Made by a program: the position numbers and the translations under genes. Source: Lenzites betulinus (Eukaryota; Basidiomycota; Agaricomycetes; Polyporales; Polyporaceae). Taken from it: DNA of 64,000 nucleotides. The notes beneath the pieces were generated by a model that saw only the letters and a list, made by a program, of their open reading frames with translations, made no database searches and had not been told where the DNA came from. Below are positions 1 through 64,000 of the stretch, piece by piece; the stretch's first letter is position 1, and each line of letters starts with the position of its first letter. The stretch is from positions 1 through 64,000 of the forward strand of contig JABYQU010000054.1 of NCBI GenBank assembly GCA_022264855.1. Reading direction: 5' to 3'.

Positions 1-1157
1 CCTCCTCGGAGTCTTCGATGAAAACATCCCGCCCCCAGGAAATCTCGGTATGTTCAGCTCTACTTTTCTATCTCTTTATTGAATCCCTCGTAACAACATA
101 CACCACATAGCCGATGAGCTCAGGAACGCTGGCGAGTGCGCGTTTGAATCTCCAGTTGGCTACTCGCTGTCTATGAGCTCTGCAGATCAAGATTCAGCCG
201 TGGTTCAAGGTTCGTCTAGCTCCGCATGGCAAAGAAACTCAATTCTGACCCGCGACACAGCGTATTGTATCGCCGATGAAGTTCAACGCTCACACGACAC
301 CGGATTGAGACAATTCCGCGGCCTCCCCGAGATCGGTAGGTGTTAAATCATCTACATCTGCGCAACCACGAACTCAGACCCCCGAACGATCAGATACCGA
401 GGGTGCATCCGACTGTGTAGGCCCCGAATGCATTGAAGACTTCCGGAAGGATCTTAGCCACAGCGCTCTTGGCCCCAACGCGCGCGACTCGTCCGGATCG
501 GCGCATGATTATCGTTCGGAGCACTTTTTTAAAGAAGATGCACGAGAAGAATTCGGTCACACTTTCGATTACGATAAGTTTTCTGACGCGGCACACGCAC
601 CCGATGTCCAGAATCCCGTACCGCGAGCGGCGTCGTCTGCAATCAACAGTAAGCGAATAGCGGGTTGCGAGCAGGTGTCTTACTCATATATGAATCACAC
701 AGATGCTCCCCCAGACACGGACATAGAGATGGGCTATTACGTTCCTGTCGAGTCTCTTAAGATTCGCGAATACGCTTTCGACAGGCCGACACTGCTCGTG
801 ATGCGCCTGTATTATCTACGCCAGATGCAGTGAGCCCGCTGCTACCTCCTTTAACATATTCCGCTCACGTGCTATCATCTTCTCTACAGTATCCTGACGG
901 AACTGGGAAAACCAGAGGTCTTCAACGACGACGACCCTCTCATTCGTCCTATATTGCACGAGCCCGCAAAGTTCCGTGGCCTCGGGTGGGCTGTTGAGCG
1001 GGGCACCGTCGGGGGGTGGGCGTCCGTGGGCCGCGCAGAGCCTCGGTATATCACCCATTTCGCAGGACGGCCAACACTTCTCTTCGCAGCAGAACGGGCC
1101 CTCCTGAGCAAACTGTCGAAGCGCGCGATCCTTACGATTGACGAGATGGACTTGTAG
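1..1157 (+). CDS. Unrecognised multi-exon gene, 3' part only
   Basis: The gene enters from the left edge. Five exons join with matching phases: 1-47, 111-335, 394-648, 703-829 and 890-1157, with TAG at 1155-1157. The introns have standard ends (for example GTAGGT...CAG, GTGAGC...CTACAG). The visible protein is about 305 residues. It starts Ser/Asp-rich and probably disordered. The last 120 residues look folded, with the stretches REYAFDRPTLLVMRLYYLRQ and RYITHFAGRPTLLFAAERAL. No domain I know fits, no signal peptide or membrane segment is visible, and I propose no function. The splice chain and the codon pattern make it a real gene. The exon edges are good, but the 5' end lies outside the window. 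Confidence 0.72.
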
Positions 1158-1275
1158 CCGGGACGTTTGTCACTATATCAAGGCCAAGGACGCTCTTTGG
1201 AACTCGGTGCCTATCGGGCGTGATTCTGGGGCTCTCACAGTATCGGTCTCGATAGGTGTTTTCATGCTTAGCGTA

Positions 1276-1460
1276 AAGTGTCTACCATTGTTGTTTTCCG
1301 TAACACGCTTCAACAAATGCTGGCCAGCCTCCACCCTGTTATCGTCAATCGCCAGTTCAATTACACACCTCAGTGGAAGGTGCTCCACAGCTGCGCTCGT
1401 TCGAAGCTTTCGAGCCTTTCAAGAGTATCAATGATCTCGTTCTGAACGACTGCTGTCGTA
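1276..1460 (+). pseudogene. Fragment of an F-box/LRR-like gene
   Basis: About 185 bp match the start of the large exon of the F-box gene at 6611-8515 (its bases about 7076-7240), including TTTTCCG, AACA and CTTCAACAAATG runs and the CAGCTGCGCTC run. Compared with that gene, 19 bases are missing between two TTCCAC direct repeats, which shifts the frame. No F-box part and no downstream exon are present. It lies about 120 bp behind the stop of the preceding gene. It is a relic of a duplicated copy and unlikely to make a protein. Confidence 0.75.
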
Positions 1461-1910
1461 CGGTGGCACACACGCCGCGCGTGCGCGGGCACGATGCGTT
1501 ACTGATAAAACACATCAGGTACAGGAACCTGGTGGAATTCATCTGGGACGAGCAGTGATATGAGTAATTACAAGTTGGAATGGGCGGGAGCGAGGCTCGC
1601 ATTGATAGTAGAGAATCAGGAGGGCACCTGGCTTCGCACGACAGGTCCGCAGACTGCGCAGGTCTGCGGATCACACGTTAATACTATCGAGTACGTTACT
1701 GCCCTTGATATCCTTTTGACTACAACGAGCGCAGTCGGGTACGGGGTAGCTGGACGGTGTCGTGCGGGGGCCCCCACCGTGGGCTCAGGCGTATGTAAGG
1801 CTGGTCGTAGTCGGCTTCAGGTTTATGGAGGGCAACGAACACTGAATGAAAGAATGGCTACATATTGGGTGAACTAGAACGTTACTATCATGAATGAGAA
1901 CGCAGATGAA
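1461..1910. other. Gene-free stretch
   Basis: Between the F-box relic and the 3' end of the minus-strand peptidase gene I see no supported gene. The open frames are short and lack splice or motif support. Confidence 0.5.
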
Positions 1911-4494
1911 TCAACCTACTATGCCGAAAACCCAAAATGGTGCTTCAAGATGTTGCTCCCCCGGATGATCGGTAGGGCCCGTCGGGTTGGAAGAGTGAGT
2001 GGTGGATTCAGATTCCGTGGGTTCAGTTTGCACTACTTGAGGGTAGAGAAGTCCGTCCCACACATGTCGCCTCGGACTACTGGGTTCGTCTTCGTGGGGA
2101 ACAGTGGCCATGGCGAGAAAAGGAGCGCATGGCAGATTCACCCGGACAGTTGTCATGTCAAACCCCTGTATCTCCAGAGCAACATACCACAGCGCGATTG
2201 GGTAGTTCTCAATCACCACTGTGTACAAAGGCTCGTTTTCTAGATTCCAGGGACCTGTTGGCAATGGTTTGGTCTGACCGTCGGGAAATACGTTCCGATG
2301 GAGGTGTCTGATGAGCTCCTCTGAAACATATGACACGCTGCTTCCTGAGTCATAGATGTCAACACAAGTCACTCGGAAATCTAGGGGGGGTTATTTGCCC
2401 ACCAGTGTCCAGAATGACTTCTACTCCTCCATCGGGTACGGGACATTTCGACACAACGTTATATGTCTGAGCGCCGCCATCCGAGCCAATTGCTTGTTTC
2501 ATAAGGGTCAAGCCTTTCAAGCGCATGCTCCACGTATTGCTCCGACTCCCTAAAGATTCGGCGGGGACTGGGATCTTGGGGGACCACTCGACCTTCTGAC
2601 TGCAGGGCCAGCGGTTGATTGAGAACCAATCTTCAAGTTGGCTATATAATTGTTCAGATCAGTGAGAACCCACAAGAGACATAAACAGCCAGATAACCCG
2701 AAGCATACCTTTGTGGAATGGCGGTTGGTATATTCGATCCCCTATATCTAGGTGGCGGCCGTAAGACGAAATACAGCACAAAACCGGTCTTTCCCAGGGT
2801 AGTTTTATTAGCTCTAAACTCGAAGTCTGACTAGATAGCATAGGCAATGACGCCACGTTTACATACCGTTTCCGGGGGTAGAAGCTCTTTGTACTGGTCG
2901 AACGCGGACATGAAGCTCTAAAAGTAAATTTTAAAACTTTTCAGTATTGAAGAAACCCACTCGGAGTGCCAAGTGACGCGCAAGGAATCGGTGGTCACAC
3001 ACCGGAGCAGAGGGTGCGCCAACGGCGGTCCCCGAAGGTGGCAAATCTTGTACGCTAGACATTGTAGATCAGTATAAGCGCAGAGGCACAGTGTATAATG
3101 CTTGACCCCACTTAGAAGTTCCCAACCCAATACTTCCGTGGATGCATTCGTGGATCAACCCTCTAGTAGCTCCAAAGCATACTCCAAAGCGGAACTCTGT
3201 TTGAGGAGACCCCCAGAATAGCCCGTTGCTGTCCCATAGAAAACTTCCATTGATTCTTATATCTGCGAGCTCTGGTGCAAGGGTCACAACTGTTGAGAAT
3301 GGTGTCAAGCCGTTGTTCGCCCTGAAACATCAAATGTAAAGCCCAAAGTCTTACAAGCTGATGCGCCACGATCATATTGAACAACTCTGGCAGGAGCCTT
3401 ACTGTCAATGGTGATAAGCTTACTGTCAGACCCTTCACGCCAGCCTGGGCGCGTAGGATCGTCGACGTAGTAGGTCAGTATTGGTTTGGCTGGTGGGTTG
3501 GAATACACGCCGGCGGGCGAAGTGTAATACCCCTGATGATCATATTCACCCGTCACGTCGTCCCTGAAGAACAGTCTGTAGACTGGCGTGGGGAGCGTCG
3601 GGGGAATAGTACTCGCATGATCGTCTTTGAGCCACATGATTCGAAAGTCTTCTGAAAATAGCCAACTGCGAGGAGTGAATATGAATATTAGCAGTGCAAA
3701 ATCACTTCAGGGCTCGTCCCCGCGGTGTGTGTGTGAGGTACAACATAGAGCCTCACCTAATGTTCGAGCCTGGGAGTAGTTTTAGCTTACATTCGTAGCG
3801 CATAACAAACAATATGTTTTGAATCAAGGCGTACCAGTATCCATAATCAAATCTTGGAAAATCTCTGTCTCAGGATCATCATCGGAAGACAACACCCGCT
3901 GACTGTCAGAATGTCCCTCAGGCATCCGAATCGGACGTTCGGTGACGGCCTGTAGCTTCTTTTCAGTCATGACGTACAACGGGCAGCCTCTGAAGGCAGC
4001 TTGAGAGAGCATATATACAATTGACATGGTGTACACCTGCGAGTCTTCAAATCTATGATTCAACTTGCCGCGCGCCGGGGGCTATGACGATGAACGAAAG
4101 TATGAGGGCGGCATAAGTTCGTATGGCCCGTCCTGTCCAAGCCGATCTCTCGATTAGTTCCGCAGATACATAGTTAAACAGTCATGATAGAGAAGAGCCG
4201 GAAACGCACATCGTCATTAGACTGCACGTCTGATGTCTGTTTGAAGGCTTCGTCGGGGGTCTAGTTGTCCATGAACCCTGATTTGTAAGAGCAAATGCTG
4301 CCGTTCTTGTACGACCTGTCCCACTGTCGCTGTAGATGATGATATAACATGAGCTCTCCACGGCAGATAATAATATCAGTTAGGATCGAGAAATGACACA
4401 CCCGTCTTGCCGCTGACCCAAACTGAGGAGGCTTGAGGTTGATAACATAGCCCTGGAGATCTTGTTCGTCGTCTGAGAGTTCAACAGACGACAT
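1911..4494 (-). CDS. Pepsin-like (family A1) aspartic peptidase gene with split catalytic motifs
   Basis: Supported exons: 4494-4402 (acidic N-terminus, MSSVELSDDE); about 4329 onwards; one ending at 3835; 3769-3757 (13 nt); 3665-3355; from 3289 (end unsure); 2917-2867; 2830-2709; 2641-2403; 2344-1911. The first active site DTGSN is assembled across three exons. The flap region YDRGASAF and the GSIGLG motif follow, then an FVLYFVL strand and WSMRLKGL. The second active site ILDTGSSVSYV is again split inside its Gly codon. Both catalytic Asp are present. No signal peptide is seen, unlike secreted fungal A1 enzymes. Odd points: a TAG at 4263-4261 interrupts the otherwise open second exon, the intron 2866-2831 is only 36 nt, and the donor near 3100 is weak. 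The gene may therefore be intact or freshly decayed. A paralogue lies at 30744-33025. The family is firm; expression is not. Confidence 0.72.
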
Positions 4495-6610
4495 GTTGCA
4501 ACGTCTTCGCATTCTCGAGTAGTCCAAGAGCTTAGATGAGACAGGAGACAGACAATCAAGGTGCTGCAAGTGCAGGGTGCGGTGCGTCCACGTTGTCACC
4601 TTAGTAGATGGTGATGGACTTTATAGTACGGTGTCGCTAAATCCGTAGATCCGATTCGGAGAGTTCCCGGTGAAAGAATATCTCACATTTCCTAACACAT
4701 ATCGCACGAGACGGATGAACGGACCGTTGTGTCTGAGTCGTGGTAGAAGGCCATAATGCGCGTCGTATTGGAGAGCCACGGTGAAGCCGGCTCTCGTCGG
4801 ATGCCTGCGCGCTCGCGCACTGGCGCCCAGGCGCCCAAGCCCGGCGGCCTTACTACCTATACGCATGTTTCTTCTTCTCTCACCGTCTGCGTTTCTCGCT
4901 CCTTTCTACAATGGAAAACTCAATTGTGTAATCGCCCAAACCATTCGGCGCGAGGTTCCGGAAGTTAGGGCTTCTGCCGGACGACACGACAAGGTAAGTC
5001 ACTGCGTAAAGCGCAAAATTGCGCCTGGCAATTACCTCAATGTAATGCGGGGTTGCCCCAAGTAGTCTGCGTCCACCTGGAGTAGCACAAACATAACAAC
5101 GATGTGAGGTAGAATGAGCCCCAGCGGTGTAATCGATACATTACCTTTGCATTAATTAGCGCGTAATCTCAGATAACCATATGATAATCCCATATTACAT
5201 GCATCTGGGGTTACGCGCGCGTGCGACATCGTGCTTCGCTTGTTAACGTCTAGTTTATTCCACATTACACTGTCGCTTTCCTTGTGAGATGGAGTACGAC
5301 AATCGCAAGGCCCTAGATGAGCTAGTCTCCGGACGCGCCATATAAATACTGGAAGGCGTTCGCAAGCAGTAAACTCCTTCTCGCGCGTACTCCCATCTTC
5401 CCCTTTCGAGCTAGTACTGTCTTTTGCAATCTCCCCCGGCCGCACGACCTTACAGCCCCCTCCCCCGCTCCCTCTCCTCTTGTCGACTCTCAGTGCTGGC
5501 TTAGCTGCGAGTGCTCGTGATTGCATTTCTCAGTCACAACCGTCATCTGGGCCTCGTCCCATCATGCTTCCGGTACTACTGAGATCAAGATAAAGGTAAG
5601 TGCTCCGGGTCGTATAAGTTCGCTCGATGTTCTATTTGGCATAGTCGACCTCATGATGGCGCCGTCGAGAGATGGCTATGACAGCCCTCGACTTCCAAGC
5701 TTCACCAGAACAGTAAGCCTTTCCCATTCATTCGAAGTCACACGGACCCAAATATCGGTAGTTCGTCATGAGGGTCTTCGCCCTTCAAGACCACTACATC
5801 CTGTAGAAAGGTAAGTTGGCCTTCGTGCATGTAAGTCTGATTCAAATCCTCGACTTCACAGTGCCAGTCGGCGCGCCCGCGACGGTGCTGTCCCACAACA
5901 GTGACGCTGCTCATAAATATGTAGACACTGGGGTGTGTACGTTTCACACCCTCTGACCATACATGTCATGTTGCCTGAACCCCAGCTCACTGACACACGC
6001 GCCCGGACTCGTTAGGCCAGAGTACTGTGATGTTCGACTACATAGTAGGCACCTTGACCGCACCTCAAATACACATTCTATATATTTCTGGCCGCCACAA
6101 GCAGCATCTATGTCTGAATATACACCCCGAGGCCTGCGGCCCTACATGGGCTGTTTACACCCAACGTTTACTCGCGTGAAATGGCGGATTGCCATGAAAT
6201 CCTCACGAATAAACCACAACGTTGCCTGTCTGTAATTTGACGAAGACTCGAACAATGCCACGGTAGTTATGTGGAGTGATACCGGAGTAATGAGGTAGGC
6301 AATTTGACGTGATTACTACCATGATTACCACTGCGAATACCCAACGGAATTTCACGTTGCCTCGGGGGCTCACACGGGATTTCGATCCGTGGCTATGGAG
6401 CGTGCAATCCGACATAGCCGGGGTAATTTCACGCAATGGCAACTTAGCCGTTTACGCAGTGAGTGCGGGTACGCGAGGCAAACGCGTGGGGGGAACGGGG
6501 ACGGCCGGCCGCCTGTAGCACCTACTCCTGCCTGTTCAAACACCTTGCGCTGTTCCACCACCGTCGATGAACGACACCAAACCAGCCATATGTGCTCTAC
6601 AGGAAGGCCC
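4495..6610. other. Gene-free or unresolved stretch
   Basis: No gene can be supported. Two short exon-like pieces with good donors exist on the plus strand near 5530-5595 and 5650-5711. They do not chain into a recognisable protein. Confidence 0.4.
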
Positions 6611-8515
6611 ATGGCTGACTTCCAGTCTGAATACGAAGACCGGATCCGAGCGTGAGTACTACTAGTGTACATCCTTGTACCAGACATAGATCTCGAGTCA
6701 TCCACGCGCGTTCTCTAGTTCGAGTTCGCTACGGTACCTCAACGACGATATCGTCATTGAGATTCTCGAAGTTATGCGTCATACGGGCGGAATGAAGAAC
6801 TTGTCCTTGACATGCAAGTGGTTAAGGGAGATATGCAAACCCTTCATCTTCGAACGAGTGACATGCCGGCGGCCGTGCAATACGAACAAATTCTGCGAGA
6901 GGCTCCCTCGAACTATCTGGCCCCATATCAGGTGAGGATACCTCAAGGCCTTGAGAATCGTATCCTGGCGGTCACCCAGTGCAAATTACTAAGTGCCAAC
7001 ATCTAGAACTATCCACTTCCAGATGGGTTTTGCGTATCCGCAGTACGATGCTTTGCACCAGGGACCAAACTTCGACGCATCCATTGCTGTTTTCCGCAAC
7101 ATGCTTCAACAAATGCCCCTCCTTCACACTGTTTTCGTTGATCGTCAGTTCAGTTATACACCTCGGTGGGAGGTGTTCCACGCCATTCTATCTGTTCCAC
7201 AGCTGCGCTCATTCGGAGCTTTTGGGCCATTCGAGAGTATCGATCAACTCGTTCCGGACGACCGCCCTTTCACCATCGCTCCTCTGATTTCCTTCTCCCT
7301 TAATCATCCCAGACCCTATCGGCAGCTTCGTCCAGCTGTGCCCTCCAAAGTCGAAGCCGCCATCGTTACGGACGTCATTGAACAAGCGTTCGGCACATTG
7401 GAGACCCTCACCCTTTCCACCGAAGCTATTCCGCGGTTCGCAAGTGTACTGTCATATCATCCATGCACGAGGCTGCGGTATCTCTTTCTGGAAGGTGTAC
7501 AGTCTGCATTGACGGCAGCACTTCCGGAACCCATCATCACATCACTCGCATGCCTACCCGTGCTCGAAACCCTCGTTCTGAAACTCATCGCCGACTGCCA
7601 CGCCCGGTATCAGCCCTTGTGGCCCGCCAGTGTTAAGGCAGAGCTTCCCTGGAAGTCGCTCCGCGTACTCACAATCACGTATCCCCATTCCGACGACCAA
7701 ATATTCGTACACCTTCCCCCGACGCTCTCCTCTCTGACGCTCCGCTGCTGGCGGCGGCATCACGTCTGCAAGACCTGGGATTTCCTGCTCGATGAGATCT
7801 CATACCAATGGATTTCCCCCGTCTCCACATCGTCAGAGCTGCTTGCCATCTCCGCTCGCGCTCAATCGCCGCACATCAAAAACCTTGAAATCGAATACGA
7901 GCAAGACCGCAATGATGCCGAATTTCTCAACTTCCTCCCCGTCGCGTTCCCGAACCTCGAGATTCTGACGATATATCGATATCGTATGCTGGACGCCGGA
8001 GATATCAACGTGGTCAGTCAGTTCTCGCTCGCGGTCCCTAGCTCGCACTTCGAGATTTGACATACTGAACAGCATCTCCCCACACAGGAGGAGCTCGGGA
8101 GTATGCTTGCGCCGCTCACGCGTCTTCGCGTGCTCCGTCTGTACCTTGATTATGCCGATCATCCGAAACCTCTCTGGCCATTGGGTGGAATCGACCATAT
8201 GGGATGCGCGCAAGAGCGCGATGTACTGTACAAGACCTTCCAAGCACACGCGGACATTTTGAGTTGCGCGTTATCCCCTTCGCTCGAGGTCGTCTGCTTC
8301 CTCCGCCGCGTCCAGTCCAAGCACGCCTGGCTCCCCTATCGGGCGATCACGGGAGCTGGGGGCCAAAGGAAAGCCCGATACAATGCATCGGCTCTCCGTG
8401 GATATCCCATCAGGTTCGTCTACTTACCGTCCAAGATGTGTTGACATTGATTAATTGATGCAGTATGTATGACGACGATGGTCCTAACGATGCAACGCTT
8501 GAATTACCGAATTGA
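6611..8515 (+). CDS. F-box/LRR-like protein, copy A
   Basis: Five exons with matching phases: 6611-6651, 6719-6931, 7007-8012, 8088-8413 and 8464-8515, giving 545 aa. The F-box-like part is at about residues 14-60 (LRYLNDDIVIEILEVM, then LSLTCKWLREICKPFIFER). The rest is a long run of irregular leucine-rich segments (LETLTL, LRVLTITYP, LSSLTLRCW, LRVLRLYLDY), typical of basidiomycete F-box proteins. Such proteins usually bind Skp1 through the F-box and present substrates to an SCF ubiquitin ligase; the substrate is unknown. The start was chosen because its exon joins in phase to the F-box exon. Intron positions match the copies at 14210 and 36083, so this is one local family. The short fifth exon is shared only with the relic at 42234-42483. 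Confidence 0.85.
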
Positions 8516-11500
8516 CAGTATGCTTAATCCGATGCGGTGCGGATCTGTACCACTACGCTCTCGGTGATAATGAAAATCATGAAGTTCGCAGTTAACGTCG
8601 GGTGTACTATATCACTTCCTCTCGAGCAAGTTCATACTAAAACCGAGCGGCTATATATTTTCATTAGCATGTTCATCTGTGAATGTCGACGAGTGAGCCA
8701 CTGGAAATATGAGAACTTGAAATGTCACGGTAGGCGTCGATGATGCACCGAGACAAACCAGGAACAATACTTAGATGAGCGCCGCATTACAAAGCTAGTC
8801 GAGCGAGGGTGGGACGAGCTAAGGGCAAAGTGAGAACGTGATGCGTGAAGGAGCGACGTTGGCCAGAACGGGGGGGGGGAGCACTTGCAGGCGGCGAGAG
8901 CGAACATATATGTACGAGCACTAGTACTATCATAGTGTAAATTTGATAGAAATCAGCAAGTGCGTGAACGGTGATACTATAACACGGACGAGGCAGCGTA
9001 CGCGAAGGGTAGCACAGCATGCACGGGGAATATTGATGTAAAAGCTATATGCGGCCGACCTGGAATTGCGGGAAATAGAAAGACGCAGCACAAGGCATCC
9101 GACGTGCCGACGCATGCAGCGACCTGGCCGCGGACGTGGGTTGACCAATAAGATGGACAGAACAAAACATACAACCATTAAAAATAAAAAACCATGGGGG
9201 ACGGCGTGAATCGCACGGCGCGCAGATGAGACAGATCCCAGAACCCGGGACGTTTCGCAAACTGAGCACGCTCTGTACAGAACACCGATGGTAAGCGTCG
9301 TGAGCGTCGTCGGATGAACAGTAGATATTGCGCACCTTGCGGACGGTGCGACAGGTCGTGTATGTCTCGACGTTCCTCTGTAGGGTCATGTTCGAGGGAT
9401 CTGACTTGTCGACGAATCAGCGATTCCCCGTTCATTAACCCGCGTTCGAATCCTGCGGTAGTAAGCGGTAGATATCAGCGGCTCCCCATGATCATGACAC
9501 TCGTTCATCTCGGAATAGGAGTACGACGAACCTAGCCGCTTGCCGTTGGTCGCTGAGCTCAGAGTCAAACGGACAGGAGGAGGGGCACGTTCGAGCACGT
9601 TCGGAACGACTAGCGTTCGCGACCGCGCTCGAGAACTAACCAACTCATGAATCGCGTAGCCTAGTCCTACGGCGTATGCGATTCATACGGATTGCCCGGA
9701 TGATGATGAGAGGTGTAACATCTCAAGAGGGACAGGCGTCACACGCCCATCTATGTCCCCCTCACTCTATGTGGCTGAGATAGGCCAGTGTGTGACGTGG
9801 TGGTCCAGCTGTCATCCGTCGTGGACAATACAGTGCAGAGTCGTTTGACAGATAACCGAAGGCGAGCTGAAACCTAGTTATTATTTGAATCATAGAAGTG
9901 GACGTTACGACACAACGGACGCGCATGCCGACATATGCAACATCGATACCGGGCACGCACAAGCCTAGCACGAGCAAGCGGTGCAGCGGGTGACAGTGCT
10001 TCAGAGCCTCTAGAAGTGCGGATCGAGCGGGACCCAAGAGCCCAGCAAAGACGGGACGAGCAGGGAGAGGTTCAACAGCGCGGGTCTCAGATCCAGACGT
10101 CCCAGGTAGAAAATAGCCACAGCTAGCGTGCGAGCATCATCAAGCTGCGCAACGTAAGACGAAGCGGCGAAGTAGACCTACCGTCCTGGATACCTCGGGC
10201 CGACCGACACGAGCCCCAGACAACTGCAATGCGGGGTTGCTGTGCGTGATGGATGTTACCGTGGTCGCATGCGCGTCGTACGTGTCACCGTCTGTGCCAG
10301 AAGACCCGGACTAACCTGGGAGTAGAAATGTGCTTGTTGAGGACAGGGCTGCCGGAGCCGGGCGCCCGTCTCACAGAAGCCGTGCCCAGCGTTCCTAAAT
10401 TCCTACAGATAGCCTTCTGTCAGCGCCCATCGGCGAGAGGACGTTGTGACAGATGGGGATATAGCCCGTTAGGATGGCGTATGGCACATTAGGATGGGTA
10501 TGTAGCCCGTTAGCTAAATGAGGGAGCGAAAGCTTAACTGAGCTCGAACAAGCCCGCGACGCTGCGGGGAGGGGGGAAGCCGCCCCAGGCCTGAAACGGG
10601 GGCGGTGAGGCGGTATATATACGAGAGGGGAAGCGGCCGATGCATCTGGCGATCACTCCATGCCAGTGGCAGGCGGCGGATCCCAATCTGTAACGTATTG
10701 CCGGCGTGCGGGGCGTTGAGTGAGTATGGGGCCGAGGGAGCGGGGCGCGCCCCGATCAAGGGAAAGCAACTAACCACTTCCGCCGCAATCAGGTTTGCGG
10801 GCTCGCTTCAAAGGGCGGGGCCTGATGAAATATGTCTTCGGTGGTGTGCATGCGGATGGCGAGGAACAGCGAGCGGCGGGACAGAGAGGCGGCCGATGGA
10901 TCGGGGGAGAAGGCTGAGGAAGGGCTTGAGTGTATTACAGGGCCTGCCTAACTGAGAAGTGTTGAACCGGGCAATGTGGCATTGCCGGCGCGCAAGCTCG
11001 GATGATCCCAGGTCTGCCCGCGTGGGTGCGTCTTCGTCGGTTCGCAGCCCTTCCACGGCGACGTTTCGCTCTGCGACTCCGAGCTCTCAACAGCTCTGGG
11101 TTTTGCTGCAGGACCTGCACAGACTTGCGCTCAGGCCACAGGGTAGACGCCGGGGGAGTTTAGGGTCGGGCGCGGCAGCTCGGCACTGGCTTACGTGAGC
11201 AGGGGGTACGTGGCGTGTGGGACGGAGATTGGGAGGGATATTGAACTCCTGACTCTTTCCCCATTGTCGGCGCGAGCATCATCGATATCCGAACCCGATC
11301 TCGTACATTCGCACTCCATTTCCCCTCTTCCGTCCAACGACGCCCACCACTCCGTCCCAATCCGGCCCTGCAACTCGCCACTGCAGAAACGTAACCTTGT
11401 TCTCTGCTTCTGTCGCCCGCCCTTCTCACCCTCTCGCAGCCGCGACGGCCTAGCAACCTCGCCCTGCTCGCCCCGACACCATCAATATATCGCTTTTGTC

Positions 11501-11524
11501 CCCGTACCAGCCTGAACGCACCCC
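8516..11524. other. Gene-free stretch, 3 kb
   Basis: No coding chain is supported. It holds one half of a 40-bp dispersed repeat (9135-9174) and a triple TAGCCCGTTAG-like motif near 10464-10512. From about 10550 it becomes GC-rich, running into the upstream region of the next gene. Confidence 0.55.
9135..9174 (-). repeat. Dispersed 40-bp repeat, copy 1
   Basis: The reverse complement of this stretch matches 20338-20377 with 2 mismatches in 40 bases (shared core TTTTGTTCTGTCCATCTTAT). Flanks are unrelated. It is probably a remnant of a transposable element. Confidence 0.7.
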
Positions 11525-13352
11525 ATGGCGCTCGTCGTCTCCTCGTCGTCCGTCGACACCGTCAGACGCTCGCCACGCATCCGTCGTCAGTTCCCCCGCG
11601 TGAGCCATAACGGCATCTCGCCCTCCCTCCTCTCCGTCTCCGTCCCTGCCATCCTCGCACACGCCTCTTCCAGGCGCGAGCAGCACAGGTCCCGCAGTCG
11701 TGTGAGCACAGCCCCCTCCCCGTCCCCCTCCTCCCGCCACCGCCCAAGGCCCGTCGCCGCCCCGGCCGTCCCTGTACGAGCAGGTACGAAGCGCAAACGG
11801 CCCACGAAGGGCTCGGATGTCTCCGATCACCCGCGATACAAGCTTGTCTTGGGCGCGCCCCATTCAGTCGAGCCATCCCAGACGCCACGCCAGCTTCGAT
11901 ATGCGAAGCGCCAGCGTCTTCTCGTCGCCCCCCAGGGCATCAATCTGCCCGCTCCATCCGTCGAGCACCTTCCGCTGCTTTCCGGCAGTCTTCAGGGCCA
12001 GGAGAACGTCCCCCACCCCCCGCATCATCTCCATGACGACGGCGACGACAACGTCGTCTCCCTCCTTCCCGAGCCTGTCTCTGTCCCCGTAGCCAATGTC
12101 ACGAACCAGGCAGAGTGCCCGCAGAGTCACCGCGATGGCCCCGTCTTCACCCCGTTTTATCGCACGCCCGTATACTGGCGCCAGCGAACACCCGATTCGA
12201 CGGATCCCATGCTATGGAAGTCCGCATGCCAGGAACGCGTTGAATACCTGTATGTGGCCCATCTCCTCGCAAACTGATCCAGTCCCTTATCCATGACTTC
12301 GTAGGAAATCTGTATACTGCGACATAGTTCGTGCAGTCGTCCAGGCGGAGATTGCTGCGGCAGCAGCACAGGCGGCTGCAGCAGTGGCGGAAGCGCCGGC
12401 GCCTATTCCTGATATCCCGGTCCAAGACGAGCCAGCTACTATCCCAACTCAATTTGAGCATTATGACCCGTCGCAAAACGGTTCTGTCGATGCCGATGGA
12501 GACATCGATATGGACGCTGTCGACGACGATGAGGAAGAGGAAGAGGACGAGGACGAGGACGCCACCGGCGAAGACGAGGTTCCGGAGACGGTCTATGAGC
12601 AGGTCCTAGTGCTTGAGCCTCCCCCGCCGGCCCCTCCCCGAGCGCATCGGCCCCGACTTCCTCGTCTGTCGTCGATCCGTGTATCCAGCCTCGAACCCTA
12701 TCCTTCACCGACCACTAAGGACGGTGTCCCATTCGTAGGGCGCGGCACACCTGCCGACCCGATGCGGCTTGCGGAGTGGGCGGCGCCCGCGCTGCCCCTT
12801 CCACCCCAGACCTCTTCACCGCAGTCGTGGTCGCCAGAGCCGCTGTACTTCACCCCGGACATGGTTCCCCCGCCACCTCTCCCCGTGAGCGTCGGATATG
12901 ACATGGACGTCACCGCGAACGCGATGGCTTGGCTCGACCCTGTCCTCCATCCGCCGTCCGTTTCCCCCTCGCCCTCCCCGGTGCCCAACGTCATCCCGGG
13001 CGCGTTCGTGTTCACAGACCTATCCGTGCCCCAGCCCCAGCCCTCCTTCAGCGGCGCCCTGGCGATGGTGCCCTCCGCGCCACTCAGCCCGACCGGGTGT
13101 GCGCTACACGAGAGCTTCCTGGAGTGTCTCCAGGGGACTGGATGCGCGGGCCCCGGGCTCGGCGCTGGTCACCTGCCTCCATCATCCTCATCGCCGTTCT
13201 TCATTTCGCCGCCCGCCGCGCCTGCTGTCCCGGAGCTCACGTCAGTGTTCGCGCCCCCGCCCCCGGCGGTGTTCCCGAACCAGGAGCTCGCGCAGTTCGT
13301 GCGCTCGCATCTCGTGCCGGGATCCGTCTCGCTCAGCCATGCGCTGGGCTAA
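11525..13352 (+). CDS. Proline-rich protein with acidic tract, function unknown
   Basis: Two exons, 11525-12249 and 12305-13352, join in phase to 590 aa. The N-terminal third is basic and Ser/Arg-rich with a nuclear-localisation-like KRKRP. An alanine/glutamine-rich helical segment starts just after the intron, at about residue 245. It is followed by an Asp/Glu run at about 300-325 and then a long Pro/Ser-rich tail with many PPP motifs. No enzymatic domain, signal peptide or membrane segment is visible. Composition suggests a disordered nuclear protein, perhaps a regulator; that is inference. The ATG at 11525 sits in a CCCCATGG context after a pyrimidine-rich leader. Confidence 0.78.
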
Positions 13353-14209
13353 GCGGCGGGAGTCGCCTGCAGTGCTGTTATTTCTCTCCCGCTTCCCGTC
13401 TGACACTGTTATTCCCAGTCCGTGGTCGTGCCATACACGCATTATCCCGCCTCCACCACCACCTCCCTGCTCCGTCCCGTCCCCGTCCCCGTCCTCTTCG
13501 TCACGCCCCGGATCCTCGCTCTCCATCATGCCCCCTGCTCTCACATCGCTCTCCGCCCTGCCCGCCCATCTCTCCCGATCTCACACCATATCAAACATCC
13601 CGTTCTTGTGCATAGCCCCGTCCGGTTCTCCTCTCCCCTCCTCACTCGTCTCTCTCGAATTAATCTCGTTCTCGTTCTGCTTCCCCGGGCGCGGCCAGAC
13701 TACGGTGACGGGTGTCGTCACGCACCGACCCGTCCGCGGCCGCGCCCCCCCCCCAATTATTTTCGTCGCCGTTCGCCGTTCCTAGCCTCGTCGTCCTATC
13801 TGTATCCTGTATCTCGCGCGGATTGTAATTCTACCGACTGCTGCTGCCCGCTCGCTGCCCCGCGTCACCGTGCGTCTTATGCATGGCGCGCGGTGTGTGT
13901 GGGCGCGGGCACGGCTCTTCTCTGTATCACTCGTGTGGCTGTGCGTCCGTCGGCGTTGTTATAATACGCCGGGAGGTGAGTGTCTTGGTAGCCGGCGGCG
14001 TGGATGGGGACGTCCTGCAAGCCTGAGCGGGGATAAGGGCGAGCTCGCGCCCATGGTCTTGTCGCCGGCGGGACGCCGCTGTACAGAGATGAGCCCGCCG
14101 GCGTATGTACATGAGTCCATCACTCGATAGTGCTGTGTGGGCTCGAAGGTTCACCTACTTATATATACGCAATGCTCGGCGCTCCGTGGCGTACTTGACC
14201 GGGACCACC
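13353..14209. other. Intergenic, 3' trailer and promoter
   Basis: A C/T-rich trailer of the preceding gene runs into the upstream region of the second F-box gene. No supported gene. Confidence 0.5.
14160..14167 (+). promoter_or_regulatory. TATA-like box of F-box copy B
   Basis: TATATATA lies 43 bases before the ATG at 14210. F-box copy C has a comparable TATA-rich stretch upstream of its start (37931-37950, minus strand). Suggestive only. Confidence 0.35.
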
Positions 14210-16005
14210 ATGCCTAGCGATACGCCAACTGACCAGCCTCTAGCCACTTCGAGTCCAGTAGCTGAGGAGGCTCGGCTGCAGCGGCTTCAACGACTTGAAA
14301 GTGTCCTCTTGACTGAAGAACCTCCAGCGCCGTCGAGCTCCTCCATGCTCCTAGACCGCCTCAACTACGACACCCTCCTGTACATGCTGAAGACCGCCGT
14401 CTGTTTCCAGAGCATCGGCGCGATCTCGCGCACGTGCAAGCGCATGCGGGAGGCGTGTCTCCCGCTGCTTTTCAGGACCAGCCGGATCCTGCCTGGGTCG
14501 GGGCGCGCGACTGGTAGGACGCTTCCGCCACCGAACTTGTGGCCGTATGTGCAGTGAGTGCTGTGCCGCATCGCATGTGAGAAGCTGCTGAACGCTGCCT
14601 ATTCTCACTAGACAGCTCGTATTCCATGGGGATTGGCAGCCTCCCGACGAACCAAGAAATCCCGCCGGTTATATGCTCGACGATCTACCGCTCGCGACCT
14701 GCCTCTCTCAAATGCCCTCCCTCGGCGCCATCCACGTCGAGGCGCCCGGACATGATCCCATACCACCATGCGCATTGGCCGCGATCCTTTCCACGCCCCA
14801 GCTACGCGCGTTCATACTAGACACGCCTCCAACCTGGACCCTTCAACCCGATCTGCACATCATCTCGCCCACGGCGAACTTGACCAGCGTGCGCGTCCTC
14901 GCGGACACCTACCGCACAACGCGCGCGAACCCCCCCGCGGAACACCTGATCGGGCTCCTCGCCGCGCGCCTGCACCCGGTGCTGCAGGAGCTCGAGGTCC
15001 CGTTCGAGCTCGTCCCGCTCCCGCTCCTGTCCTCTGTCGAGTGGCCGCGTCTCCGGACGCTGTCCTTCTCGGGCGAGAGCGACCCGGCGCGCACGCCGCA
15101 TGCGCAACTCGCGGCGATGCTCGCGCGCGCGCCGAGGCTCTGCACGCTCACGCTCGACCTCGCGCTGCGCGGCACGGTGGACCGCCAGCCGCTCTTCCCG
15201 CCCGGCTCCGGCTCCTCATCAACGTGCACACCCGCCCCAAGTGGACAGCCGTGCGAGTGCCCGTGGCCAGACCTGCGCGCGCTCACGATCGCGTACCCCG
15301 ACCCCGCGGACGAGCTATACGCGCGCCTCCCCGCGTCGCTCACGACGCTGCGCCTGCGCTGCTGGCCGCACCACTTCTTCTACAGCCTCGCGTTCGAGCG
15401 GAAGGCGATGGGCCAGTACGGCTGGGCCTCGCCCGTGCTGCGCGCGGGGGAGGCGCTCGCGATCCTGCGCCGCTGTGCGCATGCGCTGCCACGGCTCCGC
15501 GTGCTCGAGCTCGAGTACGAGGAGGACGGCGAGGACGCGGCGCTGCTGCAGCAGATCCCCGTGCTGTTCCCTGGCCTCACTGATTTGACGATATATTGGT
15601 ATCGCGGGAGCGGCACCGCGGAGGTCCCGGTGGTCAGCACCATACCGTCTCCATGATGCGTTGTCTCTAACTTTGCTTGCGCAGGACACGATGGCGCGTG
15701 CGCTTGCGCCGCTGAACCACCTCCGCGTCCTGCGCCTCTACCTCGACTTCCCGGACATCCCCCTGCTGTTCGGACGCGACCGGCGCACCGCGCGCGCCGC
15801 AAAGCAAACCTACGCGTGCGCACTCGGCAGCGCGGCGGACGTCCTCGTCGGCGCGCTCGCTCCGTCTCTGCGCGCGCTGCTCCTGCTGGAGCGCGACATG
15901 CTCGGGAATCGCTGGGCGCAGTACTACGATTCTGCAAAGGACCGGCATGGCCGGAGGCGCGCGGTGCGCAGTTCGGATGTGTGCGATGAATATTGCCTCG
16001 CGTGA
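14210..16005 (+). CDS. F-box/LRR-like protein, copy B
   Basis: Three exons, 14210-14553, 14612-15632 and 15685-16005, give 561 aa. The start ATG has a strong ACCACCATGC context, the same as copy C. The F-box-like region is at about residues 45-90 (LLDRLNYDTLLYMLKTAV, ISRTCKRMREACLPLLFR). Leucine-rich segments follow (LRTLSFSGE, LCTLTLDLAL, LRALTIAYP, LTTLRLRCWPHHFF, LRVLRLYLDF). It is clearly homologous to copies A and C, and much closer to C. Likely an SCF substrate adaptor. The third codon position is strongly GC-rich here compared with copy A. The reading may continue: GTGAGT follows at the stop, so a further small exon downstream, as in copy A, cannot be excluded. Confidence 0.85.
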
Positions 16006-16542
16006 GTGTTAGGCCTGGGACGTGCGGTTTGTGGTTTGGTGGCGCTGACGAGGTGGGAGATAGGACGAGTGATCACCAGGGGCCCCGGATCCCGTTGTAC
16101 GAAATATTTGGCCGTCCGCGCTGATCCTTGGCGCTCTCAACCTGGTAGGGGAAGACGCCATCGAGCGTGCCCATCGAGCGTGCCGGGCGGGCGAGGCCAA
16201 GCAGGTTGAGGGCAGTTGTTCCCAACAACGATCCATTCGAATATCGGGATGTACCCGAGCCTAGCATTGAAGTGAGGTACAACCACAGAGGGTACAGCTT
16301 ATGGGTCCTGTGAAACATAACGGCGCTCATAGTACCGTCGATACTGTACATATCCGAGTCATAGATACCGAATACACAATCGCACCCCATCAGCAGTTTA
16401 CAAGTAAATCGACGACTCATCCATCCGAGGTACACAAATACAAACCCTGTAGAACACATGTTATGAAATCATCACGCCGCAGCGACGCACCATTCCTGGG
16501 CCATCAGACCTCGCAGCAGCGTCGCCCACAGAACCCCAACCA
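16006..16542. other. Convergent intergenic stretch
   Basis: This is the 3' region shared by F-box copy B and the SRA gene. No gene seen. Confidence 0.5.
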
Positions 16543-18560
16543 CTAACGGGCGGCCTTCATATCAACGACCATAGCGCCCTCATCCTCCTCCGCGCGCACC
16601 GACACCAACGCCCTCTGCTCCACCACTTCGTTCCCTTCCTTCTTCACAAGCATGACCGCGAGCGCCGCGCGCGGTGACGGGGCCGGGGCCGGGGCCGGGG
16701 CTGAGGAGACCGCTTGGGGGGAGCCGTGTCCAGCATCGACGGGGTCGGGACGCCACGGCAGCAGCGCGAAGACTCCGGGCGGGAGCGCCGGCTCTCCCTC
16801 CTCGCGACGTGCGGCGGTAGCGCTGGGTGACACTGGCGTAACACTGGTCCTTGCCGCGCTCGCGCGTACGCGATCAGAGCCCATGCTCGTGGTGGCGCTC
16901 CCGTTTTCCCTTGATGCGTCGAACTTGAACCCCGACCCAGGCCGACGAGTGTGCGCGCCGGTTTCAGCCGCTGCGCTCTCCTTGCGCCCGTTCGCCGATT
17001 TGTCCAAGCCGTGCGAGTCGGCCCGATCGAGGGACCGCGAGCTCGACCCGTGTGAGGACGGCGGGGGAGGCAGGCTTTGAGAAGGTACATGCGGGAGAGG
17101 GCCCGTGCGATTGTGCACACCCGGGCGGGCGGCGGGATCACTCTTACTAGTTGAGGTCGATGCGTGCTCGTGGTGGCGCCGGGGCTTTTTGTTGGCGCCG
17201 GCAGAAGAGGAGTCGGAAGAGTGTTCGGGCTCCCGCCGTCGTTTCTTGTGGCTGGAATCGGAGGGGCGGGTTTCGACTGTAGTGGGGTTCTTGTCTTTAT
17301 GGTGGGTGCGGCGGGGTGTGCGTTCAGTATTATCGGGTTGACGACCTTCCGGTCGGCGGGACGCAGATGCGGATGTGAACGCCGTCGTCGTCCGATCCGC
17401 ACTGTTTTCATCGCTCGAAAGGCCAAGTATAGGGAGGGGTGGTTGCCCGGGGACCCTCTATGGATGCTGATGAGAACATGCTAAAATGTATGAAAGGGGA
17501 TTGTCCTACCCGCAACTCGAATAAGCAGATTTGGAACCCGCTTCGGCCTGTCCTATAATATGCCTGTGGACCGTTATCAGCGGGTTACTACCAGAACACT
17601 GCGATAGTATACGCACGTCTTCCACTTTGTACAGTCCGTCGTATCGGTATCTGTGCACACACACCGTTTAGCGGGATGACGCTTAACAACGCCACAACAT
17701 TCACTCACCCCTCTCGCGGAGCATATTTCGAGGACAGAGTCGATCCGCGTACAACACGCACTGGGTTCCCCGTACGGATAGAGGTCTAGGTGGAGCAGAG
17801 CGCAGGCCCGTGAGACGAGGCGGATGGGCTGCGCGAGGCGGCGACGTACGAGCAAGTACTTGTTCATTGGGTGCTCAAAACTTTGGTCGCTGACTTGTTG
17901 ACCACCGTTCCCAGGCTGTGTGTCACAGCGTGAAGAGCAGACGTGAGAGCGGAATGAGCATCGTTTATGAGAATCGGCAACGCCGAGCGTACGCACCTCC
18001 TTCTGCCCTCCCGTGCCGGTGTAGAGGCTAGTTTGGGTGTAAGTTGTCGACACTGAACGATGCGAAGTGTTGTGCGTACATTCTTTCCCCCTTATCGCCG
18101 TCGTCCTCATACAAGCCCGACATTACGATGCTGTATGCACCTTCGCTTGCCCGGCCGTGTATACCAGCCCGTGATGCTTGATGTACACCCGCCTTCCTTA
18201 GCTCCTTCCTACAGAATATCCAATGTGTTACTAGAGATGCATTGAAGGCACATGCACGGCTTATTACCTCGACGGAAAGCGGTCTCCGACCTGTACTCCG
18301 GGAGGATGACCAAATGTGACCCTGTTCCTCACATTGAGTTCGGTATACGGAATGACCAGCCAGAGCACATACGGTGGTGAATTGTGTACGGTGGCCTTGC
18401 TAGAAGCACGATGTTCCTTCGGCTCCGGAACCCAGTCTTCGTCCGCGGAATCGGTTTCGTCGAGCATATCCTGAGCATCGTAGGTAGCGCTGATGCGGTT
18501 GTACGCGTCCGCGTAGCGAGACGCGCCGGTATCGTTCTCTTCCGAGGAAGAGTCAAACAT
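16543..18560 (-). CDS. SRA-YDG domain protein (UHRF1-like methyl-CpG reader)
   Basis: Eight exons: 18560-18268, 18208-18080, 18027-17997, 17915-17850, 17785-17709, 17650-17617, 17563-17510 and 17457-16543. All phases match, giving 532 aa. The SRA domain spans about residues 83-236 and is complete: FGHPPGVQVGDRF, GVHQASRAGIHG, GAYSIVMSGLYEDDGD, YTGTGG, NPVRVVRG, GYRYDGLYKVED and the closing LRRVPGQPPLP. SRA domains flip out 5-methylcytosine in hemimethylated CpG and recruit maintenance methylation (UHRF1, SUVH proteins). No RING, PHD or Tudor part is present. The N-terminus is acidic and the 300-residue C-terminus is Ser/Pro-rich with basic HKKRRR-type nuclear signals. It lies close to transposon-rich DNA. 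The domain is certain; a role in CpG methylation is inferred. Confidence 0.92.
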
Positions 18561-19153
18561 CGTGCTCAAATCTCTTCAAGCCAGCCTCCCAACGACAGTA
18601 GTCTGCCCAGCGATAGGCGTAGATGTGGCTGTTAGGGGGAACGCTCCGAGTCGGTAATTAGCAAGTCGGTGATTAGCAAGCTGACAAATACCACAGACGT
18701 TCAGTACGACGCCCGATCATCGATCGTCCCGGATACTGCCGAGGGCTCAACCGCCCAAGCTGCTCCAAGCTGGCCGCGAGCTTGAGGGGGCGACGTGTTC
18801 AGGCCATTCTCTGCGTATTAATATAAAGTACGGAGCTAGTCTCCAACATGTACGAGGGTGTACAGTTTGGAGTGAATGAACTGGGGAACTCAAGAAAGCG
18901 AGGCAGGCTGGACAGATCGATCTGGATGATCGCCGATGCGTAAGCACGTTGTTGTGCGTACGAAGCATGCGCGTCTAACTTCCCGGACGCGCGGATATAC
19001 AACTCAAAGTTCTCCTCCTCCTCCCGAGTCCTCTCCCCGCTCGTCCCCTGCTCGTCTCCGTCGAGCTGCCACCGTGATCTCCGTTCCATAAGCTCTCATC
19101 TGCACCTGAATCGTTCTCGGAACGTTCACGGCGCCTCTTCTGGCAATCAAAAC
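18561..19153. promoter_or_regulatory. Divergent promoter region, SRA gene and hydrolase
   Basis: The 593-bp region between the two divergent start codons must hold both promoters. A TATTAATATAAAG stretch occurs near 18816. No other gene is supported. Confidence 0.45.
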
Positions 19154-19774
19154 ATGGCCCTCTCGAACAGTGTCGACTCCTTGGACATCCAATCACTGCC
19201 ACCGCTACCGGACGACGAGCCGAAGCGCGTACTCATCTCACTCGACGTGCAAGCGGGCATGCTCGACGACCCACCCCGTGGCATTCCCGCAGCATCCACC
19301 GTCGGGCAGAATATTGCCGCCATCCTCGCTCACGCCCGCGCGTCGCCCACGCCGCCCCGCATCGTGCACATCCGCAATTGCGGCGGTCCCGGAGAGGACG
19401 ACGAGCCCGGGGCGCCCGGATGGCAGCTCGTCCACACGCCGCTCCCGGGCGAGTTCGTTATCGACAAGCGCAAGAACAACGCGTTCGCAGGCACCGAGCT
19501 CGCCGAGCTCGTGCCCACCGACGCGGAAATCGTCCTGATCGGCTTGCAGAGCGACTTCTGCATCCGCGCGACATGCAGTGCCGCCCTCTCTCGCGGGAAC
19601 GAGGTACTGCTGGTCCGCGGCGCGCACGCGACGTACGACCGCGTCGAGGTTCTCAACCACGGCACCATCACCCCCGCGGCCGTCGTCGAGAGCGAGATCG
19701 AGGGCGAGCTCGAGGAGGCTGGTGTTGTGCTGCTCGAGATGAAGGATCTCCCGAGTCTGTTCACGGACAGCTGA
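19154..19774 (+). CDS. Isochorismatase-like cysteine hydrolase
   Basis: A single exon encodes 206 aa, the usual length for the family. The isochorismatase fold triad is visible: Asp31 in VLISLDVQAGML, Lys105 in FVIDKRKNNAFAGTEL, and Cys136 in GLQSDFCIRATC. A Ser/Asp-rich lead of about 22 residues precedes the core. No signal peptide, so probably cytosolic. Family members hydrolyse amides or ureas (nicotinamide, N-carbamoyl compounds) or isochorismate. The sequence does not tell which; many fungal members are uncharacterised. It is transcribed divergently from the SRA gene. Confidence 0.9.
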   Translation: MALSNSVDSLDIQSLPPLPDDEPKRVLISLDVQAGMLDDPPRGIPAASTVGQNIAAILAHARASPTPPRIVHIRNCGGPGEDDEPGAPGWQLVHTPLPGEFVIDKRKNNAFAGTELAELVPTDAEIVLIGLQSDFCIRATCSAALSRGNEVLLVRGAHATYDRVEVLNHGTITPAAVVESEIEGELEEAGVVLLEMKDLPSLFTDS

Positions 19775-20337
19775 GCTTGTGTTCGCCTTTTACACACTCT
19801 GTGGTACGGACGATATTTTTACTGTGTCTCTGGGACTGTCCGTTTTTTACGCACGTACATACGCAACTTTAGATATAGCGCTTTTACAGCGTCGCTCTCC
19901 AGCTACGTACTCTGCTACGTACCGACGTGCATTGTCATCTTGGGCCTAGAGTTTGGACATGGATGCGGATTATATCAATCATTGGACTGGGGTGCGGCGC
20001 AAACACTCTGCATATGGCTCATTCATCTGCACGTTCACTAGCATAGGGTGCTTAAAGGGGTGGACCGGCCAAAACCGCGCCCGCGCGATTGGCGCGGATG
20101 AATGCTGGCCGTGAAGAGGATGTTACGCCGGCTAAATCATTGAATGACGCACTACGGGCGTTGTCCGGGCAACTAGTGTGTACTCCTGACTACCTTGTAC
20201 ACGTACCGATGTGGCAGTGCATGCTGCTCGTCACGGTCTTGGTGGCGCTTCGTAGCCCGCACGCACCCTATAGTGCTCCACGACGAAATCGGACACTGAA
20301 AACTACATGTATGTGTCTTGCTTCTGTTTCCTTATAG

Positions 20338-20377
20338 TTGTATATTTTGTTCTGTCCATCTTATTGGTCATCCCACG
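20338..20377 (+). repeat. Dispersed 40-bp repeat, copy 2
   Basis: Matches the reverse complement of 9135-9174 at 38 of 40 bases. Flanks differ. Confidence 0.7.
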
Positions 20378-21289
20378 CGAGTGATAGTGCCATTCCCGAC
20401 GCCACCGATACCCAGGTCGCCTCCACAGCCCCAAGCCCTATCCGGGTTACGGAAGTGGTTTTACACTCCGACATCCTGCGTCCGGCTTCCGTCAGAACGG
20501 GAAGGGTCTCGATGCCTCATGCGGCAACTCGGTGCAACACCCCCAACGTTAACGCTCAACACTTTCGGGGTCGATGCGAAATGGTGGCCTCGTGTGATGT
20601 CGCCTCCTGCTGGCGTCGCAGAGTCTGAACCGATAACAGGGCCCCGGCGCTCACAAGCTGAATCATCACGCCACCTTCAAGGACATTCCGGGATTCTCGC
20701 CCTCTTTCTCGCTCGCTAGGCGCTTTCGCTTTCGCTGCCGATGACTGACACGGCGAGGCGAAGGCAAGAATGCAGGTTGATTCTGAGGGCAGTTTCTGAT
20801 ATCGTTGCGGCACGTCCCTAGTACGTTTTACCATGACGATGCGATAGCAAAGCGCGCCCACACCCCGTCACCCCGTCTCACATCTGGCAGACGAGCCCTC
20901 TCCTCACCCCGAGCCGTAGAGCGGAAGTTCCCAAAACGAAGCGCGGAGACATATTTGAGACAACTTTCATTGGATCCATCCACCTCTGGACTCGTGCGCG
21001 CCACAGTCAGATCGGTACGGCTCGCGTGAGTAAATCTTGTGTCCTCCATCTTCTGACCGCTCCTTATACGCTCCGAAGTCAGCCGCGCGTCCTTGTACGC
21101 ATCCACGTCCCTACCTGCATCAATCTCAAACACGGATCGCGACCAATCCTGTCTGGTCCCGCGGGTATCCTACTCAGATGTATATGCATGTATCAGCAGC
21201 GCTGGACTCCGGCGCGCCGCAGTGAGTGCTCGGACGTACGCGCCACGCGACATCGCTGGGATCTCCGTGGACATGCTCAAAGAAGTGCA

Positions 21290-21860
21290 CCATCGCGGCA
21301 TTTGCCTAAGATGCCGTGATCGAAACAGGTGTAGTACTGCACAAGTGCATCGCAGCCGACGGTGCGAACTCCAGGTGCATAGAGTCGGCTTCCCTTTTTC
21401 TATGTAAGGGTTAAGGCAGTTGACTCAGACCACCTCTCTAGCGGCGAAGGTGCCCTATGCCTACATTCTGAAGTATGCACATCGTGAAAACGCCACAGTC
21501 TATAGCATGTTGTAGACGGCATCAGGAACTACGATCGTGGATCCGAAATGTGCGTTCCTTGTACATACCCAATTGCTTCCGTATGGGCCAAATCCGAGAG
21601 TTTCGTGTCAGTTCGCCTCGTCCGTGTCAAACCCGTGATCCGCAGGGACTTTCAAAGCAACAGCGCTAGGGGTCCACTCTCCGCTATATTCGGTGATTGA
21701 GACGGGTGCAATACCGCTCAGACGCATCAGCAACCGGTGGTGCCTTGTCTTAATTCGTGTAAGGGACAAGTTCGAAGTGACTGACTCGGACTGAGATACC
21801 TCTCTAGCAGCGAAGGTGCCCTACGACTCCATTCTGAAGCATGCACAACGTGGAAATGCC
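21290..21860 (+). repeat. Diverged tandem duplication, period about 360 bp
   Basis: The segment at 21310-21495 recurs at about 21670-21860. Shared runs include CTCTCTAGC followed by GCGAAGGTGCCCTA and then ATTCTGAAG, in the same order and spacing. Similarity is roughly 70 percent by eye. No protein is encoded. Confidence 0.6.
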
Positions 21861-24141
21861 AAAGCCTCCGCGCTGTAGAAGCCCTCATATTTTGTTCATA
21901 TGTCGTAAGTGCACTTCTGTAGGGTCCGTGCCGGCGTTCATCCCTTTGGGCCCTGGGGTCATCGGTGTGGGTGGCGTGCCGGCCATCGCGAGTACACAGC
22001 AGTCAGCTCGAGCCTGGCATCCTGCCCAGCCAGGACGACCCGCTAGTTGCAGTTCAGTCCCCGGGTGTGCATCAACTAGTCACTAGACATCCAAAAATCA
22101 TACTTCTGGCAACCCACTACCCAGTGCCATCAGGGAAATCCACCAGTCGAAATCAGATGTATTTAGGAATTATTCTGCCTATTCTCTCTAAATAGGCCCC
22201 ATAGACGATTAGTGCTCGATGTTTTAGTCGTCTTCTTTTGAGTGAGATAGCTTGTAAAGTTCCAGTTAGTTGACACTCTTATTCCCTCTTACACAACATT
22301 AGCTGCTCTCATAATGCATCGAGAATAATCACACTGCTCTCGAGATCAAGATGGTATAGTTTTATTATGAGCACGGTGTACGATATTGAAATAACTGGGA
22401 GGTAGTGGTAGCGACAGGCTGTGATACTATGTGACGGTGGCAGATGCGACAAATAAGCTAATCAGTCACTAAAAGAACGTATATTGATAGATGGGAGAAA
22501 TGACTGAGCGGTGGGGTAGCGGAGTATCAGTGCACGGTGAAATGAGAATGAGACGAGCCCGGGACTCTGGACATAGCGGGACCCACACGACACAGGCTTC
22601 AGGCAGGCGAAGAAGTGCCGCACGCAGGAACGGGGACGGCCTAATGTCCAGACATGCCGTCAAGATCAAGAAGTGCGATCGCGCTGTCGGCATCATGGGT
22701 AGATGCTTGGGTGGAGCTCCCGTTGCTATGAGCATATTAGTAATCGATATTGTGAACAGTCAGACGCAGTACGAGTCACAAACACACCTGAACTTGAGGT
22801 AGAGATCATGCATCAAGACGTGGTACTTCTTGATGTCCTTGGTTCTGAGATGCCGGAGTACCTTGATGTTCGCATTGTAGAGATCCTGATTGGCATCAGC
22901 GGAGAACCCTCTCGGTTTCTTCGGGCGGTTACCACCACGCCAGTCCTCGATAGATGATCCAACCTATCACACGGGTCACATCAACTGCACACGCTCGGAA
23001 TGTATGCAACTTACTGCGGTTGACGCCAAAGCAAGCATAGCAGCGGGGAGCTCAAGCTCATCGGGGGCCTCCTCAGGGATAGATGAGCTAAATTCCGCAT
23101 GGTACTTGTCTGCCAACGACGGAGAGCCGCTGAAGAAGCATGCACCAACGACTTCCAGGATTGCCTCGTTCTGGAATGGCATCGCAAAGATGGGGCGGCG
23201 TTTTTGCACCGGCGTGTCTCCCTTCGAAAGTTGTGTCAGGATAGTCACTAGTCGTATAAGGCATCATACCTTTGTGCTATTCCATGGATATATGTATCTG
23301 AGCGACTCGAGGAGCCAGTCGACATCGCCTTTGCATGTGGGACCAGGCTGTAGGCCATACACGGGTGCGACGGTTGGAAACGCGGACTTTTTGACTGGGC
23401 CGCGCAAGGTCGAGATGCGCTGACTCGGCTGGGAGATAAATTGAGTGTAAGTACATGGAGCCAGAGTCGAGAGTCGGTACTTGCAATGGTAGCGAGATCA
23501 TGAGCATACTGCTCATCTGCGAGAAGCCTGGACTTGATATCCGCATAGCCCAGTTCAGACGCGGTATCTACTAGCGCCTTCATTGCGTAGATCGACTGGG
23601 CAGTACCGTCATCGGGGAACGCATTATCGAATAGTATGCTTCTGGACACCTTGTAGATAGAGATATGGGCAGTTTTGCGAACGCGGGGCTGCTGAAGGCT
23701 AATGGGAAGCTCGTTCCACTGCTTATCAGGATAGATGAGTTCGATGTTGTCATTGACGCTGGCCTGAGTTGGGCGCCCGGCGTCATCGACATCACGATCC
23801 TGGATTTTGTCTTCCATGTCCGAGCTGTCGTCGCCTTTGATTGCTTTTGACTGCCATGCACATGTTTCAATCGACCTGTCTTGTCTTGCAGCTTGTACAC
23901 ATACCTTGCTACGACTGACTTTACGACCACGCCGTCCATGGTGCGTAGAGTATACAACAGTTATTGCAACTTTCTAGGTGTAATAAATAGCGGTAGTTGC
24001 AACTTCAGCGGTTTAAGGCCAAATAGACGCCGTTCAGCACAGCCACTGACGCGCGAGACGCGGGCGCCTATCTGCAGTTGCAGTCACAGCGAGGTGGGCG
24101 TCTATTGTAGTTGCAGCCACGAAAAGAACACGCAGCGAGCG

Positions 24142-24205
24142 GAATTGAACACCGGACCTGCTGCAAAAGCCTAAGTGAGAGTGACACATGTAAACCACTC
24201 AGCCA
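24142..24205 (-). promoter_or_regulatory. tRNA-type Pol III boxes, left arm
   Basis: On the minus strand the A box TGGCTGAGTGG (24205-24195) is followed by the B box GTTCAATTC (24150-24142). Both fit the Pol III consensus and the spacing of tRNA-derived SINE heads. No foldable tRNA is evident. Confidence 0.6.
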
Positions 24206-24539
24206 CAAGGCTGTACAAATGTTCTGGTTGCGCACGGTACTAGTTCGGATACATTTCTCCAGCTACTAATGGCACCCCAAGTTACTCCAAGTCCTCACGC
24301 AGCGCCAAGCTTCAGCAAGATGTCAGATTCCAGTGATAGAAATGGACCACTCGGCCACAGAACTATACACACTATAGGAGTATATATAGTACTAGTGTTC
24401 ATCCATTCCTTTGGCTACTAACAGCATTATAAGTCCTTATGCAGCACCAAGATCCGGTGAGGACTTGGAGTACCATTAGTAGCTGAGAAAATGTATTTTG
24501 ACTAGTACTGTGAACAACTATAACATTTGTACAGCCCTG

Positions 24540-24603
24540 TGGCTGAGTGGTTTACATGTGTCACTCTCACTTAGGCTTTTGCAGCAGGTCCGGTGTTCAA
24601 TTC
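24540..24603 (+). promoter_or_regulatory. tRNA-type Pol III boxes, right arm
   Basis: Mirror copy of the left-arm signal: A box TGGCTGAGTGG at 24540-24550 and B box GTTCAATTC at 24595-24603. A third A-box-like TGGCCGAGTGG lies on the minus strand near 24341-24353. Confidence 0.6.
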
Positions 24604-26098
24604 CGCTCGCTGCGTGTTCTTTTCGTGGCTGCAACTACAATAGACGCCCACCTCGCTGTGACTGCAACTGCAGATAGGCGCCCGCGTCTCGCGCGTCAGT
24701 GGCTGTGCTGAACGGCGTCTATTTGGCCTTAAACCGCTGAAGTTGCAACTACCGCTATTTATTACACCTAGAAAGTTGCAATAACTGTTGTATACAACTC
24801 ATGGTGCTTATGCCAGGAATCGCGTTCGTCCTCTGACAGTTTCGCAGTCTCTTCCCACTGTGGCGTCTGGATGCATACACAATGGGATTCACTGGCACGG
24901 ATGTCCTGGTAATTATCAACGTACCTCCGCTTCTCGAGCACTCTCGGCTCGTGAACGCTTCTTTGACTTTGTGGCAGAGCCTCGCCTGTATCCGTAAACC
25001 GCCGCTGACTTTGGGGCTTGACGATGACTCAAGTTGATGCTCTCAGCTTCTGATTCTGAACGCAGCTCACGGTGGGACTCGAGATCTAGTCCAAAACCCA
25101 CCGCTTCGAAACCGGAGTCACCATCAGCCGATGAGGGAGGATTAGCTGCAGCAGAGGAGACCGAAGTCGTGCTCGTGTGGCGGCGGTGAGTGGCCCGTCC
25201 CGTTCTCAGTTTCTCTGCAGGAGCTGGAGATAGTTCCTCGGTCTCTTCATTGTCCTCAACCCACGTAGGTGTCTAGAGGATGCTCCAACTTAGTAGTGAT
25301 GTGCCGCTGGGTTTGTGGAATATATCTTACCTCCGCCATCCTTGCTTTCTGTGAGAGGCCTACCCATTCAACATCAGCACTCCGCTCCGACCCGGAATCC
25401 TCCTCCAGGTTGTCTACATCTGAACCCGACCCTCCAACTTCATCCTCCTCGTCGCCTTCGGAAGCAGAGCCAACGGTGCCGCCAATGTTCTTCGAAGTCA
25501 CACCCTTTTCTGGTGCATAGCTATGTCAGTACCCATCGAACGTCTAGACATTGCTGACATACTCTGTTGTCCGGAACGGCTGGCCCTGACTGCCGTCGAA
25601 TCTCCTTCCCTGATGATGTCCACATGCGCATCTGCCTCCTCATCGTCAGACTCAATGGTCAGCTTGGGAGCACTGAAACGACGCCGACGACCTGCTCCTG
25701 TCAAGGTACGAGTGAATTAGAGCGGGGGAACGTGCAGCCTGCTTGGACTGAAATGCTTACCTTTAGCAGGTGGTCGGGGCTGAATGTCGTCTTCCATGTC
25801 GGCAGTGTCATTCAGCAACAGATGCTGCGTATGCGATGCTAGAAGATCAATGTAAGCCGTCTATGTCTATACATGATAAGGTGTCAGTAGATCTCACCAG
25901 ACTTGGTCTTCTTCCCGGCAGGTGCAGCATCGGCTTCGTGTATCGAAGCATTGGACTGCCCTCGCTTGCGACCAGCAGTGGGCTTGTCCAAAGTCCATAC
26001 TTGTGCACGTGAGTGACCATTGTATAGACATCAAGCCTACCTTGTCACTTACGGTGCTTCTCGTATGCAGTGGACTTCGACGCCCGCTTCGCTGGCAT

Positions 26099-26457
26099 GC
26101 GATAATCACGTCAAAAAGACTGAGTATCAAGAATTCAATGATTATGCTCACGTTGAGACCTGGTAAGTGTAGCGGTGTGTTCCTTTGTCACTTTGGTAGA
26201 AGGCTGGGACGCTGAATATTGTCTGGGCATGTTGATTATAGGTGAATATGAGTAGTGTGCGGTCAAGGGAAACAAAAGAGTTGGGGATAAGAAGGTGGGG
26301 CGACAATCGGCCATGCGGCGGGTCGTTCACATCGGAGATCTCAGGTTCGATGGACTAGATTTGCCCATTCCGCCGCGGTGGCTCCACCAGTTTGTCCCAA
26401 ATATTACAATCCAAACTTGCACGCTCTCTACTCTCCTGTTGCAGTTACCTGAGTACT
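26099..26457. promoter_or_regulatory. Divergent promoter region, DUF6532 gene and Plavaka
   Basis: The 359 bp between the two divergent ATGs would have to serve both genes. No recognisable box was identified. Confidence 0.4.
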
Positions 26458-29400
26458 ATGGTGGTCTGTTCTGGATGCACGATCACATTCACCCTTTCGG
26501 GGCGCTCTCGTCACTGGGCACAAACAACTCAGGCCGATTGCCTTGCGGCGGCCGATGAACATCGACTTGGGCTGCTCCATTCAACTTCCAGTGACACTAA
26601 CAACGTAGATCCTCAGCCTTTCCAAGGCGACTACTTCGGGAACTATGAGGTTGAGGATTTCAACGATGATGCCAGTAGGACTGGAACTGGCGCGGAAGCC
26701 GGAGAGGACATCGAGATGCAAGAGAAGTCAGTAGATGTTGACGTGTCTTTTGAAGGTAAGTGCTGCAGCAATGGTACAGACACTCGGGCTCAAGCAACAC
26801 AGAGGACAGTGAATACAACCCAGGCGACGAGGACGAGGACAACAACGAGGAGGATTCCAACACCGACGAAGGAGATGAAGACGAACTCCCAGGCTGGGAG
26901 CCTCCCTTTGAGCCCGAACCCAATCCACCTACATCATCTAGCTCGGAAGACCGCTCTGACCAGCCACTCGACAATGATAACATTGCCAGCAATGGAGCTA
27001 GCTCTACCTCACGTGAAGCCCGACAAGCCGCCGAGAAGAACCTACGATGCAAGACGTTCGTTGTTTGCTATGCACGTCCTCTCACCTCTGGTCCCTCTGG
27101 ATACCTTGCTGTCCTGGGCCCACAGACGCGGCCTACGTATCAGTCATATAAGGCACATGTCGACCGACACAGTTCACAACCATGGGCTCCATTTCAATCA
27201 CAGCTCGATTGGGAGGTTGCACGTTGGGCGAAGATGCGAGGTCCAGGGTCGACAGCAGTATCTGAACTTCTCGCAATCAACGGTGTAAGTGATCACGCCT
27301 CTAGCTTCAAGAACTGCACTAAAATGACGTGCATTCTCTGCTAGCTTGCCGCATCTCTGGGCCTTTCCTTCAAAACATCGCAACAGCTCAACAAACTCAT
27401 TGATGAGCAGATGCCCTCAGGACGACCACAGTTCAAGCGTCGGGAGATCGTTGTCCAAGGCGAGGCCTTCGAGGTTTACTATCGGGATGCTCTCGAGTGT
27501 GTCCGTGCACTCTTTGGTGATCCGGAGTTCGCGAAGCACCTGCTTCTCCTCCCGGAGCATCATTACACCGATGCGAGGAAGAACGTCCGTCTGTACTTTG
27601 ACATCAATACGGGAGATTGGTGGTGGAATATGCAGGTACGAGCTTAACAGTAACTTATGCAAGTACGGAACCTGATGTACGCTATTCATAGAGGAAGCTT
27701 GACAAGAAGCAGGCGGGCGGTACCGTCATTCCCATCATCATCTCTTCCGACAAAACCCAGTTAACCGTCTTCGGTAACAAGTCGGCATATCCAGTTTACC
27801 TGACGATTGGAAACCTCCCGAAGGATATTCGCCGCAAGCCCTCGCATTGCGGCCAGATTCTCTTGGCCTACCTTCCCACATCGAATCTGGAGCATATCAC
27901 TAACAAGGCTGCTCGGCGACGTACTCTTTCCAACCTCTTTCATGCCTGTATGCGTCAGATCCTCTCTCCTCTCCAGGCTGCAGGGGAGGACGGTGTCTCG
28001 ATGGTGAGCGGAGATGGCCAGATGTACCGCTGTCATCCGGTCCTCGCCGCATATGTTGCAGATTACCCAGAACAACTTCTTGTCGCGTGTTGTAAGAAGG
28101 GCGACTGTCCTAAGTGTCCGATTGATCGAGACGAGATGGGGAACTCCACTGACACAGAACGGGCGATCCGTGACATCAACAAGACCATCGACGCCCTCGA
28201 TACATTCGACTCAGGCCCTGCCGCTTACAACACTGCCTGCAAGGACATCGGAATCAAACCCGTCATCCATCCTTTCTGGGAAACTCTTCCGTATGTCAAC
28301 ATCTACGCTGCGATCACTCCCGATATCCTTCACCAGCTGCATCAGGGTGTCGTCAAACACTTGATCTCTTGGATCAAGACTGCCTATGGCCCCATCGAGC
28401 TCGATGCGCGATGTCGCCGTATGCCCCCTAACCACAATCTGCGATACTTTGCCAAGGGTATCTCAAAGCTACAGCGGGTGACTGGCAAAGAACATGCCGA
28501 CATCTGTCGGATTCTCATCGGGCTGATCATCGGCTTGCCCCTTCCTGACGGCATGGTCGCTGCACGCCTGGTACGCGCTACCCGCGCCCTCCTTGACTTC
28601 CTGTACGTTGCTCAGTACCCTGTCCAGACGTCGGAGACTCTCGAGCTTCTTAAAGATGCCCTCACACGGTTCCATACGAACAAGGACATCTTCGTAGACC
28701 TTGGGATACGACTGGGCTTCAACATACCCAAGCTGCACGGTCTGGACCACTACCCATTCTCTATCCGACTCCTTGGCTCCCTAGATAACTTCGACACTCA
28801 GCACTCCGAGCGGCTTCACATCGATTTTGCGAAAGAAGCATATCGTGCAACGAATCGGAAGGACGAGTATTCCCAGATGACGCTATGGCTTGAACGGCGT
28901 GAGAAAGTTCAGCGCCATGAGCTCTTCTTGAGGTGGCGTCTTGCAGAGCAGTCCACCGACGTCCTGGGTGCCGCTGCAGCAACAACTCCCTCTTCGCATC
29001 CCTCTACTAGAGTCTCTGCTACCTCGCTGCCGTCGCACTGCCATCCGCCGCTGCCATCGCCATCACTCCCTCCCCCACCAATGCTCACCTCCATCCAGAT
29101 GACCCGACATCCATCTGCAAAGGGTATTCTGATCTCACGCTTGATCACGGAGTATGGCGCGACCTACATTCGTGATGCTCTTGCTCGGTTTCTAGTCAAG
29201 CACAACCGCCCTGAGCTCACATCGGCCCAGGCAGAACGTGCTGCCTCTGCGTTCTTCATTCCTTTCAACACCGTCTCCGTCTTCCACAAGATCAAGTTCA
29301 AGCTAGGCGATGTCCAAGATTTCCTTGATCGGTCAGTACAACCTACAGACGTTATACATGCACGCCCCGCACGTAAAGACAAATATGGCAAACACGTCCC

Positions 29401-29876
29401 GGGCCGCTTCGACACGGCATTGGTCAACGACGGCAGGGGAACTGTTACCGGTATTGACGGTGAGTAATCCTCATTCGAGCTGGACGTCCTACCGTATAAT
29501 CTTACTCTCGTTGGCAGGATATCGGGTCGGTCAGATCCGTGTTGTATTCACTATCCCGCCTCGCGCCATGGACACCGTGTTCCCCGACCCAAACATATCT
29601 CGCCCTCAGCATCTTGCATATGTTGAGTGGTTCACAGCTTTCACGCAGCCAGATCGCGACCACGGCATGTACAAGGTATCACGTTGTCTAGGTGAGGGGG
29701 GTGTACGCCTAGCTAGTGTATTGGAAGTTCGAAACATCCGTCGAAGCTGTCATTTATTTCCGCATTTTGGCTCGTCTGTTCCGCGGGACTGGGATCGTCA
29801 CAATATTCTTGATAATAGCTCGCATTTCTGGGTTAATCCCTTCGTAGATCGTTTCACATATATGACTGTTTTCTGA
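26458..29876 (+). CDS. Plavaka-type DDE transposase
   Basis: Exons: from 26458 to about 26740, from about 26768 to 27284, 27345-27635, 27692-29459 and 29518-29876. The ATG at 26458 opens a small Cys/His finger (C4, C7, H19, C28). An acidic stretch and LPGWEPP follow, then the Plavaka core: YLTIGNLPKDIRRKPS, the first acidic site in VSGDGQMYRCHPVLAAYVAD, the CCKKGDCPKC zinc knuckle, the second in PDILHQLHQGVVKHL, the third in HSERLHIDFAKEAYRATNR, and the C-terminal HLAYVEWFTAF and SCHLFPHFG. All three catalytic acidic residues remain and the last three exons are open. The first junction is unclear: the frames before and after about 26755 disagree unless a weak GTAGAT donor near 26729 is used, which may be a frameshift. 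Terminal repeats were not found. This is a cut-and-paste transposon related to the KDZ/CACTA groups. Confidence 0.9.
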
Positions 29877-30743
29877 CGCACTGTTCCACGTATCTACTAC
29901 CGCTATGTCACTACATCTTTCGCCGCCGCATCGTACGTATCGCTTGAAAGCTGTGGCCATGTGTTGTTCTACTACAGCTGGGATAATCTCAATTAGTTGG
30001 TAATTATATCGCTGGTAGAGAAGCGGCGAGCGAGTGAGTAGTATCAGTTCCATAAGTTTGCGGTAAGCACTTTTATATATCTAATTCGGAGGAGGGGATT
30101 TTCCTGATGGCGGACGGGGAGCAAGATTTATCGAAAAGGAACCCCGCACGGTGCATCTCCAAAAACGTACCGCGTGTAACCCGTTGAAGGTAGCATGCAG
30201 CAGGCCACCCTGTATCATCACGCGGTGTCTTGCTGTTTCTGTGGGGGTGTGGGGGATTGCGTGTCGGTCCGGCGCCCCGGACCCGGGGCTTCTCTGCGTG
30301 AGCTGTGGGCTCCGGTGGTCCATGTGGGTTTCGGCTCAGCTTGGGGGTGCCGTCGGGGGGTGGGGGCGGTCTGGGAAGCGCAGCAGGGGTCGCTGCATAT
30401 GATCTGACTCACCCCGAAAAGGGAATGCCAACAAGTCAATATGTGGCGCTCCAGTACTATAGAAGCACGCTACCAGAACCGCAGAAGGAGATACACCTCA
30501 CTGAGTCACCTGCACTAGTACTGGACCCTGGTGGTTCGATTGCGGGTTTGTAGTTGTCATTTTTCTTTTTGGAAGTACGGCCTATGTACTTCCGACGTGA
30601 CCCTATAAAAGAACGCTGCTCATGAGCCCAAGTTTGCTGCAACCTCCCCGAGCTGTGATCACCGTGTCCTTCCCAAAACCTCACATCCAAACCCTTGTCT
30701 GATACTTTTGATTTATCTGAGAACCATCGTGTTGTCTTCAAGG
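29877..30743. other. Gene-free stretch after the transposase
   Basis: No gene seen. A G-rich tract lies at 30235-30395. Any downstream end of the Plavaka element should be here, but I could not define it. Confidence 0.45.
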
Positions 30744-33025
30744 ATGGATGACATATTATCAGACACCGGCGCAGACGACTCGGATGGCACTACAGTCTTC
30801 GTCCTTCAGCCACCCAGAGTGTCATCATCCTTTGAACGGGTACGTCAAGGTTTCTCTACCTTATTACTTACTACTATATCACAGCCCTGTTGCTTACATT
30901 GCGTTCACCCACTGGCACCGCAGCGACTGGCAGACACTTATCGTCATGGAACAACCCTCAAAGAGGATTCCCCACCCGGGGTATACTTCAAGGATGGCAA
31001 ACTTGTTTTGATACACTTCCCGGACTTGTCAGACACCGATCATTTGACCGATCAGGATTTGGCACCGTCCGAGTCTGGGTCCGACACTGCAGTTGATACC
31101 TCAAGCTCAGAGAGCTCCACGGAGGTGAGAGAATGCTATATAGTAGTACCACAAGTTAGCTCATTGTCTGAGTAACATTCTTTAAATTGTAGGAGGACTC
31201 GGAGGTCGAGAACTCGCCGCTGAATAGGTCTCCATCACTTCAGAAGAATAAATCTCTGCTCAGAGCAACAACACCCCCACGTAGCCATGCCCATGTGGGT
31301 TCGAGTTGGAGGCCACATGATGGCACATATTTGGGTTTATCCTCTAATGTTGAATTTGTGAAACGGACGAATCAAGAACCCGACTGCTGTTCGTGTCTCC
31401 TGTCTGTTGGAAAGGGACCCAGACTGACCAAATTCAACCTATGGCAGATGAATACTACTTCGTGAATCTGGTGCGCACATTTCTTCCGCTGCAATAACTT
31501 TGATTAATAGGATCTGATTTCCGTCCGATCAGGTTACAACACAATTTGACAGCCACTACTCTAACAACAAAGAGGAGGAACTATTTCGACTGGAAGTAGA
31601 TACTGGTAAGCATAATATCCGCTCAAGACTTTACTGTATTTACACTAGTATCTATTAACGGTTCGCTCTGTGCAGGGAGCGACGTGACGTAAGATTAATG
31701 CTTTCCCTTCTTATATCTAATCTGACTGCTCAATGCACCAGGTGGGTTTTGACATCAGGAGTTTATAAACTCCCACCAGACTCCAAAAAAACTGCGGACA
31801 CCATAACAACTCCCGTGCACCTCAGGGCATATGATGCAGATGAACTGGGCGCCCATTCTGTAATGGTCAACGTTGGAATCGACCTCGACTGCCCGCCACC
31901 TGTTACAGAGGCTAACATTGAGAGACTTTGTGATGGAGTTGTCAAGTATGCGGACCTGTCGCGAGTCAGTGAGTGATCTAACTTTGTGTTTGATCCCCTA
32001 ATGTGCTAATGTTTCTCCATTGGAAGTGATCAAGCTCGTCAAATGTGCGCCAGAACGCCGCTGGAAATTCATGGATAGTATGGAATGGGGCAGCAAAGTT
32101 TACCAGAGACCCCTAGACTTGACTGATAGGTTCCGTATGGGGGCCTGTTGCGCTGCAACTAAGGAGCTAGTTGTTGAACAATTCTATGATGGACTACTCG
32201 GGCTTGGCCCTTCTTGGTGAGATTGCATACAATAACTGTTGCATGGCTTACATCATGCAATGTGATACTAGGTATCAAGGCCTTGAAGGAATCACCGGGC
32301 GAGGAGATGCTGAGACTACTGCACCGGTGCGTCATCCAAGTCATGCATGCTTTACTGCCACGTCTGCACCCTCTTGGAAGTGCTTTCTCATGCAAGTACA
32401 CACAGAGTGTCTTATCCAGGCTCGCAAGAAAGCTCAAGCATCATCGTGATGTATGCACTCGAGGTTGTACATGTCATCCACTGCCAAACTGACTTGATTA
32501 TGAATGTTAATGTCAGAGCCGCGGTGGGCATGGTGGAGTAGCCATGTATTTCATCATCCCGCCATTAGTATTGTCCAATACAAGTCCCGCAGAAAGAAAA
32601 CAGTGGTTCGTGTGCTATTTGGCTCATATCACTTAATGCCATGAGGCCTCTGACTGTCCATACAGGGTGCCAGGGGTCCTTGCATTCCAGAAATGGCCAT
32701 TCACCCATAAGCCACCGTTTGCCTGGTCTAAGCCGATCCCAATTGGCCTGAGTCGTGCTCGTTGAGATGTGCCGTTGATCCGGATGAGGATCCTGCACTT
32801 TACCTCACCCTCTGACGGATCTGACAGCCCCAACAGCTTTTCCACTCAGGAGCTCATCAACAATTGTACTGTCCTGCTGGATTTTGATTTGAGCGGAAAG
32901 TTGTATGCTGTCGATACCGGTACGTGACTGTATAATTTCATTTCTTGAATATATATGCTAATGTGAACATATATATACCTTAGGGACGAGTGTGTCATAC
33001 TTCCCGACGGACGTTGATACGGTAA
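30744..33025 (+). pseudogene. A1 aspartic peptidase paralogue, truncated and stop-containing
   Basis: Colinear with the gene at 1911-4494. The N-terminal exon 30744-30839 (MDDILSDTGA) ends at the same point and in the same phase, and the next exon starts at 30924. An exon ending at 31605 carries FRLEVDTG, followed by the 13-nt exon 31676-31688 and an exon from 31742, together reading DTGSDVTWV. The FYDGLLGLGPSW motif lies at 32185-32220. The second active site AVDTG ends at 32919 and resumes at 32984 as TSVSYFP. A TGA at 32763-32765 interrupts the C-terminal lobe, and similarity stops at about 33025, where a CpG-dense sequence begins, so about 150 residues are missing. Both catalytic Asp survive, but the gene cannot make a full peptidase. 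The TGA could derive from CGA by loss of methylated C. Confidence 0.82.
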
Positions 33026-34094
33026 GAGGTGCTCTGACGGCCGATAGCCGAGGGGTAGAGGACGTCTAGGTGTGTGATGAAGGGGAGTAAGGTCTCGAGC
33101 TCCCTAGGTTCGCTAGTAGGCCGGCCCGCGTACTGTTCGCGCGCTAGCAGAAGGGAAGCCTCTCGCGCACAAGGCAAGAGCGCGCGCGGACTCGCGCTGT
33201 AGAAGGGCGCGCGCGGAGGTAAGCTCGGTAACGCAACGCGCGCAGGAATAACGCAACGCTCGCAGTCAGCCGCGGGGCTTCGCAACGCAGTACGCCCGCA
33301 GTAAAACGCAGGAGAAACGGAATAGACGCAATATACGCAACTGACGGTACGCTGTCACAGCGGAGAGGTCTCCAGTCGTCCTGCCTTGAAGGGGAAGCTG
33401 TTGCTCGTCAAGAAGCGTGAGGGACACGTTCCCAGCAGTTGAGAGAGTGAGGGGTGGATTGTCTGGGGGGTTCGAATGCCCCGAAATGACTATGTACAAG
33501 AATGCCCGCAGGCTGAATCAAAAACACGTGCTACCACACGGAAGATAAGCGGAAACCGGGCCCGGGATGCCTCGCGCGCCGGGCGCACTCGCCGCGCGCG
33601 ATCCGACTCTTCGCGCGCCTCGTGCGCGCGCCACTGATGCGCCCAGCGGACCCGCGCGCGCGAGCAGCTAGGGCAGAGGGCTCTGGATAGCGACAGGCAT
33701 CGCGCGCGCCGTGGTGAAGTGCCCCGCGCGCATCTTGACCTTGCGCGCGATGGGCTACGCGCACTGCGCGCGCGACGTAGGGGGTACCGAAGTGTGCGGT
33801 GGGCTCTGCGCGCGCTGTGGTTGGCGTGCGCGCGCAAGGGTGGAGAAGGAGGGTTTCTGGCCTGGAACGCCTGTGGAGTGTATCAACGTCGTCAAAACTC
33901 TCTCCGCTACGTTCACGCCTCAATCGGGGACTACTACCGCAGCCGCACAAGCTACAGAAGAAGTCAAGCCAAGTTACAAGGTCCCTGTCGACTCGGAGTT
34001 TAGGCGGCCGCGAAACCACTTGTTTGTTGTTTTTGACTTCTCTTCCGAAATCCGCTTGAACGCCGATGGCACACCCGCCAAGGGCAACGGAGGC
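33026..34094. repeat. CpG-dense block with recurring CGCGCG
   Basis: About 20 CGCGCG-type runs occur between 33130 and 33840, often 20-40 bases apart, together with ACGCAACGC repeats at 33225-33340. The block begins where the peptidase relic ends. Long open frames on both strands here follow from the base composition and show no protein motif. Confidence 0.5.
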
Positions 34095-34196
34095 ATGGCA
34101 CCCGCCGAGGGCCATGGCACACCCGCCGAGGGCCATGGCACACCCGCCGAGGGCCATGGCACACCCGCCGAGGGCCATGGCACACCCACCGAGGGC
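34095..34196 (+). repeat. Minisatellite, 21-bp unit
   Basis: Four complete 21-bp units (CATGGCACACCCGCCGAGGG plus C), the last with one change, follow a partial unit. The unit is a multiple of three, so it stays open in both directions (HGTPAEG on plus, MALGGCA on minus). No conserved protein is recognised around it. Confidence 0.85.
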
Positions 34197-36082
34197 CATC
34201 GTGCCGCGCCATCATACACGTTTCCTTGTCCTGCAGCAAATTTTCTGTACAATGGAGTTGGAGAGGGCCTCTTATGGCCCAGCGCTACGCATACAATCTT
34301 GGGACTGGTACGTGAAACAGTAACAAGTTCAGCACACTGTGCCGTCACTAATATTTGAACCCTTGCTACCCAGAATTTCTTCCACGTGATGCTCGTCTGC
34401 CTCCATCGCGCTAGGCAGGGCAACCCTTTCGTACAATTCGCGCCCTTTGACTTTCCCTCCGCTACGAAACTTGCTGATGAAATAAATACTGGATTACTGC
34501 GTTCAAGTTGAGAACTATAACCTCCTTTCTTCTTTGTATCATTCGACAATGTGAATAGTTTGTAACAACTCCAATATACAATCCATATCAGTGTTTCACA
34601 AAAAGTGTGGAAGTCGAAGTCGACTACACTATCAGACGGCGTCTGACTCTTTTTCTTACTAGTACAATCATACATGACTCGACCGTATCTGACATGACAG
34701 GCCGTGGTTGATCCACATCTAGGGTTATGTTGCTCTGCCTATCGTCTGCTGAATAAGTAGAATAACAGCCCCGAGGGCCTAGACAGCCCGAGATCGAGGA
34801 GTTCGGAAGACAAAACTCTGCCGCCCCCTCCACCCGCACGACGTGTCGCGTCCCACACGACCGCCCTCTCCCCGCATGATGCGTCGCTCCCCGCACGACT
34901 CGGACATCCCGCTCCCTGCGAAGACCCGTCTCCGCCCCTCGCACGACGCCTCATCGCGCCGTCTCGCTTCCCACACACAATGCTCTCATTTGTTGCCACA
35001 CGATGCCCTGCTTACCTCACAACGCCTCTCGTCCCGCACGACCGCATGTCGCATCGCTCCCTGCACGACTCGGACGTCCCGCTCCGCTCCCCGCACGACT
35101 TGATGTCCGCTCCCCGCATGACGCCTCGCTCGCTCGCTGCCACCACGCCACCCGCTCGCACTGCACTACTACACCCTCCTCCATCCACGTCTTGCGCTTG
35201 GGCCGGCAGTCCATGTCCACATACGAGCCAACTCTGCGCACAAGAACGACCCAGCAGCGGGCTTAGTATGCCATGCCACATCGAGAGTTAGGAGCACTCA
35301 GTACTGACATCAGCGCTCAGGTAGCCGATTCCTTCCCTATGCCGGCGCTTTGAAGAGAGAACTTCCTGGCTCGTGTATATATCTCACAATTGCTCTGCCA
35401 AACAACTTTTGTGTGTAATAAAGTACTATAGCATAGCTATAATCTCCCTGAAGACCTCGCTATCCTTACTAATTTATGCCTCACATGTTAGGGCAGGTTT
35501 TGTCTCGTCTGCTGATACGAGCGCCAATGTGTGCAACCGGCGCCAGTGCAGCTCTTCACGCGCAAGGAGAAGTGCTCCAATAGAGCTCAAAAGCTTTGAA
35601 AATGCCGTATGTGTACTTTCAGCATGGAACAGCATAGTTGAGTGTAGCATGAGCAAAATCAAACTGCGACCGCTCGCATATGCGGGAGATGAAAGATGTA
35701 CACGTTTGCTCCCCGCAAAGACGATTTCTTCACCCACAGATACTGAATCCTCGCAACAGTTTGCGCATATGTATTATTACACAATCATAATGGAACACAT
35801 CCGAGCCAACGAACCCAGACAATCTCCTATTTACCACCCGTGTAGCACTCCACGTACTAACCCGACACCCCTCGCTCAAGCTGCCAGGCCCATATCACTT
35901 CAGTATGCATATGCATAGTGTTAATCAGCACGTCGCGGGCTATGTTCTGCGCATGAACACCCGCGTAGTGAGCATTCAGCGCGGGCGGCCAAAGAGCGCA
36001 TAGTATGGAATCATAGGTCCTATGTGTTCAGCGGGCCTGATGGCGCTAAAGTGAGCGACGGCAGAAGTCACATCGTGGACAC
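34197..36082. other. Gene-free stretch with degenerate C-rich repeats
   Basis: At 34865-35150 the motif CCCCGCACGACTCGGACNTCC and variants recur at least four times, interleaved with CGCATGATGCGTCGCTC. The 181-residue open frame at 35373-35918 has no motif or splice support. I see no gene. Confidence 0.45.
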
Positions 36083-37855
36083 TCACAAGAGCTCACGCGG
36101 AACACCTCTCCTAGATTCGACCACACGGACCGCGCGCCTCTGGCCGTGCTCCCCATGGTCGCGCTCGGCCTCGCGATACAACGCCCATTGATTCCCAAAG
36201 AGGTCTCGGTCCAGCAAAAACACAGTTTTCAAAGACGATCCTAGTGTGCCGAAGAAGACGTCCGCCGCACTGTTGATCGAACGTCTATACGACCCCACTG
36301 CGATGCCGCCGGCCGACCGATTGTGTCCGAACATGATTGGTATCTCGGGGAATTCGAGGTAGAGACGCAGGACACTGATGTCGGATAGTGGCGCCAGCGC
36401 ACGCGCGATCGCATCCTACGCAAGCAAAATCAGAGACAACATATCATGGAGTGTGTGGCACTAACCACTGGGACCTCAGCGGTACTGCTTCGGCGGTACC
36501 AATAGATTGTTAGCATGGTGAGGCCGGGGAACAGCGCGGGGATCTGCTGCAGAAGCGCCATGTCCTCGCTATCCTCCTCGTACTCGAGTTCAAGAACACG
36601 GAGCCGCGGCAACGTGCTACGTCGCAGGATCGCGAGCGCCTCGGACGCGCGCAGTACCGAGGAGCCCCAGCCATACCGGCTCATTGATGCTCTTTCGAAC
36701 GAGAGGCGGAAGAAGTAATGATGAGGCCAACAATTAAGGCGCAGAGTGGTGAGAGACTCGGGGAGGTGCGCGAACAGCTCGTCCGCAGGGTCAGGGTGCG
36801 AGATCGTCAGCTCACGCAACTCCGGCCACGGCGATCCAGTTATAGAGCCCTGCCGGAACATTGGCTGGGTGTCCATCGTGTGTGGCAGGGCAAGGTCAAG
36901 CGTGAGCGTGCTGAGCATCGGCGCTCGAGAGAGGATCGACGCGAGGTGAGAGGCAGTCGTGTGTGTCGGGTCGGTCTTGCCGCCAGAGAAGGACAGTTTC
37001 CGAAGTCTCGGCCACTCGACAGAAGATAGGATTGTCAATGGGACGAACTCGAAAGGGACCTCGAGCTCCTCTAGTATAAGGTGCAGACTTGCGGCTACAA
37101 GTCCTATCAAATGCTCTACACCAGGGCTAGAGCGGTGTTCGCGGTATGTTGGAGCGAAGATATGCAGGCAGGTCAAGCTGGCCGTGGGTGGGATCTGCAA
37201 ATTGAGAATGGCCCACTGGTTCGCCGGAGTGTCTAAACAGAGTGTACGTAACTGGGGCGTTGACAAAATCATGTATAGCGCACGTGGCGATATGGGGACG
37301 TAGTCGTCGTATTGCTTGACAGTGATTGTACGAAGGGCAGGCATTTGATAGAGGCAGTTCAGCTCATCGCGAATCGGATACCCGGACACAGGCATCGTCC
37401 AATGGCCACTGAACGTGATATTCCTGCGCGGAGAAGGCTGCTGTTTGGAAGGTCTGCCAATATGGTTTGATACTGTACACTCACCGTATGAAAGGCCATG
37501 CGACTGGTGGCGGCGGTTTTCTTAACAGGATATCGTAAACCGGTATGTAGACAGAGTGGAAGAGAAACGGAAGACATGCTTCCCGTATCATCTTGCTAGT
37601 ACATGAGAGAGCGCGTAAGCTGCCACTGCCAACGCAGGCCGCGTTCTCCACCATATGTAGGAGGATGTCGTGATTGATGCGGTCCAAGAGACTGGGCCCG
37701 GTCGGCACATCGAGGGGCGCACTGCGAGGTGAGGCGGGGCGAGGTGAGGCGGGGGGTGTGGACTCCTCCGAGTCAGACTCAGACTTAGAGACGACTATAA
37801 CGATAGACTCCCGCGTACTCAGGTAAGACAGATCCTCTGATTTTGACGGTGGCAT
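36083..37855 (-). CDS. F-box/LRR-like protein, copy C
   Basis: Three exons, 37855-37485, 37423-36466 and 36415-36083, give 553 aa with intron phases identical to copy B. The F-box-like part is at about residues 55-100 (LLDRINHDILLHMVENA, SCTSKMIREACLPFLFH). The leucine-rich body matches copy B nearly segment by segment (LTTLRLNCWPHHYFF, LRVLELEYEED, LTIYWYRRSSTAEVPV). It is the closest relative of copy B, in opposite orientation 20 kb away. Copy-specific differences are concentrated in the N-terminus (Ser/Pro-rich) and the last exon. Likely an SCF adaptor of unknown substrate. Confidence 0.86.
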
Positions 37856-38281
37856 AGTGGTCGATGGAGTAAAGCTTATCGGGCGCTTATGCGCGTGCCC
37901 AGGATAGCTCTTCGATTGATATACTTGAGGATATATACTATTATATATTCCATCAATCCCATGCATGCGCAGAAATATTGTCAACAGCATTCGGCGACTA
38001 GTTCTCGCTCGTTGGACCTCGAGGTTCAGGTTCGAAAATTATCTGAAGGGTTGGATTGAACTGGAAGATCAAGCTTCCGTAGACATTGACTAAGCTTGGT
38101 CAACACACGGGAATGACTGTGTGGCATCTTTCGACAGGTGTTAGTAGAGGCCCGCGGCGCAGAGATTGATAGAACTCCATGGTCGAAAACACGATGAGCA
38201 TTCCCAGAGCGAGATAGTCATACAACCCAGCTACCATCCCACACTATGCGCCGATCCGAGCCCACTGCACGACGATCACTC
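37856..38281. other. Intergenic
   Basis: Upstream region of F-box copy C, with TATA-rich sequence at 37931-37950, and the 3' end of ERV41. No gene. Confidence 0.5.
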
Positions 38282-40189
38282 TCAATCATCCTTCTTCCCG
38301 TTCCCCGTGGCGCTGTCAGTGCCTCTGCGCGCGAGCGGCGGGGCCCCCGATTGCTGTGCGGCGAATGTACCCCCGTACCCGTTTGCGGTCTGCGGCGTGG
38401 GCGGGAAGTGCGCGTACAACCCAGGCGTGCCGGGTGTCGAGAGCAACGCAGACCCGTTGGGCGTGTACGGCGAGCCAGCAGTCGCCGCGGTGGGGAACGG
38501 CGAACCGGGCGCGCTGCCCACCATAGACGCCGGTCGCGAGGGGGGCGAACGTGCTCCGAGCATCGGCGACCCTATGCCCAGCCCATACGTCGCAGCGCCT
38601 GGTGTCCCGGGCGCGAGGTTGGGGCTTCCGGGGAACGACGGCACATATGGGCTGGGGTGGGCGCTCGAATGCGGGCTCCCGAATCCCGCAGAGACCGGGG
38701 TACCAGCGTAGCTGCCGTATGGGCTGCCGCCGTCAACGACCCAGCTGTTCCCCTGGCGGACGACTCTGTTCGAGGGGCGGAGGCGGAGGTCGCCAGACCC
38801 GAAACGCTTGCGGATGCCGCCGCTGATCCCGGTGGACTCGGCGGCGACGAGCCCATTCGTCTTGTCTGCACCGGTGACGGCGTCCACGGCGTGGCCTGTG
38901 ATCTTCACAGCATAGCCCATGCACACGAAAACGCCTCCGATGACGCCGACGCATCTGCAACGCGCTGTGAGCATTCTGAACGGGCGCACACGACAGGAGA
39001 CGAACCGGATGAGCAGTTGGACCAACGTGGTCGTGCGTTGATGGATGGTGAGCTTCATCGGCTCGAGGTCAAACTTGAAGAAAATTCCCGGGGTGCCGCG
39101 ATGGTGGTCGAGGACTCGGGTGTAGTGAGTGACGCTGTACTGGTTTGTGTTGAGTGGTTTTGAGCGCGGTGCGATGTACGTGGTCGGAACGACATGCAGA
39201 TAATATTGATATGCGACAAATGCTGAAAGGTATGAGTTGTTTACCTTCCGTAGGCGGCGACGGTGATACGTACGATCGTGTGTGAGCTCGAAAGAGTTAT
39301 CGAGAGGTTGTGTGATGTCCGGGAAATATGGACCGAAGGAGAACTCGGTGATCACATGCGAGAGGTTCATAACTATGGTCTGTCAGCATGCGCGTTTGAC
39401 TGAATGAAGGGGGAGACTTACATTGATGATCGACGTGCGTGTGGCTAGCGTAACCGTGTCCAAGGGTAGTAATGTGAAGGTTGGCTAACATATATTATTA
39501 CGCTGCCGGTGTAAGGATGCGAAGAGGCAGATTTACCGGTAACACGCTTCGCAGTGATCGTGCCGAATACTCTGCAGGCACTTCCGTCCGCTTGATAGTT
39601 GTACGTCGGTTTGTAGCTGCTGCTTGCCCTCCGGAAGAGTACGTCGAAAAAGCCACGAGAACTTCTCGACTGTGCAACCGCCTGACCTGCTGAAAGCGCT
39701 TCGGCATGCTCCTTCAGTGAGGTGGCCTGACCGATGTCGAACTTGGTCCCGTCGCGCCGGAAACCGTCGCTGAGAAAGAGACGGTCGCCCACCGCGTCTC
39801 TAAGGTCGACACTGAGGTCTTTGATATACAATTGAGCCAGTGTCCCCTTGTACGATCGAGGGTAGAAACTATGACCACTCACATTGGCAAGGCATATTAA
39901 CGACCATGTCCACGTTGATGTCCAAGGCGTTTGTCTGGTCGAGGTCGACCCCAAACTCATGGTCCGGCCATCCCCAGATGTATTCTCCAATGTCGTTCAA
40001 GACGAGAAGCAGCGCAACGATGGCGACGAAGATGGTAAGAAAGCCGCGGGACTCCGAACGAGTCTTGTAGGTAGAGGGGACCTTGGGGAACGCATCGAAC
40101 TGAGCGAGCGGGGCGGGAACGATGTCGTCGAGCTTGTCGAGCAGCGAGGGCGACGCAGGCCGTTCGACGGTCTTCGTCGCGGTCGCCAT
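38282..40189 (-). CDS. ERV41: Erv41/ERGIC2-type COPII vesicle protein
   Basis: Six exons, 40189-39883, 39818-39537, 39484-39422, 39372-39274, 39222-39006 and 38954-38282, join in phase to 546 aa. The N-terminal ERGIC part is unmistakable: FDAFPKVPSTYKTRS, a first membrane helix GFLTIFVAIVALLLVL at about residue 50, and NINVDMVVNMPCQ-like sequence. The lumenal core follows (YLSVDLRDAVGDRLFLSDG, NLSHVITEFSFGPYFPDI, QYYLHVVPTTY, HHRGTPGIFFKFDLEPM) and a second helix GVIGGVFVCMGYAVKI. Erv41 cycles between ER and Golgi with Erv46 and retrieves escaped ER proteins. Yeast Erv41 is about 350 aa. Here a Gly/Ser/Pro-rich tail of roughly 190 residues (repeated GSPY, GTPG) follows helix 2 and would face the cytosol. 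Confidence 0.95.
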
Positions 40190-40598
40190 TAGGGGTTGAA
40201 CGTCGCCGTTGTCGACGGAGAGGACGAGGGGGAGAGATGTAAAGGTGGTATAATATATGAAGCTGAAGTTCAGTAAATGATCCAAGCGCTCAGGCGACGT
40301 GGCCGAGCGCGTGACCCCTTTTCCTCCTTCTACCACCTGCTCCGACTCGCCCAAAACTCCGGTCGGCGAGGTTGCACCGACATTCCACGGCGTACGCCTC
40401 GACGTCACCTGTTTTCTGTTCTTCTTAGCTCACAAAAGCCCCGAAGTCCCATCATAATCGCAGCAGTCACGCAGGCGCCTTCATCGTACCGCATAAGCGC
40501 GGAGCGTTAAACGTTAAACGTTTACGAACCGCGCAGTCAAAACTACACCCGTTGCCATTTTGAACTTTGACAACTATTACGCCAAATCAATAAACGCG
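40190..40598. promoter_or_regulatory. Divergent promoter region, ERV41 and ankyrin-MYND gene
   Basis: 409 bp between divergent starts. No other gene. TGGCCGAGCG near 40300 is not part of a tRNA. Confidence 0.4.
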
Positions 40599-42020
40599 AT
40601 GAGCCGCCAGCCAGGAAGCGGTGGATACGTAGTGCCACCCGAGATGCAAAGACTTCTCGACCAGCCGGGTGTGCTTTCCGTTCCTCGGGGAGGGCAAACT
40701 CTGCGACTGCTCTACAGGCAAAGTAAATCATGCAACTCTCAGCCCATGCAGTTGTTTTAATGAGACATACAGACTCCATGAATTTTTCCCCCGCGTTACT
40801 CAATGATTTTGCTCAAGCATGCTTCATCGGGGCACTGAATGAAGTTAAGAAGGCGAGTGCTCCTATACAGTGCATACCCCAATTTGTTTACATGTGCCGC
40901 TTAAGGCCGTAGAGGCAGGCACGGCGCCCGATTTACAGTCTCAGGAGACGCCATACAAGCACGGATACCTCTCGTGGGTTCTTTTCGGAGCGCAGCGTCT
41001 AGAGCGCCGCCCCGGCGACCGGGTCGACCATCTCGGCACGCTCAAATACCTCTTAGAACGTGGTGCTCCCCCGGACATGCCAGACGTCGCCGGATATACT
41101 GTGTTGCACCACTGCTGCATGGCATACCCGCGTGCAGACTTCGCGCGCATCCTGCTCGAGCACGGCGCAAACGCCGACGCCCAAGACAAATTTGGCTGTG
41201 TCGCGCTCATGTATGCTTTTCAAAGCAACTCTATCGACGCCAGTGAGGTCCTGCTGGAGTTCGGCGCTCGTCTGGATATCGCCGACGCGGACGGGTGCAC
41301 CCCTGATAGCTTCTTCATCAAGTGTGGCCCACAGGTGACTGCCGTCGTGCAGAAGTGGAAGCGCAAGCGTGCGGGAGTGGCCAATCCGTTGGATGAGAAG
41401 GCCTGTGTGACCTGCGGAAAAGCGAACGGAGAGCTCAAGTTCTGTGCCAAGTGTCACTCGACATGGTATTGCTCCAGAGAATGCCAGAGTGTGTCCTGCC
41501 GATTCGTTTATGACGGTCACTATCCTGACATATCTTACTAGAGAAGCATTGGCCTACTCACAAGCGTAGCTGCGCGCCGCCAGGCTCGGACAGCACCGTT
41601 ACCTTTAAACCGTTCTACTCCGACGAGCTCAGTGGGCTAATACCCCTCGCCGACGCTGCACGCATGACTTTCGGACATCCCGTCCTCAAACAGCCGACAC
41701 GAAACACACGTGCTGTTCAGGTTCCTCGCATCGCCCCAGGAGAGACCAAGAAGATGATCATCAAGGTGCAAGTTCCCATGGACATCGTCGCAGATGCGCC
41801 ATCCGACATGCACGTACACGATCTGCTGGTGTACGACAAGAAGCGCAGCTTTGTCTGTCGGGTCAGAAAGCAGGACGGCGTAGACGCGTATATGCGGCTG
41901 TCCAATGCCGTCCGCACGAAGGGCATCATGGGCGCAAAGGCGTATTTTTCTGCTGAAATGTCATCCCCAGATGCGGTGATTGTGAAGGTATCTGAGGTGT
42001 TGGCCGAGCAGGCTTTTTAG
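40599..42020 (+). CDS. Ankyrin-MYND zinc finger protein 1
   Basis: Four exons, 40599-40722, 40773-40852, 40906-41488 and 41542-42020, give 421 aa. Ankyrin-type repeats run from about residue 55 to 200 (GALNEVKKAVEAG, YTVLHHCCMAYPRADFARIL, EHGANADAQDKFGCVALMYA). A MYND finger at about 235-280 has its ligands in order: CVTCGK, FCAKC, WYCSREC, then HW, H and C after the last intron. A C-terminal domain of about 140 residues follows and I do not recognise it. MYND fingers bind Pro-rich peptides. The intron at 40853 begins with GC rather than GT; only this splice keeps the ankyrin repeat intact. A second gene of this type lies 2.8 kb away in opposite orientation. Confidence 0.88.
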
Positions 42021-42233
42021 AGTGCGTTTCTATATGCAGGTAAGCTGTTGGTGCCCCGACGTGCCGACAAATTCTTATCGCGCCTCACTGCCACTAATAC
42101 TCGTGTATTTTCTCTTCTTCAGCCCTGATTCGAGCAAGATACATTACCTCAACTATACTACCCTAATTAGTAGTCTGCGTTCGTTATTGAGATTGTCTCT
42201 ACACCGGCGCCGACGCTTTGAGCTGTAAGTCGG

Positions 42234-42483
42234 CCCCCTCGATCAACATTATCTGCTTGCTCCGCCGCACCGTTGCCCGGTACGACTGGCTCCCGTACCG
42301 GGCGATCGCAGACTCGACGAGCGGAAAAGGGGAAGCAATATACGAATCCTCAGCCCTTCGTGAATATGGGATTAGGTTTGCCTGTGTTCGCGGCGGCTCC
42401 CGAAGACGGATCCACTTGAACTGGGTGAATGCAGCTTTTTCGACGACGGGAGATCCTAATGACGAGACAGTTTATGATCTGTA
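42234..42483 (+). pseudogene. Orphan 3' end of an F-box/LRR-like gene
   Basis: Homologous to the end of exon 4, intron 4 and exon 5 of F-box copy A (ICLLRR...WLPYRAI, then SSALREYGI). The intron is still recognisable and is followed by a counterpart of the last exon. That exon carries a one-base shift, so DPNDETVYDL is out of frame. No upstream part of the gene is present. A DNA-level duplication relic, since the intron is kept. Confidence 0.75.
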
Positions 42484-43223
42484 GGGAGTATCATATCCAG
42501 CAAGCAGGCTGGTGTCACTGTCCCTTAGATACTCCTCAGACTCTGGGGCCCGTGGCACTACAGTAACCGCGCATAGTAATCCCCATTAAAGAGGCATTCA
42601 TCCGTGAGATGCCCGGTCAAAATAACGTGCGGACATTATATCATAGCCTTGGCGCACAGAGACACGCTAGTCTCTAAAACCAGTGTATTTATACAGCTCG
42701 GTTGGAGCACCGAGTACGTGCTGCTAGTACTGAGTACACTACTGCCAGTAAACGTTGAACGTTGAGCGCTTGAGGGCCGAGCACTGCCACACCCCATCGA
42801 GCTTGAAGCTTCAAGCTTCAAGCTTCAAGTTGAGGTACTACGAGTAGTAGCTTGTGAGTTCAGCTATCCCATCAATATTCATGCGCGCCGGAGGGGGTTT
42901 CGCTCGCAATAATTGCCTCCATCATGAAGGTATAATTATCAGGCAACATCAGGACTTCGCAGGGTCAATATGAGCTTGGCGCCCATCCTTTGCTCGCTTG
43001 CCGTGTCGAGTACTTTAGGCGCCAGCGTTCAACCTGGCAAAGGCTACTCGGATCAGTGTAACTTCTTCCTCTCGACCACCCAGTGCCCCCGCACACTCAG
43101 TACCGCAACGCTTGCTAGATACTCTCTGATCTGTTTGAAGCATTAGACGTCCCCGTTGGGTACCAATGCCGTCTTGAAGAGTGGTAATCTCACGCTCAAA
43201 CATTACTTAGATTCTCTGTTATC
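42484..43223. other. Gene-free stretch
   Basis: No gene. Contains a short tandem array of the 7-mer AAGCTTC at 42801-42834. Confidence 0.5.
42801..42834 (+). repeat. 7-bp microsatellite (AAGCTTC)n
   Basis: Three to four units of TTCAAGC, self-complementary because AAGCTT is a palindrome. Confidence 0.7.
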
Positions 43224-44753
43224 ATGTCGGAGCAGACTTCTCCCCCAGACGAGACTACCCCAACTCCCCCTATGGGGATAGCTGCGAATGAAAGTATCCA
43301 GGAATCACTAGAAGAGATATGGTATCTCAAGGAAATCTCCTTCAAGCCGGACGCCGACGTCCCGCCTCGGCGATACAAGATCATAACACAAAACTACAAC
43401 GGGTGAGTGCTTGAATAGCCACCATTCTGTGCGGTTCGGAATATGACCTGACATGTGCAAAAATGAATCAGCCCCTGCTCATTCATCGCAATATGTCTGT
43501 GGTCTTGCGTTCCACGTTTAACAATCACAAAGTTTCTCATTTTGTTCGCGCAGGCAACATTCTTATCCTTAAAGAGCAGATACAGATTCTCCCATTCGAG
43601 CGTAGTTCTGTTTCGTATGACTATCTCTCGCGCCTGGTGGCCGAATACCTTCTAACGACATGCCCTGACGTGGATACGTCAGCCGCCCTCACAATCATGC
43701 CTGCTACTCGAAGTGCGCTCTTCCACTCACTAGCAATGACGTGGCTGATATGATTGCCGCCTTGCAGAGGGCATGGACCTCAACCCTCTATTCACCGGCT
43801 CGACGCTGTTTCGGCCTGCAGGGCAAGGCGGCGAGCTCAAACTATTCGAGCAGGCTGGAATTCAACTCGTCCATGGTTGGCTTGTGGACCCGTCCAGCCC
43901 TGAACACGACGTTCTTTCGCGTACGGAGGACTACGACTCGTCAGTGAACCTGATCGTAGAGGCCGACCATGTCACCAAGGGCCACCTCGTTGTTTCGGAT
44001 GACACGCAGATAGCTCAGGCCGACGGGCCATCGCGGCTTGACTCCACATATAATCTGACATTAGAGGAGCAACGCAAAGTCGAGGACGGTGCGATTCCGC
44101 AGGTTTGGCGTCTGGGGCGCTAATCGCTGACCTCCTCCTTAGCACTTGCGATTCGCAGCTTTATCGGCAGCTCACCCTCTCAGTTGACATATTACGGTCT
44201 TTTCACACTTGCCTCCGAGCTCGAAGGAGGGGCGCTCGTCGCGCTCTTCCGCAACTCGCACCTCTGCGTGCTGTACAAGTCTCCGGGCGACGAAGGCGCG
44301 CTCTACACACTTGTGACGGACCAGGTTTTCCTACACGAATCCTCTGTTGTCTGGGAACGGCTCGAGGACGTTGATGGCGGCTGGTCGACGTTTGTAGACT
44401 CGGACTTCGTGCGCTCGAGCCCAGCGGGAGGTGACTACGCGGGCCATACAGCCGAGAGCGCCTTGGCCGCACTCGAGCATCAGACAGATGCTATGACGTT
44501 GGAAGAACGGACAGAGTGAGTAGTTGTGACGTATTTCGCATGTTGAATAGGCTCTTACTATCTTCGCAGTGCGGCGCTGGCGCGACAGTTGCAAGCCGAA
44601 GAGGACGAGCACTCGCGAGCGCTGTATGCGAGACGAGCCCGTGAGCAAGAGGACAAGGAGCGCGCCGAGCGGGAGCGGGAACACGCTGCACGCCAACGCG
44701 CAATTGACGCTGCTGTCCGTCCGAAGAAAAAGACAGATTGTATCATTATGTGA
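43224..44753 (+). CDS. MINDY-family (FAM63) K48-ubiquitin deubiquitinase
   Basis: Six exons, 43224-43402, 43472-43494, 43554-43712, 43768-44088, 44143-44515 and 44570-44753, give 412 aa. Catalytic motifs: the Gln of TQNYNG precedes Cys62 in NGPCSFIAICN, and His156 is in LVHGWLVDP. SQLTYYGLFTL, FRNSHLCVLYK, LYTLVTDQVFL and VVWERL follow as in MINDY-1/2. After the catalytic domain, DAALARQLQAEEDE fits the ubiquitin-binding MIU motif, followed by a charged helix. The protein ends KKKTDCIIM, a CaaX-type prenylation signal. MINDY enzymes trim long K48-linked ubiquitin chains. The catalytic Cys is encoded by a 23-nt exon. Its 3' end faces that of the ankyrin-MYND gene 62 bp away. Confidence 0.93.
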
Positions 44754-44814
44754 TGAGTGGTCAATTATTGGCTATACTGTGTAACCCTACTATAACTCTC
44801 GGCCAGACCAGCTC

Positions 44815-45881
44815 TCAATGCGTCTTCTTGCACTGAATCTTGTGGCGAGGCCAGTCGCCCTTTTGACAAGTCGGCGAGCAGTAGTTCTGTGCCTTGCAAG
44901 CGGCGCACGTCAGCAGCTTCTTCTCCCCTTGCGGCGGGCGTCCACAGAATGCACAGATCGCCCCGGCCAGCTTCTTGCGCCGTCGGTCCTCGTCGTCCAC
45001 CACCTTCCACGTGTCCATTTGGATGCGGTTACGTGCCAAACTGCGTGTCTTGTCAACCATACTACGCGGGACGGTCCCGTCGGTGTCCTTGATGTCGATG
45101 TTCCCGCCATGGTCGAGGAACCACTTAAGCGCAGTTGCCGCCCGACCAACCACGACACGATCTCTTGGGTTCCAAGTCATGATCTGTTCGTGCGCGGGAG
45201 TGCCGCCATACCGATTACGGTGGTTCACGTTGGCGCCTGCATCATAGAGGAGCTGCGCGTACTCCGGCTCGAAAGACGGTTTCGTGGATATCGCGTGGTG
45301 AAGTGCGGTCGACCCCGAAAGGTCCGTTCCGTCGACGGGAACCTTCACCTCGTCGATGAGCCAGCGCGCGATGGCAAAGTAGTCCTGTTTCGCGCTTGGG
45401 TTGATGATGGTCAGGAGGAGAACGAGGTTGTAGACGGGAACGCGGGTCGGCCCCCATCGTTTGCGGTATATCTCGTTTGCGGCTGCCGAGCGGGCGGAGT
45501 CTTCGTCCTTGGCGAGCTGTCGGAAGTGCCCCACTCTTTCATCGTGCATGGTCTTCAGGCCGTCAAGATCGCCGAGCAGGACCATCCCACCGAAGGCATC
45601 GAGGTCGCGCCCTGGTTCCATAGTGTTGTTGGAGAAGAATGTTCGCAGCCTCTGAGATTCCGCACCGGAAAGTAGCTCATTTCTGTGCAGGACGCCCGGT
45701 GAGCGACCATGAACCATGTCGAATATGCAAATGACTTACGTGCGCATGAGCTCCTCTATAGATCTACAGGGTATAATGTCAGCGTTTTCACACGCAATGT
45801 GCACTGCGGTACTGACCTCCCAATTCCGATATCAGAAGGAACACGTTGGCTGGCAATGAGACGTTCGTTGAAGTCGGCCAT
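44815..45881 (-). CDS. Ankyrin-MYND zinc finger protein 2
   Basis: Three exons, 45881-45817, 45763-45740 (24 nt) and 45682-44815, give 318 aa. The start ATG is in a CACCATGG context. Ankyrin-like repeats lie at about residues 130-210 (STALHHAISTKPSFEPEYAQ, GANVNHRNRYGGTPAHEQI, FLDHGGNIDIKDTDG). A C-terminal MYND finger ends the protein (CAFCGR, LTCAACK, NYCSPTCQ, DWPRHKIQC). The order is the same as in the gene at 40599, but without its extra C-terminal domain. Likely a distant duplicate. Function unknown; protein binding through MYND is expected. Confidence 0.9.
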
Positions 45882-46392
45882 GGTGGCCGGGGTGACAGAT
45901 TGCAGACGGGAGAAGATGCGGCTTTTAAGCCTTGTGAGCGCGATGGTTTGCTAAAACAATGTTGTTTGTTGCACAGGATCTTGCGTTTGTGCTTGCACGC
46001 TGCTACTTATGCATCTCAAAAGCTTTTGTGCTGCGGGTGTTCCGGACATATTAATACCGTAGCCGATTAAAATGATAGCCTTTTTGGGAATAGCTATATT
46101 ACCAGTAAACGCCCATAATATTAGTGCTACCTGCCTGCAGGCTGCTGCACTACTGCGAAGTTATTTCTTTCTCCTACCTCTGTTGCACGCCTTCACTCGC
46201 ATCGTTCTGCCAATATACCTGCTGGTCGTTTCCGTACTTCAGGGCGGCCTGTGAGTCACCTCACTGCTTTAAAACTGGCCTGAGACTGAGGGAAGTTAGT
46301 TCGCGAGATCTCCGGAAGACATAGAGGAACATATTCCGCTCCGGCAGCTCAGCCAATCGGCCGCCCCCCATTTCGATCTTTCACGGTTTGCT
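45882..46392. promoter_or_regulatory. Divergent promoter region, ankyrin-MYND 2 and phosphate transporter
   Basis: 511 bp between divergent starts with no supported gene. Confidence 0.4.
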
Positions 46393-49300
46393 ATGAAGTT
46401 CAGGTGAGGAAATCCTCGTGAGCACGGTGGTTGGAGCCTCAGTTTGGGAATCTGCAGCTCGTCGCTCAAGTTCAATGCGGTCGCGGAGTGGTGGGATGAG
46501 TACATTGCGTGCGTACCGTCACCAGGTGTAGAATGGACAGTCAACTGAGGATGTCTAGCTACGAGGCGCTCAAGAAACACGTCTACCAGCTTGAGAAACA
46601 GAAAGTAGGCCTCCAGGAGTCCTTCCACGACCTTGAAGCCAACGAGCATACGTCCCTTATCGGCGCAGGAGTGGACGCAGCAAGCACGGACGCGCTCTTC
46701 ACCCCCCTTCTTGACCGCGAGCTCAAGAAGGTCTGTCTGTTCTACGAGACTGAAGAACAGCGCCTTTCGGACGAGGTCTCTACGTTGCAGCACGAGGTCG
46801 AGCAACATGAACAGAACGGGCCTTATGCCGGGCACCAGTACATAGACGACGAGGACCCGGACGACGAAGATGACGACGACTTTGACCTACAAAGTCCGGT
46901 GCGAACCGAAGAGCGTACTCAGTCTCCTTCCCGCCAACGTCGGAAGCATTCCCGGTCGGTCAGTAGTGTTGCTCCAGGCGCGCCGTCAGGTGAGTTCAGC
47001 CTATTACCACGTGCTGTGCCTTGCATGCAAGTGTCGGACCATGCCCAATGTTATTCTTCTAGGGAGCAAGCTGAAATATGGCGCCAAACGCAGGTATAGC
47101 GTATCCTCGGACGAGCATGACGAATTGGAGGCGAGCAATGCGTCACTCGATCCCCACGACCATGCCGGAGTCGGACGGGGCACCAGTAAATCGCCGTTGG
47201 TCAGAGCGCGGTCGCTCGCGAACAGGCTCAAGGACAGTTTGATCTCCACGGGCTCGACAAGTTCGCAGCCCGAAACCGTCTGGAATGCGCATAACAACTA
47301 CGCCCAGGACACCCAATTGTTGTTTAGGCGCAAGATCACTAGAACATACGTGTTCGCGACCTCTCTGCGATCATATACCGAGCTCAACTACGCCGGCTTC
47401 CGGAAGATCCTGAAGAAGTACGTCTGCCCTCTCTACGCAGGCCTCCTAGCTTACAGCGCATCCTAGGTATGATAAGGTGACGGACAGTGACCTGCAAGAC
47501 AGATACCTGCACGACATCGTCGAGCAGTCCGCACCGTTCCAGCAAGCAGCTAAAGATCGGCTGAACAACAAGATCACGCTCCTCATCGAGTTGTACTCGC
47601 GCTGCGTCACCCACGGGGACATGGTCGAAGCGCGTCGCCAGCTGAAGCTATATCAGCGCGAGCATATTGCATGGGAGCGTGACACCGTATGGCGCCAAAT
47701 GATCAGCCAGGCGCGACGCGGCGCGAACGAAGACACAGGCATGACCGCGCTTGGCGGGAGTCTCATCGTCGAAGCAGAACGCGGCCTGCTGAGCGTGCAA
47801 ACCCCGATTGGGCGCGTAAAGCTGACGTCGAAAATGCTATACGCGCTCATTGGAGTCGTAGTATTCCTCGTGCTACTTAACGTACACGCGGTGGAGGGCA
47901 CGGAGGCAAACAAGTGCTTAGCAATCCTGGTCTTCGCGACGATCCTCTGGGCTTCAGAGGCGATTCCGCTGTTCGTAACGTCTACGCTGATACCCTTGCT
48001 GCTCGTCGTTCTACGCGTCATTCGCTCGCCGGAAGGGGCACCTCTGACACCTCCTGCGGCCACCAAGTAAGTCATCGCAATCGCATAGCTTAATGTACTA
48101 ACCAGCGATCTAGGCACGTATTCTCCGTCATGTTTTCACCGACCATCATGCTCCTCATCGGTGGCTTCACGATCGCATCTGCCCTAAGCAAGACTGCTAT
48201 CGACCGCGTGTTGATCACCAAGGTTCTCAGTCTGGCGGGTACACGGCCTAGTACTGTGCTACTTGCGTTCATGGGCGTCGCTTGCTTTGCAAGTATGTGG
48301 ATTAGCAATGTCGCTGCTCCGACGCTTTGCTTCACTCTTATCCAAGTACGCATATACGACATCAATGGACGTGCTCCCGTGCTCATGTCATACTGTAGCC
48401 TATCTTGCGGGCGCTCCCTCCGAAGTCTTCATTTGCACCATGTCTCATCGTAAGTGATCCTGCAGCATTTTCTTTGTTTTTTTTTGTTTTTTTTTTGCTT
48501 CAGCTCATTTGCGACCCTGCAGATCGGTATCGCGCTGGCAGCCAATATCGGTGGCCAGAGCTCGCCCATATCCTCTCCGCAGAATTTGATTGCCCTGAGC
48601 GCCATGGACCCACCACTCGACTGGGGCTCGTGGTTTGCAGTCTCCCTACCGGTTTCCGCGCTCTCAATCGTGTTCATTTGGCTGCTGTTGCTCGTGAGCT
48701 ACCGCCCCGCGCGCTCACCGGACGGCGAGGGCGAGATCGAGATCAAACCCATCCGCGCGCCGAAGGAGCGGTTCTCGGCGAAGCAGTGGTGGGTCACCTT
48801 CGTGTGCCTGCTCACGATCGCGCTGTGGTGCGTCGCGCACTCGATCCAAGATATTGTGGGCGATATGGGCGTCATCGCCATCGTGCCCATCGTAGCATTC
48901 TTCTCGACCGGCGTGCTGAAGAAGGTGAATCTGAAGAGTACATCTGCGAGTCACTCGGGTGCTAATGAACGTCCAGGATGACTTCGAGCAATTCTTGTGG
49001 ACGGTGGTGTTCATTGCCATGGGCGGGATCGCCCTCGGAAACGGCGTCACGAACAGCGGGCTGCTAGAGGTTCTTGGAGACGGTATCCGAAGCGCTATCT
49101 CCGGGCTGGATCTCTACCCGGTCGTTTTGCTCCTCTCTGTCATCGTTTTGGTACGTTTATACCAGCCAGCCGTACGAAAGCTTTTTGCTCACTCTATACA
49201 TAGGTAATCTCGACGTTCATCAGCCACACGATTGCGAGCGTGTTGCTCGTTCCGATTGCGAAGGAAGTAGGCGCGAGCATGCCGGGCGACCGCTCGAACT

Positions 49301-49695
49301 TGCTCATTTTCATCACGGGCCTAATTTGCTCGACCGGCATGGGCATGCCCGTCTCTGGTTTCCCGAATCAAACTGCGTACGCTCCATTGTCCTCTCAAAA
49401 ATGTGCACGTCTGACCATCATGCATTGTGTACTCTTCCAGTGCGACGCAGGAGGATGAGATGGGCCAGTTGTACTTGTCCAACGTGGATTTCTTGAAGAA
49501 CGGTGTGCCTGCCAGCATCATCGCAACCTTCGTGAGTTTGTCCCATTCACCGTCCGCGGCGTGTTGCTCAGATATATCCCGTCAGGTCGTCGCAACTGTC
49601 GGATACTTGCTCATGAAAGCCATCGGGTACGTTCAGACTTTCAGACGGGGTTGGTTTGTGTAACCCTGCTAACCGCTTGATGTTGCAGGCTATAA
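46393..49695 (+). CDS. SPX-SLC13 low-affinity phosphate transporter (Pho87/Pho90/Pho91 family)
   Basis: Thirteen exons close to 872 aa: 46393-46403, 46458-46508, 46559-46989, 47063-47417, 47467-48066, 48114-48345, 48399-48449, 48523-48924, 48977-49150, 49204-49376, 49441-49531, 49586-49626 and 49689-49695. Residues 1-310 form an SPX domain, starting MKFSSSLKFNAVAEWWDEYI and ending with the helix FRKILKKYDKVT. It has a long acidic/Ser-rich insert in between. SPX senses inositol pyrophosphates and so phosphate status. From about residue 385 there are many membrane helices with SLC13 signatures: SNVAAPTLCF, SSPQNLIAL and SGFPNQTA. In yeast such proteins carry phosphate at the plasma membrane (Pho87/90) or vacuole (Pho91); which applies here cannot be told. 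The first coding exon is 11 nt and the last 7 nt. Confidence 0.94.
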
Positions 49696-50239
49696 CATCG
49701 ACAGCGCGCAGTTCGCAGTCTTGGCGGTCCTACTCTCTTGCAGCTCCAGCCCTAGTCTTGGGATATATCTAATGCACGGCCATGTATAGACCATACATAC
49801 AGTTAAAGCCCATATTTGTTGCATTTTGGCATTTGCCAAAGGCTTGTAGATCGGTCACTATATCCATTACAGCACAGCAAGGTATGTCGCGGAGCCATCA
49901 CAAACGAGTAGTTACAAGATGAGGGTGGAAATGCAGCAGTAAGGGAAATACAAAACAGCCGAGTCTGGTCGTGGGGGCTGGGCGTTAACGTTATGGTCGT
50001 GAAAGGTCGTGGCTTGGTCGTAAGCAGGGTCGTGAGGGGGAGGGAACAACGGTATAAACATATCACCAAAACAAGCAGAGCCTATGAACGAGCGGGGGTA
50101 GTGCAAGCAAAACGGAGCGCTGTCAGCGGACATGAATCGAGAACATGGTTCATGAGTACGCGAGACGGGGAGTGTGGGGAGAGAACAACTATCGCGGCTG
50201 CGGCTGCGCAAGTTGATAAGAGCACGGAGACGTTGCTGG
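49696..50239. other. Convergent intergenic stretch
   Basis: 3' regions of the transporter and the SAM-domain gene. No gene. Confidence 0.5.
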
Positions 50240-52633
50240 CTACGGTTTCCAACCACCTACGGCACCGCGGCCGACAACCTTACGGAAGACAACTTGCAAA
50301 ACTACGGCGCAGACACCAAGGCCAACCAGAAGGACGTATGACGGGAGATCTGTCACCGTTGTAGGGTCCTCGCCTTCGTCACGCTTGCGTCGTGAGACAG
50401 AGCTGGAGTCGGGAGACGAAGACGAGAACAGCCCTACGGAAGACTGGAGTTGACGGACGACATCTGGGAGCATCGCCTGTAGCGCAGACGGCTGGGGTAA
50501 GCGTTCGTCCGCCGAGCTAGAAGACGCTTGGACGCCTCCTGCACCACTTGTTTCGGCGGGGAGATCCGAGGAACTAATATTGGCTTGCGAGTTCGGGGAA
50601 GGGTCGCTCTGAATCTCAACATCGACCAGAGTGACGGCGCTCCCTGACTGCACACCGATCTCCACGGGGGCAGCGGCATGCAGTTCTGGCGCCGGCGGCG
50701 GAAGTGTCGGGACGCTGGCGGCCACCGTGTGCGCTGCGAGCTCCTTGTCGCGCCGAGCTTCACTTGCTTCCATTTCGGCCACTTTCTGCTCGACGGACTC
50801 CAAACGCGCGCGGAAGGTATCCAAGAGCGCCCGCGTCGCCACGATTTCTGCCTCGAGGAGACGTTCGAGCTGGCTTGTTTCCTCCACGGGCTCGGATGGT
50901 GGTACGAGGATGTCCTGCGACCCTGTGAAAGCAACGGCATCGGGGAGCATGTCTGGAAGAGGTGGGAGCGGTGGGAGAGGCCGTGATTGTGCGAGCTCTT
51001 GCGCCGCGGCGATCGACGCAGCATCTGTCTCCTCGTCCGCCAATACGTTCAGCGCGCGAGAAGGCGAACCCATGCTGTGCGCCTCGATGAGGGTAGCATG
51101 GCTAGCGGTAGACGACTCCGCAGCAGCGGGGGAGAAGATTGCCGTGACGACGCGCCTCTCAGGCTTGCCTTTGCTGCTCCCACCGCTTCCTCGCCCACTT
51201 CCGAGACTGGCAATGCTCTTGCTTCCGATCCCGACCAGCGTTCTGTCGACCGACAAGTCCGCCTCGCTCTCGTTAGACGGGACACGCTTGACGGTGACTC
51301 CCGGCTCGAGGTCCATTTCCTCCCAGGCGCGCGCCCCGGTTGCTGGCTGAGTGAGAGATACCTGCGCGAGAAGAGCTTCGATGGTCGGCTCCTCGTCGCT
51401 GACCAAGGGGCCGCTGCTAGCACCAGTGAATGTGGGAGGGATCGGAAGTGGACGCCGCCTGGATGGACTCGGGCTCTCGTCGACCATTACACTCTGGCCA
51501 GTGGTTTGAGCTTTCTGGCGTGCCCAGCGCCGCAGGTCCGCACGCTCGTCTGAAGGACCGGTATCGCCGTCCTCCAATCCGCCCTCGGAGCTGAAGCTTC
51601 CACTCCGCTCAAATGTTTCAATCATCCCACGCACACGACCATTCCTGTATCGGCGAGCCTTGGAACGGCCCAATACGGCACCGGCCGTGTCGTCCTCACC
51701 GGTGGAGAGTGATGAGGAGGACTCGATAGATGACGATGAGGAGTTGAGGATGGGGTTGGAGAATATTTGGTCGGGGGAGATAGATTCAACGGACGGTGAA
51801 GACGTGGGGGAGCCGTCGGGGCCCCAGATGCGGCCTTTGAGGACGTTTTGCCGGAGATTGCGAAGAGCAGCAAGAAGAGCCTGGCGCCACTTCTTGTTCA
51901 TACCGAGACTATCAGTGCCATAGATGTCAGTATAGAATAATCAGCCGATAGCGGTGACATACGCTTCAAAATCCTCTTCATTCATGCGCAAAAACGTACG
52001 TCCACCTATGCGAGCGCTCTTCACAAACGCAGCGATATCCTTCGCAACAAGAGGAGGGAGTCCGATCGACTCGGCTTCGCCGGGCTTGCCATTTGATGTT
52101 ACGCGCAGTGCAGAAGTGAGGTACGTTGCGAGCTGGCTTGGGGTCCATAGCTTGGCATTTTCCGGTAAGTCTTCCACCGAAGGCGCAGGTGCAAGCAATG
52201 CCGTATTGGAAGCAGGAAGAGGAATGATTGGCATTGTCTCTGATCGTCGCGGCCGTCGACGAGGCTTGGATGATTCATCCGCGCTCACATAGCCATGACT
52301 ACGATTGCCGGGGATGTCGAGGGGAGGAGGAATGGGGAGTGGACGAGGACCTTCGCGAGTTGGAGATTCGGTCATGGCGTTCAGTGACTTGGTTGCACGA
52401 TGACCCTTAGTAGCTTCTGACTTGCTGAGATTGGGCGACAAGGGGACATAGAAATGGTGCCTAGCGTTAACGTTGTACTCGGAAGTATGAGAGCGCGTAA
52501 GTAGTGCCGAGGAAGTTGTCTTAATCGCGTAAGGATGTGGATTGGGTTTGTGGCCGGAATCGTTCCGGTTGTGTGATGACAGGGATAGGGAAGTGGCAGA
52601 AGGTGACTTGAAGAGGCTATTTGAAGACGCCAT
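50240..52633 (-). CDS. SAM-domain protein with coiled coil and C-terminal membrane anchor
   Basis: Two exons, 52633-51963 and 51908-50240, join (GC|T) to 779 aa. The intron falls inside a SAM-like domain at about residues 160-250: LWTPSQLATYL, IGGRTFLRMNEEDFEALGM, then KKWRQALLAALRNLR. Before it is a Ser/Pro-rich, basic region. After it comes a long disordered part with Ser runs, an LPPLPPLP stretch, and a predicted coiled coil at about 569-620 (LERLLEAEIVATRALLDTF onward). The last 35 residues hold one hydrophobic helix (YVLLVGLGVCAVVLQVVF) followed by a basic tail, so the protein is probably tail-anchored facing the cytosol. SAM domains oligomerise or bind partners. I know no named family with this order. 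Confidence 0.88.
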
Positions 52634-55600
52634 AGATGCTCGAGACGGTGGTGAGGAGATGGTTGACTTTGGTGTATCCCGCGCGTTGGTTTCACTTCGA
52701 GTATTCGCCTAGTGGCACCCAGAACGGTTGGCCTGCCAGCTATAAAGCACACCTATCAGTAATTGATCTTTTCTGTTTATGTTGTGCGCATGGGATACAT
52801 ACCAACGTCACGTTCAACACGGGACACAAGCTCGCAATAGTGGAGGATGGAGGAGAGATCTGACGGAAGACGACTCTGCCAACCGCCGCCGTGCGCGATC
52901 GCCCAGAATGAAACGTGACTCACCTCGGTCACGGTCACGCATGGTACTTTTCGGCGCTTGGCAGGCTGTTCGTCAATTCTTCGTCCCACTCACTCGCAAG
53001 TGCATTCCGCATAGGTTTGTGTCAGCAATATACTACCGACTAGTCAACCGGTAAGCATCAGGGCACCGGAAAAAGAGAATTTTTTGGTATACTCGTTCGT
53101 GTGTGCTTCGGCATCGCCCCCACTCGCTTCACCTTTTAGCTGCGCGTTATAGTGCTCGCAAACATGCGGACCCTAGTAAATTGTTACAGCCCACATACAC
53201 ACCTATTTATCGAGCAAGGACAACCAGGTTTCCTCCATGAATATTTTTCAAGACGAATGTAGTGAGCCAGGTGAGCAAACTCTTTCGAAACCAGACAACG
53301 TCACGTCTTCTCGTAAGTTATACGATTTAGATTCAGGCGACGTTTGGCTGCCCTCAGCCCCAGAATTTGTCTAGGTGAATTATACCGCCCGCGCTCACGA
53401 GAACCTGGCAGGTGCATATACAATGGCCTCCTTGGCAGTGGATGCTCCCCGGACCACGTATATAGTTTCATGCACTTCCACCGCCGGTAGGTCAACCTAA
53501 ACCCAAATTCGTACCAATACTACTACTTCACTGATTTTCTACTCCAAAAGGCCGATTCTATTGGCTCCTTTGCCACGCGCGTACACGAGAACGCTCCCAA
53601 GATCGAGTAATAGTATAATGCATGCAGAACTTGAAGCGCGCGAGAACGCCAACGCGTACCATCGGTACGTGCAGACTCAAAGCCGAGCACACTTCCTGTG
53701 CAGGGTATTGTGTTTTGGCGGCGTCATGAATGCACCAGTGGAGTTTTGAAATGAGTGAGTATTCTCCGTGTAGCCTCTCTAGCCTCCTCCGTTCAAATGA
53801 AACTTTGATAGCGCTCCTACACTTGCCCACGCTTCGAATTCTCGCACACCTCGGTCACCTGTGGCTGGCATAACACCCCTACAGAGGTGATCATACTGAA
53901 CCCTCTGACTTCGCTCACTTCCGACAGCGTCTAACTTCCTCGAAGCCGTCTTTCTAATCGTGGTCGATGTTCGCCGGCCCATAGCGCGTATCTCGTTTGG
54001 AGCCAGCGGTCATTTGACGAAGGCTCAATACAGTCGTAGCTGACCATGCCGTAAGGGAGGGAAGCCTCATCCGCGCGCTTCTCGTACGTCATCACATCCA
54101 GTCAGTATTTCCGGCCTTCGTTACGGACCTCCGTACACAGGTGAGTGATCGTTCCGCAGCCATGGCTCCTGTCTATCGTCTTCTGCTTCCCATACAGGGT
54201 CATGCTGCTCTGCGCACCCGGAAGACCGCTCGGATGAAGGCGCATGATTCCCTCGACGTGTCCGGACATGGCCCGCGTCGTCGATCAAGACCTCTCAGTG
54301 GTCTCGCGGCCGGACCAACGGACACAGAAGTGCAGTCATCGGTCAAGGATGGTGTTCTGAAGACTGAACCCATCCATCTCCGTTGCGCATGGATGGTCGG
54401 CGCAATGGACGCACCGCTCAGGCACGTACTATGCTGGCAATCTGTTGGACTGTGGGGTAGCTTCGATAGGTTTGTCAGTCCGACTAGCTCGAGGCGTCCC
54501 CTTTATTCCCTCATTTTCCCGTGCCGTGGACGTGGGTGCGTGATCTCCTCACCGTGTCTTCTCCGGGTGGAGACAGACCGACCATCACAGCAGGTTTTAC
54601 GTGCCTCGCAGTCATCCGAGTGTCGGCCGGCCGGCGCCCCCTCCCGAGGGAGAAACCTAAAGTCACAAGGCAGGGACGCGCTCCGCGGCCTTTCCATTCT
54701 CTCTCTTTCCCCTCGAGCGTGGCAAAAGCGGAGCCCAAAGCATCCACCTCTGCGTCGACTGATAATCATTTTCACACCTTGGCAGGCGGGGCGTGGCGAA
54801 AACGGGCGGTCCCTCGTGCGCCAGCCGCGAATTCGAGGGTCCAACGGGCTGCCCGCCCGCCAATTGAATCAGACTCGCCAAGCGGGGGGACGCGGTGGCG
54901 CATTGCCGCTCTGCTCTATTGTCGGACCCAAAGCCTAAGCTCGCCCCGCTGACGAATGCTATCAACGCCTCAGCAGCAGCAGCCCCATTCGAGCGTTTGC
55001 CTTGTCCAGCTCGATAGCACTCGATCAGTCCTTGCGACACGGGGCCGCCCCGAGGCCATCTCCGAGGCACGTCCTCGATTGAGGGTGCTCAACAGCCACA
55101 CCGCTTGCGGGGCGGGTGGCTGCGTGGAGGCGCGTGTATGGACAGGGCAGACGCGCAGGTCTTAGCGTCTGCTCGTGCGCCATGATCCATCCGCCACTTT
55201 CTCCGACGTAACGTCGCCGCCCAGCACAAGATGCATATGGTCGCGCGGTGATGGCCCTCGCCCCTCGGTCCCGATAGCATATGGCGTTCCCAGGGCGTTG
55301 GCACTGTGGGAGCGCGCGCGCCGCGGGTCTCTCGAGTCCCCACCGCCGGTCCTGTGGAAATAGACGTCGACGGAGGCTGCGTCGGCAGATTCGTCCCACC
55401 CACAGCTCGCCGCTGGGTGCGGCTCAAATAAAGACATATCAGGATGCGCATCATGAGGGGCGATCAGAGCGCGCTCCCAGGGGAGTTTCTGTGGTTACTC
55501 GCGTAAATGCCCGAGCAGAACGACCCCTGAGAAGTGCGCCCGAGAATGGGCCCTGGCTGCTGGAGGCTCGGATGCCGACCGCACTGCGTCTCTCGCGGGG

Positions 55601-55993
55601 GTACGTCGTCATCGGCAGGATCAGACGTGCAGCATCATCGTCGCGACCTGACGATCGCGGCACGCTGCCGTGGAAAGTCACCGTGCATGGCTGGTAAGGA
55701 CTAGTAGATTACACGATATGCGCCGCCGCCCGCACGTTATTGACTACAACTTCAAGCAGCTAGTGTAAAGCAATGCAAGGACAGCACGAAACAGTAGGTA
55801 AGTAGACTCGGAACAGAACTGCAACATGTATAATTTACGTGAAAAGTATCCATCGCGCCCTGAGCGCGGCGCGTGCGCATAGTGCGACACACTCCGCGGT
55901 GTGAGGCCCGGCTGGCAAAGTCCCGGATGAATCCAGTCCGTAGATCCTACACAATAGATGCGCTAAGCTCAGCGGAGGTTACGAGCCCCCGCA
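52634..55993. other. Gene-free stretch, 3.4 kb
   Basis: No coding chain is supported. Open frames of 100-265 codons after 54100, such as 54141-54938, lie in GC-rich DNA, overlap on both strands and carry no motif. The stretch just before 55994 is the 3' flank of the transcription factor gene. Confidence 0.5.
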
Positions 55994-58039
55994 TCACCAA
56001 GGGCGCCAGGACGGTCTAGCGGATTCAGCTGGCGAGCTGCCCGCGCTTGTTGCGCTTGTTGCCGAGGGTGGAGGGCTCAGAGGCCGGTCGTGGCGAGAGT
56101 GCACACGGTCCTCCGCCTGGGGTGAATGGCGCTCATCGTGACAGATGCGGTAGTCCCGGCGTGGCGCGTCGAGGAACGGAGAGGGCATCGACGACTGCGT
56201 AAGGCGATCATCGCACACAGGCTGACCTCGGGCACCGCTTGGGGGCGTGGTTTCACTGTGATACGTCCCAGACCGGGGTTGTTGCACCTCCTCGGGCTGC
56301 GCGTGCCTTGCAGGTGGGGCCACCTGCGATGGCAACGCTGCACCTGCGCTCAACGGTGTCCGCAGAACGCCGCTTGCTGAATGGGCGCCGACGCTGAGGG
56401 CGGGAGAAGGCTGGGACCTGGACGGCGTGAATGACAGATGAGCCACTGTGCGCGGACCGAGGGAGCTTCCGTGCGCGCTCACCTTCTATACACGGGGTCT
56501 GCCAAGCTATGCCGCCGCTGCGCCAACACCTCAGAGGACGAGCGACTCCAGCTCGAAGGGGCGCTCCCGGCGGGCGGCTCGTCTGTAGCCTGCAGCCGCC
56601 GGAGGACAGCCATGGGTTCGCCACACTGCGCTTCCCGGAGGTTGTCCATTGACGAGATGGGGGGAAGGTGGAACGAGCCATCGTCAGCGCCGCTCCGACC
56701 GTTCGGGGGCCGGATGGGAGGCAGCTTGATCGCCTCCCCAATTGGATGCGCCGCGCGCCCTACAGGGGGCCGCGATGCCGTCGGCGAGATGTCAAGCGCA
56801 TGGATAGAATGTGCGTGGCGGGATGTCGTGGCCGACAGCGGACTCGGGTAGGGAGAGTAGCGCAGGCTCCCTGGAGGGTCGAGCGGGGGCGAATTCCGCC
56901 GCGAGTAGCTCGCAAACGTCGACAGCGCCGGGGAGCCGTGCGATAGCTGGACGTATGGGACGTGGAGGATGACGGGAGAGTCGCTCTGGTCGCCGCGTAC
57001 GTCGCCCATGTCAAAGTGGCGGCCGCCAGGCTGCGCCGCGAACGTGTGGGACATCGACAGGGTCCCGCGCCCTGTGGGCGGGCCCATGCCTGGAGGTCCG
57101 GACTCTCCGGGGGAGAAAACCGCCCAGTCGTGTCTGGAGTTGGATGGGAGCTCGGCCGGGGGTGGGTTACGGCGCGTGCGCCTCTTGCCTGTGCCCGGCT
57201 TCGAGATCTGCCCATACCCTGGGCTGTCTGGGTGGAGGCAGGTGTCGGGGAAGTTGGGGCTAAACATGCGCGTCAACATCCGAAGAACAAGCGGCTAATT
57301 CGCGCAGAGAGACACGTACCCGAAGAGGGGAACGAGTTCATAGCGTATTGGCCAAGCGACCCTACTCAGAGTTAGTTGAGATAGATGCTAACGGGTGAAT
57401 GAGGCTCACCTCCGGGCGAGGCCAAGTGCGATATCATAGGGCATCCAAGTACCTTGGATCTTTAGATACCCACCTCGTACCCGTCGCAGTTGTGCGGCAA
57501 GTTCGGGTTGAGAGTCGATAATTTTAACGATGTCGGCTGTTCGTGACAGGCTAAGTGGATTGGCAAACGAAGACCAGCGTGACAATCATACCTTTGGAAT
57601 TTCCTAGCGCTGGATACCAGCGGATACGATGGTTAGCCTAAGCTCTATGGAGGTGGCGTTGTTTCTTACCTTTCCAGATACCGGTCCAAAGCACGTACCC
57701 ATCGTCCATGTCAAGCATGATCCACTGGCCGTTGAGTGGATACTCGTATACCGGGCTGGCATGACATGAGCAAGTGGTCACAACCCCATCCTGTATACTC
57801 ACATGTACCCGCGCGGGTCATTGCTGGTGATGTATCGCGCCTTCGTGACATGATGGTCGGGGCTTGCATGCGGTCGGAACCGTGTGCCATTGGCCAAAGG
57901 CTCAGCAGTAGGCGAAGGAAGCGGATCCTACACCGACGAGACTGCCTGTAAGCACGACGGAAGCGGCGCAGCAGGCTGGGCTACGTACGAGAAGGAGGCC
58001 GGAGGACATGCTTGCAGAACGGGTTGCGCCCAGTGCCAT
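55994..58039 (-). CDS. APSES/KilA-N-type transcription factor
   Basis: Eight exons, 58039-57989, 57927-57803, 57755-57670, 57609-57592 (18 nt), 57536-57410, 57361-57320, 57259-56483 and 56417-55994, close to 549 aa. The DNA-binding domain lies at about residues 45-160: YITSNDPRGYIPVYEYPLNG, GYVLWTGIWKALGNSKADIV, RRVRGGYLKIQGTWMPYDIA, LARRVAWPIRYELVPLFG and FPDTCLHPDSPGYG. APSES factors are fungal regulators of development, morphology and cell cycle. This form resembles the Xbp1-like branch rather than Mbp1/Swi6, because no ankyrin repeats follow. The remaining 390 residues are Pro/Ser-rich and disordered, starting with a basic GKRRTRR. Ends of the large exons could move by a small amount. A gene-free 3.8 kb lies upstream. 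Confidence 0.92.
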
Positions 58040-61000
58040 TGAGTCTGTGGCAAGATGGGATACTTGAGCGGGCAGAGACAATGGGGTCTCTTCCTAAGGC
58101 GGATTGTGGCGGCTGTGCGGCGCGGCACGTTCAGCAGTCTGCAGGGCTGCGGGGTACTGTAAAGGTCAAGCTCACGGGTAATGTGTAATTCCGGCAAGCC
58201 AGGTCAGTGTGGATGTGAAAGCAGCCTATGGGGTTGCTGTGCGGGAGGTTCGGACGTAGCGGCTGCAACGGAGACGGGCAGGCCACACGCAGACGGAGAC
58301 ACGGCACTTTGAGCTCGGAGGACTGGTGCGGGGAAAAGGGCCGCCAAGAGCGGCACGGAGGGGTCATATATCATCTGCGCACGGAACCAGACGAGGCGGG
58401 TCGGTCGAGCGTGCGTGCAGACGTATTACGACATGCCCTGCCCCCGCTGGTCTGTCCGCAACAGACCCCGATGATCTCTGCGCGCAACTCCTCCCAACGG
58501 TCGCCGAGGAATTTTTGGTTCCAGAAGCCGTCGCCGCTGACCCGCTGTGCCGGGCCCGGGGGTGGACCGCCTGTACAAATGAGGCACCGAGCCTCGGCGT
58601 GCGCGATTAGATATCGAATCGACCCGAAACTCGAACGGGGCGCGAATGAGTGTGATCCCAGATGCGTCGTCGCAGATGCATCTCGCTAACCGCGCTCCCC
58701 AGCCGCTGCCGTGTCACACCTCCCACACCCTGTGCCTCCCCGTCCCGCCCGGCTCTTCGCGGGACGCGCCCGTGGCCCCGGGACCGCTTAGCTAACATAA
58801 GGTCGTCTCCGGTGCGCCTCTGGCCTGTCAGCGCACCGTGCCAGCGCGCGCACCCGGGCCTGTCTCGGTGCGCGCGCATGCGTCCAACCGTGGGCAGTCG
58901 CGCCCCGCTTGAGGCGAGAGGCAGGGCGAGTTTAAAATGCAAGCGGTCAGATGTGCAGCCTGCCGTGGCCTGCCGCCGTGCGTGCTCTCTCACCCCGGAC
59001 TGAATGCGACGGCGGGCGTGAAAAGGCTATTCCGGCGAAGGAGGCTGCTGCCGGAGCCGGAGGTCACCTCTCGTGCGCACGCGGCCCGCGCCGCTGCACT
59101 TGAACATGCAAGGGCCGCAGACGATACAACGGCCCCCAGCCTGCAGGTGGCGGACGGAGGGCGGTGGTGGCCTCGACTCTGGAGCGTGGACCTCAACGCC
59201 GCCGATCGCTCCGAGAGTCCTTGTTGCTGTTGCTGCGCCGCGATGAAGTGCCGAAATGACGGTGAGCCGCAAGGTCGTCGCCTCTTGCCAATGCCATGGG
59301 CCGCACCGCCCGCTGGCGAAGACCACGCAACGCACGCGCCGCGCTGGCCCTCGTAACCAGCGTGACGACGGGAAGCCGAGCGAGTGCGCTGGATGAGGAA
59401 AGGTAAGACATCTCGCTATGCGCCTGCGCGACTGGTGCGCGCTGGCGCTGCGCAGCTGAGCTTGGCCGTAGCGGTGGCCGAGGCAGGTTCGACGAGCGTC
59501 GGAACTTATGGCAGGCGCGGGCGGCCCCTTCGAGTCGGCATTCCACGATCACGACGACGGCTGATCGAATCCTCGAGCGATCGCGACGTCGGACCCCAGA
59601 CGGCCACCACCGAGCCTCCTCGAGGAACAGCCGAGGGTCATTTCATACAGCCTGAGCGAGTGTTTGGCCGCAGCGGCTCGATGCAGCGCTGGTGAACACT
59701 GGAGCCGTTCGCTGCGGTGCACGGCGGCCTCCCGGTCTGCAGGGCCATCGCGCCTGGCGAGCGTCGACGGGGCCGGGAATTCCCAACGTTGGTCGCGACG
59801 GCTGCGGCGGGCACTCACGCGCGTGCAACCTGCATGGGGTCCCAGGGGAACATCGCGCAACGCAACGGCAGCAACGCGAGGTGCGCCTGGCTGGTACGGA
59901 CAAGGTTGGAGATTGGATAAGCCCCTGGTCGGCCGGCCGGCGACGACCAGCAACAGCAACAGCTGAGGTCCGCCGCCCATGGCAAGGGTCCTGTCTCCAC
60001 CGCCAACGCGCTTCCCACCTTCTAGCGCACTGCTGTCGGAAATACCGCGGCCCGGCTCTGTGCACAATCCGAAGCACAGAATGCTGCCCAGCTGCCCAGA
60101 GACGGGTCGTGCGCACACGGACGCTGTCACGTCAGAAGAAGACGATGCAGACAGATTTGGCTGGCAATCACGGTTTACCTACCTTACCCACAGGTGCACG
60201 TCTGCCACACAGGAATAACACTTGCCCTCCATTGCACGCTTGCACAGGACCGATCCCCGATGGAGATTCGCAGCGCACGACCGCAAGTTTCCTCCTCTCT
60301 TCCTTCCTCCGCCCGCGCGCCGTCCCCGCCCCCACGCAAGCCACCAGGGTGAACCTACCATTATAGCAGATACACCCAATTTCTCCGGGCTGCCCAAGTC
60401 GATTGCACGATCGTCCGCCGATCGCGCCGTGCCCAGCCCCGCTGCTCACCCCCGTCCCTGTTCCCTGTCCCCGGCGCCCGCTGCGCCCGGCAAAGGGCAG
60501 CGCCTGCGAACGCCGGCCTCCCTCCCTCGTTGCCGTCGAGGCTCGAGAATGCCGTGGGAGAGGGGATACGTCACGAGGCAGCCTCCCCGCAGCAGCGCGA
60601 TCCTTCCCGGAGTCGTGATATTCGATATCCGACGTTCGACGTCGGACGGTGGCCCTGCCGTGGCGCGCGTGGAGGTGTGCCTGTGATGATGATGTCCGGC
60701 CGCCCCGTCTGCAGCGTTCGCATTCAGTCGCGACCGCGCGCCGTCGACATGTTGCGCGGCTGCTGCACAGTGCCAGGGCGAGCTCCCCGCGGCGTACGTA
60801 CAGACGTCGTGTAGCGGGCAGCACCCCGCGACCACGCCGTTCTGATCGAAGCCCGACGGGTCTCCGCGCCCAGCGTCGCGCACAAGCTCAAGCTCTGCTG
60901 GACAGCGCGGCTAGCCACGGCGGGCGCATGGCCAGCTTCTGCTGTTCCAGCACAAACGCACCCGCGATCAGCTGCGATCAGGCAGCAGTTTCCCAGCCTA

Positions 61001-61796
61001 CCGCCCTCGCGCCGGGCCCGAGCGGGCCAATCGCCGTACGCGCCCCGGGTCCCGCGTGCTGCGTCGGAGCCGAGGGCGTGTGAACCCTGCCGCGCCGCCG
61101 TGCTCCCAAGGGCAGTCCAAGGGCACGATCCTCGCCGCCGCCCTGGTCGTCCATGACCGCAGATGTGCGGCCAGGGGCGCAGCCGGGTCCGAGGCCGTTC
61201 ACTGCTGCTGGGCCGCTGGCGACCGCACGGCCCACATGGGCGTCGTGCATCAGCACCCGTCGGCCGTGCCCAAGGTCCCCGCTTCCCAGCCGCTCAACAG
61301 CCTCCACAGCATCGGCCGCAGGGCGAGTGTTGGGTGGGGAAGGAAGCACGGAGAAGACAGACGTAGCATGCGGCCACCACCACAACCTCGCATTGACGCC
61401 GATGGGCTGGGTCAAGTTGTTGACAGCGCGGCACTTGTGCAATATCCACACATGATTCCATCCGAGACCTTGGGTGGCAGAAATGGAGACTATACGGCAT
61501 TGTGATTCATGACCTGGAGTAGAGCGACAAACGTCCTTCGAACGTCCGCAGTCTGTCGTAAGTAATACGAGATCGAAAACATGTCACGACCGAAGCACAG
61601 AGCGCGCAACCGTCAACACTACAATCCACCGTGCGCGCCTTCCCACCGACTGTCACCCCCTGTACGCATCTCTACCATATCTGAACTGTCCTCGTCATCT
61701 TCTCTATGATCGTCTCCACTGCGCGCGACATCGACGTCCGTGTTCTTTCATCGACACCTTCGCAGGCCCGAATGACGACGGAGACACAAGAGCGCC
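58040..61796. other. Long GC-rich gene-free region upstream of the APSES gene
   Basis: No conserved protein in 3.8 kb although long open frames occur on both strands, as expected from high GC. It contains pyrimidine-rich tracts and could include the transcription factor's leader, regulatory DNA and the 3' flank of the decarboxylase gene. I could not place specific sites. Confidence 0.5.
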
Positions 61797-63412
61797 TTAG
61801 GCCTGGAAAGCCCGCAGCGCCTCGCGCACCTCCGCCGCACCCGCGCCCGCGCCGGTCGTGTACACGACCTTGCTCAGCTCGAAGCCGTTGAATTGCGAGG
61901 CGGCGCACGTGGTGTACGCGCCCATGGTATCGAACCCGAGCCAGTCGCCGACTTGGAGCGTCGCCGGAAGCTGCGTCATGGCGCACACGCAGTCGAGCGA
62001 GTCGCACGTCGGGCCCCAGACGCTGCTCGCACGTAGCGGCACCGACGCGGGCACATGGAACGACCCGTTGAGCGAGAGCACGTACGGCTGGGGAGACTGG
62101 TGGTCGAACATGATGCAGTTGAATGAGCCGTATACGCCGTCGTTGATGTAGTCTGAAGGTCATCGTGAGTATACAGCCACAAGAGACGCGAAAAACGACG
62201 TACACATCACGCTCGGGTGCTCAGAATCGACATCCATGTCCTGAGGGGCGTTGTCTACGGTGGGCGGCGCACGACGCGCGATTATGTTGGTGGCGAGGCT
62301 GAAGGCCTTCGAGACGTAGTACCTTCCCGGCTCGGCGATGATGCGGATGTGCTCGCGGTGAGGGAAGTACTCGTCGATGGCGTCCGTGAGGACGGCAGCG
62401 GTCTTCTCAAACGTCGCGTCCTCAAAGCCTCCGCCGACATCGAGCAGGTTGAACTCGTAGCCAGCTTTCTTGCCCATATCGAAGGCTGCGCGGGAACGCA
62501 TGATCGCGTCGGAGAACGCGCTCGAATCGTAGCATCCACTCCCAACGTGGAAGCTGACGCCGACGACATCCAAGTTCAGCTCGCGGGCCTTCGCAAGTAG
62601 GGCCGGGACGGTGACAAGGGGCGCGCCGAACTTGAGCCCGAGGCGGCACAAACTCTTGGAATCATCGGTGAGAATGCGCACGATGAGCTTCGCGCCGGGG
62701 TGCGTGCGCGCAATCTTGTGCAGCTCATCGGTGTTATCGAACGTCATCATGTCCACGCCAGCCTTAGCCGCGCTACGGACGAACGACGCAGCCTTGCATG
62801 GGTTGGCGAAGATGATACGCTCGGGAGCTACACCGATATCGGTGACCATCTTGATCTCTCCGTTCGACGCACAATCGAAGTTCGCGCCAAGCGCGGCAAG
62901 GAGCCTGAGCACGTATGGGTCTGGGTTGCATTTCACCGCTAATGAGGAGCGTGTCAAACAGGTGGTCGTAACGGGAGAAAGCATATAGACCCACCATAGA
63001 ACGGTTCAATCTCGGGGAGAAACTTCTTCCACCGCAGGTGCTGCTTATAAACGTTGCTGAGATCCGCGACGAAGAAAGCTTTCTCCGCGTCGACCTCCCC
63101 GGCAGCGCCGAGGTGAAGTGCGTTCATAACCCCGTTCCGAAGATGGACATCAGGGTGGCCACGGTGGAGTGGCGGCAACCCAGGAATAGATACCTCGTCA
63201 TCGTAGTGACGGTCCGGGTTCTTGTGAGCGTATGTGGTGTCCTGAGTGTGAGTGTGGGTGGAGGATGGAAATAGGCCGTTTACGAGAGCATTGGTGAAGT
63301 ACTTTTCGTTGTGGGAGCGTGGCAGAGAAGAGGAGATAGTCGGAGAGCAGGAAACGACATCGAAGTCAAAGTCTACGGGGCAGTGCGCCGTGAGGATCTC
63401 GAGTTGGGACAT
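61797..63412 (-). CDS. SPE1: Ornithine decarboxylase
   Basis: Three exons, 63412-62995, 62938-62204 and 62152-61797, give 502 aa. It is a PLP-dependent group IV decarboxylase: the PLP lysine is in FYAVKCNPDP (about residue 142), followed by FDCASNGEI, the phosphate-binding HVGSG and LDVGGGF, EPGRYYV, and the catalytic Cys in GPTCDSLD. It makes putrescine from ornithine, the first step of polyamine synthesis, as a cytosolic dimer with active sites formed between subunits. The N-terminal 100 residues are a fungal extension with an STHTHTQ stretch. In fungi the enzyme is controlled by antizyme-driven proteasomal decay; nothing for that is visible here. Both intron phases fit, and the start ATG at 63412 gives the longest frame. 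Confidence 0.96.
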
Positions 63413-64000
63413 TGTGCACGGGTTGTTATCTTGGGAGGGGAGAAGGTCTACTGAGGGGTCTAAGGGCAGTTGTCCGGTTGCGGGGACGGGCTGGAGAAGG
63501 CGAAAGCGGGAAGTGTCCCGGGGGACGGGAAAAACAGTCGTTTTGGATATTCGCGTCGAAACCCGAATTACCGACCTACCGCCGCGGTCGCGAAAACGAG
63601 CCGGGCGGGATAGGGACGGTAACTAAACGGCTTCCTTCAGTCGAAGAGGGATCCTCGCTCCCTAAAGCGAGGACGAGCTTGAAGGGGGTGGTGGGAGGTT
63701 GATAGAGACGGGAGGGTGGCAGACTACGAAGCGCACAAAAGCGGGCCCGGCAAAGATTTGATTTGACAACGAAGGACGTTAATCCTGTCAGGGAGGTTCA
63801 CCTATAAAGCAATTGATCAGTCTATGTAACGCAATTACAACAAAGCGAACGGCGTACCACGAACGGATGACCACCTGTGGTGTGAATGAATTAGCTACGA
63901 TTCCATGAGATAGTTACATGTCAGAATTGGACGGCACCCCCGATGACATCACGAGATGCAGCAGTAAACCACGCAACATACAACGTGTGTGGAACGTGTT
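63413..64000. other. Upstream region of ornithine decarboxylase
   Basis: No other gene is supported up to the window edge. Confidence 0.5.

What the first reader, a model, noticed from the sequence alone, without database searches (positions are those of the whole stretch)
3757..3835. A 13-nt microexon completes the first catalytic motif of an A1 peptidase, conserved in both paralogues
In the gene at 1911-4494 the exon ending at 3835 stops after GAT ACT G. A 65-nt intron follows, then 13 bases (3769-3757), then a 91-nt intron, and only the joined product reads DTGSNISW. In the paralogue the same happens at 31605, 31676-31688 and 31742 and reads DTGSDVTWV. Exon size, phase and position are identical although the two proteins differ widely. 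Gene finders will normally miss a 13-nt exon and report these loci as broken or as non-peptidases, so a whole clan of basidiomycete A1 proteins may be mis-annotated.
Basis: seen in the sequence. Interest (0 to 1): 0.85.

Follow-up and report, generated by a model that had tools for sequence, protein, structure and literature searches.

The report
Tiny exon inside pepsin-like catalytic motif
In a wood-rotting bracket fungus, a family of pepsin-like genes builds its first catalytic motif from three exons, the middle one only 13 bases long; it looks like a real, well-kept gene feature of a kind already known from other fungal enzymes, and gene annotation often, though not always, gets it right.

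Summary
At 3769-3757 (minus strand) and 31676-31688 (plus strand) a 13-nt exon joins its neighbours to read DTGSNISW and DTGSDVTW. The genome is that of Lenzites betulinus. I located seven members of this family in it; six have the 13-nt exon at the same place and phase, five of these at 24-27% protein identity. In the seventh (contig 75) the first intron is missing, so DTGSSLS lies in one exon and the second intron is kept, which supports the spliced reading. Three members give stop-free models of 642-659 aa over 13-14 exons.

The proteins look like a divergent A1 (pepsin-like) branch: Pfam Asp passes its cut-off in 4 of 9 tested, and 32 of 33 PDB hits at E up to 1 are named as aspartic proteinases.

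That gene finders normally miss the exon is not borne out: 5 of 8 annotated homologues retrieved carry the motif, two of them from this species; one breaks exactly there. All 8 are hypothetical or uncharacterized in NCBI, more from divergence. B is a broken gene; A may be. Micro-exons in conserved motifs of fungal enzymes are in print. New member of a known kind.

The parts
3757..3769 (-). gene A: 13-nt micro-exon GCTCGAACATTAG, starts in phase 1, leaves phase 2; supplies most of GSNIS of DTGSNISW
3835..3949 (-). gene A: exon before the micro-exon, ends GATACTG
3770..3834 (-). gene A: 65-nt intron, GTACGC...CCCAG
3666..3756 (-). gene A: 91-nt intron, GTGAGG...CGCAG
3355..3665 (-). gene A: exon after the micro-exon, starts T|TGG
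3112..3289 (-). gene A: exon with GSIGLG (hydrophobic-hydrophobic-Gly region of lobe 1)
2403..2641 (-). gene A: exon ending in the second catalytic motif GACACTG, split again after the first base of the Gly codon
1920..2344 (-). gene A: second-lobe exon, DTG|SSVSY
31533..31605 (+). gene B: exon before the micro-exon, ends GATACTG
31676..31688 (+). gene B: 13-nt micro-exon GGAGCGACGTGAC; DTGSDVTW
31742..31968 (+). gene B: exon after the micro-exon, starts G|TGG
32027..32216 (+). gene B: exon with DGLLGLG
32666..32919 (+). gene B: exon ending in the second motif GATACCG; holds an in-frame TGA at 32763-32765
32984..33014 (+). gene B: start of second-lobe exon (DTG|TSVSYFPTD), cut by a repeat insert
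33015..33885 (+). 871-bp high-copy insert in gene B, ends TGATAC...GTATCA, flanked by ACGT on both sides; solo-LTR-like
33886..34307 (+). gene B: rest of the second-lobe exon, ends ...HTILGL before a GTACGT donor
34374..34511 (+). gene B: last exon NFFHVMLVCLH...

Best explanation
The 13-nt exon is a genuine, constitutively needed micro-exon of a divergent pepsin-like (A1) family in Lenzites betulinus and probably in related polypores. Two short introns, one after the first base of the Gly codon of DTG and one before the Trp, frame the tip of the first catalytic loop. Because both introns are short with ordinary splice sites, the splicing machinery most likely removes each across the intron (intron definition), so exon size is no obstacle. 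Skipping the exon shifts the frame, since 13 is not a multiple of three, so purifying selection holds its length. The arrangement predates the duplications that made the present paralogues. Shown: the DNA layout, its recurrence at 24-27% protein identity, a fused-exon paralogue with the same reading, and published gene models that contain the joined motif. Inferred: splicing in the cell, the intron-definition route, presence of the exon in other species, and ancestral status.
For: Same exon length, phase and place in 6 of 7 members located in the genome: A, B, contigs 46, 71, 1 and 50; A, B, contig 71 and contig 1 are 24-27% identical to the contig-46 model. Hand-joined stop-free models of 659, 654 and 642 aa with 14, 13 and 13 exons and largely shared intron phases. 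Contig 75 carries DTGSSLS in one exon followed by a 67-nt intron at the same phase-2 position. NCBI model P0001 of Lenzites betulinus (480 aa) is contained letter for letter in my contig-46 model; P0004 agrees with contig 71 at 99%, differing near one upstream splice site; both have the motif. P0002, P0005 and P0006 keep the same motif spacing. Introns of 53-91 nt with GT donors and YAG acceptors, as the pattern required; skipping changes the frame in all six, with a stop within the 40 residues printed in 4 of 6. No match in 100 shuffles.
Against: No RNA reads could be examined, and what the published models rest on was not seen. Whether the homologues of other species also have a 13-nt exon was not seen in DNA, since no other fungal genome was at hand. 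B is a broken gene and A may be one, so the two copies named in the finding are the weakest witnesses; contig 50 also seems to change frame between its lobes. No YTNAY branch-site match in the expected range for the first intron of A. The acceptor after the fused exon of contig 75 is AAG.
Confidence: 0.93

Rival explanations
1. The micro-exon is a regulated switch: inclusion makes an active peptidase, skipping or intron retention makes a truncated protein or a transcript destined for decay.
For: 13 is not a multiple of three, and skipping or retaining an intron breaks the frame or adds stops in nearly every case printed (retaining the first intron of contig 46 alone keeps the frame open). A 20-nt micro-exon in Xlr2 of Trichoderma virens works as a glucose-dependent switch (PMC11121469, passages).
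Against: No expression data here. Splice sites look ordinary. The frame consequence follows from any exon of that length and is no sign of regulation.
Confidence: 0.06
2. Chance or pseudogene decay: a continuous motif was broken by small insertions that happen to look like introns.
For: B has an in-frame stop and an insert; A has an in-frame TAG upstream in my model.
Against: Six loci share the same layout, five of them at 24-27% identity, three with stop-free models, and two published models of this species agree.
Confidence: 0.01
3. The intron inside the Gly codon of DTG is a very old one that was present before the two lobes of the pepsin fold arose by duplication, since it lies at the matching base in both lobes.
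For: The second motif is split at the same codon position and phase in all 7 members, and the first in 6 of 7 (contigs 50 and 75 read by eye). One ordinary A1 locus (contig 58, L041) also has DTG|S split in phase 1.
Against: 28 of the 30 other A1 loci whose first motif was located have it in one exon, and one more has an intron one codon earlier (L021, read by eye). Repeated intron gain at a favourable site is simpler.
Confidence: 0.04

Closest known systems
Micro-exons in fungal cytochrome P450 genes (Phanerochaete chrysosporium P450ome; Fusarium CYP621A)
   Same: Very short exons (2-10 aa; 8 nt in an I-helix motif; 1 nt in the PKG motif) inside conserved motifs of fungal enzymes (PMC1184071 and PMC12940212, passages).
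   Different: Different enzyme family; here the exon sits in the first catalytic Asp motif of a pepsin-like protein, has one fixed length in six paralogues, and one paralogue has it fused.
20-nt micro-exon of Xlr2 in Trichoderma virens
   Same: Short frame-shifting exon inside a functional domain, searched for across the genus and missed by gene models (PMC11121469, passages).
   Different: There inclusion was reported to depend on glucose; nothing here shows regulation.
Peptidase family A1 (Pfam PF00026 Asp; candidapepsin, pepsin, renin)
   Same: Two D-T-G motifs, an invariant Tyr where the flap Tyr is expected, a DGILGLG region, an end motif GLNFFQ where candidapepsin-5 has GDNFLR (the role of the flap Tyr is recalled).
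   Different: Very divergent sequence, N-terminal extension without an obvious signal peptide, some members with a changed motif (P0007 DTACED; P0003 second motif NTG).
Ordinary A1 peptidases of the same genome
   Same: Same catalytic motif; one locus (L041) has an intron at the identical base.
   Different: First motif in one exon in 28 of 30 loci where it was located; no 13-nt exon fitting the pattern.

Membership tests
micro-exon (exon of about 30 nt or less, spliced between two introns) | short exon bounded by GT..AG introns and needed for the reading frame | tested here: met
   sequence level only:
micro-exon | present in mature mRNA | not testable with these tools
   no RNA data; published models P0001 and P0004 contain the joined motif, but what evidence they rest on was not seen
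peptidase family A1 (pepsin-like) | two catalytic Asp motifs D[TS]G[ST], one per lobe | tested here: met
   first motif DTGS in 7 of 7 members of this genome; second DTG in 7 of 7, its fourth residue S, T, A or R; not kept in P0007 (first) and P0003 (second)
peptidase family A1 (pepsin-like) | Pfam PF00026 over its cut-off | tested here: inconclusive
   4 of 9 proteins over the cut-off (P0001, P0004, P0005, contig-1 model), 5 of 9 not; partial A and B proteins below it
peptidase family A1 (pepsin-like) | profile similarity to solved A1 structures | tested here: met
   33 PDB sequences at E up to 1: 32 named as aspartic proteinases, 1 only as endopeptidase; best E 0.001
peptidase family A1 (pepsin-like) | pepsin fold | tested here: inconclusive
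   both models poor (pLDDT 41.2 and 44.7); the second finds BACE1 in 46 of the 50 rows listed, none with E up to 0.001; the first finds nothing sensible
peptidase family A1 (pepsin-like) | secretory signal and propeptide | tested here: inconclusive
   no hydrophobic N-terminus seen by eye in the contig 46, 71 and 1 models; no predictor run
peptidase family A1 (pepsin-like) | proteolytic activity at acid pH, pepstatin inhibition | not testable with these tools
   needs bench work

The most novel reading that the evidence does not exclude
The 13-nt exon is a splice switch for catalysis: the fungus tunes how much active, perhaps intracellular, pepsin-like enzyme it makes by including or skipping the exon that completes the first catalytic motif, and the whole family keeps the exon at a frame-breaking length for that reason.
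Probability: 0.06. Interest if true: 0.75.

Novelty: new member of a known kind. Interest (0 to 1): 0.38.

Why it matters
It gives a clean test set for gene callers: one fixed 13-nt exon in six copies plus one natural fused-exon control in the same genome. It also points to a poorly described branch of pepsin-like proteins in polypores that is hypothetical or uncharacterized in the NCBI records retrieved and often falls under the Pfam cut-off even when the motif is intact. For intron evolution, the same intron position in both lobes and its absence from one first lobe are a small case study.

Tried and rejected
A 36-nt intron in A (2866-2831) from my first model was replaced by a 78-nt one (2866-2789, AAG acceptor), which aligns better with contig 46; this is my choice, not proven. 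An alternative intron 4095-4045 with a weak GTTCAT donor opens a further upstream exon of A, but the TAG at 4263-4261 remains. Several junctions in the hand-made models were chosen by frame and homology; P0004 differs from my contig-71 model near one of them.

Structure: two AlphaFold2 jobs on alignments of 8 sequences gave poor models; Foldseek against PDB was uninformative for the first (best VPS26A, E 0.05) and pointed weakly to BACE1 for the second. I draw no fold claim from them.

Protein searches: the third one (P0007) returned only itself, and two of the three scored only the candidates sharing most words, so 8 homologues is a lower bound. PF00026 in six frames gave 66 pieces, none of them in the seven family loci, so that profile misses this family exon by exon. 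A weak hit of B on contig 18 (E 0.22) was fetched as L052 and showed no split or continuous motif; left unresolved.

My first count of continuous motifs read only one strand of loci L019-L048; one search recounted on both strands: 29 motifs in 28 of 35 loci. Two of the 37 loci (contig 27 near 44 kb, contig 77 near 12.5 kb) were not fetched; in five the first motif was not located.

Tree (13 sequences): contig 75 groups with B and P0003 with bootstrap 55 and 67 on the two branches, so loss of the first intron in contig 75 is the simpler reading but weakly supported. The sequences of contigs 50 and 75 and of B in that tree were partial and hand-assembled from frames.

Literature: searches on micro-exons with basidiomycete, aspartic protease and fungal genomes, and on aspartic peptidase introns listed nothing on A1 peptidases with a 13-nt exon; I saw listings only for these, and they cover open-licence PMC papers alone.

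Full report
What is there. Gene A (minus strand) and gene B (plus strand) each build the first catalytic motif of a pepsin-like protein from three exons. The middle exon is 13 nt in both: 3769-3757 and 31676-31688. A pattern for this split motif found just these two places in the window and none in 100 Markov shuffles of it.

Where it lies. The window is contig 59, bases 1-64000, of a 37.4-Mb assembly. A protein record of Lenzites betulinus (P0001, C2E23DRAFT_840714, 480 aa) is contained letter for letter in my contig-46 model, and the contig length given with it, 351436, is that of contig 46. A second record (P0004, C2E23DRAFT_536341) matches contig 71 at 99%, with contig length 177331. So the genome is that of Lenzites betulinus, a white-rot bracket fungus (its way of life is recalled, not from a call).

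More copies. Searching the same genome with the two proteins and with homologues gave five further members: contigs 71, 1 and 46, contig 50 and contig 75. Contigs 71, 1, 46 and 50 have a 13-nt exon at the identical place: GGTCATCTGTTTC (DTGSSVSW), GTAGTAATACAAC (DTGSNTTW), GCTCTAACACCAC (DTGSNTTW) and GGTCCTCCGTGTC (DTGSSVSW). Contig 75 instead has GACACCGGGTCCAGCCTCAG in one exon, then a 67-nt intron at the same phase-2 position (with an AAG acceptor), then TGG: DTGSSLSW. So 6 of the 7 members located have the micro-exon, 7 of 7 have its downstream intron, and the exception shows the joined reading without any first intron. The search scores only its best candidates, so more members may exist; a weak hit on contig 18 stayed unresolved.

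Gene models. For contigs 46, 71 and 1 I joined 14, 13 and 13 exons by hand into open frames of 659, 654 and 642 aa with the intron phases largely shared. Identity to the contig-46 model is 24-27% for A, B, contig 71 and contig 1; contig 50 is closer to contig 71, at 35-60% over the pieces matched. The second catalytic motif is split after the same base of its Gly codon in 7 of 7 members (contigs 50 and 75 by eye). Other exons are small too: a 23-nt one in contig 46 and several of 37-55 nt. The 13-nt exon is thus the extreme of a very intron-dense gene.

State of the two genes in the window. A runs further than stated, to 1720, but in my model has an in-frame TAG at 4263-4261 in an early exon; no frame-keeping intron of 40 nt or more inside that exon removes it. 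It may start further down or be decaying. B has an in-frame TGA at 32763-32765 and an 871-bp insert at 33015-33885 with ends TGATAC and GTATCA and ACGT on both sides. A search with 33022-33900 scored 40 places in the genome, itself included, out of 84 candidates, at 95-100% identity, so the insert looks like a solo LTR. Beyond it B continues to a recognisable end exon NFFHVMLVCLH at 34374-34511. B is a broken gene.

What the proteins are. The joined proteins show the two DTG motifs, an invariant Tyr where the pepsin flap Tyr is expected, and DGILGLG-like and GLNFFQ-like regions (the pepsin reference features are recalled). PF00026 passes its cut-off in 4 of 9 proteins tested and fails in 5 of 9; the partial A and B proteins stay below it. 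A profile of eight annotated homologues finds 33 PDB sequences at E up to 1, 32 of them named as aspartic proteinases and one only as endopeptidase, best 0.001 for candidapepsin-5. Structure models were poor and I do not rely on them. I call them divergent members of the pepsin-like A1 group, activity untested.

Do gene finders miss the exon? Eight annotated homologues were retrieved in three searches. Five carry the motif: P0001 and P0004 (Lenzites betulinus), P0002 and P0005 (Trametes versicolor), P0006 (Pilatotrama ljubarskyi). P0003 (Pilatotrama) reads ...QRASSNTTW, losing DTG just where the 13-nt exon should begin, which hints that the same 5' boundary exists there; this is inference. P0007 (Rhodofomes roseus) reads DTACEDTF with the same spacing. 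P0008 (Ganoderma adspersum) starts downstream of the motif. All eight are hypothetical or uncharacterized in NCBI; UniRef calls P0007 Aspartyl protease. Against this reading, the Xlr2 micro-exon of Trichoderma was missed by JGI models (PMC11121469, passage). I did not see records for A, B or contigs 1, 50, 75; the search filter does not allow the conclusion that none exist.

Is it special to this family? The same genome has 37 other A1 loci when the 66 PF00026 pieces are grouped by distance. For 35 of them a stretch was held; the pattern for the 13-nt exon found nothing there on either strand. In 28 of the 35 the first motif lies in one exon (29 motifs). One (L041) has an intron at the identical base of DTG but no second one, and one (L021) has an intron one codon earlier (L021 by eye). 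In five the first motif was not located.

How it works. The flanking introns are 53-91 nt with GT donors and YAG acceptors in all six copies, as the pattern required. Skipping the exon shifts the frame in all six, with a stop inside the 40 residues printed in 4 of 6. Retaining one intron gives stops in the printed stretch in 10 of 12 cases, the exceptions being the first intron of contig 46 and the second of contig 50. Short introns let the splicing machinery pair sites across the intron, so a 13-nt exon is no obstacle; this is general knowledge of fungal splicing, not shown here. The likeliest account is a constitutive exon kept at fixed length because anything else destroys the enzyme.

History. 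In a tree of 13 sequences the micro-exon members are spread over several branches and contig 75 sits near B with weak support (55 and 67). An ancestral micro-exon with loss of the first intron in contig 75 is simplest. The shared intron position in both lobes could be parallel gain or an old intron; I favour parallel gain.

Known or new. Micro-exons inside conserved motifs are in print for fungal P450 genes, and a 20-nt one in Trichoderma Xlr2 is reported to act as a switch (PMC1184071, PMC12940212, PMC11121469; passages only). My paper searches listed none in A1 peptidases (listings only). This is a new member of a known kind, unusually well supported by paralogues.

Noticed in passing
33015-33885: 871-bp repeat with TGATAC...GTATCA ends and ACGT flanks inside gene B; a search with most of it scored 40 places in the genome, itself included, at 95-100% identity.
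   Followed up: partly
34099-34199: 21-bp tandem repeat, 4.8 copies, lying in frame in the second lobe of B and coding for repeats of TPAEGHG.
   Followed up: partly
2403-2344 and 32919-32984: The second catalytic motif is also split after the first base of its Gly codon; the same was seen in all seven family members located.
   Followed up: partly
L075 1134-1153 (contig 75, 140833-140852): Seventh family member with the first intron absent and the 13 nt fused to the upstream exon.
   Followed up: yes
L051 2349-2371: A second very small exon, 23 nt, lies upstream in the contig-46 gene; A may have a similar 18- or 26-nt exon at 4036-4019 or 4044-4019.
   Followed up: no
L041 850: An ordinary A1 gene on contig 58 seems to have a 53-nt intron at the identical base of DTG, without a second intron.
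   Followed up: no
L071: The contig-50 copy seems to change frame between its lobes and may be decaying.
   Followed up: no
G000 contig 51, 223-299 kb: Several ordinary A1 peptidase genes on one contig, reading DTGSSNTWVG and DTGSSDTW.
   Followed up: no
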